From Halobacteriales archaeon QH_7_65_31 (lineage in GTDB: Archaea > Halobacteriota > Halobacteria > Halobacteriales > Haloarculaceae): a stretch of 64,000 nt of DNA. The notes beneath the pieces are model-generated. The model saw nothing but the letters and a program-made list of their open reading frames with translations. It was not told the origin of the DNA and did no database searches. The position numbers were made by a program, and so were the translations under genes. This document shows positions 1-64,000 of the stretch, piece by piece (position 1 is the first letter of the stretch; each line of letters starts with the position of its first letter). The stretch lies in contig PXQU01000004.1 of assembly GCA_003021785.1 (NCBI GenBank), positions 143,363-207,362 on the forward strand, written 5' to 3'.

Positions 1-60
1 TTCCGGACCGAGGCAGCGTGAGTGACGCCGCAGTGGTTCAGCGCAGCTGTACAGAACTAG

Positions 61-453
61 TTACTCGCCATCGTGCGAGTGGCGTTCCAGCGTCTCCAAG
101 TTCACGGTATCTAACACCGCCTCGTTGGTCGCTTCGAGAACGACGGGCGGGACGGTCGCCTCCGGAAGCTGCTCGGCTTGCGTGGCTTCGAGCGCCTCGA
201 CCCATCGGCCGAGACAGAGACACCAGCGGTCACCGGGATCGAGTCCGGGGAATCCAAACTCCGGGCGCGGCGTCACGAGATCGTTGCCCTGTCGCCTGCT
301 GAACGAGAGGAACTCGTCGGTCATCACCGCACACAACTCGTGTCTGCCCCGGTCGCCGGGATGCGTTCCACAGCAGCCGTCGCGATCGAAGCCGGTCTGT
401 GGAGCGGTGCTACAGGGAGCAAGCTCCTCGCCGAAGACGTTGCGTTCGGGCAC
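61..453 (-). CDS. DUF2237 family protein
   Basis: Translation VPERNVFGEELAPCSTAPQTGFDRDGCCGTHPGDRGRHELCAVMTDEFLSFSRRQGNDLVTPRPEFGFPGLDPGDRWCLC... matches the DUF2237 pattern. Likely GTG start at 453, internal to the listed 61..975 ORF. Confidence 0.85.
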   Translation of the reverse strand: MPERNVFGEELAPCSTAPQTGFDRDGCCGTHPGDRGRHELCAVMTDEFLSFSRRQGNDLVTPRPEFGFPGLDPGDRWCLCLGRWVEALEATQAEQLPEATVPPVVLEATNEAVLDTVNLETLERHSHDGE

Positions 454-667
454 ACTGGGAGCGTGTGGTCCACAGGCAAAACCTCCTCGCCTGTGACCGT
501 GGGACTGTTCGGATACGCAGCGACGACCGGCGTGGTGGTCACCGGCTGAACACCTTCGACTGTCTCGCCGTCTCGCTCCACGGACATACGGGGTACAGTA
601 CCGACCGCAGTCGGCCGGTTTCACCCCGTATCCAGACACCGCTTCTGGCAGAGACGCAGTGTTTAAT

Positions 668-2107
668 ATGGCTGATGGTTTAAAACAAAAAGTGACTGGG
701 GGTTGGCGATACCGAATCGAGAGTGTGCTCGGCGTCGCCGCGCTGACGGCGCTCGCAGTTACGCTGGCGAACAACGCGCTCACGCAGAGTATCGTGAGCG
801 CAGTTCCCGTCATCGGTACTCTCGCCACCGATGCGCCGAGCGGTCTCGAAGGTGTCTTAGAGATCACGACGACCGTCGTCATCGTCACGGCGGCGTTCGT
901 TCCGCTGTATAAACCCCGACCGCGCCGGATTCTGGACATCGTCGCTCTCACGCAGAAGCGCGTCGTTGTCGCCACCTTCGCCCTCGCGACCGTCGGCTAC
1001 TTCGATTACACGTATCGGCTCCCGCGTGCGACCTTGCTCGTGGTCACGGCCATCCTACTGGTGCTGCTGCCCGCGTGGTTCGTCTGGATTCGCCGGCAGC
1101 CGACGGACGAGTCGGATCGCGTGATCATCGTCGGTGACTCTCCCGCGGAGATTCGGCGGCTCGCTGGCGACGTCGAGCGGCCGCTGCTCGGCTATCTCTG
1201 CCCGACGAGCGCGTTCGACGGGCAGCACGTTGACTCGCCCACTGCTGTGGCCACTGACGGTGGCTCGCTGGCCGGACTGGACCGGCTCGGTGGACTGTCC
1301 CGCATCGAGGACATCCTCGTTGAGTACGATATCGATACCGTGGTGTTGGCGTTCGCACATACGGATCGCGCGGAGTTCTTCGGTGCACTGGACGCCTGCT
1401 ACGAGCACGGCGTCGACGCGACGGTCCATCGCGACTACGCCGATCAGGTGTTGACCGCAGACGGCGACGTCGGGACGTTGGTGGCTGTCGATGTCGAACC
1501 GTGGGACGTGCAGGACTACGTGTTGAAGCGTCTGTTCGACGTGGTGTTTTCGGGAATCGGACTGCTGGTGTTGAGTCCGGTGATTCTGGTGATTGCTGTA
1601 GCGATTAAGGCTGAGGACGGTGGGTCGGTGTTGTACCGACAGGAACGGACGGCGGTGTTCGGAGAGCGGTTCGACGTGTACAAGTTCCGGTCGATGGTCG
1701 AGAACGCAGAGGCGGTGACGGGAGCGATGATCAGCGAGGAGGACGCCGGTGGTGTCGATCCGCGCGTGACACGCGTCGGGCGGCTGCTCCGACAGACGCA
1801 TCTCGACGAGATCCCACAGCTCTGGGCCGTCTTGAGAGGCGATATGAGTGTGGTCGGGCCGCGGCCCGAGCGACCCGAGCTGGACTCCGATATTCAGACG
1901 GGCGTCGTCGACTGGCGCAAGCGATGGTTCGTGAAGCCCGGGCTGACTGGGCTGGCACAGGTGAACGACGTGACTGGGGCCGATCCTGCGACGAAGATCC
2001 GGTACGATCTGCAGTACGTGAAACGGCAGTCGCTCTGGTACGATCTGAAGTTGGTCGTACGGCAGGTGTGGAAAGTCGGTGTGGACGTTGTCGAGGCGAT
2101 TCGGTAG
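668..2107 (+). CDS. Polyprenyl-phosphate sugar transferase (bacterial sugar transferase domain, WbaP/WcaJ-like)
   Basis: N-terminal TM segments; C-terminal KRLFDVVFSGIGLLVLSPVILVIAVAIK...VYKFRSMVENAE...LRQTHLDEIPQLWAVLRGDMSVVGPRPERPE...KPGLTGLAQV. Confidence 0.93.
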   Translation: MADGLKQKVTGGWRYRIESVLGVAALTALAVTLANNALTQSIVSAVPVIGTLATDAPSGLEGVLEITTTVVIVTAAFVPLYKPRPRRILDIVALTQKRVVVATFALATVGYFDYTYRLPRATLLVVTAILLVLLPAWFVWIRRQPTDESDRVIIVGDSPAEIRRLAGDVERPLLGYLCPTSAFDGQHVDSPTAVATDGGSLAGLDRLGGLSRIEDILVEYDIDTVVLAFAHTDRAEFFGALDACYEHGVDATVHRDYADQVLTADGDVGTLVAVDVEPWDVQDYVLKRLFDVVFSGIGLLVLSPVILVIAVAIKAEDGGSVLYRQERTAVFGERFDVYKFRSMVENAEAVTGAMISEEDAGGVDPRVTRVGRLLRQTHLDEIPQLWAVLRGDMSVVGPRPERPELDSDIQTGVVDWRKRWFVKPGLTGLAQVNDVTGADPATKIRYDLQYVKRQSLWYDLKLVVRQVWKVGVDVVEAIR

Positions 2108-2176
2108 TTCTCGTGGACGTGTTGTGTGAGGATGCTTCATCATTGAGGTCTAGTGCTCGTCTTGGGGGTGCTCTCC

Positions 2177-2507
2177 CACCCCACTGTGTCGAGTGTTCTT
2201 CTTCTGAGAAAGACGGTGATTGTTCGCCTACTGGTCTCTCACCCCACCATGTCGAGTGTTCTGCGTCTTGATGGAGTGTGTCCTTCTGATTTACTTCCAC
2301 ACCCCACCGCGTCGAGTGTTCTCTGTCGGCATGAATCGTAACTCTACACTTCTGTCTCCCACCCCACTGTGTCGAATGTTCTTTGGCAGGGTGAGAGCGT
2401 TCCCCGTTTCTGCCACTTCTACACTCCACCGTGTCGCGTGCTCTTCGGTCAGGTAGGCCTAATTCACTGAATATCACCCTCTCACCCTCCACCGCGTCGG
2501 CTGTTCT
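2177..2507 (-). repeat. Six directional about 23-bp repeats (AGAACACTCGACACAGTGGGGTG-like on the minus strand), candidate origin recognition boxes
   Basis: Units at 2177-2199, 2240-2262, 2300-2322, 2360-2382, 2422-2444 and 2485-2507, start-to-start spacing 60-63 bp; the last two are more degenerate. Confidence 0.85.
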
Positions 2508-2568
2508 ACGACTCGCGTTTATCAACCGATTTCGAGCGGCGCATATTTCACCCGACGCACTCGACACA

Positions 2569-3828
2569 ATGGTTTTACAATCCTCCGATGAGAGAGACGA
2601 ATCACGCATGACGACGTTCACCCCCGATACGGACATTTTTTGTGACGAGGATATGCTCCGTGACGATTATCAGCCGAACTCAATCACGGCACGGGAGACA
2701 GAGCTAGACGCCTACCAAACTGCACTCCAGCCGGTGATCAACGGCGCGCAGCCACGAAACATCTTCCTGTACGGGAAAACCGGCGTCGGAAAAACAGCTG
2801 TGTCCCGCTATCTGCTTGACCAATTGCAACGGGATTCGACGCAGTACGACGATGTGGATCTCTCGGTGGTCTGGCTCAACTGCACGAACCTCTCCTCATC
2901 GTATCAGGTCGCCGTCAATCTCGTTAACGAACTCCGCCCTGCAGACGATCAGATCAGCACGACCGGTTACCCACAGCAGCGAGTGTTCGATCTCCTGTAC
3001 GAGGAACTTGACGCAGTCGGTGGAACCGTTCTTCTGGTCCTTGACGAGATCGATCACATTGGTAGTGACGACGAGATACTCTACGAGATTCCGCGAGCCC
3101 GATCCAACGACTATCTCACAGAAACGAAGCCGGGTGTGATCGGAATCAGCAACGACTTCGGATTCCGAGATGACCTTTCACCGAAGGTCAAAGATACGCT
3201 CTGTGAGGAAGAGATTCACTTTGCACCGTACAATGCCCCCGAACTGGAGGCGATTCTCGGACGACGTGCCGAAGAGGCGCTGTATGATGGCGCTATCGGA
3301 TCCGGTGTTCTCGGACTCTGTGCCGGGATCGCTGCACAGGACACGGGCAGTGCCCGACAGGCTCTCGATCTACTGTATCAGGCTGGTGAGTTGGCACGGG
3401 CGACAGACCACGACCGGATTAGCGAAACGAACGTACACGACGCCCGAAGCAAGCTCGAACGGAGCCAGATCGAACACGGGATGCGTGAACTCACTCGCCA
3501 CGGTCATCTCTCACTCATCGCGATGCTCCAACTAGCGATCGAATCAACGGGCCCGTTTCGAGTGCGGAACATCTATCCGCGATATCGGACGATAGCTGAA
3601 CAGTCGAATATCGATCCGCTAGTTCGCCGGCGTATGCATGATCATCTCGCTGACCTCGCTATGCTTGGAATCCTTGACCGAACCGCTCGGAACGAAGGAA
3701 GATCTGGCGGACAGTACTACGAGTACAGCTTTGCCGTTGATCTCGATCTCGTGACGACAGTCGTCAGCGATTTCGAAGGCGTGTCGTTGCCGCGGCGCGT
3801 TTCAGAGCTTGTGCACTCGTTGGAGTGA
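2569..3828 (+). CDS. Orc1/Cdc6 family replication initiator (AAA+ ATPase plus winged helix)
   Basis: Walker [21 protein letters not shown], Walker [13 protein letters not shown], sensor-1 [20 protein letters not shown], and typical Cdc6 [19 protein letters not shown]. Start 2569 or 2608. Confidence 0.93.
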
Positions 3829-3838
3829 CTGTTTGGGG

Positions 3839-3959
3839 AGAACACTCGACACAGTGGGGTGGGTGGGAAAATATATTCGAATATGATATTTGATGGCTCA
3901 TACACGAACTGACTGTAGGTGAGGACACTAATGTCAAGAACACTCGACGCAGTGGGGTG
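3839..3959 (+). repeat. Two inverted copies of the same about 23-bp element downstream of orc/cdc6 (AGAACACTCGACRCAGTGGGGTG)
   Basis: 3839-3861 agaacactcgacacagtggggtg and 3937-3959 agaacactcgacgcagtggggtg; opposite orientation to the upstream six, in AT-rich sequence. Confidence 0.88.
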
Positions 3960-4044
3960 AGGGAGTAACAGATATTGGAATATACCGCGGCTACCAATCT
4001 TCGGAATAATAAGCTAGTTACACCAGTTCAGTGAAATAAGAATA

Positions 4045-4113
4045 ATGTCCATACTATTCACCGGTGGCGACGGCTACATTGGCTGGCCGACCGCCCTTCG
4101 TATCGCGTCCTGA
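4045..4113 (+). pseudogene. N-terminal remnant of an NAD-dependent epimerase/dehydratase
   Basis: ATG TCC ATA CTA TTC ... TGA = MSILFTGGDGYIGWPTALRIAS*; Rossmann GGDGYIG followed immediately by stop and unrelated sequence. Confidence 0.7.
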
Positions 4114-4518
4114 ACCGATGACCGAGTGAACACACCACCGTTTCCAATATTCTATGTGTTGAGACGCGGCATAGAGGGCTCGCTGAGTAGGTTTCTAACT
4201 CTAAATCCAGCCTATTTGAGTAGCAGTTGGTAACAGAAGTCAGCGCAGTCTTCACTTTCTAGCCGTTTATGTGATACACCGGTTTGAGGTGGATATCGAT
4301 AGCCAGCCATCGTTTCTGGCACATAACACTCTTCTTGATCCATTCCGCCGAGCGATATGGGTGGCTGTCGAGTTCGTGTGTTCATTTCCGGGTAAGTATC
4401 AACTGAGCTGCTGAACAGGCAATAGCGGATAGGGAGACCGTACGAAAATCGTCACGGTATTGCCATACCGATCGTAGGAACGACGATTATAAAACTACGA
4501 AAAAATCAATATCCAGTA

Positions 4519-6327
4519 ATGAGCGAGGTCGACGACATCAGCCGCAGGGAGCGACTCGCAGCTCTCGCTAGGGTCGCGAAGTTCCGGCCTCGTCTGACGA
4601 TCACAATTATTGTGGGCGGCGTTGTCGCTGCGCTGCTTGAGGGCGTCGGACTGGGATTTATTCTACCGATCGTCGAAATCGTCCAATCATCCGGAGATCC
4701 AGCGCAACAGGCAAGTGGCCTGCAGGAGGTCTTCGTATCCGTCTACCAGTTCCTAGGAGTTCCGTTTCAACTGGGGACCGTCGTCGTCGGCGTCAGTCTT
4801 GTACTGACAGTTCGATGGACGATGACGTTTCTTGTCCGGTGGCTGCGGAGTGCTCTCTCGATCGATTACACGCGTGATCTCCAGAAACGCGCATTCGACC
4901 GGGCACTCGACGCACGCATCGAGTACTTCGATCAGGAAGGTTCGGATGACATACTCAACGGTATCGTCACGCAGGCGGAATACGCAGGTCGAACGATCAG
5001 GTTCGTCATCAACTTCATTGAACAGGGGTTCCTCGTTCTGATGTATCTTCTCGTCACGTTCATCATCGCACCATATCTCACGCTCTTTGCGCTCGCGTTC
5101 CTCGGCGGGTTCGCAGCGCTGTTCCGGTACGGATTGGAATCCGGGTATGATCTCGGTGACGAGGTAGCCGAGGCGAACGAAGGCGTTCAACAGGCGGCAC
5201 AGGCAGGAACACAGGGGATCCGTGACACGAAACTGTTCGGTCTTAAGCGAGAACTGTACGACGACTTTCTTCAGGCGGTAAATCAGTTCGCTGGTTCAAG
5301 TATCAAAATGCGTCGCAACGAACAGGCGATACAGAACTTCTACAATCTTCTCACCGCGGTCTCTGTGTTCGTCCTCATCTACGCCGGGATCACGTACGCC
5401 AATCTCTCTCTTGGCTCACTCGGCGTATTCCTCTTTGCGATGTTCCGACTCGGTCCGAAAGCCAGTAACATGAACTCGAAGCTCTACCGAATTGAGAACA
5501 ACCTTCCCCACCTCGTCCGAACACAGGAGTTCATCGACGAACTCAAGCGGCAACGTGAACCCATTGAGAATTCCGAACCTGTACCGGAGGAAGTGACGTC
5601 CGTCGAGTTCGACGATGTCCAATTCTCCTACGAAGAGCAAGATGATGAGGTCCTTTCCAAAATATCCTTTAGCTTTGACAAAGGCGATTTCGTGGGCTTT
5701 GTCGGCCAATCTGGTGCGGGCAAATCGACGATCGTCTCGCTGCTGGCTCGGATGTACGAACCCGATTCGGGGGAGATCCGGGCGAACGGTCGACGGATTC
5801 ACGATATGGATGTCGACGAGTGGCGATCGAAGATCGCGATCGTCCGTCAGGATCCATTCGTTTTCAACGACACGTTACGGTACAACCTGACGATTGGTAA
5901 TCGAGCCGTCTCGCAGTCGGAGCTTAATCGTGTTGCCGAGATTACCAAGATCGATGAGTTCTTCGACGATCTACCGAACGGATACGACACGCAACTCGGC
6001 GACGAAGGCGTGCGATTGTCGGGTGGACAGCGACAGCGTGTGGCGCTCGCTAGGGCACTCCTGAAAGAGGCTGATCTACTGGTGCTGGACGAGGCGACCA
6101 GCGATCTCGATTCCAATCTCGAGAGGGAGGTACAGGAGTCTATCGAGAGTATGAATCGAGACTATGCGATGGTCGGTATTGCACATCGACTCTCTACCGT
6201 CAAGAGCGCGGACCAAATTTACACGGTTGACAGCGGACAGATCGTAGAAGCTGGTCGTCATTGCGAACTCATCGACAATGAGGGACAGTACGCTGAACTC
6301 TACACAATCCAATCCCGCTCACAGTGA
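4519..6327 (+). CDS. ABC transporter, fused permease and ATPase (MsbA-like exporter)
   Basis: TM region followed by VGFVGQSGAGKSTIVSLL, VRLSGGQRQRVALARALL, LLVLDEATSDLD. Confidence 0.92.
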   Translation: MSEVDDISRRERLAALARVAKFRPRLTITIIVGGVVAALLEGVGLGFILPIVEIVQSSGDPAQQASGLQEVFVSVYQFLGVPFQLGTVVVGVSLVLTVRWTMTFLVRWLRSALSIDYTRDLQKRAFDRALDARIEYFDQEGSDDILNGIVTQAEYAGRTIRFVINFIEQGFLVLMYLLVTFIIAPYLTLFALAFLGGFAALFRYGLESGYDLGDEVAEANEGVQQAAQAGTQGIRDTKLFGLKRELYDDFLQAVNQFAGSSIKMRRNEQAIQNFYNLLTAVSVFVLIYAGITYANLSLGSLGVFLFAMFRLGPKASNMNSKLYRIENNLPHLVRTQEFIDELKRQREPIENSEPVPEEVTSVEFDDVQFSYEEQDDEVLSKISFSFDKGDFVGFVGQSGAGKSTIVSLLARMYEPDSGEIRANGRRIHDMDVDEWRSKIAIVRQDPFVFNDTLRYNLTIGNRAVSQSELNRVAEITKIDEFFDDLPNGYDTQLGDEGVRLSGGQRQRVALARALLKEADLLVLDEATSDLDSNLEREVQESIESMNRDYAMVGIAHRLSTVKSADQIYTVDSGQIVEAGRHCELIDNEGQYAELYTIQSRSQ

Positions 6328-6474
6328 CGAGGTATGGCGCCAATCGAGAGAGCGATACACTGCGATGAACAGATATGGTGGCGATACGAACAGTATCTCT
6401 GAGTACTTTACAACTCCTTGACGTGCCATCGATTTGATCAACATAATTAAGTCGTTCAGATTTAAGAACGAATA

Positions 6475-7584
6475 ATGAGCACTAAAGTCACATTGTTTAT
6501 TGGTGATCTCTCAATTGGTGGCGCAGAACGGGTAACGGTAAACTTGGCTAATCAACTGGCCGAAAACGGCTATCAAGTAGAAGTTGTTGTTGTTTCCAGA
6601 CAGGGAGAATTAGTAACCGATCTTGTATCTGATGTTCAGTTCACTGTTCTCCCTGCGGATCGAATGCGATGGGCGGTAATCCCTCTAATTAAACATCTGC
6701 GATCTTCACAACCAGACACCGTAATTTCTTTTCTAACACCTGCGAATATAATAATGATTCTCAGTGTGAAGCTATCAATGATATCTCCCCAAATAATTGT
6801 GACAGAGCACGGAAAAAAATTAAATGAGGATTCAGTCTCGACACAGCGGGACTTGATATTAGCGAAATACCTGTATAAATATGCGGATGGTATTGTTGGT
6901 GTCTCTAAAGGAGTCTCGCAAGACATTATAAACTGGGCAAATGTTGATTCTAATAAAGTGTTCACAATTTATAATCCCGCAATAAGCGAAGAACTAATTA
7001 CCGGTGATTCATCGATTCCCTCGCAATTAAAACCTCAACAAAATAATACTAAAATAGTACTCAGTGCCGGACGACATGTGGAACAGAAGGATTTTCAGAC
7101 GCTAATTCGGTCGTTTGCAAAATTACGAGCTGATTATAGTAATCTACAGCTAATTATACTTGGCGAGGGTGAACTCACGGCGGAATACAAACGTCTATCT
7201 AATGAATTAGGCATTCAGGAAAATATGATTCTCCCGGGATTCGTTGATGATCCTTTTCAATATATGAGGTATGCAGATGTCTTTGCACTTTCATCTCGAT
7301 GGGAAGGACTTTCTCTTGTCCTTATGGAGGCTATGGCATGCGGTACTCCGGTTGTTTCCACTGACTGCCCAAGTGGTCCTGCAGAAGTGCTGAAGAATGG
7401 GGAGTATGGTGAACTCGTTCCAGTAGGAGATTCAGAGGCGATGCAAAATGCGTTAAAGAATACTCTAGAGAGCCCATTGTCTGCAGAAAAGTTGAGAGAG
7501 AGGGCACGTGATTTTTCAATAGAGAGATCCACAAAACAGTATCAAAAACTTTTTAATAACAACCAATCTGACGTGCATGAATGA
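6475..7584 (+). CDS. Glycosyltransferase family 4
   Basis: GGAERVTVNLAN N-terminus; VLSAGRHVEQKDFQTLIRSFA...LIILGEGE...LPGFVDDPFQYMRYADVFALSSRWEGLSLVLMEAMACGTPVVSTDCPSGPAEVL. Confidence 0.93.
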   Translation: MSTKVTLFIGDLSIGGAERVTVNLANQLAENGYQVEVVVVSRQGELVTDLVSDVQFTVLPADRMRWAVIPLIKHLRSSQPDTVISFLTPANIIMILSVKLSMISPQIIVTEHGKKLNEDSVSTQRDLILAKYLYKYADGIVGVSKGVSQDIINWANVDSNKVFTIYNPAISEELITGDSSIPSQLKPQQNNTKIVLSAGRHVEQKDFQTLIRSFAKLRADYSNLQLIILGEGELTAEYKRLSNELGIQENMILPGFVDDPFQYMRYADVFALSSRWEGLSLVLMEAMACGTPVVSTDCPSGPAEVLKNGEYGELVPVGDSEAMQNALKNTLESPLSAEKLRERARDFSIERSTKQYQKLFNNNQSDVHE

Positions 7585-7677
7585 GATTCTGATATTTCGT
7601 AGCGTTTTCTAACAGTTCTCTTTTTGAGTGGTGAGCTTGGAGAAGCGTTAAGAATGTGGTCACACTCAAATTGAACA

Positions 7678-9165
7678 ATGTCTAATCGCTCTACCTCGCA
7701 AACTCCTTCAGGGTGGCCGACATGGCTTGATACATACGACCATATTGGCAGTCACTATCCATACTATAATACTGAGTCTCCTGATGAATTCTTTTTGAAT
7801 ATTGGAAATGCGATTGAGACAATACCCCCTGAAGAACGAGAGCTCGATTTAGCTGGAGTGCTTGAAGTCCTCTTCCGTCGGTGGCCACTCGGAAATCGTA
7901 CACTCGTTACTGGCCTTCGTCGGTCGCCGTGGATGGCTGAACCAAATGAGAACGACTGGATCTTCCATGAAATACCCAACCATGGAGATCGGTCTCTTCC
8001 CGAAGGAGAAGTTGCCTCAAAACTCGTTACGAGGCTTAGGCACGAGGCGAAGTCATATACTAAGCGCTATGGAAGCGTTGGTCTGTTACTTTCTGGTGGA
8101 TTAGATAGTCGAATTGTAGCGGGTATCGTGCGACAGCTTCAGCTTGAAGACGAAATTGATGATGTTACCGCGTTCACGTGGGGTGTTGATGACTGCCGTG
8201 ACGTATACTATGCACGCGAGATAACCGATAAGTTCAATTGGGATTTTAAACATTTCCCTCTAAATGCTGAGTTACTGAAAGAAAATATCAAGCATGCAGG
8301 TGAATTGGGTGCTGAATTTTCTCCTTTGCATCTTCATGCACTTCCAGAAATTCGAGACCAAGCTAATGTTGATGTAATGTTGGCTGGGAGCTATGGGAAC
8401 AGTATTGGGAGAGCAGAATACTCTGGTAATCATGTTACCGATCTTTACAAGATGGTTCCTCATCGTTTGAATAAATTTGGAGTGCTAAGAAATGGAATTG
8501 TGTCCACATATCGTGAAACGGTTCTGGGAGACGCATACAAATACAGAACGCGAATCAGTCGATCCGAATCTTACCAATTCCGTGAGATTGAACAACAATT
8601 ACACTATATGCGGCGACTTCTCCAACCGTGTATGACGCATATAGCTGAACGTGTACCACTGTACCAGCTCTTCACTGCCCCAGACGTGGTTGAATTGATG
8701 TTGGGTTTAGATCCGGAAACGCGTGGAAAACCACACTGTACAGCAGTTCTGAAAAAGCTCCCTGGCGATTTAGAACAACTTCCCAATGCCAAAACAGGGA
8801 TACCTCCAGCCAGAAACGAACCCGTGAACGATAGTCTTAGAAAGGAGCACCATGAGTATGCACGCTGGCTACGTAATGATCTGACAGACGACGTAATTCG
8901 CCATATAAGGTCGGGACCATTGTATCGTGTGTTCAATGAATCAGCACTGGAACGGTTATTTCAGGTTTGGCCGCGAGCGAACACCCAATCAACTAATGCG
9001 ATTGATGAACTTCTTACGTGGCTCGCGTCGTTATCTATTTTCCTTCAGACGTACAATATATCAGTGCCTCTAATTGAGAGAGACGTTATTGACTTGGCAA
9101 ATCGAGTTATTGGTCCGCCTTCGGCGCAACTCTATCAGATCGTAAGAGGGGTTGTTCGGGAGTAG
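7678..9165 (+). CDS. Asparagine synthase-related protein (PP-loop ATPase, no recognisable class-II glutaminase domain)
   Basis: PP-loop SVGLLLSGGLDSRIVAGIV; VPLYQLFTAPDVVELMLGLDPETRGK as in asparagine synthase C-domains. Confidence 0.8.
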   Translation: MSNRSTSQTPSGWPTWLDTYDHIGSHYPYYNTESPDEFFLNIGNAIETIPPEERELDLAGVLEVLFRRWPLGNRTLVTGLRRSPWMAEPNENDWIFHEIPNHGDRSLPEGEVASKLVTRLRHEAKSYTKRYGSVGLLLSGGLDSRIVAGIVRQLQLEDEIDDVTAFTWGVDDCRDVYYAREITDKFNWDFKHFPLNAELLKENIKHAGELGAEFSPLHLHALPEIRDQANVDVMLAGSYGNSIGRAEYSGNHVTDLYKMVPHRLNKFGVLRNGIVSTYRETVLGDAYKYRTRISRSESYQFREIEQQLHYMRRLLQPCMTHIAERVPLYQLFTAPDVVELMLGLDPETRGKPHCTAVLKKLPGDLEQLPNAKTGIPPARNEPVNDSLRKEHHEYARWLRNDLTDDVIRHIRSGPLYRVFNESALERLFQVWPRANTQSTNAIDELLTWLASLSIFLQTYNISVPLIERDVIDLANRVIGPPSAQLYQIVRGVVRE

Positions 9166-9176
9166 CATCGAAAAAG

Positions 9177-10295
9177 ATGCAACAACAGCCTCAACATATC
9201 GCGCTCTATGTCCCTTCGCTTCGTGGAGGGGGTGCGGAACGAGTTATCGTCCGACTTGCAAATGAATTTGTAAACAGAGATTATGCTGTAGATATAGTAC
9301 TTGTCAAAAATAAAGGTGAATATCTTGACGACGTTTCAAGCTCAGTATCTATTGTTAATCTTGACACCCGTCGCTTTCTCGCAGCTGTTCCTGCACTTAT
9401 CCAGTATCTTCGATCAGCGCGTCCTGATGTCCTTTTATCAACGATTGACTCTGCCAATGTTGCAGCCATTATTGCAGGGAATGTATCTTTTGTTGATACT
9501 AGAGTTATCGTTCGAATCTCGAATATGCTTTCATCTAAAGAAAAAGCGTTAGATCATCCGAAACACAAAATTGTCCATTGGGCGGCTCAACAGATATACC
9601 CGTTTGCGAATCATATTATCGGTGTCTCTAATGGTGTTTCGGAGGATGTAATCTCGTACTTGGAGGTAGATCCAAACCTAGTTACAACAGTTTACAATCC
9701 TGTTATCAATGAGGCATTAATTAGTTTAAAGAAGAAATCGGTTGGCCACCCATGGTTTGATGACTCAAACCCAGTCATATTAGCAGTTGGTGAATTATCT
9801 GAACAAAAAGATTTCCAAACACTCATACGAGCATTCGCCATAATTGACCGAACACCAGAACCTCGATTAGTAATTCTAGGCGAAGGTGAGAAACGTGAGG
9901 CGCTAATTCATCTCTCGAATGAGCTTGGAGTTTCTGATCGAATAGATCTTCCAGGGTTTGTAAATAATCCCTATAGGTATATGTCGAAATGCGATGCCTT
10001 TGTGTTATCATCGAAATGGGAAGGTTGTCCAAACGTCCTTATTGAGGCTCTGGCATGTGATGCACCAGTTGTCTCTACAAACTGTCCGAGTGGACCTAAT
10101 GAAATTCTACAAAATGGATCGATAGCGCCACTGGTTCCAGTGGGAGATACTGAAAAAATGGCCGAAAAAATATTAGAAACTCTAGATTGTGACATAGATT
10201 GCAGTCACTACGCGAACTATGCTGAACGCTATCGAGTAGAAAATATTGCTGATGACTACCTCACTGTTCTATTTCCTAATAAGAATGTGTCATAG
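9177..10295 (+). CDS. Glycosyltransferase family 4 (paralogue of 6475..7584)
   Basis: RGGGAERVIVRLANEFVNR; SEQKDFQTLIRAFA; LPGFVNNPYRYMSKCDAFVLSSKWEGCPNVLIEALACDAPVVSTNCPSGPNEIL. Confidence 0.93.
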   Translation: MQQQPQHIALYVPSLRGGGAERVIVRLANEFVNRDYAVDIVLVKNKGEYLDDVSSSVSIVNLDTRRFLAAVPALIQYLRSARPDVLLSTIDSANVAAIIAGNVSFVDTRVIVRISNMLSSKEKALDHPKHKIVHWAAQQIYPFANHIIGVSNGVSEDVISYLEVDPNLVTTVYNPVINEALISLKKKSVGHPWFDDSNPVILAVGELSEQKDFQTLIRAFAIIDRTPEPRLVILGEGEKREALIHLSNELGVSDRIDLPGFVNNPYRYMSKCDAFVLSSKWEGCPNVLIEALACDAPVVSTNCPSGPNEILQNGSIAPLVPVGDTEKMAEKILETLDCDIDCSHYANYAERYRVENIADDYLTVLFPNKNVS

Positions 10296-10326
10296 ATTGT
10301 CTCTATGATAAGCAAGCAGTCAGTTC

Positions 10327-10573
10327 CCGAGACACTGCGTGAAACCGGAATCAGACTACTCATCAAGCACCGCATCTTCGCACCATACGACCACACTTAC
10401 ACGACAGGATCGACGAAAAACGCTACAACCAACGCTTTATGACTGAAACCGTCAATTCTGCTGTGAAGAGCTTGCTCGGCTTCTCCGTGCGAGCGCGTCC
10501 TTAGTTCCGTCAGTTCCGAGAAATCGCTCTAACGCGTGTCGTCTACAACATCAAGCTTGCCGTCAAACAGTGA
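10327..10573 (+). pseudogene. Degenerate C-terminal fragment of an IS5-type transposase
   Basis: Frame-shifted translation ETLRETGIRLLIKHRIFAPYDH / HDRIDEKRYNQRFMTETVNSAVKSLLGFSVRARP*FRQFREIALTRVVYNIKLAVKQ*, with an internal stop. Confidence 0.75.
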
Positions 10574-10670
10574 ATTCCACCGCTGTATGGCTATTCAATA
10601 CAGCCAAGATATCATAAGTAATCGTAACCACTTCTCATAAAAAAGGATCGTCCAATTATCGGTATTATCC

Positions 10671-11906
10671 TCAACCTTGCAAATGTGCGCGAACAAACTT
10701 TGCGCTAAATCCCAGAGCTATAGCACCGATTGCTGAACTTGAGCTTAATCCAAAGAGTGAATCCCCAGCAAATACTTGATTCACTAATATAGCACAGAAG
10801 ATAGCAAATATCACTACCTCTGTTGAATCGGATATGACTTTCATAGTATCAAGTGCAGTCTTACCTATCATGATTAAATAGGACAATCCTCCGATTAATC
10901 CTGTTGTTAAAAATAATCGCAAATAGGAATTATGTGGTTGAAGTCCTGCATACCTTCCCTGTATATATGATTCTGCATAATTGCCTGTATCTCCAGGCCC
11001 GTAGCCTAGTACCAGGCGATCTAGAATAGCTCTTGCCGTCCCTCTCCATATTTGATCACGTCCCGTCATGTCTAGAGTCTCAACTATAGGAATCGGGAGT
11101 ATTCGGAGTACAGATAACATAAACACTATAGAAGCGAGTGTCCCTGTAATAGTAACCAGACGCAGTATAAATGGTCCACCATACATGTACGATATAATAA
11201 TAAATATCCCGGCAATAGTACCAATCATGGCTCCTCGACTATTGGAGAGGAATAGGCCAGTCGATGAGAGAAATAACATAATTATCGATAATAAGTTTCG
11301 CTGACGGATATAATATCCAACACAAGAAAGAACCGAGCCGAGCATAAAAACACCAAATGAATTAGGATTAGCAAAAATTGATTTCATTTTATATAGTTCA
11401 ATACTAATGGGGAAATCAATCATACTATGAAAAGCAGTGATTTCTAACGGACCAATCAAATACCTTCCAGTGACGATACTTGGCAGTCCTACTAACACGA
11501 ATATTGATCCAAGAACTGAGAGTGAATCAATAAATTGTCTTGAATTTATTAATTGGGGGAGTATTAAGACCCAAACAATCGTGGATAAAATATATACTGG
11601 TGTTCTAATATTAGCTATAATATCTGTTGGACTCATAAACCAGTGATAGAAATATATCGACCATATTATAGCCAGTGGTATAAAAAGAGATTTCTGGACC
11701 CTCAATTTATTTCCAAGTAATATAAACCAGACAACTATGAGTGCAAGGACTATCGCCGAAAATCCGAATACTGGATTACTTGGATTGATGAAAACAAGAA
11801 TACTGGAGAAAATACCTATCAGGAATATCAAAAATTCTGATTTGGATCCGGATTTTTTGCTGATTGTTCCCTCATTAAATCCATCTTCGTTATTATTCAT
11901 ATTCAA
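10671..11906 (-). CDS. O-antigen ligase/polymerase-like multi-TM protein (Wzy/WaaL type)
   Basis: Multiple TM helices; GYGPGDTGNYAE...GLQPHNSYLRLFLTTGLIGGLSYL motif typical of O-antigen ligases. Confidence 0.8.
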   Translation of the reverse strand: MNMNNNEDGFNEGTISKKSGSKSEFLIFLIGIFSSILVFINPSNPVFGFSAIVLALIVVWFILLGNKLRVQKSLFIPLAIIWSIYFYHWFMSPTDIIANIRTPVYILSTIVWVLILPQLINSRQFIDSLSVLGSIFVLVGLPSIVTGRYLIGPLEITAFHSMIDFPISIELYKMKSIFANPNSFGVFMLGSVLSCVGYYIRQRNLLSIIMLFLSSTGLFLSNSRGAMIGTIAGIFIIISYMYGGPFILRLVTITGTLASIVFMLSVLRILPIPIVETLDMTGRDQIWRGTARAILDRLVLGYGPGDTGNYAESYIQGRYAGLQPHNSYLRLFLTTGLIGGLSYLIMIGKTALDTMKVISDSTEVVIFAIFCAILVNQVFAGDSLFGLSSSSAIGAIALGFSAKFVRAHLQG

Positions 11907-11924
11907 AATTAATACTACACAGTT

Positions 11925-12749
11925 TTATTTACGAAGGAGAATTTTATAGACTACTCCTCGAATCCGATCCGGAACTAATCGTATTGGGATCCGAAGAAGA
12001 ATATTCCGAACGAATTCAAACCGCGAGATAGCATCGAGTTGAATGAATTCCCGTTGCAGCGAATATTCGAGTTGCGCATATTCCAATCCGCCACGTCGAT
12101 CATATAATTCCGCACCAGCCCGACACCGTACTAACACCTCTGGTAGATTCTCGATCGTATAACCTTGTGAAAGCATTCGCACCCACAATTCGTAATCCTG
12201 CTGTGTCCTCAGTGGTCGATAATTACCAGCTTCGAGAACTGAATCTCGTCGGAACATCACTGTTGGATGGTTCGTCGGACACCGGAACCGAGCAAACGAC
12301 TCGACTTCATCAGCCTCAATTGGAACCTCACGAACTTGAACGATATCTTCGGGATCGTCTCTGAACTCCCCGATAAATCCTCCAACAACGTCCACATCCG
12401 GATTCGATGAGAGATATTCGAGCTGGCTTTCAAATCGATCATCGACAGCTACGTCATCTGCGTCCATCCGGGCGACAATATCGTGAGTACATTCTTCGAC
12501 GCCAGTCTGAAGCGCAGCACCAAGCCCCTGGTTGGTTTCGATCTGAACCATGCGGACGATATCTGGGTACTCGGATTGAAAATCATCAACGACTGAGTGA
12601 AGTGAGTCGGTCAGCGGACCATCTGCTACAAGAAGGAGTTCGTCAGGTACTACTGTTTGATCGATTACACTTTGAAGTGCCACTCTGAAATACTCCGGAT
12701 CATCCTTCCCGTACACACAGATCAACACTGAGAACGTGGATAGAGTCAT
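11925..12749 (-). CDS. Glycosyltransferase family 2
   Basis: FSVLICVYGKDDPEYFRVALQSVIDQTVVPDELLLVADGP...VARMDADDVAVDDRFE. Confidence 0.93.
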   Translation of the reverse strand: MTLSTFSVLICVYGKDDPEYFRVALQSVIDQTVVPDELLLVADGPLTDSLHSVVDDFQSEYPDIVRMVQIETNQGLGAALQTGVEECTHDIVARMDADDVAVDDRFESQLEYLSSNPDVDVVGGFIGEFRDDPEDIVQVREVPIEADEVESFARFRCPTNHPTVMFRRDSVLEAGNYRPLRTQQDYELWVRMLSQGYTIENLPEVLVRCRAGAELYDRRGGLEYAQLEYSLQREFIQLDAISRFEFVRNILLRIPIRLVPDRIRGVVYKILLRK

Positions 12750-12837
12750 CTGTCGCCCTCTTGATCAAAAACCGGCGGTATCCAATCTATAGACACGGTA
12801 ATTATTGTCAAATCTATACGGAACCCGAAATACCTGA

Positions 12838-13827
12838 TCATGATTTTCGAACCAGCGGCTCGTACCACTCTTGATTCTCTCCGTACCAATCAATAAATTT
12901 CTCAACCCCCTCACGAATTGTGTGTTCTGGACTGTATTCTAGAAGGTCGCTTGCTTTCGACGCGTCCGCATGGGTGTGTTCAGCATCAGCGTCGTAGCGC
13001 TCGGCATACTCCAACTCTAACTCTGGAGCCAATTGCTCGCGGATCTCTGTTGCTAGCGTCCGAATCTCAATATTGTCTGACGAACCAATATTTAGAACCT
13101 CTCCATCTGCCGCGTCTGACTCCAACAGCGTCAGATTCGCGTCAACAATATCCTCGATGTATGTGAAGTCCCGTGTTTGCGTTCCGTCTCCATACACTAC
13201 CGGTGGCTCGTTGTTCATACACCGGGATACGAAGTTCGAGATCGCCATATTCGGCCGCATCCGTGGACCGTACACCGTGAAGTACCGTAGCGACACCGTG
13301 GAAATATCGTATACCTCGTGATAGGCGGCTGCGTACCGTTCGGCAGTAAGTTTCGATGCCCCGTAAGGACTCACAGGAAGTGTCGGATCAGTTTCCTCGA
13401 ACGGAACGTACTCACCACGCCCACCATAGACCGACGAAGAGGAGGCCACTACAATCCGCTTAATATCCGTTTCGCGGGCTGCGTCCAGAATGTTTAGTGT
13501 CCCATCGACATTCACCTCGTCGTATACTCGTGGTTCGGCGACGCTATCGCGGACACCAGCACGCGCAGCTTGGTGGAATATGATATCTGTCTCACTGACG
13601 AGCTCATCAACCAGACTGCTATCTCGAACATCACCTTCGACGAAGGAATAGTCACAGCCTTCGGCGTCGGCAATTGATCGGTGTACGTCCAGCGTGTGTT
13701 CCTTGATCCGGAGGTCATAGTAAGGATGCATCACATCAAGAACGGTCACGTCATGGCCGCCTCTGAGGAATTGCTCGGCGAGATGACCGCCAATAAAGCC
13801 AGCACCACCAGTGACGAGTATTCGCAT
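12838..13827 (-). CDS. NAD-dependent epimerase/dehydratase (UDP-glucose 4-epimerase-like)
   Basis: MRILVTGGAGFIGGHLAEQFL; SSSSVYGGRGEYVPFEE...SPYGASKLTAERYAAAY (YxxxK). Confidence 0.92.
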   Translation of the reverse strand: MRILVTGGAGFIGGHLAEQFLRGGHDVTVLDVMHPYYDLRIKEHTLDVHRSIADAEGCDYSFVEGDVRDSSLVDELVSETDIIFHQAARAGVRDSVAEPRVYDEVNVDGTLNILDAARETDIKRIVVASSSSVYGGRGEYVPFEETDPTLPVSPYGASKLTAERYAAAYHEVYDISTVSLRYFTVYGPRMRPNMAISNFVSRCMNNEPPVVYGDGTQTRDFTYIEDIVDANLTLLESDAADGEVLNIGSSDNIEIRTLATEIREQLAPELELEYAERYDADAEHTHADASKASDLLEYSPEHTIREGVEKFIDWYGENQEWYEPLVRKS

Positions 13828-14009
13828 TACTAGTTCTATTCTCACCGTCATTAAAAAGATCTGCTGTATTCACGTCATTCAACCGTAGACGGCACATTTG
13901 AGCAGATTGTGACCAGCTGCCACGGCAGACAATCCTTTCACTTACGCGAACAGACGACACCCTTGCCGCTACTGACCTCGCAGTAGTTCATTGACTCGAA
14001 ACTCTACGT

Positions 14010-14188
14010 CAGATTAGCGCCGTGCGATCGCCGTTGATTCTGCCGACAACTGTGGTATGAGGCGCAAAGGAGCCGGTATCCCCATGTGTCGCGACGAGGT
14101 CGTTAATTATGCCTCGAAACTATTGAGCCGCCTTCGTCCCCTCCTCAGGAGTGAGCCAGAGCAAGTGCTCGGTCGCAGTGTCGGCCAT
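14010..14188 (-). pseudogene. Remnant of a 2H phosphoesterase (cyclic phosphodiesterase/2'-5' RNA ligase-like) protein
   Basis: Reverse translation from ATG 14188: MADTATEHLLWLTPEEGTKAAQ*FRGIINDLVATHGDTGSFAPHTTVVGRINGDRTALI*; HxT-type PHTTVVG motif, internal TAG. Confidence 0.5.
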
Positions 14189-14246
14189 ATTGTGTCTTCA
14201 GCCGGCGACTGATCGATTAGTACCCTTCTCCTGAAACGCTCGTATC

Positions 14247-14972
14247 TTACGTTTTAACTTGGCCTTCCTCCAACCGCTCTTCCGCCCGATCCCGATCCTC
14301 CGGATAGCCGATATCCATCCGCCAGCCGTCCATCCGGATCGCGTCGATCGTCCGGCCCGAGTGAATCAACAGATCGATCGCGTCCGAGATTTCGTACTCC
14401 CCGCGGTCGGACGGCTGCACCAAGTGACAGGCGTGAAAGATCGCCGGTGAAAAGGTATAGAATCCGGTCATCACCAGATTCGACGGCGGTTCCTCGGGCT
14501 TCTCCACGACGGCGGTGATCTCCCCGTAGTCGTTCGTGTCACAGACGCCGTACCGCGAGGCCTCCTCCCACGGGACCTCCTCAACCAGAAACGCCGCGTC
14601 AGCACGATCCTCCCGCTGGCGATCGACGACGTCCTGCAGGTTCGCCCGGAAGATGTTGTCCCCGAGCATGAGCATGAACTCCTCGTCGATATGCTCCTCG
14701 ACGGTCAACAGCGCGTGAGCGATCCCGTTCGGCTCTCGCTGGTGGCAGTAGGTGATCGGGACGCCCTCGTACGTGTCCCCGTACCGGGTGATGATCTGCT
14801 CTTTCTTGTAGCCGACGACGACGTACAGCTCCGTCGCGCCCAGCTCGATCAGCTCGTCGAGACAGTACTCCAGAATCGGCCGTCCGTCCACCTCGACGAG
14901 CGGCTTCGGCTTGTCCGCCGTGAGCGGACGCAGCCGCGTCCCCTCGCCGGCCGCGATGACGACTGCTTGCAT
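14247..14972 (-). CDS. Sugar nucleotidyltransferase (glucose-1-phosphate uridylyl/thymidylyltransferase-like)
   Basis: MQAVVIAAGEGTRLRPLTADKPKPLVEVDGRPILEYCLDEL. Confidence 0.92.
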   Translation of the reverse strand: MQAVVIAAGEGTRLRPLTADKPKPLVEVDGRPILEYCLDELIELGATELYVVVGYKKEQIITRYGDTYEGVPITYCHQREPNGIAHALLTVEEHIDEEFMLMLGDNIFRANLQDVVDRQREDRADAAFLVEEVPWEEASRYGVCDTNDYGEITAVVEKPEEPPSNLVMTGFYTFSPAIFHACHLVQPSDRGEYEISDAIDLLIHSGRTIDAIRMDGWRMDIGYPEDRDRAEERLEEGQVKT

Positions 14973-15078
14973 ACCTCCCTTCACCGAGCCAGCGGTAAAG
15001 TGCTTGCCGACTCACCGTTTCGTCTCGAACGGGACCGAACACAGTTACGACCGGCCGGCCGGGTGGCAGTGCGACGCG

Positions 15079-15495
15079 TCACCCTTCGGAGTCGTATCCG
15101 ATTCGTTCGATGCCGTCGACGTGATCGAAATCGGTGTCATCAGATACGACCGGCTCATCGTACTGTTGGGCTGTCGCCGCGATGATCGCATCACCTCCCC
15201 CGAGGTTCGGTTTCGAATCGCTCCGCTGGTGGTCGCCTTCGAGTATCCCCGCCTGTGTTGCAATCGCTTCGGTTAGCTCCGCCTTCGGCTTGCTGGCTGT
15301 GAGCCGTCGATACGCTTGTCTGTCCTGCTGTTTATACACGTCATCTCCTGTCTTTCCGACCGAAATGAACAGCTCGTACGCGACGATGGTCGGCACACGA
15401 AGCGGTTCAGCAGACAACTCCAGCTCCTGCGCCTTCAGCCGGGCCCCGGGATGCTGATCTTTCAGTGCCCCCAGAAAGTTCGTATCCAGAATCAT
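15079..15495 (-). CDS. PIN-domain toxin (VapC-like)
   Basis: MILDTNFLGALKDQHPGARLKAQEL...GGGDAIIAATAQQYDEPVVSDDTDFDHVDGI. Confidence 0.88.
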   Translation of the reverse strand: MILDTNFLGALKDQHPGARLKAQELELSAEPLRVPTIVAYELFISVGKTGDDVYKQQDRQAYRRLTASKPKAELTEAIATQAGILEGDHQRSDSKPNLGGGDAIIAATAQQYDEPVVSDDTDFDHVDGIERIGYDSEG

Positions 15496-15755
15496 CGCTC
15501 GGCGGACGTTTCCCCGGACTGCTCATCGTAAAACTCGGCCATCTCCGCTCGTTGAGCGTCCTCAGCAGCCTCGATAGCCGACTTATGCTCGCTCCAGCGG
15601 CTCTCGTCTCGTTCGGCGAACTCGTCCGCGAAGTCCACGAGCGAATACCCGTTCGTCAGCCGCTCGATGGTTTCGGAAAACGTCTCGTTATCCCGGTTCC
15701 TGCTCTTGATTCGTTCGTACAGGTCCTCGTCGATACGGACCATCTTCGTCGCCAT
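15492..15755 (-). CDS. VapB-type antitoxin
   Basis: MATKMVRIDEDLYERIKSRNRDNETFSETIERLTNGYSLVDFADEF; overlaps the PIN gene by 4 bp. Confidence 0.82.
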   Translation of the reverse strand: MATKMVRIDEDLYERIKSRNRDNETFSETIERLTNGYSLVDFADEFAERDESRWSEHKSAIEAAEDAQRAEMAEFYDEQSGETSAER

Positions 15756-15857
15756 GTGTTTACCTTGTTTACACAGGGGTATAGTAGTTGGGTCGTGCAC
15801 CGGTTCACTGTTCGGATAAAACCGACTCGTGGCCCGCTCGCTCGTCTCATCCTCATG

Positions 15858-18074
15858 TCACCCCCGAACCGTCTCACCCTCCACGACAGCCGCCTCCGAC
15901 ACCCGTACCGTCTCCTCACCGACAGTGTACGTGCCCGGATACGGGACCGTCACGCTGTAGCCACCGGTCGCGTTCGTCTGCACCGTCCGCTCGTAGCTCG
16001 CCTCGAACCCCTCGCCATCGACCTGAACCGATAGCTCGACGGTCGCGTTCGCCGCCGCCGCCGTCCCGGTCAGCGTCGCCCCGGGGACGAGCGTGAAGAC
16101 CCGATACGCGCCGTCGGGCGACTCGTAGACGGCACGATAGTGTGCCAGCCCGTCACCGCCGTCGGTCTGACTGCCGTAGGCGGCCAAGCGCGATCCGACC
16201 GTCTCGGGTGCTCCCGTCTCCTCCCCCGTCGGGTAGACGACGAAGCCGGCCCGCCCCGAGAGCCGGTCGTACCAGTCCTCGCTGTCGTTGCTCGCGAGGA
16301 ACGATCGGTAGTTGGCACGCGCGTAGCCGTACGACCGCGAGTCGCCATTCACGGCGTAGTTGTACACGCGATTATAGCTCCACTGGCTGAAGACGTACTC
16401 CGGCCGATCGTCCCACTCCGGCTGTGCGGCCTGCGCTGCCATCCAGTCGGCGGTGTCGTACCGCGCCGGTGGTGTCGTCAGCTGGCCCGTCTTGATCGGG
16501 ATCTGCAGGACGCCGAGCCCGCCGACGAGGAGGAACACGACGGCGATCGCGCCCATCTGCTGGCGATCCGGCAGCGCCACCGAGTCGCGATCGTCGGGAA
16601 CCGGGGACCGGACCGCGTCCACCTGTTCGACGAGGACGACGAAGCCGAGACCCGCGAACACCGCGACGAAGGTCGCGAGCTCACCGACGAACCGCACCTG
16701 AAACAGCGCCAGCACGAGGAAGCTCCACGCGTAGCCGGCGAGGACGAGCCAGCCGGTCTCCTCGCGCGCCCGGACGAACCCCAACAGCAGGAGCCAGCCC
16801 TGTGCGTCAGAGAACAGTCCTGCCGTCTCAGCAATCGCATCGCTCCGGAACAGCGCGCTGTTCGCTCGCGACTGGAGCGTCTGCCAGCTGTCCGGAAACA
16901 GCGTTATCGCTCCCCCTCCCGCGAGTAACCCGCTCGCGAGCACGGTTCCGGCGGCGAGTCGCGGCTCCGGGCGGACGCGAGCGACGACCTCGGCCACGCC
17001 GAACACGACCGCGACGCCGCCGACCAGCAGGAGCGGTGCGGTCGCCACGACCGGCGTGTGCCAGCCGAGCGCGGTGTGTCCGAGCCACACCAGTCCGCCC
17101 CCGCCGAGTAGCCCCGTGAGTATCGGTGCGCCGGCAACCAGCGGTGACTCGCCGCGCCCGGCCCACACGGCGGCCAGCCCGGCGGCGATGAGTCCGATCG
17201 GCGCGACCAGTAGCGGCCCGGCGTTCCACGCGAGCACCTGTCCACCGACACCGATCGCCAGCCCGACGACGCCGAGCGCGGTCGCCCGCGACCGTAGCTC
17301 CGCCCTCGTAAGCGTCACGAGCGAGAGCGCGGTCGCGCCGAGCCACGGATAATCGAAGGCGTGGTGATCCGCGAAGCCGAGACTCGTCCGCATCGCGTGG
17401 CCCGGAACGACGGCGAAGAAGACGACCGCCGCCAGCGCGATCCGCGTGTCTCCCGTCACACGCTTCGCGAGCAGATAGACGAGCGACCCCGAAATCACCG
17501 CCGACAGGACCGGAAACCACGCGAGCACCTGCCCGGCCGCCGCGGCGTCACCACCGACCAGTGAGGCGACCAGCCACATCGTCGCGACGTAGAGCGGCTC
17601 GCCCTTCGTCACCGTGTCGGGCAGCGTCGAGAGCGTCAGATCAGGTGTCGCGAGCAGTTGTTCGACCCAGTAGCGGTAGTAGTACGGATCGTTCGCCGAG
17701 AGGACGACGCTCCCCTCTTGGAAGACGGGTCCGAACGAGAACACGGTTCGGAGCAGCGCCACGAGCGCGAGCGCGCCGGCGAGCGCACCGACAACGCGCC
17801 GGTCGGGGAGCGAAATCGACCACTCGCGGTCGCGCGTCTCCCCGCGCTCGACATCGCCGGCCAGCCCCGCCCGCACCCCCTCGGGGTCCGCGACGCGGTA
17901 ACCGTCATCGGTTTCCTCGACCACTCCGGCGGCGACGATCTCCCCGAACGCCCCCGAATCGATCGCCAGCTCGTCGAACGTGAACGGCTCCTCGGCGGCG
18001 AGCACCGCCCGAATCGCTGCTTCGAGCGTCGGCCGGTCAGCGACGAGCTCAGCGACGCGGCGAGCCGTTTCCAT
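15858..18074 (-). CDS. STT3/AglB-like oligosaccharyltransferase paralogue with N-terminal winged-helix-like region
   Basis: METARRVAELVADRPTLEAAIRAVL...; ANDPYYYRYWVEQLL (first DxD region), LGFADHHAFDYPW (DHH), C-terminal FSQWSYNRVYNYAVNGDSRSYGYARANYRSFLAS. Confidence 0.82.
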   Translation of the reverse strand: METARRVAELVADRPTLEAAIRAVLAAEEPFTFDELAIDSGAFGEIVAAGVVEETDDGYRVADPEGVRAGLAGDVERGETRDREWSISLPDRRVVGALAGALALVALLRTVFSFGPVFQEGSVVLSANDPYYYRYWVEQLLATPDLTLSTLPDTVTKGEPLYVATMWLVASLVGGDAAAAGQVLAWFPVLSAVISGSLVYLLAKRVTGDTRIALAAVVFFAVVPGHAMRTSLGFADHHAFDYPWLGATALSLVTLTRAELRSRATALGVVGLAIGVGGQVLAWNAGPLLVAPIGLIAAGLAAVWAGRGESPLVAGAPILTGLLGGGGLVWLGHTALGWHTPVVATAPLLLVGGVAVVFGVAEVVARVRPEPRLAAGTVLASGLLAGGGAITLFPDSWQTLQSRANSALFRSDAIAETAGLFSDAQGWLLLLGFVRAREETGWLVLAGYAWSFLVLALFQVRFVGELATFVAVFAGLGFVVLVEQVDAVRSPVPDDRDSVALPDRQQMGAIAVVFLLVGGLGVLQIPIKTGQLTTPPARYDTADWMAAQAAQPEWDDRPEYVFSQWSYNRVYNYAVNGDSRSYGYARANYRSFLASNDSEDWYDRLSGRAGFVVYPTGEETGAPETVGSRLAAYGSQTDGGDGLAHYRAVYESPDGAYRVFTLVPGATLTGTAAAANATVELSVQVDGEGFEASYERTVQTNATGGYSVTVPYPGTYTVGEETVRVSEAAVVEGETVRG

Positions 18075-18129
18075 ACCCACTCCTACGCGGACGGGTGAAT
18101 AAATCCAGCCACTCCATTCCGCGAGTTCC

Positions 18130-18426
18130 TCAGCGGTACGCTTCGCGGGTGACACCCGGAATAGTTCCGAAGTGGCTATCCCCAGCAAGCACTGGCTCGT
18201 CGCGCTCCAGTGCAGTCGCGGCGATCACTGCATCTTCTTTTCCAATTCCCGGTCCCTCACCGTCGTCGTCGGCCAGCCGCTCACCGAGTAGTCGTCCAGC
18301 ACGCCGCGAGATACTGGGGGGCATATCCACCAACGGGTAAGAATCCAAGACGGTGTCCACCGTCTGTTGCTCGTCGCGAGTGTTTGCTATCTTCCCGACA
18401 CCGACGTACAGCTCTATAACCGTCAT
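18130..18426 (-). pseudogene. PIN-domain (VapC-like) fragment apparently lacking the N-terminal catalytic Asp strand
   Basis: ELYVGVGKIANTRDEQQTV...GIGKEDAVIAATALERDEPVLAGDSHFGTIPGV; no MxLDTNxL N-terminus in frame. Confidence 0.65.
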
Positions 18427-18580
18427 CGAGGGATAACAAGCGGGACGCCCTCGGCTTCGAGTACCATCTGAATCGCTGCTTGGAGTGAGGGAGGAGGGAG
18501 TCAGCGACGAGGCTGGCGACGCGGCGAGCCGTTACAATGCTCACTTCAGCGCGGATGGATGAACAACTCCAGTCACCCCT
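18427..18580 (-). pseudogene. Decayed 5' duplicate of the adjacent AglB-like gene
   Basis: aatcgctgcttggagtg...tcagcgacgaggctggcgacgcggcgagccgttacaat...gcggatggatgaacaactccagtcac parallels 18010-18120 (aatcgctgcttcgagcg...tcagcgacgagctcagcgacgcggcgagccgtttccat...gcggacgggtgaataaatccagccac). Frame-shifted peptides TARRVASLVADSLL / PSLQAAIQMVLEAEG. Confidence 0.7.
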
Positions 18581-18700
18581 GACTACTCGTGTGCTCGTGG
18601 CCACTGATCGAGGAATTATCTGGCGGTGAATCGATCTTTGGAACTGTTGTCGCACAAATGAGGCGGCAAATTATTTGAGTCCACACTGCATAGCCCACCC

Positions 18701-18949
18701 GTGTCACGAAAAATCGAAGATGAAACGACGGTGAACGAGAGCTATTCTGTCACCGTTCCTGCCGCGATACGGCAAGCGGTGGGCGTCGAAGCGGGAGACA
18801 AGCTACGGTGGCGGCTCGATGGGGAGGGTACTCTGTCGGTCGAATTCGTTGAACAACGGCACGGCGCATTCACACAGCTCGATCCGGTCGATATCGGAGA
18901 CGTGACGGATGCTACCGAGGATCACGATCTCGTTGTTGGAGGTAACTGA
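18701..18949 (+). CDS. AbrB/SpoVT-type antitoxin
   Basis: KIEDETTVNESYSVTVPAAIRQAVGVEAGDKLRWRLDGEGTLSVEFV; GTG start. Confidence 0.85.
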   Translation: MSRKIEDETTVNESYSVTVPAAIRQAVGVEAGDKLRWRLDGEGTLSVEFVEQRHGAFTQLDPVDIGDVTDATEDHDLVVGGN

Positions 18950-19380
18950 TGGCCGGTGTCGTCGTGGATGCGAATGTCCTCATTGCGGCCCGCCTCACTC
19001 GTGACCAGAATCACGAGCGTGCAAGCGCAGTTGCGGACGCTATCGACGGTGGAACGCTCCCGACGGCATACGTCCTGAGTGATGTTCTCACGGAGGTAAT
19101 CAACTATCTCCAAGCGCGAGCCGGACACGATGTTGCGATAGAGACTCTCGATGCGCTTATCGAGAGTAGCGGGTTCACACTCACCCGCACGACGAAACCC
19201 GACCTCACCGCCGGTCGGTCGCTGTTTCGTCAACACGAGCCACTCTCGCTGACGGATGCGATTATCGCTGCAGCGATGCACCGTGAGAACATCGAGTATC
19301 TCTACAGCTTCGACGACGGATTCGACGGTGTCCCCGAACTGACTCGCCTCACGACGCCGGAGAATCCATTCGACGCGTGA
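18949..19380 (+). CDS. PIN-domain toxin (VapC)
   Basis: VVVDANVLIAARLTRDQNHERA...LSLTDAIIAAAMHRENIEYLYSFDDGFDGVPELTRL; overlaps the antitoxin stop codon. Confidence 0.9.
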   Translation: MAGVVVDANVLIAARLTRDQNHERASAVADAIDGGTLPTAYVLSDVLTEVINYLQARAGHDVAIETLDALIESSGFTLTRTTKPDLTAGRSLFRQHEPLSLTDAIIAAAMHRENIEYLYSFDDGFDGVPELTRLTTPENPFDA

Positions 19381-19436
19381 CCGACGACTCCCTTTTCAGC
19401 GATTCCCGGCAACGTTCGTCACTACTCGACGGTTCT

Positions 19437-19444
19437 TTTATATA
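19437..19444 (+). promoter_or_regulatory. Candidate TATA box of the tbp gene
   Basis: tttatata about 24-31 bp upstream of the GTG start at 19468, consistent with a leaderless haloarchaeal promoter. Confidence 0.6.
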
Positions 19445-19467
19445 CCCGGGCGATCCTTCTACTTATA

Positions 19468-20028
19468 GTGACTAACCCAGCCGACACCATCGAGATACAG
19501 AACGTGGTCGCCTCGACAGGCATCGGACAGGAGCTCGATCTGGACACGCTCGCCGCCGATCTGACGGGATCGAGCTACGATCCGGAGAACTTCCCGGGCG
19601 TCGTCTACCGGCTGCAGGAGCCGAAAGCCGCGATGCTCATCTTCCGCTCGGGAAAGATGGTCTGTACCGGCGCGAACAGCATCGACGCCGTCCACGAGGC
19701 GCTGTCGATCGCCTTCGACCGCCTGCGCGAGCTGAACATTCCCGTAGACGACGATCCCGAGATCACCGTCCAGAACATCGTCTCGACGGCGGATCTGGGC
19801 GCGACGCTGAATCTGAACGCCATCGCCATCGGCTTCGGGCTCGAAAACATCGAGTACGAGCCGGAGCAGTTCCCCGGGCTGGTGTATCGGATGGACGATC
19901 CGGACGTGGTCGTGCTGCTGTTCGGCTCCGGCAAGCTCGTCATCACCGGCGGGAAGACGACCGACGACGCCTCCGAGGCCGCCGCCGCCGTCACCGACGA
20001 GCTGGAATCGCTCGGCCTGCTCGGTTAA
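19468..20028 (+). CDS. tbp: TATA-box-binding protein
   Basis: Two direct TBP repeats: IEIQNVVASTGIGQELDLDTLA...FPGVVYRLQEPKAAMLIFRSGKMVCTGA / ITVQNIVSTADLGATLNLNAIA...FPGLVYRMDDPDVVVLLFGSGKLVITGGK. Confidence 0.97.
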   Translation: MTNPADTIEIQNVVASTGIGQELDLDTLAADLTGSSYDPENFPGVVYRLQEPKAAMLIFRSGKMVCTGANSIDAVHEALSIAFDRLRELNIPVDDDPEITVQNIVSTADLGATLNLNAIAIGFGLENIEYEPEQFPGLVYRMDDPDVVVLLFGSGKLVITGGKTTDDASEAAAAVTDELESLGLLG

Positions 20029-20414
20029 ACGGCGACGTACCGGACGTTTCGCTCCACGAGCAGCCACGCCAGCGACAGCGTCGCCCCGAGGAGATTCGCG
20101 AGCATATCGCCCGCGCCGTAGTGGCGAGCCGGCAACGCTCCCTGTATCAGCTCGATCGAGACGCCGTACAGCCCTGCACAGAGGAGCACGAACAGGACAC
20201 GCTCGCCGAGCGACCGATCGATCGTCGCGTACACCACCGACAGGCCGAACATCGCGTACCCGAGGAAGTGGAGCTGTTTATCCCACAGCGGGCCGGTCGT
20301 GGGCGCTTGTGGCGGTGTGCTGATAAGCGAGTAGTAGCCGATGAGCGCGGCGACGACGGCGACGCCGACGTATCGGAGACGCGGTGACACCGCTGGCAGC
20401 GGAAGCCGACGCAT
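20025..20414 (-). CDS. VanZ-like membrane protein
   Basis: WDKQLHFLGYAMFGLSVVYATI...GVSIELIQGALPARHYGAGDMLANLLGATL. Confidence 0.8.
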   Translation of the reverse strand: MRRLPLPAVSPRLRYVGVAVVAALIGYYSLISTPPQAPTTGPLWDKQLHFLGYAMFGLSVVYATIDRSLGERVLFVLLCAGLYGVSIELIQGALPARHYGAGDMLANLLGATLSLAWLLVERNVRYVAV

Positions 20415-20546
20415 GTCCGCCCCTCACACCGGGTCGTGGTAGATGTTCGGTTCCGCGACCGTCTCGAACTGTCCCTCACGTCGGTTTCCCGGAAATTCGC
20501 CAACTTCTTGTCACGACCAGTGCTCCGTTCTGACATCGACCTGAAC

Positions 20547-21293
20547 ATGGATTCAATCACCACACAGCAGCTCACGAAACGCTACGACGCGACGCTCGCG
20601 CTCGACTCGCTGGATCTCTCGATTCCCGAGGGAAGCGTCTACGGCTTCCTCGGCCCGAACGGCGCGGGCAAGTCCACGACGATGCGGCTGTTGACCGGGC
20701 TCGCGACGCCGACCTCGGGTGAGGCGACCGTCGCCGGTGTTCCGACGACCGATCGGGCGTCGCTCATCGACCATATCGGGCTCCTCCCCGAGGAGCCGCC
20801 GATCCACGACGAGCTCACCGCCCGCGAACAGCTCACCTACGCCGCCGGGCTGCGCGAGCTGTCGGAGCCGCAGTCGCGCATCCAGTCGCTGCTCGAACGG
20901 GTGTCGCTCGCCGCGGACGCCGACACCCGTATCGACACCTACTCGACGGGGATGCGCCAGAAGACCGCCTTCCTTCAGGCGGTCCTCCACGAGCCGGACG
21001 TGTTGTTTCTTGACGAGCCGACCGCCGGTCTCGATCCGCGAGCGGCCCGCACCATCCGGGCGTTCATCGACGAGCTCTCCGACGGGGGAACGACAATCTT
21101 CCTCTCGACGCATATCCTCCCCGTCGTGGACGAGCACGCCGACACGGTGGGGGTGCTCTCCGACGGGAAGCTGGTCGCCGAGGGGGCCCCGTCGACGCTG
21201 AAACGCCGCGTCGACGCCGACACCGGCGATCAGAGCCTCGAAGACGTGTTCCTCGACGTGACCGAGACCGCCCCCGACGAGGAGCTTCGATGA
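20547..21293 (+). CDS. ABC transporter ATP-binding protein
   Basis: YGFLGPNGAGKSTTMRLLTGLATPTSGEATVAG...YSTGMRQKTAFLQAVLHEPDVLFLDEPTAGLDP. Confidence 0.95.
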   Translation: MDSITTQQLTKRYDATLALDSLDLSIPEGSVYGFLGPNGAGKSTTMRLLTGLATPTSGEATVAGVPTTDRASLIDHIGLLPEEPPIHDELTAREQLTYAAGLRELSEPQSRIQSLLERVSLAADADTRIDTYSTGMRQKTAFLQAVLHEPDVLFLDEPTAGLDPRAARTIRAFIDELSDGGTTIFLSTHILPVVDEHADTVGVLSDGKLVAEGAPSTLKRRVDADTGDQSLEDVFLDVTETAPDEELR

Positions 21294-23014
21294 GTATCGG
21301 TCACCTCGCCGGTGCGCTCACCGTCGCCCGAACGGAGCTGCGGCGCAGCTGGCGGAAGGTGACGGACAGACTCTCACAGCTCCTCGGGCTCGGCTTCGGG
21401 CTGTTCGTGTTCGCTGCCGGTGCAGCCGTCGTCTCGTATCTGCTCGTCACCACATCGCCCGATCTCTCCGACTTCGCAGTCTCCAGCGGCGTCCGGAGCG
21501 CCATCGTCTTCCAGTGGTTCTTCGTCGTCGCCATCATCACCCAGCGGGTCGTGACGGTGAACCCGCGTCCGGACGCGCCCGACCATCTCCTCACGACCGT
21601 CCGACCAGCGACGGCGGTGACCGGGCTCGTTCTCGCCGAGACGGGGCGCATCCTCGCGTACGCCGGCCTGCCGCTCCTCGTCGTGACGAGTGCCCTCGTG
21701 TACACGACCGGGTCGGTCGCCACGCTCCCGCTCGTCGCGCTCGCACTCGCGCTCCTCTTCGTGAGCGGCGTCACCGTCGCCCACGTCCTCGGACTCACAG
21801 TCAAGCTCGCCGTCGCCCGGATTCCCGTACTCGCGCGCAATCGAACCGTACTCGGTACGCTCGCCGTCGTCGTCCTCTTCGGCGGCTACACCGTCGTTCA
21901 GGCCTCCGGCGGCGGCGTGAGCGGTCTCGGGCTCGTTCCCGTCGGCTGGGTGGCCGATCTCGCGGCACTCGCACTCCCCGTCACGGTCTCGCCGGGCCAC
22001 GCCGCCGGTGGGCTGGCCACGACCGGACTCCTCATCGCCGGCGGGCTCCCGCTCGCAACGCGGATCGCTACGGCGTTCTGGTTCGGCGACTCCGTCACGC
22101 CGGAGATCGAGACGCAGGAAGCGACTGTCGAGCGGGTCGGCACAGACCCGCTCGCGAGCGGGCTGGGCCTCCTCGGACGGCTCCCGCTCGGCTCCGGCCA
22201 GTCGGGGCGGATCGCCCGGCGAACGGTCCTGCTCGCACGCCGCGCGCCGGCGAAGCTCTCGTATCTCCTCCTCCCGTTCATCATCGCCGGCTCCGTCGTG
22301 CTTCAGGCGGTCGTCGGTGAACTCACGGTCCCGACCGCCGTGTTCGCCCCCGGACTCGCGCTTGCGCTCCCGTGGATCGCCGGGGCCGCGTTCACCCTCA
22401 ACCCGCTCGGTGACGAAGGTAGCGTCCTTCCGCTGACCCTCACCTCACCGGTCGCCGGCCAGACCTATATCCGCGGGCTGGTCCGACCCGGTATCACCAT
22501 CGGCGGTCTCTGTCTCCCCGTCGTGCCGGCGCTGGCACTCGCGACCGGCTTCCGGCCGTCCGACGCGGTACTCGTGACCGCTGTCACGGCGGTCGGTATC
22601 CCCGCCGCCGCCATGCTCGCCACCGGTATCGGAATGGTGTTCCCGCGGACCGACACGGTTCAGGTCTCCCGCGGCCGGGAGGCGATCCCTCCGACGGCGA
22701 GTGCGATGGGACTCTACTCGGTCGCTGTCGGCGTCGTCGTCGGGCTTCCCATCGCGGCCGGCCTTGAACCGACGCTCGTGCGAACGGTCGCGAGCGGCCT
22801 CGTCGGCGTGCTGCTCGCGTTCCCCTTCGCGTACGTCGGTGGCCCGCTCGCCGGCGTGGCAGACGCGCTCGGCTCGCTCGGCGGGTCGATCGCCGGTTTC
22901 GACCCCGCCGTCGTCCAGTGGGGTGGACTCGTCGTCCCGATCGCGGTCGGCGTCCTCGCCGGGCTCCTCTCGGCCCGATTCGCGGCCCGGTACGTCGAAC
23001 GCTACACGCTCTGA
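21290..23014 (+). CDS. ABC-type transporter permease (multi-TM)
   Basis: 4-bp overlap with the ATPase gene; about 12 hydrophobic segments. Confidence 0.8.
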   Translation: MSIGHLAGALTVARTELRRSWRKVTDRLSQLLGLGFGLFVFAAGAAVVSYLLVTTSPDLSDFAVSSGVRSAIVFQWFFVVAIITQRVVTVNPRPDAPDHLLTTVRPATAVTGLVLAETGRILAYAGLPLLVVTSALVYTTGSVATLPLVALALALLFVSGVTVAHVLGLTVKLAVARIPVLARNRTVLGTLAVVVLFGGYTVVQASGGGVSGLGLVPVGWVADLAALALPVTVSPGHAAGGLATTGLLIAGGLPLATRIATAFWFGDSVTPEIETQEATVERVGTDPLASGLGLLGRLPLGSGQSGRIARRTVLLARRAPAKLSYLLLPFIIAGSVVLQAVVGELTVPTAVFAPGLALALPWIAGAAFTLNPLGDEGSVLPLTLTSPVAGQTYIRGLVRPGITIGGLCLPVVPALALATGFRPSDAVLVTAVTAVGIPAAAMLATGIGMVFPRTDTVQVSRGREAIPPTASAMGLYSVAVGVVVGLPIAAGLEPTLVRTVASGLVGVLLAFPFAYVGGPLAGVADALGSLGGSIAGFDPAVVQWGGLVVPIAVGVLAGLLSARFAARYVERYTL

Positions 23015-23063
23015 GTACACCGAGTCGCAACGGTTAATGCCGACTGTCCGAATCGTGGAACGA

Positions 23064-23136
23064 GGGCCGGTGGGGTAGCTTGGTATCCTTCGAGGATCGG
23101 GTCCTCGGTACCTCGGTTCAAATCCGGGCCGGCCCA
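23064..23136 (+). tRNA. tRNA-Pro (anticodon CGG)
   Basis: gggccggtggggtagcttggtatccttcgaggatcgggtcctcggtacctcggttcaaatccgggccggccca; acceptor GGGCCGG/CCGGCCC, anticodon arm CGAGG-ATCGGGT-CCTCG, T-arm CTCGG-TTCAAAT-CCGGG. Confidence 0.93.
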
Positions 23137-23419
23137 CTTCACTCTTCTCCGCGCCGCTGCACGCGATAGGCGTGCGCGTGTCCACTGAACAGGGGGTTTC
23201 ATACCGGACGCCCGTCAACGAGATAAACAAGCGCGGCGTCGAGCGCGGCATCGCGACCGAGTGCGTCGGCTTCGGGCAGGGCGCGGCGACCGAGCTCTCG
23301 CCGCCGAGCTGAGCCGCGTCGCCGACACTGCTTCATCGAGTGCACTCCGTCGCCGAAAGGCGTCGTACTGACTGCTTGCTCCCGAAGCGTTTAGCAGTAT
23401 GAATACGATATGAGTACGT

Positions 23420-23686
23420 ATGAGCGAGAACGAACGGCGGACGGTCGGGGAGCGAGGTCAAGTGACGATTCCCAAAGCGCTCCGAGAGCGGTTCGGAATC
23501 ACAGGCGGCGATACTGTCGTGATCCACGAGGAGACGGGAAAGCTCGTCATCGAGCGACCGGTCACCCGTGAGGAGCTGGCCGAAGGATACCGTCAGCGTG
23601 CCCAGCAGCATCGTGAACTCGCCGGCGAACTGGCGGGCGTCTCGACGGAGGCCGACGAACAGTTAGGCGATTCTCCGGAGTGGTGA
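23420..23686 (+). CDS. AbrB-family antitoxin
   Basis: RRTVGERGQVTIPKALRERFGITGGDTVVIHEETGKLVIERP. Confidence 0.9.
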   Translation: MSENERRTVGERGQVTIPKALRERFGITGGDTVVIHEETGKLVIERPVTREELAEGYRQRAQQHRELAGELAGVSTEADEQLGDSPEW

Positions 23687-24045
23687 CGGTGGTGTCTGTC
23701 CGCCGAGGGGACATCTGTATCGTCGAGCTCGATCCGACGCAGGGCTCCGAACAGCGAGGAACGCGTCCGTGTCTCGTCGTTCAAAACGACATCGGGAACG
23801 CGAACGCGCCGACGACGGTCGTCGTTCCGTTCACCACCTCGTTTGGCGAACAGCGCTACCCGTTCGAGGTGCTCGTCCCGGCCGACGAGTGTGCGCTTCG
23901 AGACGATTCCGTCGCACTCTGTAGCCAGATTCGAACGGTCTCCATCGAACACCGCATCACCGAGACCCTCGGCTCAGTCCCGCAAGAACGGATGGACGAA
24001 GTCGATACCGCACTCGAGTACAGTCTTGGTCTCACTGCACTCTGA
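23680..24045 (+). CDS. MazF/PemK-type toxin
   Basis: VRRGDICIVELDPTQGSEQRGTRPCLVVQNDIGNANAPTTVVVPFTTSF...LCSQIRTVSIEHRITETLGSVPQERM. Confidence 0.92.
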   Translation: MVTVVSVRRGDICIVELDPTQGSEQRGTRPCLVVQNDIGNANAPTTVVVPFTTSFGEQRYPFEVLVPADECALRDDSVALCSQIRTVSIEHRITETLGSVPQERMDEVDTALEYSLGLTAL

Positions 24046-24057
24046 ACCGGGTGAAGC

Positions 24058-24582
24058 TCAGACCCGCCAGCCGACGAACTCCTCCTCGGGCTCGATACCC
24101 ATCGCGTCCAGCACGCGCGCCGTCGCGACGTAGTGAGCGGCGAGCATCGCCACGCCGACGACCGTCTCGTCGTCGAACCGCTCGCGCAGGCGGTCGTGGT
24201 CGTCGTCGCGCACGTCACCGAGCGCGGCCGCCCGCGCGTACGCGAGCAGCGCGGCCTCCGACGCGTCGAACGGCTCCCCGCGTCCCTCACTGATCGCCGT
24301 TATCTCCGCGTCCGACAGCCCGGCCTCCTGACCGAGGCGGACGTGCTGTTGCCACTCGTACGGGTGTTCGAGGGCACGCGCCGCCGCGAGAATCACGAGC
24401 TCGCGCTCGCGAGCGGGAAGCACCTCCCACAGCCGGCTGGCGTAGCGCATATACCACTGGAACTGGGTCGGCGCGTTCGCCATCCCGCGGAAGATGTCTG
24501 CCGTCCCGACGTCGTTCTGGTCGAACAGATAGCGGTACTCCTCGGGAAGATCCTCGGCATTCAACAGCGGAACGCGGGCCAT
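24058..24582 (-). CDS. Carboxymuconolactone decarboxylase family protein
   Basis: LPARERELVILAAARALEHPYEWQQHVRLGQEAGLSDAEITAI. Confidence 0.88.
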   Translation of the reverse strand: MARVPLLNAEDLPEEYRYLFDQNDVGTADIFRGMANAPTQFQWYMRYASRLWEVLPARERELVILAAARALEHPYEWQQHVRLGQEAGLSDAEITAISEGRGEPFDASEAALLAYARAAALGDVRDDDHDRLRERFDDETVVGVAMLAAHYVATARVLDAMGIEPEEEFVGWRV

Positions 24583-24616
24583 GGGTTCCCCTCGACCCGT
24601 GTCGGTATAGTCCTCC

Positions 24617-25969
24617 CTACGACGTGAGCCACGCCGGCGCGAGCACCCGCGCCAGTACGCCCGGCGCGAGCAGCTTCGTCGGGTCCTGTTGGAGCCGGAT
24701 GACGCGTTTCAGCTCCTCGGCGACGTAGTCGTTATCGTGTGCGGTCGGGATGAGTCGGTCCATATACCGGTTGAAGATATCCGTCCCCGGCGGCTTCGGG
24801 CCGGTGGTCGCGTCGTGGGCGAAGTCCGAGCCGACGGTCAGCTGCCACACCGGATCGATCATCTCGGCCGCCTGATCGAAGAAGCGCGTCTGTAGCCCGT
24901 CGGTCCCCTCCGCGAGCGCGGCGTGGAGCTGGAGCGCGTCCAGCGCCGAGACGGACATCCCCTGTCCGTACACCGGATTGAAGCTCGCGAGCGCGTCCCC
25001 AGTCACGAGCAGGCCATCGGGGAACGCGTCCAGCTGCTCGTAGCGGCGGCGCGTACTCGACGGGAACCGGTAGGGTCGAATCTCCGCGACCCGCTCGTGA
25101 GCGGTGAGCAGCTCGGCGACGTGTGGAACCGGTAGCGCCTCGGCGCACTCGATGAACCCTTCGGCGTCGGTCGGCGGGTGGTCGCCGTGAATCCCGGACA
25201 GCGTGATCATCCACTCGTCGTTCTCGATCGGGATGACGGCTCCGCCCTGCGTGACCGGCGGGGCGGTCGCGACGAGCATCGTCGTCGTCTCTTCGGGCGG
25301 TCGCTCGATGCGCGTCGTCGCGTAGCCGACGTCGACCGAGACGGTGTCCGTCGCCGGCTCCTCGTAGCCGTGTCGCTCCAGCCACGACGGCACGGGCGAG
25401 GTGCGCCCCCGCGCATCGACGACGAGATCGGCCGACAGCGTCGTCTCGGAGCCGTTCTCGCGGTAGTTCACTCCGGTCACGCGCTCACCAGTCGCGTCGC
25501 TCGCCAGCCCCGTCACGTACGTCTCGGCCCGGAGTGTTACGTTCTCGGTCGCCGCGGCGCGGCTGCGCGTCAGCTGCTCGAACAGCGGTCGGCTCGCACA
25601 GTACATCGGCACGGACGCCAGCCCGTCGGCGACGAAGCCGCCGTCGTGGTGGTACGAGAGCTCCCGTGCGGTGTCGATAGTGACGCCACCGGCGTCGGTT
25701 AGCTCGTCGAGATAGCCCGGGAACAGGGTCGCCAGCATCGACCGCGCCGGCTCCAACATCACGTGTGCGTGGACCGCCTGCGGAACGCCCCGACGAGCGA
25801 TCGACTCGTCCGGCAACGGATCGCGGTCGAGCACCGTCACGCGCTCGTACCCGTCCGCGAGTACGCGCCCCGCGAGCAGTCCGGCCATGCTCCCGCCGAT
25901 CACGATCGCGTGCTCGCCGACGGTGTCGACGGCCGTCTCGTCGTACGACGGCAACGCCCCGAGTGTCAT
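24617..25969 (-). CDS. FAD-dependent oxidoreductase/monooxygenase
   Basis: HAIVIGGSMAGLLAGRVLADGYERVTVLDRD; LLVTGDALASFNPVYGQGMSVSALDALQL. Confidence 0.9.
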   Translation of the reverse strand: MTLGALPSYDETAVDTVGEHAIVIGGSMAGLLAGRVLADGYERVTVLDRDPLPDESIARRGVPQAVHAHVMLEPARSMLATLFPGYLDELTDAGGVTIDTARELSYHHDGGFVADGLASVPMYCASRPLFEQLTRSRAAATENVTLRAETYVTGLASDATGERVTGVNYRENGSETTLSADLVVDARGRTSPVPSWLERHGYEEPATDTVSVDVGYATTRIERPPEETTTMLVATAPPVTQGGAVIPIENDEWMITLSGIHGDHPPTDAEGFIECAEALPVPHVAELLTAHERVAEIRPYRFPSSTRRRYEQLDAFPDGLLVTGDALASFNPVYGQGMSVSALDALQLHAALAEGTDGLQTRFFDQAAEMIDPVWQLTVGSDFAHDATTGPKPPGTDIFNRYMDRLIPTAHDNDYVAEELKRVIRLQQDPTKLLAPGVLARVLAPAWLTS

Positions 25970-26104
25970 ACGCTCACACTCGTGTCCGATGAATTTAGAT
26001 CCCTCGGCGCGCCGATTATCGTCGTACGCCGCGCTCGCTCGCGACGACCGATCGCTCCCCCGCTAACCGGTATGCGGATATACGATACCGCTCCAACGAC
26101 CAGT

Positions 26105-26824
26105 ATGTCAGACCGACTCGATATCGCCGCCGACCCCGCTGCCGTCGCTGCCGAGCGCGACGCCGTCGTCGCCCGCGTTCGCGATCACGCCGGCGAGATC
26201 GCCTACGCTCTCGCCCGTATCGAGGGCGGTGAGTACGGTCGCCGGACCTTCGAGACGGACGACGGCGAGTGGACCGTCAAACACGAGCAGGGCGACATCG
26301 AGTTCCTGAAGTTCGAACCCCGGAGCGGGCAGGAGACGTACGTCGTCTCCACCAAGCAGCCGCCCGAACCGGCTGCGCTCGCGACGGCGCTGGCCGACTA
26401 CGACGCCTTCGTCGATCGGTTCGACGGCTACGTCGCCTCGCTCGACGGGCTGCTGGACGACGTGCCGACCGAGTTCCCCGATCCCGCTTCTGCCGCCGAT
26501 ATCACCGCCGAGCGCGACCGCATCGTCACCCGGCTTCGCGAGGTGTGCGACCGGATGGCCGGTGAGCTCTACCGCTACGAGATGGACGACTACGGCACGT
26601 TCACGGCCCGTGTCGACGGGACCCGGTGGGAGCTGAAACGCGAGGAGTCCCGGACCTCCTACCTCCGCGTCGGTGGCTCCGGCGGCACGTATCTCCTCTC
26701 GCAGTACGGACAGCCGTCGGCAGAGAGCGTTCGCGAGTTCGCGCCTGATGCGCCGGATTTCGTCGCCGCGTACAACGACCACGTCGCCGAGCTGGAGCTT
26801 GACCTTGCGCAGATCGATCTCTAA
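26105..26824 (+). CDS. Uncharacterised protein with two tandem about 110-aa repeats
   Basis: ERDAVVARVRDHAGEIAYALARIEGGEYGRRTFETDDGEWTVKHEQG... / ERDRIVTRLREVCDRMAGELYRYEMDDYGTFTARVDGTRWELKREES... Confidence 0.75.
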   Translation: MSDRLDIAADPAAVAAERDAVVARVRDHAGEIAYALARIEGGEYGRRTFETDDGEWTVKHEQGDIEFLKFEPRSGQETYVVSTKQPPEPAALATALADYDAFVDRFDGYVASLDGLLDDVPTEFPDPASAADITAERDRIVTRLREVCDRMAGELYRYEMDDYGTFTARVDGTRWELKREESRTSYLRVGGSGGTYLLSQYGQPSAESVREFAPDAPDFVAAYNDHVAELELDLAQIDL

Positions 26825-27333
26825 GCGTCGAGTCGCTCGAACGCGGTCGTGAGCTTCGCGTACAGGTCGGGCGCGCAGTACCAGCCGACATCGAGCAGGT
26901 CGTCCAGCAGCTCCGTCGCCGCCGCTGCGGTGAGGGTATCGTCTTCGACACAGGAGAGGAGCAGATACGCCGTCCCGTGGACCTTGATACCCTCCACGTC
27001 CGCGACAGATCGACCGGCACTCTCGTCCATTACCGCGACGCCGTCGGTCTCGGCCGCACGGACCAGCACTGACACGTCGGTTTCACTCAACGCCGATATC
27101 GCTTCGAGCCGCTCAAACAACGGCCCTTCGGCAGCCGCTGTCACTCGGAGGTGTTCGTCGGCGAACCGTTCGAGCCGTCTCGCATCGACGTATCCGGCCG
27201 CCAGTCCGTCTGTCACGACCTCTTCGTAGACCCGCTCAGTCGTCACCGGCTCGGGGACCGACGTGAGGATTCCGAGACGGTCGGCTCTCGCCAGATGGAT
27301 GAGCGGCGTCGCGTCGAACACCCACTCACGCAT
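26821..27333 (-). CDS. PIN-like toxin (DUF3368 type)
   Basis: REWVFDATPLIHLARADRLGILTSVPEPVTTERVYEEVV...AVMDESAGRSVADVEGIKVHGTAYLLL. Confidence 0.82.
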   Translation of the reverse strand: MREWVFDATPLIHLARADRLGILTSVPEPVTTERVYEEVVTDGLAAGYVDARRLERFADEHLRVTAAAEGPLFERLEAISALSETDVSVLVRAAETDGVAVMDESAGRSVADVEGIKVHGTAYLLLSCVEDDTLTAAAATELLDDLLDVGWYCAPDLYAKLTTAFERLDA

Positions 27334-27622
27334 CGAACGACTCGATATCCTCCTCGATACCGTCGCTGTCGATCCACGACTGCTCGCGCTCTCTCGCGAG
27401 CGCTGCGAGCGTCCAGCTATCGATCTCGGCGATCTCCGCCGCTCTCGAAAGCGTCACCTCCCCGTCTACCAGCTGATCGAGCGCGCGCTCCCGCCGCCAC
27501 GTCGCCAGCTGTTCCGCCAACAGCTGCCGTACGGCGGTGCTTCGATCGACCCGCTCGGCATCGAGATACGACTCCAGCTCCGCCTCGATGTCCTCCGGTA
27601 GCCGTGCAGAGACGGTTCCCAT
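27326..27622 (-). CDS. UPF0175/RHH-type antitoxin
   Basis: MGTVSARLPEDIEAELESYLDAERVDRSTAVRQLLAEQLATWRRERALDQLVDGEVTLSRAAEIAEI; overlaps the PIN-like gene by 8 bp. Confidence 0.85.
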   Translation of the reverse strand: MGTVSARLPEDIEAELESYLDAERVDRSTAVRQLLAEQLATWRRERALDQLVDGEVTLSRAAEIAEIDSWTLAALAREREQSWIDSDGIEEDIESFDA

Positions 27623-27714
27623 GTGTCTACGTTGTCTGCTGTGTATACAAGCGTTGTGGCGACGCGAGCCGGCTGCCCGTCAGACCGGTCGCTTCACCTC
27701 GGACGACTGCTGGC

Positions 27715-27906
27715 TCACGCCTCTGCGCTTTGCTCCTCGGTGGCTTCGTATCCAACCTGCAGCACGGCCGCAACGAGGACGCCGACCGCGATCCGCATGA
27801 CGAACGTTGACTCTGGCATCCCCTGTCCGAGCACCATCGTGACGGCGGCGATACTCAGTACGGCGCTCGCGAGCCGGAACGCAGCTTGGAGGCGACGCAT
27901 TGCCAA
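27715..27906 (-). CDS. Small membrane protein
   Basis: LASAVLSIAAVTMVLGQ... / TFVMRIAVGVLVAAVLQVGYEA, two hydrophobic segments. Confidence 0.5.
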   Translation of the reverse strand: MAMRRLQAAFRLASAVLSIAAVTMVLGQGMPESTFVMRIAVGVLVAAVLQVGYEATEEQSAEA

Positions 27907-28018
27907 TAGCTCCCTCGTCCGAGATACAAACCTTGTGGCCGCCGCCTATCGCGATGCACCCGGAAAAACCGAGCCACGTGCCAGAGAAGTCTTTATGACG
28001 GCTCTCCTCGCTCGATAC

Positions 28019-28579
28019 ATGGACGACACCGACGCGCTCGCGTGGGAGACGACCGACTCGCGTATCGACTACGACTGTCCCGGCTTCGCGGTCCGCGAGG
28101 ACAGCATCACCTTCCCGGACGGCTCCACCGGGGCGTTCCACAGCGTCACCGAACCCGATGCGGTCGTGATCCTCCCGTTCACGCCTGACGGTGACGTGGT
28201 CGCTATCGAGGAGTGGCGACAGGCCGTCGGCAGAATGAATCTCGGGTTGCCGGCTGGTGGACTCGAATCGGACGACGGTGATCTCCTCGCCGCTGCCCGG
28301 CGTGAACTCCGCGAGGAGACGGGCTACGAGACCGATCGTCTCGAACAGGTCGCTGCCGTCGAACCGGCGAACGGCCTGCTCGACGCGACCCACTACCACT
28401 TCGTCGCGCACGACTGCCGACCAACGGCCGGGCAGTCACTCGACGAGAACGAGTCGATCCGCGTCACCGAGCGCGATTTCGACGCGCTCCGCGAGGCGGC
28501 CGTCGCCGGTGAGCTGCGCGACGGACGCGCAGCCGTCGGTGTGTTGCGATATGCGGCCGCGACCGAGTCGCATCGGTGA
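28019..28579 (+). CDS. NUDIX hydrolase
   Basis: Nudix box GLESDDGDLLAAARRELREETGYETD. Confidence 0.93.
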   Translation: MDDTDALAWETTDSRIDYDCPGFAVREDSITFPDGSTGAFHSVTEPDAVVILPFTPDGDVVAIEEWRQAVGRMNLGLPAGGLESDDGDLLAAARRELREETGYETDRLEQVAAVEPANGLLDATHYHFVAHDCRPTAGQSLDENESIRVTERDFDALREAAVAGELRDGRAAVGVLRYAAATESHR

Positions 28580-28616
28580 CCGTCAGCTACTTCTCGATCG
28601 CTGATGACGGTACGGC

Positions 28617-29129
28617 GTGGATCTCACCCGCGTCGCCCCGGTCGCGCTCGTCGCCGTCATCGCGGTGACGGCACTCGTTTCCGGGCCGGCCACCCCGGTC
28701 GATCTCACGCCCGACGGGTCTGCGTGTGACGGCCACGTGCGCTCACAGGTCGGCAACGCGACGACGGAGATCCGCTCGCTCCCCGACAGCGCTACGCTCA
28801 CGCAGGCCGACTACGGCGCACGGGTCTGGACACTCGCTGTCCCGCCGGCCGTCGTCACCGTCTCCGACGTACGCGGTCGCCCCACGCTCTCCTACCGCAT
28901 CTTCATCCCCGAACTCGGCCGACAGGTCGGCAGCCGAGCGGTCGTAAGCCGCTGTACCGCCGGTCGGCTCTCGCTCACCGTCGGCGAGTCCACCTTCTCC
29001 CCTGACGAGGTGCGTCCGGGCGAGTACAACGCGACGGTGTCGGTGGTGTATCGCGGGACCGACGCCGGTCGGCAGGTCGAACGCACGCTCGCACGGCGAA
29101 ACGTCACTGTCGTCGCCACGGAGTCGTGA
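28617..29129 (+). CDS. Secreted/membrane-anchored hypothetical protein
   Basis: N-terminal hydrophobic segment MDLTRVAPVALVAVIAVTALVSG then an extracellular-looking domain; overlaps the next gene by 4 bp. Confidence 0.65.
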   Translation: MDLTRVAPVALVAVIAVTALVSGPATPVDLTPDGSACDGHVRSQVGNATTEIRSLPDSATLTQADYGARVWTLAVPPAVVTVSDVRGRPTLSYRIFIPELGRQVGSRAVVSRCTAGRLSLTVGESTFSPDEVRPGEYNATVSVVYRGTDAGRQVERTLARRNVTVVATES

Positions 29130-31006
29130 CCCGGGCGCGCTGGCGGCTCGTCTTCGGTGACCGTCGCGGGCTGTTCGTCTGTCTGCTCGCCGCGCTCGCT
29201 GCGACAGTCGGCTGGCGCACCGTCGTCAGTATCACCGATAACTACACCGTGGTGAACGGTCTCGTCGCGCTCTCGGAGGGCCACGTCGCGGTGACGAAGG
29301 CGACGTTCGGGGCCTCACTGGAAACGCCGGGGATGGTCCGCGCACAGGGGATCACCGTCGCCCGCAACTACGCGCATATCGTCCTCTCGCTGCCGGCGCT
29401 GTGGCTGTTACAGGCGATCGATGCCGTCGCGGATCTCTCCGTCGCGCTCGTCGGTAGCTGGTCGCTCCTCCTGCTCGCTACCGTCGCGACCGCCGGCGAC
29501 ATCCTCGATCGCGGTCGGGCTGCCCGACTCTTCGGCTCGCTCCTCGCGCTCGTGGCCTTCGCGGCCGGCGTCGTACTCGCGACGCCGCTCGATCAGCCGC
29601 ATCTCTCGCTGCTCGCGATGCAGACCACTACTGTCGCCGCTGCGGGGCTGTCGGCGACCCTGCCCTACCGGCTCGTCACCCTCCTCCACGGTCAGCGGGC
29701 CGGTCTCGCTGCCGGAGTCGCGCTCGCCGTCGCCTCCCCGGCCGTGCTGTGGGCGACGATACCGAAACGGCACGTCCTGACCGCGGCGTTCGCGCTCGCG
29801 ACCTGCTACTGGCTCGCGCGGAGCCGAACCGCGCGTGAGCCGTCGGCCCGCCGGTTCCACGCGCTGGCGTACGTTCCGGTCGGGCTGGCGGCGTGGCTCA
29901 ACGCCGCCGAGGGACTGATCCTGCTTACCGCGCTTCTCGTCGTGGATATCGCCACCACACCGCGGCTCGGTCGCCGTCGTCTCGCGCTCGTGGCTGGCGC
30001 GTTCGCCTGCTCGCTCCTCCCGCTTCTCGTGACGAACCTCATCGTCTCGGGTGATCCGCTCGTCGTGCCCCGGATGCTCCCGCCGTACGAATCCAGCGGT
30101 GGCGGTGATATCCAGTTCACAGGCGGCGATGGCGGTGCTGGTGGTGGTGGTGGTGGTACTGGTGGTGGCGGCGGTAGTAGCGGTGGCGGTGCTGGTGGTG
30201 GCGGCAGTGGTGGTAGTAACGGTGGAAGTGGATTCTCACTCGCGCCGTTCGTCGAGCCGTTCGCCACAGCGATCGCCCGACTCGGGGTCTTCGTCGGCTT
30301 TCTCACCGACGGTGTCCGTGCGGCCGTCACGACACCGGCGCGGGTGTACCATACGATCTTCCGCAGCGGCTACGTCGCGACCGAGGCCCGTGGCGCGACC
30401 GGACTCGCGATCAACCTCTCATTCCTCGAATCGCTGCCGATCGCCGGTATGCTCGCCTCCCTCCCGCTGCTCGCGGTTCGCCGCGCTCGCAGCCGGGACT
30501 GGTCGAGACTCCGAACGTCGCTCGCCACCCCGACCCGGACTGCCGACGCGTTCGTACTCGTCTACGCGTTCCTGCTCACGCTCACCTACATCTCCCGGCT
30601 CCCGTTGCACGCGACGTTGACCGTCCGGTACGTCTACCCGCTGTTCCCGCTCGCGCTCTATGCCGTCGCGCGACTGCCGGCCGCCCGTGCAGTCGTGCGC
30701 GGTCACGGGACGCTGCTGGCGTTCGTCTACACCGGCGGCGTCGCGATCGGCGGCCAGCTCACCGTGCTCGTGGTCGCGCTCGCTGGACACACCGCCAGCG
30801 AGACGCTTCAGGCGTACGCGCTCCTCGCGCTCGCGCTCGCGGCTGTCCTCGCCGGCTGGTCGGTCGCGGCCGCGCTCGGTCGTCAGTCCGACCGCACCGG
30901 AGCCGTCCTGTTCGGACTCGCCGGAAGCTGCGCGACGAACGTCGTCGGCGTCTTCGTGTTCCAGTTCTTCGGCGAGTCGTTCCTGCTTCCGTTCGTTCCG
31001 CTCTGA
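29126..31006 (+). CDS. Multi-TM membrane protein with a Gly-rich loop
   Basis: Repeated hydrophobic helices; residues encoded by 30094-30232 read SSGGGDIQFTGGDGGAGGGGGGTGGGGGSSGGGAGGGGSGGSNGGSG. Confidence 0.75.
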   Translation: MTRARWRLVFGDRRGLFVCLLAALAATVGWRTVVSITDNYTVVNGLVALSEGHVAVTKATFGASLETPGMVRAQGITVARNYAHIVLSLPALWLLQAIDAVADLSVALVGSWSLLLLATVATAGDILDRGRAARLFGSLLALVAFAAGVVLATPLDQPHLSLLAMQTTTVAAAGLSATLPYRLVTLLHGQRAGLAAGVALAVASPAVLWATIPKRHVLTAAFALATCYWLARSRTAREPSARRFHALAYVPVGLAAWLNAAEGLILLTALLVVDIATTPRLGRRRLALVAGAFACSLLPLLVTNLIVSGDPLVVPRMLPPYESSGGGDIQFTGGDGGAGGGGGGTGGGGGSSGGGAGGGGSGGSNGGSGFSLAPFVEPFATAIARLGVFVGFLTDGVRAAVTTPARVYHTIFRSGYVATEARGATGLAINLSFLESLPIAGMLASLPLLAVRRARSRDWSRLRTSLATPTRTADAFVLVYAFLLTLTYISRLPLHATLTVRYVYPLFPLALYAVARLPAARAVVRGHGTLLAFVYTGGVAIGGQLTVLVVALAGHTASETLQAYALLALALAAVLAGWSVAAALGRQSDRTGAVLFGLAGSCATNVVGVFVFQFFGESFLLPFVPL

Positions 31007-31092
31007 TAGCCTCTGTGTCGCTCCGTACCGGACTGACTCTGGCCTCTGACACCGACAGCACGCTTTTATCAACGCGGACGATACTCTGATAT

Positions 31093-31386
31093 ATGCCGGA
31101 GCGGGCCAGCCGCCGAATCACGACGGAGCTCATGAGCCAGCCACACGTCCGGGACCACCGCATCAGCGTCCGTCAGATTCACGCTCTCGTCGAGGCAGGC
31201 GACACCGACCCCGAGACGGTCGCCGACCGATACGACCTCGACGTGGCGGACGTGTACCACGCACTCGCCTACTACCACGACCACCCGCGCGAGATGCGTG
31301 ATATCGAACGCACGCGTGAGGAGGCAGTTTCGACGTTCCGAGCTTCGATCGATCGACCCGACGGTATCAGTCCCGATACCGCCTGA
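31093..31386 (+). CDS. DUF433 family protein (putative antitoxin)
   Basis: RITTELMSQPHVRDHRISVRQIHALVEAGDTDPETVADRYDLDVADVYHALAYYHDHP. Confidence 0.85.
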   Translation: MPERASRRITTELMSQPHVRDHRISVRQIHALVEAGDTDPETVADRYDLDVADVYHALAYYHDHPREMRDIERTREEAVSTFRASIDRPDGISPDTA

Positions 31387-31387
31387 G

Positions 31388-31732
31388 ATGGCGGAGTGGC
31401 GATTTCTACTGGACGAGAATATCGACCCGAAGGCAGTGAACTATCTTCAGAAGGAAGATATCGACACCGAACACGTCCGTGACGCGCTCTGGCAAGGGGC
31501 GCGCGACGAACGGGACGTCCTGCCGTACGCTCAGACGGAGCAGCGAATCGTCGTGACGAGCGACGTCACTGATTTCGGGGCGTTGCCCGACGATCGACAC
31601 GCCGGTATCGTGCTACTCTACGATGATACGATGCCGGCGTATCGGCTCGTTTCCGGCCTGCTTTCGATGATCGACGCGTACGGCGACCGCGAAGCGTTCG
31701 ACAGCCGCGAGGAACTCGACGCGTGGCTGTGA
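31388..31732 (+). CDS. DUF5615 PIN-like protein (putative toxin)
   Basis: MAEWRFLLDENIDPKAVNYLQKEDIDTEHVRDALWQGARDERDVLPYAQTEQRIVVTSDVTDF. Confidence 0.85.
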   Translation: MAEWRFLLDENIDPKAVNYLQKEDIDTEHVRDALWQGARDERDVLPYAQTEQRIVVTSDVTDFGALPDDRHAGIVLLYDDTMPAYRLVSGLLSMIDAYGDREAFDSREELDAWL

Positions 31733-31783
31733 CCGCGCGCGGTCGTTCGATACCGCTTTGCGTATCCGTCCGAAGCGACGGGT

Positions 31784-32371
31784 ATGCGTCAGTTCGTCGT
31801 CGTCGGCCACGACGCCCCCACGAGTCCGGAGTTCCCGCTCGACGATCTCCCGTCCGCGGCCGGGCGACTCGACGTGCTCTGTCGCTGTGTCAACAGCGCG
31901 TTGTTTCTCTCACACGGGATTCGCGAGAGCCGAATCCATCTCGTCCTCGCCGACGAGTACACCGTCACGTTCGACGGCGCGAGCGCCCGACAGCTCCACC
32001 CCGACGAGCGCACGACCGCCGCTCGCATCCGCGCCGCTCTCGACGCTCGCGAGGACGCGATCGGCCACATGCCGGCGGAGCCGTCACCGGGGGTCGAACT
32101 CCGACAGCTGGGGTTCGAGGCGACGCTCGATCGCGTCGGCGGCACGCCCGTCCAGCTCCACGAGGACGGGGAGCCGCTCTTTGAGGCCGTCCCTCCGACC
32201 AATCCGACGTTCGTGCTCTCGGATCACAGCGACTTCACGCCCGCCGAGCGCGAACTGCTGGCCGACCGCGCGGACAGTCGCTTCCGCGTCGGCCCCGAGC
32301 GACTCCACGCCGACCACAGTATCACCGTCGCACACAACTGGCTCGACACCGACGGCTACACCGACTACTGA
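31784..32371 (+). CDS. trmY: tRNA pseudouridine(54) N1-methyltransferase TrmY
   Basis: [55 protein letters not shown]. Confidence 0.88.
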
Positions 32372-32415
32372 GTTCGAACGGACCTGTTTAGGGAACGCCC
32401 CTGTGAGAGACCGGT

Positions 32416-33198
32416 ATGCCGACGCTCGCACTCCTCGCCAGCCACCCACTGGGTGTCCGCTGTCTCGACCGGCTCCACGACCATCCCGATATCGAGGTGA
32501 CGGCGGTCGTCACCTATGCCGCCGATGCCGAGACGTGGTGGGACGGCTCCGTCCGCGACCGCGCGCTCGAACTCGGCTACGAGCCGTTGTCGCGCGACGA
32601 GATCGACCAGCTCACCGAGACGCCCGTCGATTATCTGCTCTCCGTCTACTACCCCGATATCCTCGACGAGTCGCTGCTGGACCACCCCGACGAGCTGCCG
32701 CTGAACCTGCATCAGGCGGAGCTTCCCCGCTACCGCGGCAGCAACGTCTTCACCCACTCGATACTCAACGCCCGCGAGGACGACTACTGGCGACACGGCA
32801 CGACGCTCCACGTGATGGAGCCGTCGGTCGATTCCGGAGCGATAATCGATCGCCAGTTCGCCGAGATACGCGAGACGGACACGGCGCGCTCGCTGTACGA
32901 GCGCGTCTGTGAGGCGTCGATCGACCTGTTCGAGGCGTGGCTACCGGCCATTGCCGACCGCACTGTCGCCGAGCATCAGACGCCACAGTCTGCGTTCGAC
33001 GGGCCACGCTACTTCTACGCGAAAGACAGCCTCGACGGTCGGAAGGAAATCGACCCGGAACGACTCGCCGACGGGGACACCGAACTGTACGACCGTATCC
33101 GCGCGCTGGACTTCCCCCCGCACGAGCCGGCTTGGACGACTGTCGCCGGCGAGCGTCTCTACCTCACTCGCGACGGCTACCGACGCTACCGACAGTGA
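32416..33198 (+). CDS. Formyltransferase (methionyl-tRNA formyltransferase-like, putative sugar N-formyltransferase)
   Basis: LPLNLHQAELPRYRGSNVFTHSILN...GTTLHVMEPSVDSGAIIDRQFAEI (Asn-His-Asp triad region). Confidence 0.85.
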   Translation: MPTLALLASHPLGVRCLDRLHDHPDIEVTAVVTYAADAETWWDGSVRDRALELGYEPLSRDEIDQLTETPVDYLLSVYYPDILDESLLDHPDELPLNLHQAELPRYRGSNVFTHSILNAREDDYWRHGTTLHVMEPSVDSGAIIDRQFAEIRETDTARSLYERVCEASIDLFEAWLPAIADRTVAEHQTPQSAFDGPRYFYAKDSLDGRKEIDPERLADGDTELYDRIRALDFPPHEPAWTTVAGERLYLTRDGYRRYRQ

Positions 33199-34165
33199 CC
33201 GTCTCACCCCGCTCGTCCGACCGCTCGGCGTACTCCAGTAGCTCGACCGCGCGCGCACCGACCGCCCCCGAGGCCTCGAACGACTCCCCGCTCCGTGCCG
33301 CCTCGATGAACGACTCGACCTCCATCCGGAGCGGCTCGTAGCCGTCCACTTCGTAGGTCGTCTTCCCCTCGTCGCGCGCACGGAGCTGGCCGCCCTCCTT
33401 GACGACCGTCGCGTCGAACAGCGCCAGCTCGGTGTCGGCGAGGTAGTCGATGTACGCCGCCCGTTCCGTCCCGACGACGACCAGCTCACGGCGCTTCCCG
33501 AACGCCGGGACCTGCCAAGAGCTGTTGATGACGCCCGTCGTCTCGCCGTACTCCGCCACCACGGTCGCGGTCTCGTCGGTGTCGGGCCGGAGATGGCGGT
33601 TGAGCCGGCAGTAGAGCGAATCGGGCCGCTCGCCGAGCAGCCAGCCGTAGATATCGATATCGTGGACGGCGAGCGAGTGGAGCGTTCCCGCCGTCGCCCG
33701 CGGCGCGCGGAACGCGTACCGATCCGTCGAGAGATATCTGAGCCGGCCCAGCTCCCCGCGATCGACGCGTCGCTGGAGCGCGCGCAACGCCGGATGATAC
33801 CGGAAGATGTGGCCAACGCCGAGCGTCGCACCCGTCTCTTCGGCGGCGTCGACGATCGCCCACGCGTCCGCGGCCGTGAGCGCGAGCGGCTTCTCGACCA
33901 GACAGTCAATTCCTGACGCCAGCAGATCGGTCGCGATCTCTCGATGGGTCGGCGACGGCGTCGCGACGACCGCGGTGTCGACGTCGAGATCGGTGTGGTC
34001 GGTGACGTAGTCGACGCCGTAGTCGGTCGCGGTCGATCTCGCCCGCTCGCGGTCGGCGTCACAGACGACCAACTCGTCGATATCGCCCGCTTCGACCAGC
34101 TCCGCGCCGACGCGGACGTGGTTGCTCCCCCAGTAGCCGGTCCCGATGACGGCGTGGGTCGTCAT
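33164..34165 (-). CDS. Gfo/Idh/MocA family oxidoreductase
   Basis: HAVIGTGYWGSNHVRVGAEL...VEKPLALTAADAWAIVDAAEETGATLGVGHIFRYHPALR. Confidence 0.93.
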   Translation of the reverse strand: MTTHAVIGTGYWGSNHVRVGAELVEAGDIDELVVCDADRERARSTATDYGVDYVTDHTDLDVDTAVVATPSPTHREIATDLLASGIDCLVEKPLALTAADAWAIVDAAEETGATLGVGHIFRYHPALRALQRRVDRGELGRLRYLSTDRYAFRAPRATAGTLHSLAVHDIDIYGWLLGERPDSLYCRLNRHLRPDTDETATVVAEYGETTGVINSSWQVPAFGKRRELVVVGTERAAYIDYLADTELALFDATVVKEGGQLRARDEGKTTYEVDGYEPLRMEVESFIEAARSGESFEASGAVGARAVELLEYAERSDERGETVTVGSVGSRRE

Positions 34166-35313
34166 TCGCTGTGTCCCGGGCCGCTGCGCTGGGTCTCGAC
34201 CTGCCCTGACTCGTCGGCGAACGCCTCGACGGCCGCACAGACGGTCTCGATTTCGGCATCGGTGAGTCGGGGATGCATCGGGAGTGAGACCGTCCGCGCA
34301 CAGTAGGCCGCCGCGACCGGCGTCTCCGCCGGCTCGACCCGCTCGCGAACCGCCGGCTGCTCCTGCACCGGGCGGTCGTAGTGGATTCCCGTCGCGACCC
34401 CGCGCTCATCGAGGAACGCGCGGAACGCCTTGCGCTCGCCGGTCGACACCTGCACGGGGTAGTGGTGATACACGTGCGTCGCGTCCTCGACCGTCGCGGG
34501 CGTCGCGACCGCCGGACAGTCACCGAGCCGCCGGTCGTACTGGCTGGCCGCCCGTCGCCGCCCCTCGATCCACTCCGGGAGCCGGGCCAGCTGCTCGTCG
34601 CCGACTGCGGCGTTGGTCTCGTCCAGCCGGTAGTTCAGCCCCAGTGCGACGTGCTCGCCCGTCTCGTCGCGACCGTGGTTGCGGAGCGCGCGAAGCTGTC
34701 GCGCGACCGCCTCGTCGTCCGTCGTGACCATCCCGCCGTCCCCCCCGACGGTCATGTTCTTCGTCGGATAGAAGGAGAAGCAGCCGACGTCACCCAGCCC
34801 ACCGACGGGGTCGCCGTCGAGGGTCGCGAGATGCGCCTGTGCCGCGTCCTCGATGACGAGCAGGTCGTTTCCGTCGGCGATATCGAGGATCTCGTCCATC
34901 GCGGCCGGCTGGCCGTGCATGTGGGTCACGGCGACGGCAGTCGGGTCGTCGCTCGCTTCGACCGCCGCGCGGAGCGCGTCCGGGTCCATCGTGTAGCGGT
35001 CGGGGTCGATATCGACGAACCGCGGTGTCGCTCCGAGTTCGAGCACGGGCGACACCGTCGCGAAGTAGGTGTGTCCGGGCACGAACACCGTGTCGCCGGG
35101 ACCGATCCCGAGCGCCTGCATCCCCAACAGGAGCGCGGCGGTCCCGTTCGAGACGCCGACGGCGTGGTCGGTTTCACAGGCCGCAGCGAAGTTGGCCTCG
35201 AACGTCTCACACTCGTCCCCCTTGACGTGACGGCCCGAGCGCAACACCGACTCCACCCGCTCGACCATCGCGTCGTCCATCGCAATATCCGTGAACGGAA
35301 CCGACTCTGGCAT
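34162..35313 (-). CDS. DegT/DnrJ/EryC1 family sugar aminotransferase
   Basis: VGVSNGTAALLLGMQALGIGPGDTVFVPGHTYFATVSPVLELGATPRFVDIDPD...VIEDAAQAHLAT...FSFYPTKNMTVGGDGGMV. Confidence 0.95.
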   Translation of the reverse strand: MPESVPFTDIAMDDAMVERVESVLRSGRHVKGDECETFEANFAAACETDHAVGVSNGTAALLLGMQALGIGPGDTVFVPGHTYFATVSPVLELGATPRFVDIDPDRYTMDPDALRAAVEASDDPTAVAVTHMHGQPAAMDEILDIADGNDLLVIEDAAQAHLATLDGDPVGGLGDVGCFSFYPTKNMTVGGDGGMVTTDDEAVARQLRALRNHGRDETGEHVALGLNYRLDETNAAVGDEQLARLPEWIEGRRRAASQYDRRLGDCPAVATPATVEDATHVYHHYPVQVSTGERKAFRAFLDERGVATGIHYDRPVQEQPAVRERVEPAETPVAAAYCARTVSLPMHPRLTDAEIETVCAAVEAFADESGQVETQRSGPGHSE

Positions 35314-35396
35314 ACGCGGAGTCGCGGAGCCACGACCGTAGCTCTGTCGCACTTCCGTCCGGAAGGCTTTCGCCCCCCGCTACCGCACTGCGCGGT

Positions 35397-36335
35397 ATGC
35401 CACTCGTCTCTGCGCTGATCCCGACGTACAACCGAGCCGACCGGGTCGGCGGCGCAATCGAGAGTGTGCTCGCACAGAGCCACGACGAGATCGAGGCCGT
35501 CGTCGTCAACGACGGGTCGACCGACGAGACGCGAGAGACGCTCGAAGCGTACGCTGACGACGACCGGGTTCGCGTCCGGCACAACGACGAGAACCGCGGT
35601 ATCGCCGCCACGTTCGACCGCGCCGCCGCCGTCGCCGACGGCGAGTATCTCGGCATCCTCGGTGACGACGACCGCTGGCGACCAGAGAAGACCAGTCGCC
35701 AGCTCGACCGGTTCGCCCAGCTCGACGACGAGTATGGTCTCGTCTACGCCGGCGGGACCAGAGTCGACGACGACGGGACCGTCCTCACCGAGGTCCGTCC
35801 GACGGTCCACGGCGACTGCTACCCCGAGATCCTCACGGAGTTCCCGCTCGCGCCCCACTCCAGTCATCTCATCCGCGCATCGTGTCTCGAACAGGTCGGC
35901 GGGTTCGACACCGACTTTCCAGCGGCCGTCGACTGGGAAGTGAACATCCGGCTCGCCCGCGAGTTCCGTGTCGCGTACGTAGACGAGATTCTCGTCGATC
36001 GGCAGTTCCACGGGGACAACGTCTCCGGCGGCGCGCTCACGGGTGACCCGGCGTATCAGGTCGCCGCCCGCGACCGCATCCGACGGGCGTTTCGCGAGGA
36101 GCTTCGGGCGCATCCAAAGATCGAACGTCGGTTCGCCGCCGCCCACGAGAAACACCGGGGACGGGTCGCCGTCGGTGATCGCGACCGTCGTCGCGCGACC
36201 GCACACTTCCTCGCGGCGTCGTTGCTCGCCCCGACCGTCGAGCATCTCGGCTCGCTCGCGACCGCCGCGGTCCATCCTCGGCTCTACGACGCACTCGCCG
36301 GTCGGGAGACCTCGCCGGCGGAGGTGCTCGGATGA
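35397..36335 (+). CDS. Glycosyltransferase family 2
   Basis: PLVSALIPTYNRADRVGGAIESVLAQSHDEIEAVVVNDGSTDET. Confidence 0.94.
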   Translation: MPLVSALIPTYNRADRVGGAIESVLAQSHDEIEAVVVNDGSTDETRETLEAYADDDRVRVRHNDENRGIAATFDRAAAVADGEYLGILGDDDRWRPEKTSRQLDRFAQLDDEYGLVYAGGTRVDDDGTVLTEVRPTVHGDCYPEILTEFPLAPHSSHLIRASCLEQVGGFDTDFPAAVDWEVNIRLAREFRVAYVDEILVDRQFHGDNVSGGALTGDPAYQVAARDRIRRAFREELRAHPKIERRFAAAHEKHRGRVAVGDRDRRRATAHFLAASLLAPTVEHLGSLATAAVHPRLYDALAGRETSPAEVLG

Positions 36336-37561
36336 AGACCGTCGTCGTCGGACTGGGCCACATCGGACTCCCGACCGCCCTCCTGCTCGCCCAACAGCAC
36401 GAGGTGGTCGGCGTCGATACCGACGAGACGCGCGTTCGGACGCTCGCCGACGGCGATCTCCTGCTGGACGAACCCGGGCTCGACGCGCTGTACGCCGAGG
36501 TCGCAGACCGATTCACCGCGACGACGGCGATGGAGCCGGCCGACGCGTACGTGATCACCGTGCCGACGCCGCTCGACCAGCAGGAGAACGTCGCCGACCT
36601 CCGGCACGTCCGTGCGGCCGTGGAATCCGTCGCCGAAGTAGTCTCGTCCGGAGAGCTGGTCGTGGTCGAATCGACCGTACCGCCGGGCACGTCAGAACGG
36701 CTCGTCCAGCCGATTCTGGCAGACGCCGCGACCGATATCGCCTACGCCCACTGCCCCGAGCGGGCCATCCCCGAGCGGACGCTGGCGGAGATGACGACGA
36801 ACGACCGCGTCGTCGGCACGAACGGACAGGCAACGGAAGCGATTCGCGATCTCTACGCGTTCACCGACGGCACGCTCCATCTGACGGACCCGCGGACGGC
36901 GGAGTTCGTCAAGCTGGCCGAGAACACCTCTCGCGACGTGGAAATCGCGCTCGCCAACGAGTTCGCCAAGCTGGCCGACGGTATCGGCGTCGACGTTCAC
37001 GAAGCCATCGAGATAGCCAACGAACACCCGCGGGTCGATATCCTCGATCCCGGTCCGGGGGTCGGCGGCCACTGTATCACCACCGATCCGTGGTTCCTCA
37101 CCGGAGCCGGCTCGGAGGCGCGGCTCGTCCCGCTGGCGCGTGATATCAACGACGGGATGCCCGACCACGTGCTCGGGCTGGTGCGCGAGCAGGTCGCGCA
37201 CGTCCGTCGCCCGCGGGTCGCTGTCCTCGGCGTCGCCTACAAGGGGAACGTGAGCGACACCCGCGAGACCCCCGCCGGACGGTTCATCCGCCGCGCCGAG
37301 AACGCCGGCTACGAGGTGTCCGTCCACGATCCGCACGTCGAACGCTACGACGAGCCGCTGCTCGACCGCGCGACCGCATTGGAGGGGACAGACTGTGCGG
37401 TCGTGCTCACCGATCACGACGAGTTCCGCGAGCTGTCGCCGGCGACGTTCGACGGGATGCGAACCCGGACGATCGTCGATACGCGCAATCTCCTCGCACA
37501 CGATACGCTCCGCGAGGCCGGCATCGAGGTGTCCGTCCTCGGTGACGGGACACAAGGCTAG
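36332..37561 (+). CDS. Nucleotide sugar dehydrogenase (UDP-HexNAc 6-dehydrogenase-like)
   Basis: KTVVVGLGHIGLPTALLLAQQHEVVGVDTDETRV...FVKLAENTSRDVEIALANEFAKL...GPGVGGHCITTDPWFL. Confidence 0.93.
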   Translation: MKTVVVGLGHIGLPTALLLAQQHEVVGVDTDETRVRTLADGDLLLDEPGLDALYAEVADRFTATTAMEPADAYVITVPTPLDQQENVADLRHVRAAVESVAEVVSSGELVVVESTVPPGTSERLVQPILADAATDIAYAHCPERAIPERTLAEMTTNDRVVGTNGQATEAIRDLYAFTDGTLHLTDPRTAEFVKLAENTSRDVEIALANEFAKLADGIGVDVHEAIEIANEHPRVDILDPGPGVGGHCITTDPWFLTGAGSEARLVPLARDINDGMPDHVLGLVREQVAHVRRPRVAVLGVAYKGNVSDTRETPAGRFIRRAENAGYEVSVHDPHVERYDEPLLDRATALEGTDCAVVLTDHDEFRELSPATFDGMRTRTIVDTRNLLAHDTLREAGIEVSVLGDGTQG

Positions 37562-37586
37562 TTAGGGTCGCAGTCGCAGGCGAGAT

Positions 37587-38597
37587 ATGAGCGACGACGC
37601 CGACCCACTCCACCGGATTATCGCCCGAAAAGTGCGCGACAACGGGCTACATCCGCGCTGGTGGGTGACGAACGCCTACCCGTGGGCACGCCGTCGACTT
37701 CGCGATGCCGCGTTCCGCAGGCTGATGGCCCTTCGGCGTCGCGACGCCTTCGACCACTACGAGGCCGAATGGGACAATCTCGTTATTCTCGACGCCTGTC
37801 GGTACGACCTCTTCGCCTCGACTCACGATCTGCCGGGCGAACTCGAACAGCGCCACTCGAAGGGGTCGGCTACCGCCGAGTGGCTGCGCCGCCATTTCGC
37901 CGACCGCGACGCCCACGATACCGTCTACGTGACGGCCAACCCGATGTACCGTGCGACCGAGTGGGTCGGTGCGGACCTCTCGGAGACGTTCCACGACGTA
38001 ATCGACCTGACGGAAGGCGCGTTCGTCGAGGACGGTACGACGATGCCGTACACCGTCGCCGCCGCCGCTGTGTGGGCCGCCGAGACGTATCCGAACAAGC
38101 GACTGCTCGTCCATTTCATGCAGCCACATCACCCCTTCGTCAGTCGGTTCGCCCGCGAGCACGACCTACTCGACCCGGAGATGCGACTCCGGCAGTTCGT
38201 CACCGAGGGGGAGACGCGAACGGAGACCCGCGCGTGGCGCGAGTGGGGTCGACAGGTCGACACAGGTGACCTCCCCATCGAGACGTTGTGGCGCGCCTAC
38301 CGTGACAACCTCACGCTCGCACTCCCTGCCGTCCACGACCTACTGGACGCGTTCGAGGGACGAACCGTCGTGACGAGTGATCACGGTAATATGCTCGGTG
38401 AGCGCGCCACTCCGTTTGCGGAGACTGTTTGGGGGCATCCCCAGGAGTACCAGACGCCCGAACTCGTCGATGTGCCGTGGCTCGTCACGAATCCCAGTGT
38501 CCCGACCCGAGCGACGACTGCAGACCCACCTATCGACCGTCTCGACCGCGACGATGACGAGCTATCCGACCGGCTCTCCGCTCTCGGCTACGCTTGA
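37587..38597 (+). CDS. Alkaline phosphatase/sulfatase superfamily protein
   Basis: NLVILDACRYDLF...LLVHFMQPHHPFV...GRTVVTSDHGNMLGE. Confidence 0.82.
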   Translation: MSDDADPLHRIIARKVRDNGLHPRWWVTNAYPWARRRLRDAAFRRLMALRRRDAFDHYEAEWDNLVILDACRYDLFASTHDLPGELEQRHSKGSATAEWLRRHFADRDAHDTVYVTANPMYRATEWVGADLSETFHDVIDLTEGAFVEDGTTMPYTVAAAAVWAAETYPNKRLLVHFMQPHHPFVSRFAREHDLLDPEMRLRQFVTEGETRTETRAWREWGRQVDTGDLPIETLWRAYRDNLTLALPAVHDLLDAFEGRTVVTSDHGNMLGERATPFAETVWGHPQEYQTPELVDVPWLVTNPSVPTRATTADPPIDRLDRDDDELSDRLSALGYA

Positions 38598-38700
38598 GCG
38601 AGTCGTCGTCGCCCGACAGCAGCACTGGCGACGAACACGGCAGGATTTAATCGACGGCTGTCGAACCGGGAGACGTGCTCACTGACGACCACTGGGGGAA

Positions 38701-40146
38701 ATGGTCGAACTCGTAGACCGCGCGGCCCGCGGTGGGCTGTGGGCGGCCGGCGAGACCGCACTCGTTCGCGGACTGGAGCTGCTGCGGTACGTCGCCATCG
38801 CCCGCCTGCTCGTGCCGAGCCAGATCGGGCTGTTCACGTTCGGCGTGCTCACGCTCTCGGCCGTCAAGCGGTTCTCGAATCTGGGAACCGACGCCGCCAT
38901 TATCTCACAGGACGGCGATCTCGACCGTCAGCTCGACGCTGCATTCACGCTCCAGATCGCTCGCTCGCTTCTGCTCGCCGGACTGCTCTACGCCGCCGCG
39001 CCGATTCCGGCGGCCGTCTTCGGTGACGAATCGGTCGTCCGACTGGTCCGACTCATCGCCGTGATTCCGCTCATCGACACGGTCGAGAATCCGGCGACCG
39101 TCGTCTTCGAGAAGGAGCTGAACTTCCGTCGCCGGTCGCTGTTCCGGCTATCGGGCGTGCTCGCGAACACCGTCGTCTCGGTCACACTCGCCTATCGGCT
39201 CCAGTCGGTCGACGCGCTGATCGCCGGCGTCGTCGCCGGCGCGGCTGTCCACACCGTCGTCTCGCATCTGCTCACCGCCCACAGCCCGCGGCCCTCCCTC
39301 GACATCGCACAGATGCGGACGCTGTTCGACTACGGCAAGTGGCTCACGGGTAGCTCTATCATCTCGTGGATCTACCGCGAGGGCGACGACGCGCTCGTCG
39401 GAGCCGTCGTCGGAAGCGCCGGACTCGCCTACTACCGGAACGCGTTCCAGTTCGGGCAGGCCCCGCAGTCTGAGCTGACCGGCGTCATCAGCGAGGTGGC
39501 GTTTCCGACCTACGCCGAGGTGAGCGACGATCTGCACGCGGTGCTGGTCGGCTACCGATGGACGCTCGGAGTCGCGGTGACGGCGGTGTTTCCGGCCGCG
39601 GTCGGCACGGCCCTCGTCGCCCCGCTGTTCGTCCCCGTCGCGCTCGGGCAGGGGTGGGGACCGACGGTTCGCCCGCTGCAGATCATCGCGCTCGCCGCCG
39701 CCGGCCACGCCGTCACGGCGACCGCCAGCTCGCTCTGGCAGGCGCTCGATCGCCCGGACCTGTACACCAAAACCGAGACGCTCTCGATGGCCGTGCTCTT
39801 CGTGACGGCTGTACCGGCAACGCTCGAATACGGCGTCGTCGGCACGGCCACCGCGGTCACTGTGACCGCCGTTCTCGTCGCTCCCGTCCGGATACTGCTC
39901 GTTTCGCGACTGCTCGATACGTCGGTCACCCCCCTGCTGACACCGCTTGCCGGGCCGGCACTCGCGACCGCTCTGATGACGGCGGCCGTCGCGCCGACGG
40001 TGACGACGCTTCCGTCGACGCTTCCCGGTCTGCTCGGGAGCATCGCCGTCGGTGTCCTCGTCTACGCGACCGCCCTCGTCGCACTCGACCGGACGCGGCT
40101 CGACACGCTCGCTCCCGTTCGCGAGCTGCTCGACGCGCTCAGGTGA
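38701..40146 (+). CDS. Polysaccharide/oligosaccharide flippase (Wzx-like, MOP superfamily)
   Basis: LVDRAARGGLWAAGETALVRGLELLRYVAIARLLVPSQIGLFTFGVLTLSAVKRFSNLGTDAAII, multi-TM. Confidence 0.9.
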   Translation: MVELVDRAARGGLWAAGETALVRGLELLRYVAIARLLVPSQIGLFTFGVLTLSAVKRFSNLGTDAAIISQDGDLDRQLDAAFTLQIARSLLLAGLLYAAAPIPAAVFGDESVVRLVRLIAVIPLIDTVENPATVVFEKELNFRRRSLFRLSGVLANTVVSVTLAYRLQSVDALIAGVVAGAAVHTVVSHLLTAHSPRPSLDIAQMRTLFDYGKWLTGSSIISWIYREGDDALVGAVVGSAGLAYYRNAFQFGQAPQSELTGVISEVAFPTYAEVSDDLHAVLVGYRWTLGVAVTAVFPAAVGTALVAPLFVPVALGQGWGPTVRPLQIIALAAAGHAVTATASSLWQALDRPDLYTKTETLSMAVLFVTAVPATLEYGVVGTATAVTVTAVLVAPVRILLVSRLLDTSVTPLLTPLAGPALATALMTAAVAPTVTTLPSTLPGLLGSIAVGVLVYATALVALDRTRLDTLAPVRELLDALR

Positions 40147-41302
40147 GCAGTCCCAGCTCGCGAAGCCGACGCTCCTTCCCGTCACAGAACGACTGCCACG
40201 TCGGTACGGCCTCTTGATTCGGTCGCTCGTCGCTGTCGAGCCGCGTCGCGACGGCGTCGGCCCACCGCTCCGGCCCCGGCTCCGCGACCGAAACGGCCGG
40301 CTCCGGAGCGAGTAGCTCCTTCGCGTAGGTGTCCGTCGCGAGGACGACCGGCGTGTCGGCCCCGTACGCCTCCAACGGCGACAGCCCGTACGACATCCAC
40401 GCCGAGCAGCCGAAGCTATCCGCGCCGGCGTAGTAGCCCGGAAGCTCGTCGTCGGCGACGTAGCCGGCGAACTCGACTCGCTCCTCGACGCCGACGGTGG
40501 CGACGACCTCGCGCAGTCGGTTCTCGTCCGGGCCGGTCCCGCAGACGGTGAGTGACACGTCGTAGCCGCGGTCGGCCAACAGCTTCGTCGCCCGGATCTG
40601 CGTCTCGATGCGCTTGCGCGGGTCGAGCCGGCGCACCGACAGCAGATCGTACTCGCGCTCGGAGAGCGCTCGCGGCTCGTGGTCGCCACGCCACCCCGCA
40701 TCGACACCCGGCCGGACGACGGTGCTGTCGACGTCGTACAGTCCGTCGAGCTCACGCGCGACTCGCCGTGAGCCGGTGAAGACGGTCGCCGCCCACCGAA
40801 GCCCGTAGCCCCGGACGCGTTCGCCAACGCCGGCCCACAGTCGCTGGCGCGCCGATAGCGACGGCGGGTCGTGGAACGTCTGGTGGCCAGGGACCTCACC
40901 GACGAGCCGCTCGTACGCCGGCGTTCCGACGTGCGGGACGAGCCGCGGATCGTCCGGAAACCAGAGCACGGAGCCGTGGACGTGTGGCGCGTACGGCGCG
41001 TCGAGCAGTCCGGCACAGACGCTCACCTCCTCGGTCGCGTAATGCGACAGGACGAGATCGGGGTCGCGCTCGGCGAGCAGCGGGTAGAGCCGCCGGACGC
41101 CGCGCCACCCCTTCTGCGGGCGACCGTACGCCACCGTCTCGACCGCGTCCGGGAGCGTCTCTGCCACGTAGTCGGCGTCGTACGCCGGGGCGAGCACCGT
41201 CACCTCGTGCTCGCGGGCGAAGTGACTGCTCTCCTCGACACAGAGCCGCTCTGCGCCGCCCGGGGGTGCGAGCGTGAGACCGAAGACGACACAGATTTGC
41301 AT
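40139..41302 (-). CDS. Glycosyltransferase family 4
   Basis: MQICVVFGLTLAPPGGAERLCVEESSHFAREHEVTVLAP...LLSVRRLDPRKRIETQIRATKLL...VEFAGYVADDELPGYYAGADSFGCSAWMSYGLSPLEAYGADTPVVL. Confidence 0.9.
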   Translation of the reverse strand: MQICVVFGLTLAPPGGAERLCVEESSHFAREHEVTVLAPAYDADYVAETLPDAVETVAYGRPQKGWRGVRRLYPLLAERDPDLVLSHYATEEVSVCAGLLDAPYAPHVHGSVLWFPDDPRLVPHVGTPAYERLVGEVPGHQTFHDPPSLSARQRLWAGVGERVRGYGLRWAATVFTGSRRVARELDGLYDVDSTVVRPGVDAGWRGDHEPRALSEREYDLLSVRRLDPRKRIETQIRATKLLADRGYDVSLTVCGTGPDENRLREVVATVGVEERVEFAGYVADDELPGYYAGADSFGCSAWMSYGLSPLEAYGADTPVVLATDTYAKELLAPEPAVSVAEPGPERWADAVATRLDSDERPNQEAVPTWQSFCDGKERRLRELGLLT

Positions 41303-41375
41303 AGCTGGCGAACGCGACGGCCGGAGAAAGCAGTTTCGTCCGACTACGGCAGGCGAACCGAGAGAGACTGGCCGG

Positions 41376-42254
41376 TTACTGCAACCGGACAGTGAGATGC
41401 TCGCTCGCACGGTAACAGCGCCAGCCGCCGAGTGCAGCGACGAGCGGGACGGCCCGTGCCGGCGTCGGCTGTGTCCGGAACGCGCGCCAGAACTCGCCGA
41501 GTGCCGCACGGCGTTCCCCTGCCCGGAGCAGTTGTGCGCCAGCCACGCGGGCGGTGTCGGCGATCGCCCGTCGTCGCGCCGTCGGATACTGCTCGTAGCA
41601 GTCGGCGTACTCCTCGATGATGTCGCGCCGCCCCTCGACGAGTCCCGTCGACTTCCCGCGGGAGTCCGGCTCGACCGCGCGGGTGACGAGCAGCTCGTCC
41701 ACGGCGTCGAAGCGCGTCTCGCGGGCCAGCTCGATGATGAGACCGAGATCGTCCCCGCCGGGGCGGTCGGCCAGCGGGAGTAGCGACCGAAGCAGCTCAC
41801 CCTCCACGAGCAGCGTCGAGGTGAGACACGGCGAGGCGTCGAACGCGAGGGCGGTATCGAGCATCGCTCCGTCGGCGTGCGGGTAGCGCTCGTCGCCGTT
41901 CTCGAAGCGGAAGCCGCAGAAGCCGACGCGGGCGTCGCTCGCGCGGAGGGAGTCCATCCCGCGCTCGATGCGCTCCGGGTGAAGCCGATCGTCGTCGTCG
42001 AGCAGATGGACGTAGTGTCCCTCGGCGTGCTCAATACCGACGGTGCGGGCGGGGTTTCCCCCGCGGTTCTCGTCGAGCGCGAGATACGTCACGGCGGGCC
42101 GATCGGCGACCGGGGCGGCGTGGCCCTCACCGGAGTCGTCGACGACGACACACTCCACGTCGGGATACGTCTGTGCCTGAACGCTCTCGATGCTCTCGAC
42201 GAGCCGCTCGTTGCGGTAGTGCGTCGGAATGACGACGGAGACGAGCGGCGGCAT
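41376..42254 (-). CDS. Glycosyltransferase family 2
   Basis: PLVSVVIPTHYRNERLVESIESVQAQTYPDVECVVVDDSGEG...HYVHLLDDDDRLHPERIERG. Confidence 0.93.
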   Translation of the reverse strand: MPPLVSVVIPTHYRNERLVESIESVQAQTYPDVECVVVDDSGEGHAAPVADRPAVTYLALDENRGGNPARTVGIEHAEGHYVHLLDDDDRLHPERIERGMDSLRASDARVGFCGFRFENGDERYPHADGAMLDTALAFDASPCLTSTLLVEGELLRSLLPLADRPGGDDLGLIIELARETRFDAVDELLVTRAVEPDSRGKSTGLVEGRRDIIEEYADCYEQYPTARRRAIADTARVAGAQLLRAGERRAALGEFWRAFRTQPTPARAVPLVAALGGWRCYRASEHLTVRLQ

Positions 42255-42335
42255 ACCTGCTGTTCACGCCCGGGCGTCGAATGCGTTTCGACCGCCAGCC
42301 GGAAGGCTGATTTGACGACTCACAGTGTAGTCGGT

Positions 42336-44078
42336 ATGGACGACCGGACGCGGCTGCTCACCGAGTGGACCGACCAGCCCGACGCCGGCCCGCTCGTGCA
42401 GTATCTCCGCGACGCCGAGCGTCGAGCAGCCCTCGATGCCCTAAAGAATCCGACGCGTATCCTCGATATCGGCTCCGAGACGGGCGTCACTCGTCGGCTC
42501 CCGGACGACGCCACGGTCACCCGGCTCGACTTCTCCGCCGAGACCAGTGCTCGCGCCGCGACGGCCCTCGACGATGTGGCGCGCTTCGAGACGACGACTC
42601 CGGAGTCGCCGACGCTTCCCTTCCCTCGCTCGCGGTTCGACGCCGCCGTCTGTGTCGGCCCGCTCGACTGGCGGTTTCTCGATGCTGACCACCTCGCACG
42701 AGAGGTGAGCCGCGTCCTCTCGCGTGACGGGACGTTCGCCGTCACGGCTCCGACGCCCGAGTCCCCCTACTACGTCGGTGGCCGCTACGAACTCCGCTAC
42801 CGGACGCCGGACGAGTTCGAAGCGACGCTCGCCCCGCATCTCACCCCCGGCGAGCAGACGTACATCTACCAGCCGCCCGAGAAGCTCCAGTGGCTCGCCG
42901 GAAACCTCCCGGACGCGGTCGGGCGCTCGGTCGCACGCTACGCCGAGCGCCGGACCGAGACCTGTGCTCGCGAGCGAGCCAGCTACGTCGTCACGGGAGC
43001 GAACGCACCGGACTACCGCGGCAGAGCCGACGACGCGCTCGACTGTCTGTTGCGTCCGGTCGCCGACCGCGGCTTCTTCGACCCCGAAACCGACCGCTTT
43101 CACGGTCGGCTCGACTACGCCCTGACCGACGACGGAACGATGTCGTGGCAGGCGGGCAAGGGGTCACGCCGACGGTACGGGCCGCTCGCTCTGCTCGGGG
43201 CGGCGCGCTGGCGACAGTCGCCGCTCGGTGACGACCGCGACGACGACCGGCTCCGGCGGCTCGCCGCCGGCTACGAGCGACTCCTCGACGCCGAGAGTGG
43301 CGAGCTACCGAGCTACGCCCTCGGCCCGCTGACGGGCGCGTTCGCCCTGCTCTCGATGGCCGGGTTCGACACGCTCGACGCGGCCGAACGCGCCTTCGCG
43401 ACCGGTCGCGACCGGTTCGACTTCGACCACAGTGAGGACGGACTCCTGCTCCACGGCTGGAGCTATCTCCACGACGCGCTCGCAGACCCGACCGCCGTGA
43501 CCGACGCACTCCGCGAGGGAAGCCAGACAGTCGCTACCCGACAGAATCCCGAGACAGGGCTGTTCGAGTTCTCGAACGCGACGACCGATCGCCATCAGAA
43601 CCAGATGTACGTGCTCTGGGGGCTGTGTCGCGCTGTCGAGGTGGCCGCCGGCGACGGCTATCTGGCAAACGCCGAGGCCGCACTCGACTACACGCTCGAC
43701 ACTCGCCTCCGCGGGGACGGCGCGCTCCGCTGGCTCGAACCCCACCGGCTCGAACGCCTGAGCGTCGCGCTCGGTCGCGGCGAGTACCCCCAGTGGAAGC
43801 TCCTGTTCGCCTGTCATCAGTCCTTTTTTGCTCTCGCGGCGGCCCACTATCGGGCCGCCGGCGGGGATCGTCCCCTCGATCGACCGGTCGGACGCGCGAT
43901 GGACTGGCTCTACGGCGGGAACGCTCTCGACCGCGATCTGACCGATATAACCGGACTCGGGGTTCCGACACGCCATCTCACGACCGACGACCGGCTCGAT
44001 GCGCCCGGAAACCAGTTCAAGGGCGCATACGAGGTCGGCGCGTATCTGTTCGCACTCACGGAGCTGTCCGTGTGGTGA
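42336..44078 (+). CDS. Class I SAM-dependent methyltransferase fused to an alpha/alpha-toroid (six-hairpin glycosidase/lyase-like) domain
   Basis: ILDIGSETGVTRRLPDDATVTRLDFSAETSARA...RYGPLALLGAARWRQ...DGLLLHGWSYLHDALADP...RHQNQMYVLWGLCRAVEVAAGDGYLANAEAALDYTLDT...YPQWKLLFACHQSFFALAAAHYRAAG. Start revised from listed 41877. Confidence 0.7.
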   Translation: MDDRTRLLTEWTDQPDAGPLVQYLRDAERRAALDALKNPTRILDIGSETGVTRRLPDDATVTRLDFSAETSARAATALDDVARFETTTPESPTLPFPRSRFDAAVCVGPLDWRFLDADHLAREVSRVLSRDGTFAVTAPTPESPYYVGGRYELRYRTPDEFEATLAPHLTPGEQTYIYQPPEKLQWLAGNLPDAVGRSVARYAERRTETCARERASYVVTGANAPDYRGRADDALDCLLRPVADRGFFDPETDRFHGRLDYALTDDGTMSWQAGKGSRRRYGPLALLGAARWRQSPLGDDRDDDRLRRLAAGYERLLDAESGELPSYALGPLTGAFALLSMAGFDTLDAAERAFATGRDRFDFDHSEDGLLLHGWSYLHDALADPTAVTDALREGSQTVATRQNPETGLFEFSNATTDRHQNQMYVLWGLCRAVEVAAGDGYLANAEAALDYTLDTRLRGDGALRWLEPHRLERLSVALGRGEYPQWKLLFACHQSFFALAAAHYRAAGGDRPLDRPVGRAMDWLYGGNALDRDLTDITGLGVPTRHLTTDDRLDAPGNQFKGAYEVGAYLFALTELSVW

Positions 44079-44139
44079 ACGTCCCGAGGCTGAACTCGCC
44101 GTGCGCTCCGATATCTCACCGACACATCGACAGTCCGCG

Positions 44140-44394
44140 CTATCGGTTCGCGTCGATCCAGCGGCAGAAGGCTTCGAAATCCTCCGCACCACAGTCGTCT
44201 GCGATATCATGTAGCGTCCCGATACTCACGGAATCGTGGGCCGGAACCGCGACAACACGGGCGTCAGTGTCGTGGTGAGCCGGGGGGTCCCAGCGGAGGA
44301 TGAGATGGTCCCCGGTCGTTCGAACGTGCTGGACGTTTCCGGTGTTGACGAGCACCTTGTAGATGTCTTCACCGCTGAAATCCCGCGTCACCAT
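44140..44394 (-). CDS. HicA-like toxin
   Basis: MVTRDFSGEDIYKVLVNTGNVQHVRTTGDHLILRWDPPAHHDTDARVVAVPAHDSVSIGTLHDIADDCGAEDFEAFCRWID. Confidence 0.88.
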   Translation of the reverse strand: MVTRDFSGEDIYKVLVNTGNVQHVRTTGDHLILRWDPPAHHDTDARVVAVPAHDSVSIGTLHDIADDCGAEDFEAFCRWIDANR

Positions 44395-44399
44395 CGGCG

Positions 44400-44648
44400 C
44401 TACCGAAGCGCGTCGGGGAGTTTCTCGCCCTGTGTCCGGGCGGTCTCAGGATCGACACCGAGGTCACGAAGCTCCTCCTCGGTCGGCTCGTGGCCGCCAT
44501 CGCCGGTGACTGCACCGACCACGTCATCAAGCGCATCCAGCGCGGCCGCCCGACTCGCTCCCTGAGCGCTAATCCCGACCTCTTCATCGCGTGCGGTCCA
44601 CTGTCCGTCGGGATTCTCGGTGAGATGGATTTCACGACCGATACTCAT
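44400..44648 (-). CDS. HicB-like antitoxin
   Basis: MSIGREIHLTENPDGQWTARDEEVGISAQGASRAAALDALDDVVGAV, immediately upstream of hicA. Confidence 0.86.
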   Translation of the reverse strand: MSIGREIHLTENPDGQWTARDEEVGISAQGASRAAALDALDDVVGAVTGDGGHEPTEEELRDLGVDPETARTQGEKLPDALR

Positions 44649-44707
44649 GGATGATAGCAGTGGATTTGCCAACAAAAGCGTTCGCACAATCTGCCGGTAC
44701 TGTTCAG

Positions 44708-45904
44708 CTACGCGAACCCGTCGTACACCTGCCGCAGTCGCTCGCCGTCGCGCGCCCAGCTGTAACGCGTCTCGACGGCGCGGCGACCGTTCTCGCCGTA
44801 GTCGGTACGCTCCGCTCCGAGCAGGCCGGCGATTTCCGCAGCGACCGCAGCCGAATCCTCGGGCGGGACGACGACCCCGGCCTCCGTCTCCCGGACGATA
44901 CGACCGAGCGGGCCGACGTCCGTCACCAGCACCGGCGTTTCCAGCGCCATATACTGGAACAGCTTGTGCGGGACCGTCGTGGCGGTGTGGTCAGTCTCCC
45001 GGTGTGGAACCGTCGCGAGGTCGCTGGCCGCGATGTAACGGGGCACGTCTTCGAACTCGACCCAGCCGGTGAACGTGACGCGATCGGCGACGCCCTCGCT
45101 CGCTGCGAGCCGTCGGAGCCGGCGGTCGGACGCCTCGCTCCCCGCGCCGACGAGCAGGAGCGACACCGCGTCCGGCGTCTCCGGAAGCGCCCGAATCAGG
45201 GTCTCGATCCCGCGATGCGGGCCGAACGCGCCGACGTAGGAGACGACGAACCCGTCCGGTACGTCCTCGGGAACGGGGGTCTGTTCCATCGCGTCGATGC
45301 GGTCGAGATCGACGGTGTTCGAGACGACGTGAACCCTGTCGGGGTCGCCGTCACAGTCCTCGACGTAGTGGTCGCGCGCCTCCTCGACGACAGTGACGAC
45401 CGCGTCCGCCTCCCGGACGGCCTCGCGTTCGGCGCGCTCGATACGCGAGACCGGTCGCAGGAGTCGCGCGCGAACCCGCTCGAACAGCGACCGCTCGGAG
45501 CGGTACTGGGCCATCGCCGCGGGGTAGTTCTCGTGGAGGTCAGCGACGACGGGGATCCCTCCGAGCGAGCGCGCGACCCGCAGCCCGGTTCGGACCAGCG
45601 GCAGGTCGTGGACGTGGAGCACGTCGATCCCGTGGACGGCCGCGAACCGCCGCGCGCGCCGGAACCAGATGCCGTCGAACGAGCCGAACAGGTAGCTCGC
45701 GCGGTTTAGCGCCCGGATCGACGCGCGATACCCGTCCCAGTCGATGCGCTCGATAGCCACTCCGTCTACAGTCGCTGGCTCGACCCCCTCGCCGGCGAGA
45801 CAGAGCAGATACACCTCGTGGCCCGCCTCCTGTAGCGCAGCAGCCTCCTTCCGGACGCGGATGTCGTCCGGATAGGTCCCGCGAAGGAGCATTCCGACCC
45901 TCAT
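44708..45904 (-). CDS. Glycosyltransferase family 4
   Basis: MRVGMLLRGTYPDDIRVRKEAAALQEAGHEVYLLCL...YVGAFGPHRGIETLIRALPE...VTFTGWVEFEDVPRYIAASDLATVPH. Confidence 0.92.
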   Translation of the reverse strand: MRVGMLLRGTYPDDIRVRKEAAALQEAGHEVYLLCLAGEGVEPATVDGVAIERIDWDGYRASIRALNRASYLFGSFDGIWFRRARRFAAVHGIDVLHVHDLPLVRTGLRVARSLGGIPVVADLHENYPAAMAQYRSERSLFERVRARLLRPVSRIERAEREAVREADAVVTVVEEARDHYVEDCDGDPDRVHVVSNTVDLDRIDAMEQTPVPEDVPDGFVVSYVGAFGPHRGIETLIRALPETPDAVSLLLVGAGSEASDRRLRRLAASEGVADRVTFTGWVEFEDVPRYIAASDLATVPHRETDHTATTVPHKLFQYMALETPVLVTDVGPLGRIVRETEAGVVVPPEDSAAVAAEIAGLLGAERTDYGENGRRAVETRYSWARDGERLRQVYDGFA

Positions 45905-46992
45905 CGTCTCTCCTCCATCCGATCGACGAGTGTCGCGACGATCCGCTCGCCGGCGTTTCCGTCGCCGTAGATCTCCGGACGCCCGGCCATCGCGGCTCGT
46001 GCGGTCGCGTCGGTCGCGAGCCGCGTCAGCCGTGCACCGAGCGCCGTCGGCTCGACCAGCTCGTTCACGCCGGCTTCGACGGTCTCCGGTCGCTCGGTGT
46101 TCGGTCGCACCGTCAGACACGGCGTTTCGAGCACGGACGCCTCCTCTTGGACGCCGCCGGAGTCCGTCACGGCGAGACGCGCACCGTCGAGCAGGGCGAG
46201 GAAGTCGAGATACCCCTGTGGCTCTACGAGTCGGAGCGACCGACCCGGCTCGAAGCCGAGGACCTCGACCGCCGTCTCGGTCCGCGGATGCGCCGGGAGG
46301 ACGACCGGAACGGGTGCGTCGTCGAGTGCGGTGAGGATCGCCTGCAGTCGGTCGGGGTCGTCGGTGTTGTGCGGTCGGTGGATCGTCGCGAGCGCGTAGT
46401 CACCGTCGAGTCCGAACCGAGCGAGCGCGTCCGACCGCTCACGCGCGACCGGCGCGTGGTCGAGACACGCGTCGACGATCGTGTTTCCGGTCCGCGTGAC
46501 GCCCGACTCGATCCCCTCGCTCGCGAGGTTCCCGACGGCGCTGTCGGTCGGTGCGAACAGCAGTTCGGAGAGGTGATCCGCGACGACGCGGTTCACCTCC
46601 TCGGGCATCGAGCGGTCGCCGCTCCGCAGTCCGGCCTCGATGTGGCCGACGAGCGTATCGCGTTTCGCCCCGGCGAGCGTCGCCGCGAGGACGGCGTTCG
46701 TATCTCCGAGCGTGAGCACAGCGGTCGGCTCGTACGCGGCGATCTCGGCGTCGATGCCGACGAGCCCGTCGGCGGTCTGTTTCGCACCGCTCGCGCTCCC
46801 GACTTCGAGATTCCGCGCCGGCTCCGGCAGTCCGAGCACGTCGAAGAAGTCGCTGCTGAGCTCGTCGTCGTAGTGCTGGCCGGTGTGGAGCAGTCGCGGC
46901 TCCGTCGCCGGCGCTGCATCGAGCGCGCGAACCACGGGAGCCATCTTCACGAGTTCGGGACGCGTGCCGACGACGGCGAGCACGGTCACCAC
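45901..46992 (-). CDS. wecB: UDP-N-acetylglucosamine 2-epimerase (non-hydrolysing)
   Basis: VLAVVGTRPELVKMAPVVRALD...LLHTGQHYDDELSSDFF...VLTLGDTNAVLAATLAGAK...GHIEAGLRSGDRSMPEEVNRVVADHLS...VTDSGGVQEEASVLETPCLTVRPNTERPE. Confidence 0.96.
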   Translation of the reverse strand: MVTVLAVVGTRPELVKMAPVVRALDAAPATEPRLLHTGQHYDDELSSDFFDVLGLPEPARNLEVGSASGAKQTADGLVGIDAEIAAYEPTAVLTLGDTNAVLAATLAGAKRDTLVGHIEAGLRSGDRSMPEEVNRVVADHLSELLFAPTDSAVGNLASEGIESGVTRTGNTIVDACLDHAPVARERSDALARFGLDGDYALATIHRPHNTDDPDRLQAILTALDDAPVPVVLPAHPRTETAVEVLGFEPGRSLRLVEPQGYLDFLALLDGARLAVTDSGGVQEEASVLETPCLTVRPNTERPETVEAGVNELVEPTALGARLTRLATDATARAAMAGRPEIYGDGNAGERIVATLVDRMEERR

Positions 46993-48269
46993 GTCAACCC
47001 CTCGTAGGTCATCCCCTCTCGCGATTCGATGATGCGCCGGCCGTCCACGACGACCTGTCGGGCCATCGCGTCGAACTCGCCGTCGAGTTCACCGAACACG
47101 GGCCAGTCGGTGACGACGAGCGCTCCGATCGCCCCGTCGAGGGCGGCGCTCGCGCTGTCGGTGTAGGTCACGTCTGGATACGTCGCTGCCATCGTCTCAC
47201 TCGCGTTGGAGGGGTCGTACGCGGCGACGGACGCACCGCGCTCCTGTAACCCGGCGATGACCGGCTTCGCGCGCGAGCCGCGGATGTCGTCGGTGTCGGG
47301 CTTGAACGCGAGTCCGAGGACGGCGACGCGTTCGCCGGCCATGTCCACGTGACGGTCGAGTAGCTCCAGCATCCGGCGGGGCTGTGTCTCGTTCACGCCG
47401 ACGACGGCATCGAGTAGCTCGGGTTCGTAGCTCCGCTCGCGGGCCGCGGCACGGAGCGCGTCGGTGTCCTTGGGGAAGCAGCTTCCCCCCCAGCCGACTC
47501 CCGACCGGAGGAACTGACTCCCGATGCGGTCGTCCAGCCCCATCGCCTCGGCTACCGCGTAGGAATCGACACCGTACTCCTTGCAGATGTTTCCGAGCTC
47601 GTTGATGAGCGAGACCTTTGCGGCGAGAAAGGCGTTGTTGGCGTACTTCATCATCGCGGCCTCTCGGCGGCCCGTCTCGACGACCGGCGGCTCGTCGGGC
47701 AGCTGATCGTACACCGCGTGCAGGGTGGCGAGCGCGCGCTCGTCGTCGGTCCCGAGCACGACCTTGTCGGGGTACATGAAATCGTCGACGGCACTACCCT
47801 GTGCCTGAAACTCGGGGTTGACGGCAGCCGCGAACGCCTCTCCCTCCGGGCCGGCGACCTGCTCGATACGCGGGACGACCTGCTCTTCTACCATTCCGGG
47901 GATGACGGTCGATTTGACGGCGACGGTGTGGAACTCGTCTTTCGCGTCCAGTGCCTCGCCGAGCGACTCGGCGGCCGCGAGCACGACCGACGGATCGATG
48001 CTCCCGTCGTCGCGGGCGGGCGTCTGGACAGTGAGGAACGAGCAGTCCGTCTCGCGGACGGCGGCGTACTCCGTCGTCGCCGTAATCGAGTCGGCGTGGT
48101 CGGCGTACAGCCCGTCGAGTCCGGGCTCGGACATCGGCGGCTCGCCGCGTTCGATGCTCGCGACGACCGACTCGTCGACATCGATGGCCGTGACCTCGTG
48201 ACCGAGCGCGGCGAGACAGCCGGTGAGGGTCGCGCCGACGTAGCCGGAGCCGATGACGCTGACGTGCAT
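46986..48269 (-). CDS. UDP-glucose/UDP-HexNAc 6-dehydrogenase
   Basis: MHVSVIGSGYVGATLTGCLAALGHEVTAIDVDE...MKYANNAFLAAKVSLINELGNICKEYGVD...GVGWGGSCFPKDTDAL...VLGLAFKPDTDDIRGSRA. Confidence 0.96.
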   Translation of the reverse strand: MHVSVIGSGYVGATLTGCLAALGHEVTAIDVDESVVASIERGEPPMSEPGLDGLYADHADSITATTEYAAVRETDCSFLTVQTPARDDGSIDPSVVLAAAESLGEALDAKDEFHTVAVKSTVIPGMVEEQVVPRIEQVAGPEGEAFAAAVNPEFQAQGSAVDDFMYPDKVVLGTDDERALATLHAVYDQLPDEPPVVETGRREAAMMKYANNAFLAAKVSLINELGNICKEYGVDSYAVAEAMGLDDRIGSQFLRSGVGWGGSCFPKDTDALRAAARERSYEPELLDAVVGVNETQPRRMLELLDRHVDMAGERVAVLGLAFKPDTDDIRGSRAKPVIAGLQERGASVAAYDPSNASETMAATYPDVTYTDSASAALDGAIGALVVTDWPVFGELDGEFDAMARQVVVDGRRIIESREGMTYEGLTW

Positions 48270-48392
48270 GGACCGGCTTGGCCGGGGCTCGTCTTGAGCG
48301 TGTTCGTTACGCCTACGACAGAAGGTCAACCGGAGCGGCCGTCTGTTCCGGTAGCCCACCAGCGGCTCCAACGGCTCCACAAAAGCTATGAG

Positions 48393-48836
48393 ATGAGCGA
48401 GTCGGACGTCGGTATGGTCCCTTCTGACAGAACGGTACGCCGACGACTTCTCGCATCAATCGCCGCTGTCGGTACGGTCGGGCTGGCGGGCTGTTCAGGC
48501 AGTGCCAGTTCCGAGGGGTTCGACTGTTCGACGAAGGCGGTCGATCGCGGAGACGGCGAGATACTCCAGCAAGCGGCGGCGATGGTCGACGGGGAGTCGG
48601 TCGTCCTGCGCGTCACGCTACGGGAGCAGGCCGACGCGCTTCCGGTCGAGTCGGTTCAAATCAGAGACACCGACGGCGCTCTCGTCGCTGAGATTCCGAC
48701 GACAGACGCTCGCGAATACCGCATCACGATCGGTTCGCCGCCTCACCACGGACGGCTCGGGCTCATCGCGGAAGACGAGCAACGCGTCGAAATCGATTCG
48801 CTCGAAATCGAGTACCACTGCACGCCAACCGAGTGA
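48393..48836 (+). CDS. Tat-type lipoprotein of unknown function
   Basis: DRTVRRRLLASIAAVGTVGLAGCSGSASS (RR plus lipobox LAGC). Confidence 0.7.
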   Translation: MSESDVGMVPSDRTVRRRLLASIAAVGTVGLAGCSGSASSEGFDCSTKAVDRGDGEILQQAAAMVDGESVVLRVTLREQADALPVESVQIRDTDGALVAEIPTTDAREYRITIGSPPHHGRLGLIAEDEQRVEIDSLEIEYHCTPTE

Positions 48837-48849
48837 GTCGACCGGCGGC

Positions 48850-49299
48850 TCACTCCCCGCTCGCTGTGTCCGTCTCACCCGCCAGCGCTCCCTCGAAATC
48901 GTCGACCGGGATCACGGAGTAGTCCACAGAGAGGGTGTCCTTCGTCGCGCGAATCTTCCCGACGAACGTCGATATCTCGTCCAGCCGTCCCTCGACGATG
49001 AACAGCTCCATACAGTAGTGGTCGCCGACGTGATTGTGGACGTTCGAGGTGACGAGTCCCTCGTGTTCGTGGCGAAGCTGCATCATCCGCTGTTCGGCCG
49101 CGGAGGTTTCGTAGTTGAACAGGACAGTGATGACGCCGATGAGCCGGCGGTCCTCCAGCCGCTTGTCCTCGAACTCACCGAGCAGGTTTCGCGAGGCCTC
49201 CCGGACGACCTCGCTCCGACCGGTGTAGCCGTGCTCGTCGGCGAACTCGTCGAGACGGTTCAACAGCGATTCCGGCATCGAGACGCTGACGACGGTCAT
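48850..49299 (-). CDS. nikR: NikR-type CopG/RHH nickel-responsive regulator
   Basis: [38 protein letters not shown]...[42 protein letters not shown]. Confidence 0.92.
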
Positions 49300-49376
49300 G
49301 CTGTGAACCGAGACGCGCTCAGCTGTTAATGATTGCTACTCTCTGGTGACGGTGCTTACAGACGGGAGTCCTCCCG

Positions 49377-50492
49377 TCAGTTCGTCAGCGGTGCACCGAA
49401 GCTCTTCTCGCGCTCCGTGACCGCCTCGTGGGTCAGCTCGCAGTCACAGCGCACCTCGTCGAACACCGAGGGGTCCTGTCTGCGGTCGAAATCCTTGATC
49501 GCCGTCTGGACGCGGTCGTCACACTCCCCGCAGTTGTGCGGGCCGCGGTCGGAGCCGTGACCGACCGGGTCCGAGACCACGATTGCGTCGGTATCCGCCG
49601 TCGATTCGAGCACGTCGCAGATCGACCACAGCCACGGCGGCCGATACCCCCCCTCGTGATACAGCTCCTCGACCATCGTGTACCGCTGGACGTTGGTCGG
49701 ATTCATCGAGACGGTGTGACAGCCGTCGACCGACGCACACCGGCGCACGGACGATTTCATGTCCTCGATGGCCTCGCGCTCGGTGAGAAACGGCGGCTTC
49801 AGGAGGAGATACGCCTTGACGCCGGCGTCGACCGACTGCGCTTCCGCACAGGCGGTCTCGAACTCAGCGAAGTTGAAGTACTTGTTGATGCAGTCGTGGC
49901 GCACCCGGTCGGTCGCCGTTTCGAGCCCGACGGCCACGTCGGTTTCGAGCCCCTGTTCGGTGAAGTCGGTCAGCTTCTCGCGCTCGACGAAGTCCGGCAA
50001 CGATTCCACGACGATCCGCTCGCGGTCGCTGAACCGCTCACCGATGGCCGCACGCGTCTCGGCGGGAATCTCGCGCTCGTCGAGGAAGGAGCCGGACGTG
50101 TATATCTTGATGAGATCGGCCGACGCGTCGGCAGGCCCGTCGTCCCCCGGGGCCGACGCCGCCGGCTCGATGTTCTCCCGCTCGTGGTCGAGACAGCGGT
50201 CGATCTGCGTCATGAGGTTCTCGTGGCCGACGCTGCCGCCGTCGACGGACTCGGCGACGTAGCCGCACATCGTACAGCCGCCGGCGCGCGCCCACCGACA
50301 GCCTCCCGTGTTGAGGATGATGGTGAGTGACCGCTTCACCCCGTCAGGTGTGTTGTCCTCGTCGAGCCAGACGCGGGTCGGCTCCGTCGGGTCGTACGTC
50401 TGGTCGTTGCGCGACCGGATCTCTCGCATCGCGGCGTTGTGGGCGTCCATCCCCCGGTCGGACTCGTACACCTCGGGGCTTGGCTTACTCAT
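49377..50492 (-). CDS. Archaeosine biosynthesis radical SAM protein RaSEA
   Basis: LTIILNTGGCRWARAGGCTMCGYVAESVDGG...VVESLPDFVEREKLTDFTEQGLETDVAVGLETATDRVRHDCINKYFNF. Confidence 0.88.
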   Translation of the reverse strand: MSKPSPEVYESDRGMDAHNAAMREIRSRNDQTYDPTEPTRVWLDEDNTPDGVKRSLTIILNTGGCRWARAGGCTMCGYVAESVDGGSVGHENLMTQIDRCLDHERENIEPAASAPGDDGPADASADLIKIYTSGSFLDEREIPAETRAAIGERFSDRERIVVESLPDFVEREKLTDFTEQGLETDVAVGLETATDRVRHDCINKYFNFAEFETACAEAQSVDAGVKAYLLLKPPFLTEREAIEDMKSSVRRCASVDGCHTVSMNPTNVQRYTMVEELYHEGGYRPPWLWSICDVLESTADTDAIVVSDPVGHGSDRGPHNCGECDDRVQTAIKDFDRRQDPSVFDEVRCDCELTHEAVTEREKSFGAPLTN

Positions 50493-50580
50493 TATCCTCG
50501 ATAGCAGGTGGTCGCTGAAAGCCGTGTCGGGTTCGCAGACGGTCCCACCACTCTACATACACAGAGATCGTACGACAAGC

Positions 50581-51084
50581 ATGGAACGCCGGAACTCGAC
50601 CGAGGACGCCACGACCGTCTCGGTGACCGTCGAGCGGCGGATCGCCGCCCCGCCCGAGGTAGTGTGGGACGCAATCGCCGATATCGACGTGACCGAGACG
50701 ATAGTTCCTGGCTGTGAGACCCTCGATTTCGGCGTCGATCGCGACCACGTGCAGGCGGGTGACGAGGGGACCGCGACGATCAGCATCGGTATCGGTCCCG
50801 TCTCGCCGTCGTTCGAGACGGACGTGACGGTGGCCGGACGCGAGTATCCCGAGATGGAACTCGTCGCCAGCGGTGCGGCCGCCGGCTCTACATTCGATAC
50901 GACGGCCACACTCATCCTCGCCGAGACCGACAGCGAGGAGCTGACCGACGTGACGTGGGACGCGACTGCGACCGTCAGCGGCCGCGTGGAGCTGTTCTCG
51001 GGGGCGCTCAAACCAGTCGTCGGCGAGGTCGCACAGCGGTTCTTCGAGAAACTCGAAACCCACGTCACCGAGCGACCAGACTGA
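50581..51084 (+). CDS. SRPBCC/CoxG-like protein
   Basis: VTVERRIAAPPEVVWDAIADIDVTETIVPGCETLDF. Confidence 0.8.
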   Translation: MERRNSTEDATTVSVTVERRIAAPPEVVWDAIADIDVTETIVPGCETLDFGVDRDHVQAGDEGTATISIGIGPVSPSFETDVTVAGREYPEMELVASGAAAGSTFDTTATLILAETDSEELTDVTWDATATVSGRVELFSGALKPVVGEVAQRFFEKLETHVTERPD

Positions 51085-51424
51085 CAACAGTTATGCCCAC
51101 TAACGCGCCGACGGTGTTGGCGAGTACGTCCGTCACTGTGAATAGCCGCGTTGCCAGCGGTAGCTGTAGCATCTCGATGAGGACTCCGTAGCCGACGACG
51201 ACCCCGACCGTGCGGAGCCGTCGTTGCGCGACCGACTGCTCCGTCGCCCTTAGCGCGTGGCTGACTGCGACAGCGAGCAGAGCGTATCCGGCCGTGTGTT
51301 GCCACTTATCGAGACCGACACCGAGTAGCGTCGGCGTTGTTCCACCATCCATCGGAACGAGACTTGCGACCAGAATCACGCCGGCGACGATAGCCGCGAC
51401 GAGCCAGCGTCGTCGGGCTATCAC
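51065..51424 (-). CDS. VanZ-like membrane protein
   Basis: LDKWQHTAGYALLAVAVSHAL...YGVLIEMLQLPLATRLFTVTDVLANTVGALVG; GTG start at 51424 overlaps the cinA-like stop. Confidence 0.78.
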   Translation of the reverse strand: MIARRRWLVAAIVAGVILVASLVPMDGGTTPTLLGVGLDKWQHTAGYALLAVAVSHALRATEQSVAQRRLRTVGVVVGYGVLIEMLQLPLATRLFTVTDVLANTVGALVGITVVSLVAR

Positions 51425-51945
51425 TGGTCTCGCTTCCCCTCCACAGCCGTCAACAGGTCCGATAGCGCCCGTCGTGCGATCTGCTCTTTGACTTCGAGTC
51501 GCGTTCCGTCGAACTCGTAGCGACGGACTCGGGCGAAGGAGTCCTGTGTACCCCAGTCGCCACGATACGCCACGCCGACGAACACCGTACCGACGGGCTT
51601 CCTGTCGCTTCCGCCGTCGGGGCCGGCGATACCGGTCGTCGAGAGTCCCCACGTCGTGTTCGCCGTGTCCCGAACGCCGCGAGCCATCTGCCGAGCGACC
51701 GGCTCCGAGACCGCACCGTGTTCGTCCAGCGTCTCGCGAGCGACCCCGACCAGCTCCAGCTTGGCGTCGTAGCTGTAGGTGGCGAGCGTCCGGTCGAAGT
51801 ACTCGGAGGAGCCGGGCACGTCGGTCAGATACGAGCCGATGAGTCCACCGGTACAGGATTCGGCGGTAGCGACGGTCGCGTCCGTCTCACACAGCGGGCC
51901 GGCGATGCGTTCCTCGATCGCGGGATCGTCAGCGAACTCGCGCAT
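51421..51945 (-). CDS. CinA C-terminal family protein (NMN deamidase-like)
   Basis: TVATAESCTGGLIGSYLTDVPGSSEYFDRTLATYSYDAKLELVGV...GLSTTGIAGPDGGSDRKPVGTVFVGVA. Confidence 0.94.
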   Translation of the reverse strand: MREFADDPAIEERIAGPLCETDATVATAESCTGGLIGSYLTDVPGSSEYFDRTLATYSYDAKLELVGVARETLDEHGAVSEPVARQMARGVRDTANTTWGLSTTGIAGPDGGSDRKPVGTVFVGVAYRGDWGTQDSFARVRRYEFDGTRLEVKEQIARRALSDLLTAVEGKRDQ

Positions 51946-51975
51946 ACCCGTGGTTCGCGTGCCCGGGTCTTCAAC

Positions 51976-52332
51976 CTACACCGCGCCGGTGTCGGTGTAG
52001 GTCCACCGCTCTGTTACCAGTCCATCCGCGTCGAACCGGTGGTGGTCCGCGAAGCCGAAGGCGACCCGCTCGCCGTCCTGTCGCCCCTCGTAGCGTCCGC
52101 GGACGGCCACGGTGTCCCCGCCGGCGACGAGCGACTCGACCGCGTGGCTCCCGTCCGAGAGCGGACGGTCCTCGCGATAGAACCGCTTGAACTCGGCCAT
52201 CCCGTCGAGCGCCGGCTGACCGGGCCGATGATAGATGATATCGTCGGCGAACAGCGCGAACACCGATTCGAGGTCGTTCGCGTCGATGTGCTCGTAGTAG
52301 TCGCGGATGCGTTGCGCGTCAACATTAGCCAT
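51976..52332 (-). CDS. SnoaL/NTF2-like protein
   Basis: RIRDYYEHIDANDLESVFALFADDIIYHRPGQPALDGMAEFKRFY. Confidence 0.85.
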   Translation of the reverse strand: MANVDAQRIRDYYEHIDANDLESVFALFADDIIYHRPGQPALDGMAEFKRFYREDRPLSDGSHAVESLVAGGDTVAVRGRYEGRQDGERVAFGFADHHRFDADGLVTERWTYTDTGAV

Positions 52333-52413
52333 GCGTAACCCTGTACGATAGCGAACAAAAGCGTTCGGCTCACAGACAGAAGCACCAAAGTCGCCGCCGA
52401 GTGAACGGCCGCT

Positions 52414-53514
52414 ATGGACGACGACAGGCCACTGTTCTTCCACCTGATGGCCTACGCCGACGACGCAGACCGCGACGTGATCGACATGGTGAGCGGCGAC
52501 CCCGACTGGGAGCCACCGGCTGCACTCCGCGAAGGGATCCGCGAGTTCGCCGACGCCCCCGTCGCAGCGTATCAGTATCCGCCGAGTGCGGGTGACACCG
52601 AACTCCGGGAGCTACTCGCTGACCGCCACGAGGTCCCCGTCGAACGACTCCTCGTCACGAACGGCGGCGGCGAGGCGAACCATCTCGCGATGGCGTGCGG
52701 ACTGGACGCCCACTCCGGAAACGAAGTCATCCTCACGGACCCGGTCTACCCCTACTACGCCGACCGCGCGGAGCTGCTCGACGCCGACGTGACCTACGTC
52801 CCGGTCGCCGAGGACGGAACGCTCGATCCCGCGAGCGTGCGGCGAGTCGCCAGCGACGAGACGGCGCTCATCGTCGCCTGCTCGCCGAACAATCCGACCG
52901 GTGCGGTGTACGGTGAGTCGGTCAAGCGCGAGCTCGCGGACATCGCCGAGGCGAACGACGCCCTCTACGTTAGCGACGAGGTGTACGAGGAGTTCGACTT
53001 CTCCGGGCGATTCCACTCCGCCGTCGGGTTCGATTCGCCGAACGTGGCCGTCACTAACTCCGTCTCGAAGGCGATGGCGACTACCGGGCTTCGGGTCGGC
53101 TACGCGATCCTCCCCGACCGGCTGCTCGACCCGGCACGCACCCGACATATGCTGACAAACGTCGCCGTCACCGCCCCCGGGCAGTACGCCGCGGCGAAGG
53201 CGCTCCGAGAGACGCCAGACAGCTACTACGCCGAGACGCGCGCGATGCTCGAATCCCGAATCGAGACGTTCTGTGACGCGCTCGATGCCGCCGGCGCAGA
53301 GTACATCCGGCCCCGCGGCGCGTTCTACGTGCTCGCGCGCTTCGATGGCTTCCCCGGCACGCTCGCGAACGCGAAACGACTCATCGACGAGGCGGGCGTC
53401 GCGGGAATGCCCGGCGAGGCGTTCGGCACTGCCCGCGAGGAGTGGCTCCGATTCGCCCTCGTCACGCCGCGCGCGGACGCGGCCGCCGACCGACTCACTG
53501 ACTACTTCGCGTGA
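52414..53514 (+). CDS. PLP-dependent class I/II aminotransferase
   Basis: AYQYPPSAGDTELRELLADRH...VACSPNNPTGAVYG...VSDEVYEEFDF...NSVSKAMATTGLRVGYAI. Confidence 0.94.
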   Translation: MDDDRPLFFHLMAYADDADRDVIDMVSGDPDWEPPAALREGIREFADAPVAAYQYPPSAGDTELRELLADRHEVPVERLLVTNGGGEANHLAMACGLDAHSGNEVILTDPVYPYYADRAELLDADVTYVPVAEDGTLDPASVRRVASDETALIVACSPNNPTGAVYGESVKRELADIAEANDALYVSDEVYEEFDFSGRFHSAVGFDSPNVAVTNSVSKAMATTGLRVGYAILPDRLLDPARTRHMLTNVAVTAPGQYAAAKALRETPDSYYAETRAMLESRIETFCDALDAAGAEYIRPRGAFYVLARFDGFPGTLANAKRLIDEAGVAGMPGEAFGTAREEWLRFALVTPRADAAADRLTDYFA

Positions 53515-53552
53515 GCGTCGGACTCTTGAGTCTCGGTCGCGTTCGGTCGGCC

Positions 53553-53885
53553 ATGCGCGACGAGCAGCACGCGACCATCGTGTACGAGCAGGGAGACGAC
53601 ATCATCGAAGAGCACGTTCGCAACGAGCATCTCGTCTACTTCCAGGACCACTGGGTGCTCCGCGCCGGCGAGGACGAGGACGGCGTCCACGTCCGCCGGA
53701 TTCCGCGCGAACGCGTCCAGTACGTCGAGCGAGCGGTTGGGGAGTTCGGCGACGAGATCTCCACGCTGAAGAGCCGCGCCGAGACGCTGGCCGACGACCT
53801 GCGCGACCGTCTGCTCGGTGACGGAGCGACCGAGACGCGAGACGCGCCCGAGGAGCCGACACACATCAACGTGGACGACGAGTAG
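53553..53885 (+). CDS. Conserved hypothetical acidic protein
   Basis: MRDEQHATIVYEQGDDIIEEHVRNEHLVYFQDHWVLRAGEDEDGVHVRRIPRERV. Confidence 0.7.
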   Translation: MRDEQHATIVYEQGDDIIEEHVRNEHLVYFQDHWVLRAGEDEDGVHVRRIPRERVQYVERAVGEFGDEISTLKSRAETLADDLRDRLLGDGATETRDAPEEPTHINVDDE

Positions 53886-53960
53886 CCGGTCTGTCCGTCC
53901 TGCGAGCGGATCGATTCGTCTGGCGACACGTATAATAGCTTCTGATACAAACCGATACGT

Positions 53961-54338
53961 ATGCCCATCTCGAAGCGAGAGTTCCACTCGATAGACGACG
54001 AGCGTGGACTCGATCTCTCACCGGACACGACGCAGGGGACGCTGTATCGGTTCCTCCGGCGTCACGCCGACAGCGCCTACCGGCAGCGTGAGCTCATCGA
54101 TCAGGTGGACGTGCCCGCAGGGAGCGTCGGACCGACCCTGAGCCGACTGGAGTCACACGGGCTCGTCGACCACCGCGGCCACTTCTGGTCGATCACCGAC
54201 GAGCGACACGCCGCCGAATCGGCAGTCGTCCACAGCCACCGTACTGCGACGGAGCTGGACGGCGGCTTCTCCGACGAGGCTATCGATGCGTGGATGAACG
54301 CTGCCGTCGAGTCAATCGACGACGAGGAGCAGGAGTGA
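53961..54338 (+). CDS. Winged-helix (MarR-like) regulator, probable partner of the PemK-like ORF
   Basis: TLYRFLRRHADSAYRQRELIDQVDVPAGSVGPTLSRLESHGLVDHRGHFWSITDE. Confidence 0.8.
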   Translation: MPISKREFHSIDDERGLDLSPDTTQGTLYRFLRRHADSAYRQRELIDQVDVPAGSVGPTLSRLESHGLVDHRGHFWSITDERHAAESAVVHSHRTATELDGGFSDEAIDAWMNAAVESIDDEEQE

Positions 54339-54673
54339 GCCGCGACCGGGGGACGGTCGTCTAGGCTCCCGACCCGTTCAAATCCGGCGATAGCAACCCG
54401 CGCCCGTGGCTGCTGGTCTCGGCCGGGCTCCCGTACGACGACAGCGAGGCGATCGGCGTCGCGTTCACGTCACAGTCACACCATCCCGGTAGCCTCGCCG
54501 TGTCGACTGAAGCGTGGCTTCGCGGTGAACCCGACCGACAGAGCCACGTTCTCCCGTGGACCGTCGCGACGCTGAAGACAGACAGCGACGTCATCGGCGT
54601 GCAGGGCACGGTCACGCGGTCGTTCACCGATGCCGTCGTGTCCGAGACCGTCTCGTATCTCGACGACGAGTAG
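54335..54673 (+). pseudogene. PemK/MazF-like toxin with a single in-frame amber codon
   Basis: GTG AGC CGC GAC CGG GGG ACG GTC GTC TAG(54362) GCT CCC GAC CCG TTC ... = VSRDRGTVV*APDPFKSGDSNPRPWLLVSAGLPYDDSEAIGVAFTSQ...SHVLPWTVATLKTDSDVIGVQGTVTRSFTDAVVSETVSYLDDE*. Confidence 0.78.
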
Positions 54674-54712
54674 AAACGACACGCTTACCGGCGGCTCCGG
54701 TCGAATCAGGGT

Positions 54713-56185
54713 ATGCGCGACTGCTTCGAGATCCGGGACTACGACGCCGCCGGCCGCATCGGCGAACTCACGGTCCCGCGGGCGGGGGTCACCGTCGAGA
54801 CGCCCGCGCTCCTCCCCGTGATCAATCCGCATCTCCAGACCGTCGCGCCGAGCGAACTCGAACGCGAGTTCGGCGCGGAGATGCTCATCACGAACGGCTA
54901 CATCTTCTACGGCTCCGACGACTACCGCGAGCGCGCGCTCGAAGAGGGGTTGCACGATCTCCTCGACTTCTCGGGAGCGATCATGACCGACTCCGGCTCC
55001 TTCCAGCTTGCTGAGTACGGCGATATCGACGTAGATACGCCCGAAATCCTCCAGTTCCAGCACGACATCGGCAGCGACATCGGCACACCGGTCGATATCC
55101 CGACGCCGCCGGACGCGGGCCGCGAGCAAGCCGAACGAGAGCTTGCAGCGACCGAAGCTGCCCTCGAAACCGCCGAGACGGTCGATGTCGGTGAGATGCT
55201 CGTCAACGCCCCGATTCAGGGAGCGACACAGCTCGATCTCCGCGAGGACGCCGCCGCTCGCGCCTACACGACCGACCTCGACGTGTTCCCCGTCGGCGCG
55301 GTCGTCCCGCTGCTCAACGACTACCGGTACGACGAGATGGTCGAAATCGTCGCCGCCGCGAAGCGCGGGCTGGGAGCCGACGCGCCGGTCCACCTGTTCG
55401 GCGCGGGCCATCCGATGATGTTCGCACTCGCCGTCGCCGTGGGCTGTGACCTGTTCGACTCTGCCGCGTACGCGCTGTACGCGCGCGACGACCGCTATCT
55501 CACCGTCCGCGGAACGAAACAGCTCGCCGAGATGGACTACTTCCCCTGTTCGTGTCCGGTCTGTACGAGCCGCGAGCCGAGTGACGTTCGCGCCCGCCCC
55601 GACGACGAGCGCAAGACGCTGCTCGCGCGTCACAACCTCCACGTGAGCTACGCGGAACTCGATCGCGTCAAGCAGGCGATTCGCGAGGGGACCCTGCTCG
55701 ATCTCGTCGACGAGCGCGCCCGCTCGCATCCGACGATGGTCGACGGCTACCGCGCGCTGCTCGATCACGCGGGCCAGCTGGAGGCGACGGACCCGGTTCG
55801 CAAGGACAGCTTCTTCCATACCTCCGCCGAGAGCGCCCGCCGACCCGAGGTGTTGCGCCACCACGAGCGGCTCGATCGCATCCCGATCGACGGCGACGAG
55901 ATCCTGCTCTCCGAGGGCGGGGCGAACGGCGACTTCGACGCGACGTGGCGCATCAAACCGCCGTTCGGCCCGTTCCCGCGACGGCTCTCGAAGACGTATC
56001 CGCTCACCGCACAGGTCCCCGATCGGCTCTCGCGAGCAGCGTACGAGACCGCCGCAGACGGTATCGCTCGGCTGGTCGAAGCGAACCCCGACACCGCGTT
56101 CACCGTCGCGCACTTCGACTGGCCCGAGAGCGCGCTCGCCCGTCTGCCGGCGCTGTCGCTCGTGAATCTGACTGAGAAGAGCTGA
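54713..56185 (+). CDS. tgtA: Archaeal tRNA-guanine(15) transglycosylase
   Basis: [39 protein letters not shown]...[18 protein letters not shown]...[15 protein letters not shown]. Confidence 0.95.
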
Positions 56186-56238
56186 GGACGGACGCCGGAG
56201 AGGGAAGCGAATTAAACGCGGGCCACGTTCGTCGCGTA

Positions 56239-57993
56239 ATGACCGACTACTTCGAGGTGTACGACCGAGACGGGCCGGCCCGACTTGGTGAACTCAGACT
56301 CGCCGACCCGGTTCGGACGCCCGCGCTCGTGGATGGTGTGCTCCACGACGCCGGGAGCCTCTGGCGCGAGGACCAGCCGCTTCCCGACGGTGACGAGAGT
56401 GAACTGACCGTGCTCCCGCATCGCGCGTTTCCCGCCGGGACCGACGACCGCGTGAAGGAGGCGTTTCAGATCGCGTACGACGACGTACCGTATCCGAGCG
56501 CGGCGGTCATCTCGCCGGAGACGGCCCGGGACTTCGGCGCGGACGCGTACGTCCTCTCGGGCGGTCCCGGACGCTCCGGTCACGCCGAGGGGTTCGTCGA
56601 CGCGCTGCTCAACACGAAAGCCGCGACACCCGCCGACAGCGCGCTCTACGTCTCGGGCATCGCCACGCCCGCGAACGTCGCCACACTCGCGTACGCGGGT
56701 GTCGACCTGTTCGACAGCGACTACGCGTACGTCCGTGGAACGGAAGGCTTCTATCTCCACACCGACGGCGAGTCGTTCCTCGAAGACCTCGACGAACTCC
56801 CCTGTGTCTGTTCCGCCTGCCAACAGCCGCGCGAGACGTTCACCCGTCGCGACTGCGCCGAGCACAACGTCAACGCCTTGAAGACGGAGCTGTCGCGCGT
56901 TCGCCAGCGAATCCGCCGCGGACGACTCCGCGACTACGTCGAGGGGCAGGCCCGCCACGAGGCGTGGACCACTGCCCTCGTTCGCCGGCTCGATAGCCAG
57001 TACACGTATCTTGAGGAACGGACCCCGCTCTTGCGGCGACAGGATATCCTCGCGGCCAGCGAGGATACGCTCAACCGGGTCGAAATCCAGCGGTTCGCCG
57101 ACCGCGTCACCAGCCGCTACGTCCCCCGGCTCGACGACCGCCCGCTCGTCCTCCTCCCGTGTTCGGCCCGGAAGCCGTACAGCGACTCACAGAGCCACGA
57201 GCAGTTCTCGCGCGCCGTCTCCTACCGCGGGCACGTCGTCTCGATGACCTCGCCCATCGGCGTCGTCCCGACCGAGCTCGAACTCACCTACCCGGCCCAG
57301 CAGTACGACTCGGTCGTCACCGGCGACTGGACGGCCGGCGAGTACGAGTTCGTCGCGGCGGTCCTCGAACGGTATCTCGACCGCAACCGAGACTGCTACA
57401 CCGAGCTTATCGCACACGTCCCCGAGGACTACCGACCGATCTGCGAGCGGGTCGAGGCGTCACTCGGCGTCTCCTTCGAGTACACCGTCACCGACCATCC
57501 GACGACCGAGGCGTCGCTCGCGACTCTCTCCGACGCGCTCGACGGCTACGACAGCTTCCGGATGCGCGAGCGCGAACACGCGACCGTCCGCGCCGTCGCG
57601 GACTACCTCATCGGGGATGGGGCCGGCGACGAGCTGTTCGACGATATCGAGACGGGCGGGCGCTACCCGAAGCTCCGCGTCCACAAGGAAGGCGAGCAGC
57701 TGGCGACGCTCGTCGCCCAGTACGGCACGCTCTCGTTCACGCTCGCCGGCGCGCGCGAGTGGGCCGAATCGGCCGTGCCGACCAAGACCGTCGAGATCGA
57801 CGCGTTCGTCCCACAGGGTAGCGTCCTCGCACCCGGTATCGTCGATGCGAGTGCAGAGATTCGGGTCGGCGACGAGGTGGTCATCGAGGGGCCGACGGCG
57901 TTCGCCGTCGGCCGCGCTGCGATGTCCGGCCCGGAGATGAACGAGTCCACGCGCGGGGTGGCCGTCGACGTGCGCCACTGCGAGGAGCGATAG
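56239..57993 (+). CDS. arcS: Archaeosine synthase ArcS
   Basis: TGT-like N-terminus, ELPCVCSACQQPRETF, RPLVLLPCSARKPYSDSQSHEQF, C-terminal PUA domain. Confidence 0.94.
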   Translation: MTDYFEVYDRDGPARLGELRLADPVRTPALVDGVLHDAGSLWREDQPLPDGDESELTVLPHRAFPAGTDDRVKEAFQIAYDDVPYPSAAVISPETARDFGADAYVLSGGPGRSGHAEGFVDALLNTKAATPADSALYVSGIATPANVATLAYAGVDLFDSDYAYVRGTEGFYLHTDGESFLEDLDELPCVCSACQQPRETFTRRDCAEHNVNALKTELSRVRQRIRRGRLRDYVEGQARHEAWTTALVRRLDSQYTYLEERTPLLRRQDILAASEDTLNRVEIQRFADRVTSRYVPRLDDRPLVLLPCSARKPYSDSQSHEQFSRAVSYRGHVVSMTSPIGVVPTELELTYPAQQYDSVVTGDWTAGEYEFVAAVLERYLDRNRDCYTELIAHVPEDYRPICERVEASLGVSFEYTVTDHPTTEASLATLSDALDGYDSFRMREREHATVRAVADYLIGDGAGDELFDDIETGGRYPKLRVHKEGEQLATLVAQYGTLSFTLAGAREWAESAVPTKTVEIDAFVPQGSVLAPGIVDASAEIRVGDEVVIEGPTAFAVGRAAMSGPEMNESTRGVAVDVRHCEER

Positions 57994-58008
57994 CCGACGC
58001 GACGCGGC

Positions 58009-58809
58009 TCACAACAGCGCCGACAGCTCGGCGACCTGCTCGGGATCGTGGCCGTAGACGACGAGCGCGTCCCGCCGTCTCTCGATCGCTTGCACCCGGC
58101 GACGGCTCGCCTCCCAATCGGGCCGCGAGTGGAGCAGGTCACGACCCATCGGGTGGCCGTCCTCGTAGTTGGCCGCCGAGTAGGCCAGATCGCCGGCGAC
58201 GACGAGATCACGGCCGTCGGCGGCTCCGCGCTCGACGACCAGCCCGACGAGTCCGGGCGTATGTCCCGGGAGGTGAATCCAGTCTACCCCCTCGAACAGG
58301 TAGCCGTCGTCGCCGTAGAGCGGTCGCCACCGCAGGTCGTGATCGAAATCCGCCCGCACGTACGCGCCGGTCTCGCCGGTCACCGCCTCGAAGTAGGCGT
58401 GTTTCAGCTCCGACTCGTGTACGAAGATCGGGACATCGGTCCCGGCGAAGTTGTGTAGCCCGCCGGCGTGATCGAGATGGAGATGCGACTGGACGACGGC
58501 GTCGATGTCCGAGAGCGCGAACCCCGCTTCCGCCAGCGCGTCGGGGAGGGCGTGTTCGTCCGCATCGCGGTGGGTGAACGCGTCGTAGAGCGCGGGCGGC
58601 CAGTGACCGTCGCCCGCATCGGGATGTGAGCCGGTGTCCCAGAGCACGGTCCGCTCGCCGGTCTCGATGACGAGGTTGAACACCGGCCCGTCGGTGCGAA
58701 CGGCGTCCGGGTTCGGGTTCGAGGCGGTCGCCGTCACCGCGCCCTCCAGCGGGTAGTTCACGTCGATCGCCATCGTGCCACGGTCGATGCAGTGGACGGT
58801 GGGGTCCAT
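58009..58809 (-). CDS. MBL-fold metallohydrolase (lactonase-like)
   Basis: DAVVQSHLHLDHAGGLHNFAGTDVPIFVHESELKHAYFE...IHLPGHTPGLVGLVVE. Confidence 0.92.
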   Translation of the reverse strand: MDPTVHCIDRGTMAIDVNYPLEGAVTATASNPNPDAVRTDGPVFNLVIETGERTVLWDTGSHPDAGDGHWPPALYDAFTHRDADEHALPDALAEAGFALSDIDAVVQSHLHLDHAGGLHNFAGTDVPIFVHESELKHAYFEAVTGETGAYVRADFDHDLRWRPLYGDDGYLFEGVDWIHLPGHTPGLVGLVVERGAADGRDLVVAGDLAYSAANYEDGHPMGRDLLHSRPDWEASRRRVQAIERRRDALVVYGHDPEQVAELSALL

Positions 58810-58882
58810 ACCGCCCGGGCGAGCGGCGCGAGTAAAAGCATCGGGGCAGTAGCGTTTTCTCTCCGGGCGAACTACTCCGCGT

Positions 58883-59695
58883 ATGGCAGACACCGGCGAC
58901 GGCCCGACGTACCAGCTCCTGTGGGCGCTGTATCTCACGACGGTCGTCGTGACGCTCGGGATTGCCGGACTCCTCACGACCGGTGTGCGCGGAGCGACCG
59001 TCCCGATCGTCGCCGTTTTCGGCAGCACCGGGCTGGTTGCGACGCTCGGGACGGTCCTCGGACTCCGTGGCGTTCCGGCGCGGCTCGCCCCGCGACCGCT
59101 GTACGCGAGTGGGGCCCGGCTGTTACCCGGGCTCGCCGGTCTCGGTCTCGCTGCTGTCGCCGTGGTGCTGCTGTTCGATCCGCTCCATCTCGCTCTCATC
59201 CCGGGAGGGGCCGCACTCCCACTCCTCTTCGGCGGTCTCGTGACCGCCGGTGTCGGTGGACTCATCGCGATCGTCGCGGCGAACGTCGAGGCGCGCGCTC
59301 GTCTCGACGGCGTCGAGGCGACCGAGTGGCGTGCCCGACCGGACGCGCGACGACGGCGCGCGTGGTACGCCGTCGCCGTCGCGCTGGCCGTCGTTCTGCT
59401 CGCCGCGTTCGCTGTAACCCGTGATGTCACACCGCTCATCTGGGTCAACTGCGTTGCCGTCGTCGCCGCACGGGGACACAACAGCCGCCGCTACTGGCTC
59501 ACCGACGAGGAGCTCTGCTACGGGGCGACGGAAACCTACCGCATCCTCGACAGAACGGATATCGCCGGCCTCCGCTTCGAGGACGACAGGCTCCGTATCG
59601 AGCGTCGCGGCTGGCGACCCGCGCTCACCTGTGATCTCGGGGCTATCGACGACTCCACGCGCGTCTGTGACGCCTTATCGGAGGAACGCGCGTAG
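58883..59695 (+). CDS. Multi-TM membrane protein
   Basis: Hydrophobic segments LLWALYLTTVVVTLGIAGLLTTGV etc. Confidence 0.7.
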   Translation: MADTGDGPTYQLLWALYLTTVVVTLGIAGLLTTGVRGATVPIVAVFGSTGLVATLGTVLGLRGVPARLAPRPLYASGARLLPGLAGLGLAAVAVVLLFDPLHLALIPGGAALPLLFGGLVTAGVGGLIAIVAANVEARARLDGVEATEWRARPDARRRRAWYAVAVALAVVLLAAFAVTRDVTPLIWVNCVAVVAARGHNSRRYWLTDEELCYGATETYRILDRTDIAGLRFEDDRLRIERRGWRPALTCDLGAIDDSTRVCDALSEERA

Positions 59696-60519
59696 CTCCG
59701 CCCGGAACCACTCGGGCTGATCGACGTGGACCCAGTGGCTCGCGCCCTCGCAGCGCGCGACGGTCGGAGCGCGACATCGTCGGTCCCCCACAGCAGCTTC
59801 GTCGGCACGGCGATACGATCCGGTGCGTCGAACGGTCGCCGGAGCGTCCGGCGTCCGAGCGCGCGGTAGTAGTTGAGACTCGCCGTGAGACCCCCCTCGC
59901 GTCGCCACGCGCCGAGATACCGCTCGGTGTCCGTGTCGTCGTGCCCGGAGAGGGGACGATACATCTCGCGGAGCGCTCGGTACTCGCGCGCCCGAAGGAG
60001 TCGCTCGGGGAGCCACGGGAGCTGGAACAGCCCCGCGTACCACGACCGAAGCAGCTGTCTGCCCCGAAGCTGTGCGGGGAGTCGTTCGGGGTCGAGCGTG
60101 TTCGCGACGGCCAGCCGCTCGATGCGGTCGGGGTGGTGGCGCGCGACGGAGAGCGCGAGCGAGCCGCCCCAGTCGTGCCCGACGAGCGTCGCCGTGCCGT
60201 CACCGAACCGGTCGATGAGGTCACACACGTCCGTCCGGAGTCCGTCGAGCCGGTAGGCGTCGACTCCTTCGGGCCGCGTCGACCGGTTGTAGCCGCGGAG
60301 ATCCGGCGCGACGACGCGGTACGTCTCGGCCAGCGGGGCGATGTGATCGCGCCACGTGTACCAGCAGTCGGGAAACCCGTGGAGCAGGAGGAGCAGGGGG
60401 CCACGCGTCGGGCCGGCAGCGACGTAGTGGATCGGGCCGACCGAGCAGTCGGCAAAGCCCACCTCGAAGCCCCGCTCGTCTGCCCACCGTTCTGCTGGAC
60501 CTGGCTCCGGGTGGCTCAT
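59675..60519 (-). pseudogene. Alpha/beta hydrolase (epoxide hydrolase-like) with a 3' frameshift
   Basis: GPLLLLLHGFPDCWYTWRDHI...ATLVGHDWGGSLALSVA...WGTDDVALRP in one frame; conserved C-terminus PTVARCEGASHWVHVDQPEWFRAELRAFLR* continues in another frame. Confidence 0.78.
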
Positions 60520-60669
60520 CGGTTCTCTGGGTCGATAGTGACGTTATTGCCGGAACAGAGACCAACGCCAGCAAGCAGCCAATGTGCGACTTCGAGCGAC
60601 TCCATGTCTGGCATCTACGTGCAGCGGCGTGGTAAAGCCGGGCGATGTGGACGAGAAACTGGTAACCAC

Positions 60670-60760
60670 GCTGTGGCGACGATCCAGACAAGTAAGCTTG
60701 TGAACTACCCCACCCTACCGCTCGCCTGACGGCTCGCGCTTGAGGGTGGGGCTTCCTGCT
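60670..60760 (-). other. Right-end hairpin of the tnpB element (candidate 3' part of an omega/reRNA)
   Basis: ccccaccct...agggtgggg stem (9 bp) overlapping the tnpB stop; minus strand CCCCACCCTCAAGCGCGAGCCGTCAGGCGAGCGGTAGGGTGGGGTAGTTCACAAGC. Confidence 0.55.
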
Positions 60761-61990
60761 TCCACGACGCACTTTGCAGACACCGAGGTATCCACAGGGA
60801 GTGCAGTCTCCACAGGCGTTAATTCGGAGTGTCCCGCTCCTAACCGCTTCGTGATACCGCGAGCAAGAATATTCCACGCCGCGTTCGCGTCTCTATCCGC
60901 CTCAAAGCCACACGCTGGACAGGAGTGTTCACGGACCCACAGCGGTTTGTCCGTCGAGACGCCGCAGGACGCACACTCTTTGGTCGTTCCGCGTGGGTTC
61001 ACCGCCACGAAGTGCGTTCCTTCGCGTTCGCACTTGTACTCAAGCATCCGCCGGAACGTCCCCCACGCCGCTCCGGCGCGGTTTCGTGAGTTGCCCGGCA
61101 GTTCGATCAACCCCTTCGCGTCCAAGTCTTCGACTGCCACCAAGTCGTACTCAGTGGCGTAGTAGTTTGAGAGTTTGTGGAGGAAATCACGACGTTTTCG
61201 CTTGAGGTCGGCGTGGCGTTCGGCCACGACGCACCGCTGTTTCTCCCAATTCGCGGAACCGTGCTGTTTCCGTGAGAGGTCACGCTGTGCGCGTTCTAAT
61301 CGTTCGCGTTCGTCCGAGAGGTCGAGCGATTTGACGGCGATTCCGTCCGTGTCGTGGGCGTACGTGAGAATCCCCACGTCGATACCAACGCACTGCTCGG
61401 GATTCTCCGGTTTCTCCGGCGGGTCGTCAGGTGTTTCAACACCGAGGATGGCGTACCACTTGCCGGTGGGTTCGCGTTTGATGATGACGGTCTTGATGTC
61501 GGCGTCGTCGGGGGGATCACGGTGGACGGTGATGGGAATCTCGCCGAGTTTCGAGAGCCACAGTTGCGCCCGGCCACTCGTGTTTTTGAGTTCGAAGCCG
61601 TCATCAGAAATCGTAGATTTCTGATTGCCCATCAGACGTAGTCTGATGACCGGATTGACTGTAGGTGAAACTACGGTACTCGCCCTTACCTTTCCACTTG
61701 AGCGTCCCGACGTGGTAGCCGTTCTCTTTGCGCCCACGAAGTGTTGAGAGGTTGTTGTACAGCCGTTGTACGACTTTCTGAAGAACCTTCGAGTGGACAC
61801 TTTTCAGGTCGGTCCACCACTGCTTGAGACTCGGCAAGAGCTTCTGTTCGCTGTATGCTGAGGTGTCATCGGTGCGGTTGAGACGGTAAAGAAAGTGGTT
61901 GTAGACCTGCCGACAGGTATCGACAGTCCACGCTAACTGCTTTTCGAGAGCGTCGGACGGTCGGAGCCGATACCTGTAGTTGTAGTTCAT
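60715..61990 (-). mobile_element. tnpB: IS200/IS605-group tnpB (RNA-guided nuclease family), split into two ORFs by a two-hairpin insertion
   Basis: N-part 61604..61990 MNYNYRYRLRPSDALEKQLAWTVDTCRQVYNHFLYRL...GEYRSFTYSQSG; C-part 60715..about 61632 FELKNTSGRAQLWLSKLGEIPITVHR...GIDVGILTYAHD...LVAVEDLDAKGL...CASCGVSTDKPLWVREHSCPACGFEADRDANAAWNIL. Confidence 0.9.
61599..61650. repeat. About 52-bp two-hairpin insertion inside tnpB
   Basis: atcagaaatc-gta-gatttctgat (61603-61625) and catcagac-gta-gtctgatg (61630-61648), with outer gtcatcaga/tctgatgac inverted ends. Confidence 0.8.
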
Positions 61991-62113
61991 CTACGAGCGT
62001 TCTTCGATGAGTTCGTCAAGTTTCTCTTGCACGAACGAGGACAGGCTCAGGTGATTCTCCTGAATCCACTCCTCTTGATCGTCGCGGATAGAGATGTTCT
62101 TGCGCGTTGTCAC
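61991..62113 (-). CDS. 40-aa RHH-like leader protein directly upstream of tnpB
   Basis: GTG start at 62113; (V)TTRKNISIRDDQEEWIQENHLSLSSFVQEKLDELIEERS*, TAG immediately followed by the tnpB ATG. Too short for the ORF track. Confidence 0.72.
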   Translation of the reverse strand: MTTRKNISIRDDQEEWIQENHLSLSSFVQEKLDELIEERS

Positions 62114-62191
62114 ACCATATAATACACAAACTACACAAATAAGATTTTCGATGGCGTAGGCCTGCGGGCCGAGTGTCAGACGTGTTCGATA

Positions 62192-62313
62192 CTTGTGCGG
62201 CGTTACCGAGACGCGAAGCGTCTCGTTCGCACACCAGAAATCGAAGATTTCTGGGGACGTCCTCAGAAACGCGCCGCGTTTCTGATGGGCCGCACAAGAG
62301 CTTCGCTCTTGTG
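62192..62313. repeat. Cluster of perfect triloop hairpins enclosed by a 10-bp inverted repeat (cloverleaf-like)
   Basis: Closing arms cttgtgcggc (62192-62201)/gccgcacaag (62289-62298); hairpins 62207-62225 cgagacgc-gaa-gcgtctcg, 62234-62254 ccagaaatc-gaa-gatttctgg, 62263-62285 tcagaaacgc-gcc-gcgtttctga; overlapping fourth hairpin 62293-62313 cacaagagc-ttc-gctcttgtg. Confidence 0.85.
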
Positions 62314-62372
62314 AACGCTGTATCCCCTCCCTACTCGCTCCCTTCGGTCGCTCCTTGAGGGAGGGGCATTAG
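62310..62372 (-). other. Second copy of the tnpB right-end-like hairpin, without its own tnpB
   Basis: Minus strand CCCCTCCCTCAAGGAGCGACCGAAGGGAGCGAGTAGGGAGGGGATACAGCGTTCACAAG compared with the right end CCCCACCCTCAAGCGCGAGCCGTCAGGCGAGCGGTAGGGTGGGGTAGTTCACAAG. Confidence 0.6.
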
Positions 62373-62419
62373 CGCCTCAATTCAGATAACCTTGTAATCC
62401 CGCCCGTCGAGAACCGGAC

Positions 62420-62932
62420 GTGAACAAGAAAGGCCACGTTCTGAACGGAGTCCTCCTCGCGATCGGACTCGGCTACGTCCTCGAACCCGCCGGCGACGTA
62501 GCGACGTTCCGCACGATCGCCGCGACGCTCGTCCCCGTGACGCTCGGCGCACTGCTCCCCGACGTGGACACCGCGTTCGGCAAACACCGGAAGACCCTGC
62601 ATAACCTCCCGGTGCTCCTGATCGTCGCGGCCTACCCCATCTACTTCGGCAATCTCCAGTACGTCTGGATCGGCGTCGCCACCCACTACGCCCTCGATAT
62701 CATCGGCTCGCGGCGAGGGATCGCGCTCTTCTATCCGCTATCGAGCACCGAGTACGGCTTCCCGACCGGGGTGACGACCTCCTCGACGTACGCCGACGCG
62801 GTGACGGTCGTCGTGACGATCGTCGAGCTCGCGCTCATCGCCGTCGTCGTCCACGTCGTGCCGGGGTTGCTCGATACGGCGGTAGAATCGCTCCCGTACG
62901 CAGTCGAGAACACGACGAACGTGTTCTCGTGA
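62420..62932 (+). CDS. YdjM-like membrane-bound metal-dependent hydrolase
   Basis: KKGHVLNGVLLAIGLGYVLEPAG...LGALLPDVDTAFGKHRKTLHNLPVLLI...ATHYALDIIGSRRGIALFYPLSSTEYGFP. Confidence 0.88.
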   Translation: MNKKGHVLNGVLLAIGLGYVLEPAGDVATFRTIAATLVPVTLGALLPDVDTAFGKHRKTLHNLPVLLIVAAYPIYFGNLQYVWIGVATHYALDIIGSRRGIALFYPLSSTEYGFPTGVTTSSTYADAVTVVVTIVELALIAVVVHVVPGLLDTAVESLPYAVENTTNVFS

Positions 62933-62936
62933 GGGA

Positions 62937-63686
62937 TCAGTAGACGCTCACGTCGTCGAACCGGTCGCCGTACGCGACGTTCTCGGGATGCGTCGGCTCC
63001 GTCCCCGAGAGAAAGAGGCGGTCGATCTTCTTCCAGCTGTTCTCGTAGCCGAGATGCGCGTACTCCAGATGGCGGCGGAGGGCGTGATCGTAGCCGTCGC
63101 GATGGAAGACCCGCCTCGGCGCCTCGTCGCGGAACGCCGCCACGACCGACTCGCGGCTGTTGAGCGCCCCCTCGAACGCCGTCCACACCTCACCGACCGT
63201 GCCGCGGAGATGCGCGTACGAGGAGCCGAAGCCGGGAAGCCCCGTCTCGTCTGCGATCCGCTGTGCGCGCTCGTTCTGGTACTCCCGGTGTTTCGGGTTG
63301 TACACCTCTGCGGCCGAGAGCCTGTCGCGATACCGTCGGATCTCGTCGGGACCGAGACTGACGGTCGCGAACTCCGGGTGCGGGACGAGCCCGACGCCGT
63401 CCTGTCGGTCGAGTTCGGCCATCGCGCCGTCGAGGGTGATAAAGTCCGGAATCGGCTCCGAGAGTCCGAGCATCAGCACGTGGCGGCGCGAGCGCCAGTC
63501 GCCGGTGAACACCTCGCGAGCGGGGACGACGATGAGGTCCTCGTCGGCGAACCGGCGGGCGCGAGCGCGGATCTCGTCGAGCCGGATGAAATGCGGCGCG
63601 TAGACGATGGCGTCCAGCCCGCGCTGTTTCGCCCGACGCACGACGCGCTCGTCCAAGATCTTCACGTGTGGATCGACCCGGAACAC
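62937..63686 (-). CDS. PHP-domain protein
   Basis: FRVDPHVKILDERVVRRAKQRGLDAIVYAPHF...VVPAREVFTGDWRSRRHVLMLGL...VGLVPHPEF. Confidence 0.85.
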   Translation of the reverse strand: MFRVDPHVKILDERVVRRAKQRGLDAIVYAPHFIRLDEIRARARRFADEDLIVVPAREVFTGDWRSRRHVLMLGLSEPIPDFITLDGAMAELDRQDGVGLVPHPEFATVSLGPDEIRRYRDRLSAAEVYNPKHREYQNERAQRIADETGLPGFGSSYAHLRGTVGEVWTAFEGALNSRESVVAAFRDEAPRRVFHRDGYDHALRRHLEYAHLGYENSWKKIDRLFLSGTEPTHPENVAYGDRFDDVSVY

Positions 63687-63773
63687 AGCCGACAGTGGAG
63701 CGAGGTCGGCTTATCCGTTTCCGTCGGCGGCGTATCCCGAACGTATAAATGCGACCGGGAGGAGAGTCGTCGT

Positions 63774-64000
63774 ATGTGGTCGTGTGCGATCGACGGCTGT
63801 GGCACGGAGACAGAGCGCGTCGAAGATCTCGTCGTCCATCAGGCGCAAGACCACGAGCGCGTCCAGTGTCCGGTGTGTGCGACGGTGCTTCCGGACGGCT
63901 ACTTCGCGATCAAACACACCTTCGAGGAGCACAGCCGGACGGACTTCATGCGGGCGTACGATGCCGACTCGAAGGACATCCGCCAGCGTGAGTCAGTCAT
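63774..64000 (+). CDS. Zinc-finger-containing protein, truncated by window end
   Basis: MWSCAIDGCGTETERVEDLVVHQAQDHERVQCPVCATVLPDGYFAIKHTFEEHSRTDFMRAY; CxxxxC...HxxxxH and CxxC...H pattern, runs off the window. Confidence 0.65.
   Translation, partial: MWSCAIDGCGTETERVEDLVVHQAQDHERVQCPVCATVLPDGYFAIKHTFEEHSRTDFMRAYDADSKDIRQRESV

Follow-up and report, generated by a model that had tools for sequence, protein, structure and literature searches.

The interrupted tnpB gene

In the window (the whole stretch of 64,000 nucleotides analysed here) a minus-strand tnpB gene of the IS1341 type is split by a 52-bp insert composed of two perfect triloop hairpins, and the locus raises the question of what such an insert is: a normal part of this gene, a device that yields a two-piece enzyme, or a mobile element that has broken the gene. 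The two parts of tnpB and the ends of the surrounding element are as follows.

60708 to 60751, minus strand: right-end inverted repeat of the IS1341-type element (CCCCACCCT/AGGGTGGGG), from window repeat analysis
60715 to 61632, minus strand: C-part of tnpB, with a possible restart ATG at 61632-61630 (MGNQKSTISDDGFELK); Pfam OrfB_IS605 and Cas12f1-like_TNB
61604 to 61990, minus strand: N-part of tnpB, 128 amino acids of which the last 14 come from the insert, ending in TGA at 61606-61604; Pfam HTH_OrfB_IS605
62324 to 62366, minus strand: left-end inverted repeat of the IS1341-type element (CCCCTCCCT/AGGGAGGGG), from window repeat analysis

An earlier, sequence-only reading of this DNA had described a TGA and an ATG (61632) within the insert and a 29-nt overlap of the two tnpB frames there, and all three are found as described; the catalytic and zinc-finger motifs that it reported are also seen in the TnpB translation (GIDVG, VAVEDL, DRDANAAWN and CASC/CPAC). 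Elsewhere in the window, a minus-strand alpha/beta-hydrolase-like ORF at 59675-60519 is apparently frameshifted near 59760, and the sequence that probably forms its C-terminus (SHWVHVDQPEWFRAELRAFL) is read in a different frame. The insert has the following parts.

61599 to 61650, plus strand: insertion of 52 bp, comprising a two-hairpin core of 49 bp (61601-61649) and a single copy of the repeated CCG; covariance model E 9.8e-27
61603 to 61625, plus strand: hairpin 1, a perfect 10-bp stem (arms 61603-61612/61616-61625) with triloop GTA
61630 to 61648, plus strand: hairpin 2, a perfect 8-bp stem (arms 61630-61637/61641-61648) with triloop GTA
61598 to 61600, plus strand: left copy of the CCG direct repeat, from empty-site alignments and from repeats that covary with the target at other sites
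61650 to 61652, plus strand: right copy of the CCG direct repeat, from empty-site alignments and flank repeats at other sites

The extent of the insert, its two triloop hairpins and its 9-bp inverted ends (gtcatcaga/tctgatgac, 61600-61608/61642-61650) had all been placed correctly to the base. Folded as single-stranded DNA, 56 nt here give z scores of -5.9 (plus strand) and -6.5 (minus strand), and none of 200 shuffles equaled them.

Comparison of tnpB homologs with and without the insert shows that the hairpins are absent from the normal gene. Among the 80 nearest TnpB loci, drawn from named haloarchaeal genomes, 73 are single long frames without interruption, and those of the frames that were printed read through SQSG-F[EK]LKNT. 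Alignments of uninterrupted homologs to the two sides of the insertion point overlap by 3 bp, CCG (for example, G022:C33:8410-8528 and G016:C12:402980-403069), and the insert thus consists of the 49-bp core and one extra CCG. Several tnpBs do carry the insert at the same position, as they might if the hairpins were standard in this tnpB lineage, for instance as a conserved RNA structure, but the 73 uninterrupted genes effectively rule that out; in addition, Rfam has no match for the unit, G-U pairs are nearly absent from its stems, and copies lie outside tnpB (see below).

Structure of the two-hairpin unit

In 76 copies the unit has, with small variations, the form NNN/TC-hairpin1-TGCC-hairpin2-GA/NNN, a core near 50 bp, inverted ends TCRYCAGA/TCTGRYGA, and insertion lengths that are mostly 46-58 bp. 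Direct repeats of 2-3 bp flank 66 of the 76 (3 bp in 51, 2 bp in 15), and the other ten have no clear repeat. Repeats at sites other than that of the window include CTG, ACG, CGT, CA, and TG; where the left trimer is not CCG, a repeat is present in 21 of 27 copies, compared to 6.5 expected when right flanks are permuted, so the repeat follows the target.

The stems are strongly conserved as pairs: 97.2% of stem cells are paired, 465 cells have changes on both sides, and there are about six G-U pairs (some copies enter these counts twice, once per strand, and the alignment follows the covariance model). All ten pairs of hairpin 1 have changes on both sides across the copies, while its loops vary widely. 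The hairpins of the sequence-only reading thus stand as a conserved feature across copies (99.3% paired, covariation 0.357), whereas its 9-bp terminal inverted repeat is disfavored as one (90.3%, 0.107). RNA helices normally tolerate G-U pairs, so their near absence disfavors an RNA-level structure, and the pairing appears to be maintained in DNA, either because the DNA becomes single-stranded or forms cruciforms, or by templated correction between the arms. Among copies L284-L287, which lie in one genome, the loops vary and some are reverse complements of one another, while the stems are perfect; loop inversion is possible in these copies.

Distribution in haloarchaea

Sequences with 81-95% identity to the insert lie at other loci in other genomes. 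The sequence-only reading would have been refuted by hairpins in the normal tnpB of relatives or by a lack of comparable units elsewhere, and neither applies; such units proved abundant: a covariance model built from eight copies finds members in 354 of the 394 genomes of the order at E ≤ 1e-4, and at the same threshold in 362 of 394 genomes in a class-level draw, while a phylum-wide draw gave matches in only five genomes outside the order (best 1.4e-7). Strong copies, with E about 1e-25, are present in many genera, and there are up to 105 copies per genome (in a chosen genome set, with some places counted on both strands). Spread by viruses is not indicated, since no viral contig matched two exact unit patterns and no phage record gave a blastn match; blastn did match one plasmid record, that of Halorientalis sp. 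IM1011.

Other hairpin arrays lie in the window and in its genome (G000, which is about 97% covered, as separate unjoined stretches).

62201 to 62318, no strand assigned: four-hairpin array upstream of tnpB, composed of two oppositely oriented two-hairpin units; its size and position resemble those of SMR-A (see below)

This array of about 118 bp has stems of 8-11 bp, and its two related units lie around GGACGTCC; the covariance model matches 62201-62261 (minus strand, E 2.6e-9) and 62256-62297 (plus strand, E 0.001). Arrays of two to four hairpins in similar style, with stems of 8-10 bp and few-base spacing, are found elsewhere in the genome (L023:17930-18031, L042:11651-11695, L076:12506-12554, L078:9835-9881, and L118:11736-11782). 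Genome-wide, perfect triloop palindromes are only slightly in excess, and bare-hairpin counts and a mirror-repeat control were uninformative.

Targets and repeated insertion

The majority of strong copies lie inside IS605-type elements, at recurrent tnpB positions or within the palindrome at the right end, cccggcgtttacGCCGggcg; tnpB contexts are slightly overcounted, since a reference used in the tally contained a translated insert. The target sequence in tnpB is GAAGCCGGATTG, and the contexts of the copies define these sites.

S1: SQSG/FELK, the site occupied in the window
S2: before ALDIGAN
S3 and S4: DxNA/A, entered in both orientations

Copies also occur outside IS605-type elements, for example at L230 in a frame that by its translation is aldo-keto-reductase-like. 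In two pairs of loci little else is shared: L299 and L300, in one genome, have only 78 bp in common, and L264 and L265, in different genomes, only 72 bp, in each case the unit and a short target. In a tree of 79 TnpBs, well-supported branches force a minimum of five changes for the S1 insertion, and a narrower TnpB tree requires two. A single ancestral insertion at S1 is therefore disfavored, and repeated entry at one nucleotide position follows unless precise losses have been frequent; the five changes could include such losses. One tnpB (L209) has two family insertions, at 730-781 and 1553-1614, which occupy S1 and S4.

Insert length modulo 3 is 0 in 20 copies, 1 in 42, and 2 in four. Several S4 inserts are in frame and free of stops; those of L275 and L277 through L282 are all 51 nt long, and these TnpBs may have a 17-residue extra loop at S4.

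Is the interrupted TnpB functional?

The sequence-only reading had proposed a miniature palindromic element that may allow a split, reinitiated TnpB. The element stands firmly: its copies are dispersed, have direct repeats, and recur at particular sites; the split TnpB is possible but improbable. It would have the insert produce two cooperating proteins, through the TGA and a restart at ATG 61632, or would have a +1 shift at TTC/TGA-T join the frames, so that TnpB function survives. The two frames do overlap through the insert, and apart from the insert neither tnpB half has a lesion in the window, L245, L248, or L251. However, the stop and the ATG derive from the element's own sequence (CCCATCAG, on the other strand), because the window subtype has CATCAG in hairpin 2, and a strong RNA stem encloses the ATG. 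Of the nine copies at S1, four (clade L209/L341/L352/L292) are a 58-bp variant, and where these were examined by frame (L209, L289, which is the same place as L352, and L292) the N-part continues past the insert and the 40 codons before the C-part contain no ATG, GTG, or TTG. Units also lie in either orientation relative to tnpB, which together with the mostly out-of-frame lengths argues against translational bypassing as a general rule.

Low dN/dS in the two halves of tnpBs that bear the insert (mostly 0.06-0.27; 0.28-0.35 for the C-part of L292) is uninformative for independent recent insertions, and since by the tree the insertions are separate and possibly recent, selection before insertion explains it in most copies. 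Within the clade L209/L341/L352, dN/dS is 0.06-0.17 in most comparisons, and L209, L352, and L292 have an altered flank, CCA/CCG, in common, which suggests one older insertion in this clade. These values hint that tnpB may have continued to function there, although the inserts are near-alike outside their loops and so may be recent. Residual expression by reinitiation or frameshifting is possible. It is nevertheless improbable that interrupted tnpBs in general stay functional under selection, as two pieces or with an extra linker, by way of reinitiation, +1 frameshifting, bypass, or removal of the unit from the RNA, and we judge the two-protein or frame-joining version for the window equally unpromising. 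The window insert probably breaks tnpB rather than making a working two-piece enzyme; most likely it inactivated the gene in one IS1341-type element, and as neither half has another lesion this inactivation would be recent.

A candidate mobilizing enzyme

No mobilizing enzyme was identified for the unit. The candidate considered was the Y1 transposase, by means of PF01797 counts and some neighboring positions: the unit could be a small IS200/IS605 relative moved by Y1 TnpA through a single-strand mechanism, in the manner of REPINs and PATEs, its apparent repeats being matching cleavage sites. Paired hairpins maintained in DNA, targets concentrated in IS605-type elements, and copies that adjoin Y1 genes (for example, in G128, G242, G390, and G399) are consistent with this, as is a Spearman correlation of 0.42 between Y1 and unit copy numbers in a genome set selected for extremes. 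On the other hand, seven genomes with 11-42 copies have no Y1 match, some genomes with Y1 lack the unit, and the direct repeats track the target (CTG/CTG, ACG/ACG, CA, TG), whereas IS605-type elements cause no target duplications (PMC3119063). The Y1 explanation is thus possible but rather doubtful. The genome of the window has only a broken Y1 fragment (G000:C9:54284-54472, with two stops), which lies about 2.5 kb from a hairpin array.

Most probable nature of the unit

As far as sequence comparison can tell, the insert is very likely one copy of a mobile element that is non-coding and non-autonomous, a pair of neighboring DNA hairpins whose core spans about 50 bp. The comparisons show the unit dispersed among haloarchaea and entering the same sites repeatedly. 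A mobile element is the best explanation because it accounts together for the dispersal, the direct repeats, the empty sites, the at least five changes at S1, the presence of the unit in the same target within otherwise unrelated DNA, and the perfect stems. Such a unit would move in trans by way of an enzyme that recognizes its DNA hairpins, probably while they are single-stranded. The unit may accumulate in IS605-type transposons because they contain the target and the damage is tolerated, and perhaps it travels onward with its host transposon.

If this is right, few known mobile DNA units are as small; the unit spans nearly a whole archaeal order, and aims perfect DNA hairpins at the commonest transposons of haloarchaea. 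It would offer a defined system for the movement of a 50-bp hairpin pair, the enzyme that reads it, and any restraint that it places on IS605/TnpB elements. It also calls for caution in annotation, as haloarchaeal tnpBs that seem split or frameshifted can be insertions of this unit.

Comparison with known elements

A description of the 50-bp unit was not found in the incomplete set of papers searched. REPINs, which are mobilized by RAYT transposases in bacteria, likewise join two palindromes in one small non-autonomous mobile unit; REPs are mainly extragenic, whereas many copies of the present unit lie in genes. Rickettsia palindromic elements lie within protein genes, as do the in-frame, stop-free copies at tnpB S4, but the unit is shorter and archaeal, and most of its copies are out of frame. 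With MITEs it has in common its shortness, lack of coding capacity, inverted ends, and direct repeats, although it is unusually small for one. A derivative of IS200/IS605 would be expected to show no duplication and fixed end cleavage sites, whereas the right flank of the unit varies with the left.

By their descriptions, the nearest known kind are the SMR-A and PATE elements of Haloquadratum. SMR-A of Haloquadratum walsbyi is a transposase-free element of about 110 bp with terminal inverted repeats, which inserts in near-terminal palindromes of IS605-type elements and PATEs and is reported without target duplication (PMC3119063). The unit resembles it in having no transposase, in its inverted ends, and in its preference for IS605-type elements, many copies being in tnpB or the right-end palindrome; it is set apart from SMR-A as described by its core of less than half that length, its 2-3-bp direct repeats, and its frequent use of tnpB coding positions as targets. 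PATEs, which include 52-bp terminal-only forms, carry IS605 end sequences, have no terminal inverted repeats, and are reported without target duplications (PMC3119063, Dyall-Smith et al.). Like them the unit is very short, palindromic, non-coding, and IS605-associated; unlike them it has inverted ends and direct repeats, and its CAGA hairpins do not resemble the ends of the IS1341-type element in which the window copy lies.

Follow-up and report, generated by a model that had tools for sequence, protein, structure and literature searches.

What are the short perfect hairpins that crowd together upstream of a tnpB gene in the genome of Halobacteriales archaeon QH_7_65_31? The window analysed here is a 64,000-nucleotide stretch of this genome. 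The original prediction, made from the window alone, described a cloverleaf-like array of four perfect triloop hairpins with a 10-bp closing stem, and all four were confirmed, with stems of 8-10 bp (Table 1). The closing stem was also real on direct reading (62192-62201 with 62289-62298, cttgtgcggc/gccgcacaag), but it consisted of the conserved target flank paired with part of one unit. Because the same unit pair at locus L060 lies beside a different flank (CCGTCATC) and has no closing stem there, the cloverleaf was not a conserved feature and was judged coincidental. Related hairpins inside tnpB were found as claimed (61603-61625 and 61630-61648), and of the seven triloop hairpins in the whole window whose stems reach at least 8 bp, six fell in 61603-62313; shuffles gave a mean of 2.6 such hairpins per window. 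Over 456 kb of this genome, triloop hairpins formed six pairs spaced no more than 14 nt apart, and six dinucleotide shuffles reproduced none, while the number of single triloop hairpins was raised modestly, about twofold (43 versus 21.5 in shuffles). The excess over chance is in the clustering of the hairpins, not in the number of single ones.

Table 1. Features of the hairpin cluster and its host element, in window coordinates. Stems are in parentheses around their loops.
Feature	Position	Strand	Basis or remark
Hairpin, 8 bp, triloop gaa	62207-62225	.	perfect stem
Hairpin, 9 bp, triloop gaa	62234-62254	.	perfect stem
Hairpin, 10 bp, triloop gcc	62263-62285	.	perfect stem
Hairpin, 9 bp, triloop ttc	62293-62313	.	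perfect stem
Unit A, type A double hairpin, 59 bp	62201..62259	-	covariance model R1 match G000:C4:205563-205621
Unit A, sequence			CGTCC-(CCAGAAATC ttc GATTTCTGG)-TGTGCGA-(ACGAGACGC ttc GCGTCTCG)-GTAACG
Unit B, second double hairpin, 60 bp	62258..62317	-	direct reading
Unit B, sequence			CGTTC-(ACAAGAGC gaa GCTCTTGT)-GCGGCCCA-(TCAGAAACGC ggc GCGTTTCTGA)-GGACG
Whole insertion, 115 bp (array plus one CG)	62203..62317	-	tnpB left ends compared in filled and empty form
Third unit, type C, 52 bp	61601..61652	-	aligned homologues L198-L202 have an unbroken tnpB
tnpB (IS1341-type), split by the 52-bp unit	60715..61990	-	Pfam HTH_OrfB_IS605, OrfB_IS605, Cas12f1-like_TNB
IS left-end hairpin (GGCGCTAATGCCCCTCCCTC...GAGGGGATACAGCG), insertion target; outer limit approximate	62316..62386	-	shared by related tnpB elements whether or not they carry units
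IS right end, no unit inserted; limits approximate	60695..60760	-	direct reading

The cluster consists of two double-hairpin units in tandem, with lengths of about 59 and 60 bp; each has CG at both ends, and they share the CG at 62258-62259. On the minus strand, which is that of tnpB, the first half of the array reads GGGGATACAG-CG-TTC(ACAAGAGC gaa GCTCTTGT)GCGGCCCA(TCAGAAACGC ggc GCGTTTCTGA)GGA-CG, and the second half continues from that CG with TCC(CCAGAAATC ttc GATTTCTGG)TGTGCGA(ACGAGACGC ttc GCGTCTCG)GTAA-CG-CCGCACAAG. Units of the type of unit A were also found flush between conserved flanks in more than 70 loci, and units resembling unit B at L003, L037, L051, L060, and L126. The best-defined consensus is that of type A, CGTCC-(CCAGAANNC NNN GNNTTCTGG)-TGTGCGA-(ACGAGACGC NNN GCGTCTCGT)-CAACG, which was derived by reading loci that match ACGAGACGC-NNN-GCGTCTCGT. 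Other unit types share the common plan as CGGT..GGCA..GACGG, as GACATC..TAGCA..GACA (a burst in one genome), and as CGTC-ATCAGAACGC..TGGC..ACG (dispersed copies within larger palindromes). The terminal tag is CGTCC in type A, where the search pattern fixed this start, CGTC in the copies of genomes G194 and G204, and TGTC in the burst of G259; CGTC was also present in copies found without that pattern and in other types. Stem length was 7-10 bp (mode 9), and the two ends of a unit matched each other as CGT/ACG alone, with no longer terminal inverted repeats. The element would thus be a dimer with CG at either end, in which a short linker connects two perfect triloop hairpins of 7-10 bp.

Comparison with related tnpB elements separated the units from their host. 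The tnpB element has a left-end hairpin, and the array is located in the closing stem of this hairpin. Nine tnpB left ends were empty at this point, reading GGGGATACAG-CG-CCG or CG-CCCG with a single CG, and seven, the window among them, carried CG-unit(s)-CG; the empty relatives of the window site read GGGGATACAG-CG-CCGCAC and others CCGTCATC, with nothing inserted. The comparison of several left ends that the original prediction had proposed yielded both filled and empty forms, and since related tnpB elements exist without units, the units are insertions into the IS end and not the end itself, so that an origin of the array as a transposase-recognised end was not borne out. The third unit in tnpB was flanked by the direct repeat CGG, all five aligned homologues being uninterrupted there, and it shifts the reading frame since 52 is not a multiple of 3.

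For 88 of 114 type A units, the flanks joined with one CG gave a gap-free match to an empty site; these matches are not independent, because many fall at one left-end or right-end site, and the empty sites come from homologous IS copies of other genomes, not from sister strains compared at one locus. Instead of many independent events, the frequent left-end and right-end sites may reflect a few old insertions that the IS carried along as it spread. Target contexts favored CG-Y-C-G: 50 of 72 distinct contexts had CGYNG, compared with 17% among all CGs. A short-loop hairpin (stem at least 7, loop at most 10; loops up to 70 nt were too noisy for scoring) was present at 22% of the target contexts versus 4% of control CGs, and examples from direct reading were the left-end closing stem GGCGCT/AGCG|CC, CCCGCC-GTGAAC-GGCGGG, and CTGCGG-ctttag-CCGCAG. 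In tandem arrays, head-to-tail neighbors had one CG in common, and the same insertion site was found occupied by different unit types. At the level of sequence comparison, the units were shown to be discrete insertions at CG, apparently preferring palindromes and above all IS200/IS605-type ends. From the predicted mobile hairpin accumulating in tandem, mobility and tandem growth were upheld by the empty and filled sites, the recurrence, and the head-to-tail arrays, while the repeat unit proved to be the CG-bounded hairpin pair instead of a single palindrome.

This recurrence extended to nearly all haloarchaea. The stem ACGAGACGC-NNN-GCGTCTCGT was found in 52 of 147 relatives with freely varying loops (none for the reversed control), and the consensus pattern, searched against GTDB genomes (264 billion bases), gave 105 stretches, with all 80 of the 80 listed being haloarchaeal. 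The covariance model R1, built from 73 type A units, matched 180 of 196 Halobacteriales genomes and 154 of the 158 good ones; in a phylum-wide sample 41 genomes had a match, only one of them outside Halobacteriales, and the counts in both surveys are lower bounds with 22-28 candidates scored per genome. That one genome (G285) had a single match with an E value of 6.5e-7, owing to transfer or chance. The linker TGTGCGA and the feet CGTCC and CAACG were conserved over more than 25 genera, dispersed high-copy CGTC-tagged families were present in G194 and G204, and 59 records of haloarchaeal plasmids carried units. The highest copy number was 86 R1 matches in Halobacteriales archaeon YIM A00010, in which a genome-wide burst of TGTC-tagged units was also observed. 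No match was found in IMG/VR or phage records, and a viral origin was rejected on this basis. The elements thus appear to be near-universal in haloarchaea.

A gene that might mobilise the units was sought among the ORFs near 87 loci. Their clustering gave TnpB at 47 loci, TnpA (Y1) at 7, one DDE family at 6, and little else, TnpB and TnpA being assigned by reading representative sequences; no dedicated mobilising gene was found among these clusters, and a dedicated transposase beside the units was rejected on this basis. The presence of TnpB and Y1 TnpA near units can be explained by their being insertion targets. The resident Y1 transposase was also rejected as the driver, since Y1_Tnp was only a weak correlate of copy number (Spearman 0.30) and no Y1 was found in many high-copy genomes: 13 genomes without a Y1_Tnp match carried 10-21 R1 matches, and eight of them, at least 94% complete, carried 12-18 each (all lower bounds).

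Conservation of the stems and loops bears on whether the units act as DNA or as RNA. In the 73 type A units, 98.3% of the stem cells were paired, and changes were two-sided in 83 cells and one-sided in 4, with 0 of 500 shuffles reaching any of these measures; part of the stems was fixed by the search pattern, and in most rows the inner pairs alone were free to vary. The claim that stem sequences differ while the architecture is conserved was therefore correct, and these counts and those of the loops quantify it. Among the 417 hairpins of all arrays, which have 134 distinct stems, the closing pair was C-G in 98.6% versus 63.6% in solitary triloop hairpins, and GNA or TNC loops made up 65% versus 28%, the scan covering 3-nt loops only. 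C-GNA-G is an exceptionally stable DNA minihairpin (PMC4686876). Together with the near absence of G-U intermediates, such loops favor DNA over RNA as the selected form, which we infer rather than regard as proven, as palindromes could also stay perfect by strand switching; GNA and TNC were equally common, giving no strand bias to back a single-stranded form. The single-stranded DNA folding z was -8.1 versus shuffles (62200-62319). That the array is a structured non-coding RNA or an RNA-processing signal, selected as RNA upstream of tnpB, would agree with an RNA folding z of -5.8 versus shuffles (62150-62400) and with the strong covariation. However, there was no Rfam match up to E=1 in 60000-64000, the closing stem was not conserved, the ratio of 4 one-sided (G-U type) to 83 two-sided changes is unusual for RNA, the DNA-specific GNA minihairpin loop and the loop complementary to it were favored to the same degree, and units also occurred within coding regions and intergenic palindromes. 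The structured RNA of the original prediction was rejected accordingly, and we consider this reading highly improbable.

Three further explanations were weighed. If the units were functional parts of IS200/IS605 ends, either hairpins recognised by TnpA or pieces of omega-RNA/reRNA, inherited with the IS, it would be understandable that they are found most often in the left end next to GGGGATACAG and in the near-terminal hairpin CCCGCC-GTGAAC-GGCGGG, that TnpB is the commonest neighbor, and that many copies could hitch-hike with the IS. This improbable reading is already largely refuted by closely related ISs that have no units at the same position, by copies interrupting tnpB, by the many dispersed-site copies in G194 and G204, and by single sites that hold different unit types. 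It is unlikely, too, that the palindromes have no dedicated mobility and arise and spread through replication template switching and gene conversion with IS ends as hot spots, although the scarcity of mismatched or G-U intermediates fits palindrome repair by strand switching and no resident Y1 transposase is required. The linkers (TGTGCGA) and feet (CGTCC, CAACG) conserved over more than 25 genera and the fixed CG boundary need sequence-specific recognition, and the insertion in tnpB of a unit absent from the homologues is clean. Movement by a DDE enzyme or serine recombinase whose core is CG (a 2-bp direct repeat), and not as single-stranded DNA, would account for boundaries that are CG dinucleotides present once in the empty sites, and the 2-bp CG repeat is also compatible with a target-site duplication or a serine recombinase core. 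Such an enzyme is nevertheless a poor candidate: terminal inverted repeats beyond CGT/ACG are absent, conservation falls on hairpins whose loops are stable as DNA, the targets are often hairpins, and no such gene recurred near units except the DDE family at 6 of 87 loci.

Our favored reading, held with a probability of roughly 0.7, takes the array for a tandem pair of copies of a non-autonomous mobile DNA element, which would be moved as single-stranded DNA by an HUH-type enzyme. The discrete insertion, the fixed CG boundary, and the conserved feet and linkers argue for an enzyme that recognises specific sequence and moves a non-autonomous element in trans. Single-stranded HUH transfer is preferred because both the cargo and the favored targets are hairpins and because the head-to-tail joints equal the joint expected of a circle, CAACG|TCC. 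During its movement the element would be a single DNA strand with both of its hairpins folded; an HUH-type site-specific nuclease or ligase would cut at the terminal CG in trans, and the cut element would be joined after a CG in another hairpin. The terminal CG of a resident copy would then offer a new target, by which arrays could build up, and the likely effect would be the disruption of IS ends and tnpB. More tentatively, a haloarchaea-wide class of hairpin dimers might move single-stranded from hairpin to hairpin through a nuclease that reads the CG foot and the GNA-type minihairpin, and might act as a natural brake on IS200/IS605 transposons and their RNA-guided nucleases, TnpB, since the elements home to end hairpins and tnpB.

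A close likeness to a described system is with the CGTC-tagged REPs of Di Nocera et al. 2013, which include RPE-4/RPE-6 of Rickettsia and dRS3 of Neisseria, were reported from five bacterial phyla with no archaea in the text, have a terminal tag of CGTC (or TGTC/CCTC), and form short stems and outward-tagged dimers, sometimes within palindromes or genes, with no dedicated transposase (PMC3733652). In both groups a CGTC (also TGTC) tag lies outside a short stem of 8-9 bp in bacteria and 7-10 bp (mode 9) here, HH dimers point their tags outward (here CGT...ACG at the two ends of the hairpin pair), and copies are sometimes inside coding regions and larger palindromes. The AT stem start recurs in haloarchaeal CGTC-ATCAGAA units, while type A stems start with CC (CCAGAA), and the bacterial CCA tail is similar but not identical to the haloarchaeal linkers, which read GCCA, CAGCCCA, TCGCACA, and TGCTA from the other hairpin. 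The bacterial loop is 4-5 nt, whereas that of the units here is 3 nt with a near-invariant C-G closing pair and equals 5 nt only when this pair is counted as loop; most type A copies are in IS200/IS605 ends, and the bacterial repeats are not associated with transposase genes. As several unit types fit the tag, stem, and dimer but the 3-nt loop differs, the units are named CGTC-REP-like instead of a new kind, and we read the family as putative archaeal CGTC-tagged REP-like mobile dimers. They are apparently the first archaeal members of REP-like dimers. Searches of the open-access literature by words and by sequence gave no archaeal description of these units.

In haloarchaea themselves, Dyall-Smith et al. 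2011 described SMR-A elements (HqIRS42, HqIRS43, HqIRS55) from Haloquadratum walsbyi as about 110 bp long with prominent inverted terminal repeats and an enigmatic mobilisation (PMC3119063). Like them, the present units are haloarchaeal, non-coding, and of many copies, and SMR-A insert into palindromes close to the termini of IS605-type transposons and of PATEs, which corresponds to the IS605-type ends occupied here. Unlike SMR-A, with about 110 bp and ITRs, the units have 52-60 bp, two internal palindromes, and only CGT/ACG ends, but a tandem pair of units in opposite orientations would have the appearance of one 110-bp ITR element. To judge by description, the units are probably equivalent to SMR-A; an identification through 110-bp ITR repeats was tried in a 400-kb sample of Haloquadratum J07HQW1, in which no clear family of this kind was found. 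The PATEs are likewise transposase-free haloarchaeal mobile elements with palindromes, but they are reduced IS605 elements and are themselves targets of such insertions, and the units differ from an IS200/IS605 end, MITE, or PATE in that the IS exists without them.

GTAG REPs, REPINs, and BIMEs with RAYT (TnpA-REP) resemble the units as short hairpin dimers of high copy number with presumed single-stranded DNA mobility in trans. They differ in the tag, which is GTAG there while the units begin with CGTC/CGTT/TGTC, and in the associated Y1 gene, Y1 being near only 7 of 87 loci and 13 genomes with at least 10 R1 matches having no Y1_Tnp match. Published archaeal Y1 proteins all belong to IS200 subclass 1.1 and none to the REP-associated subclasses (PMC6006769), so no RAYT is expected. 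Mitochondrial double-hairpin elements (DHE), or repetitive hairpin-forming elements, also consist of two short hairpins and a linker and are mobile and non-coding, but their hosts are unrelated and the likeness is of form alone.

The movement of CGTC REPs and of haloarchaeal SMR-A has been an open question since 2011-2013. The present family would extend REP-like dimers to archaea and gives a precise anatomy, with CG boundary, CG-Y-C-G target, double hairpin, and GNA triloop, in hosts that are culturable, genetically tractable haloarchaea with genomes of dozens of copies. It suggests that single-stranded DNA hairpins serve as cargo as well as target, and it shows one route by which IS200/IS605 and tnpB copies may become disabled. 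Annotation of omega-RNA and TnpB in haloarchaea should allow for units in end hairpins and in tnpB.

Several minor observations were made on the host elements and arrays. A 40-aa ORF with a GTG start (TTRKNISIRDDQEEWIQENHLSLSSFVQEKLDELIEERS) at 61991-62113 on the minus strand abuts the tnpB start (TAGATG), and other elements of this IS group have a different small ORF in its place (GHEVVDGDVKATGNGAHVYVPKRWRGADVKVVR, with a weak DUF2080 match); the small genes upstream of tnpB appear to be exchangeable. At L307, in another genome, a different double-hairpin unit occupies the tnpB site of the 52-bp unit of the window; this junction, between CAATCCGG and CTTCGAACTC, is a hot spot within tnpB, and a second one lies near the tnpB 3' end, between GAATCAACG and CCTGTGGAG. 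An insertion inside an orc1/cdc6 gene (plasmid hit H17) was rejected, as the unit lies in the left end of a neighboring tnpA-tnpB element and only the annotated gene start overlaps it. Four paralogous, possibly coding stretches of one genome (L298-L301) carry near-identical units at the same position. In G194 (L315-L322), units lie within a larger dispersed repeated palindrome (AGTCGCGAGGACG...CGTCCTCGCGACT), and the loci L106 (3592-4112) and L304-L311 showed very long arrays of more than 10 hairpins and the burst of YIM A00010.
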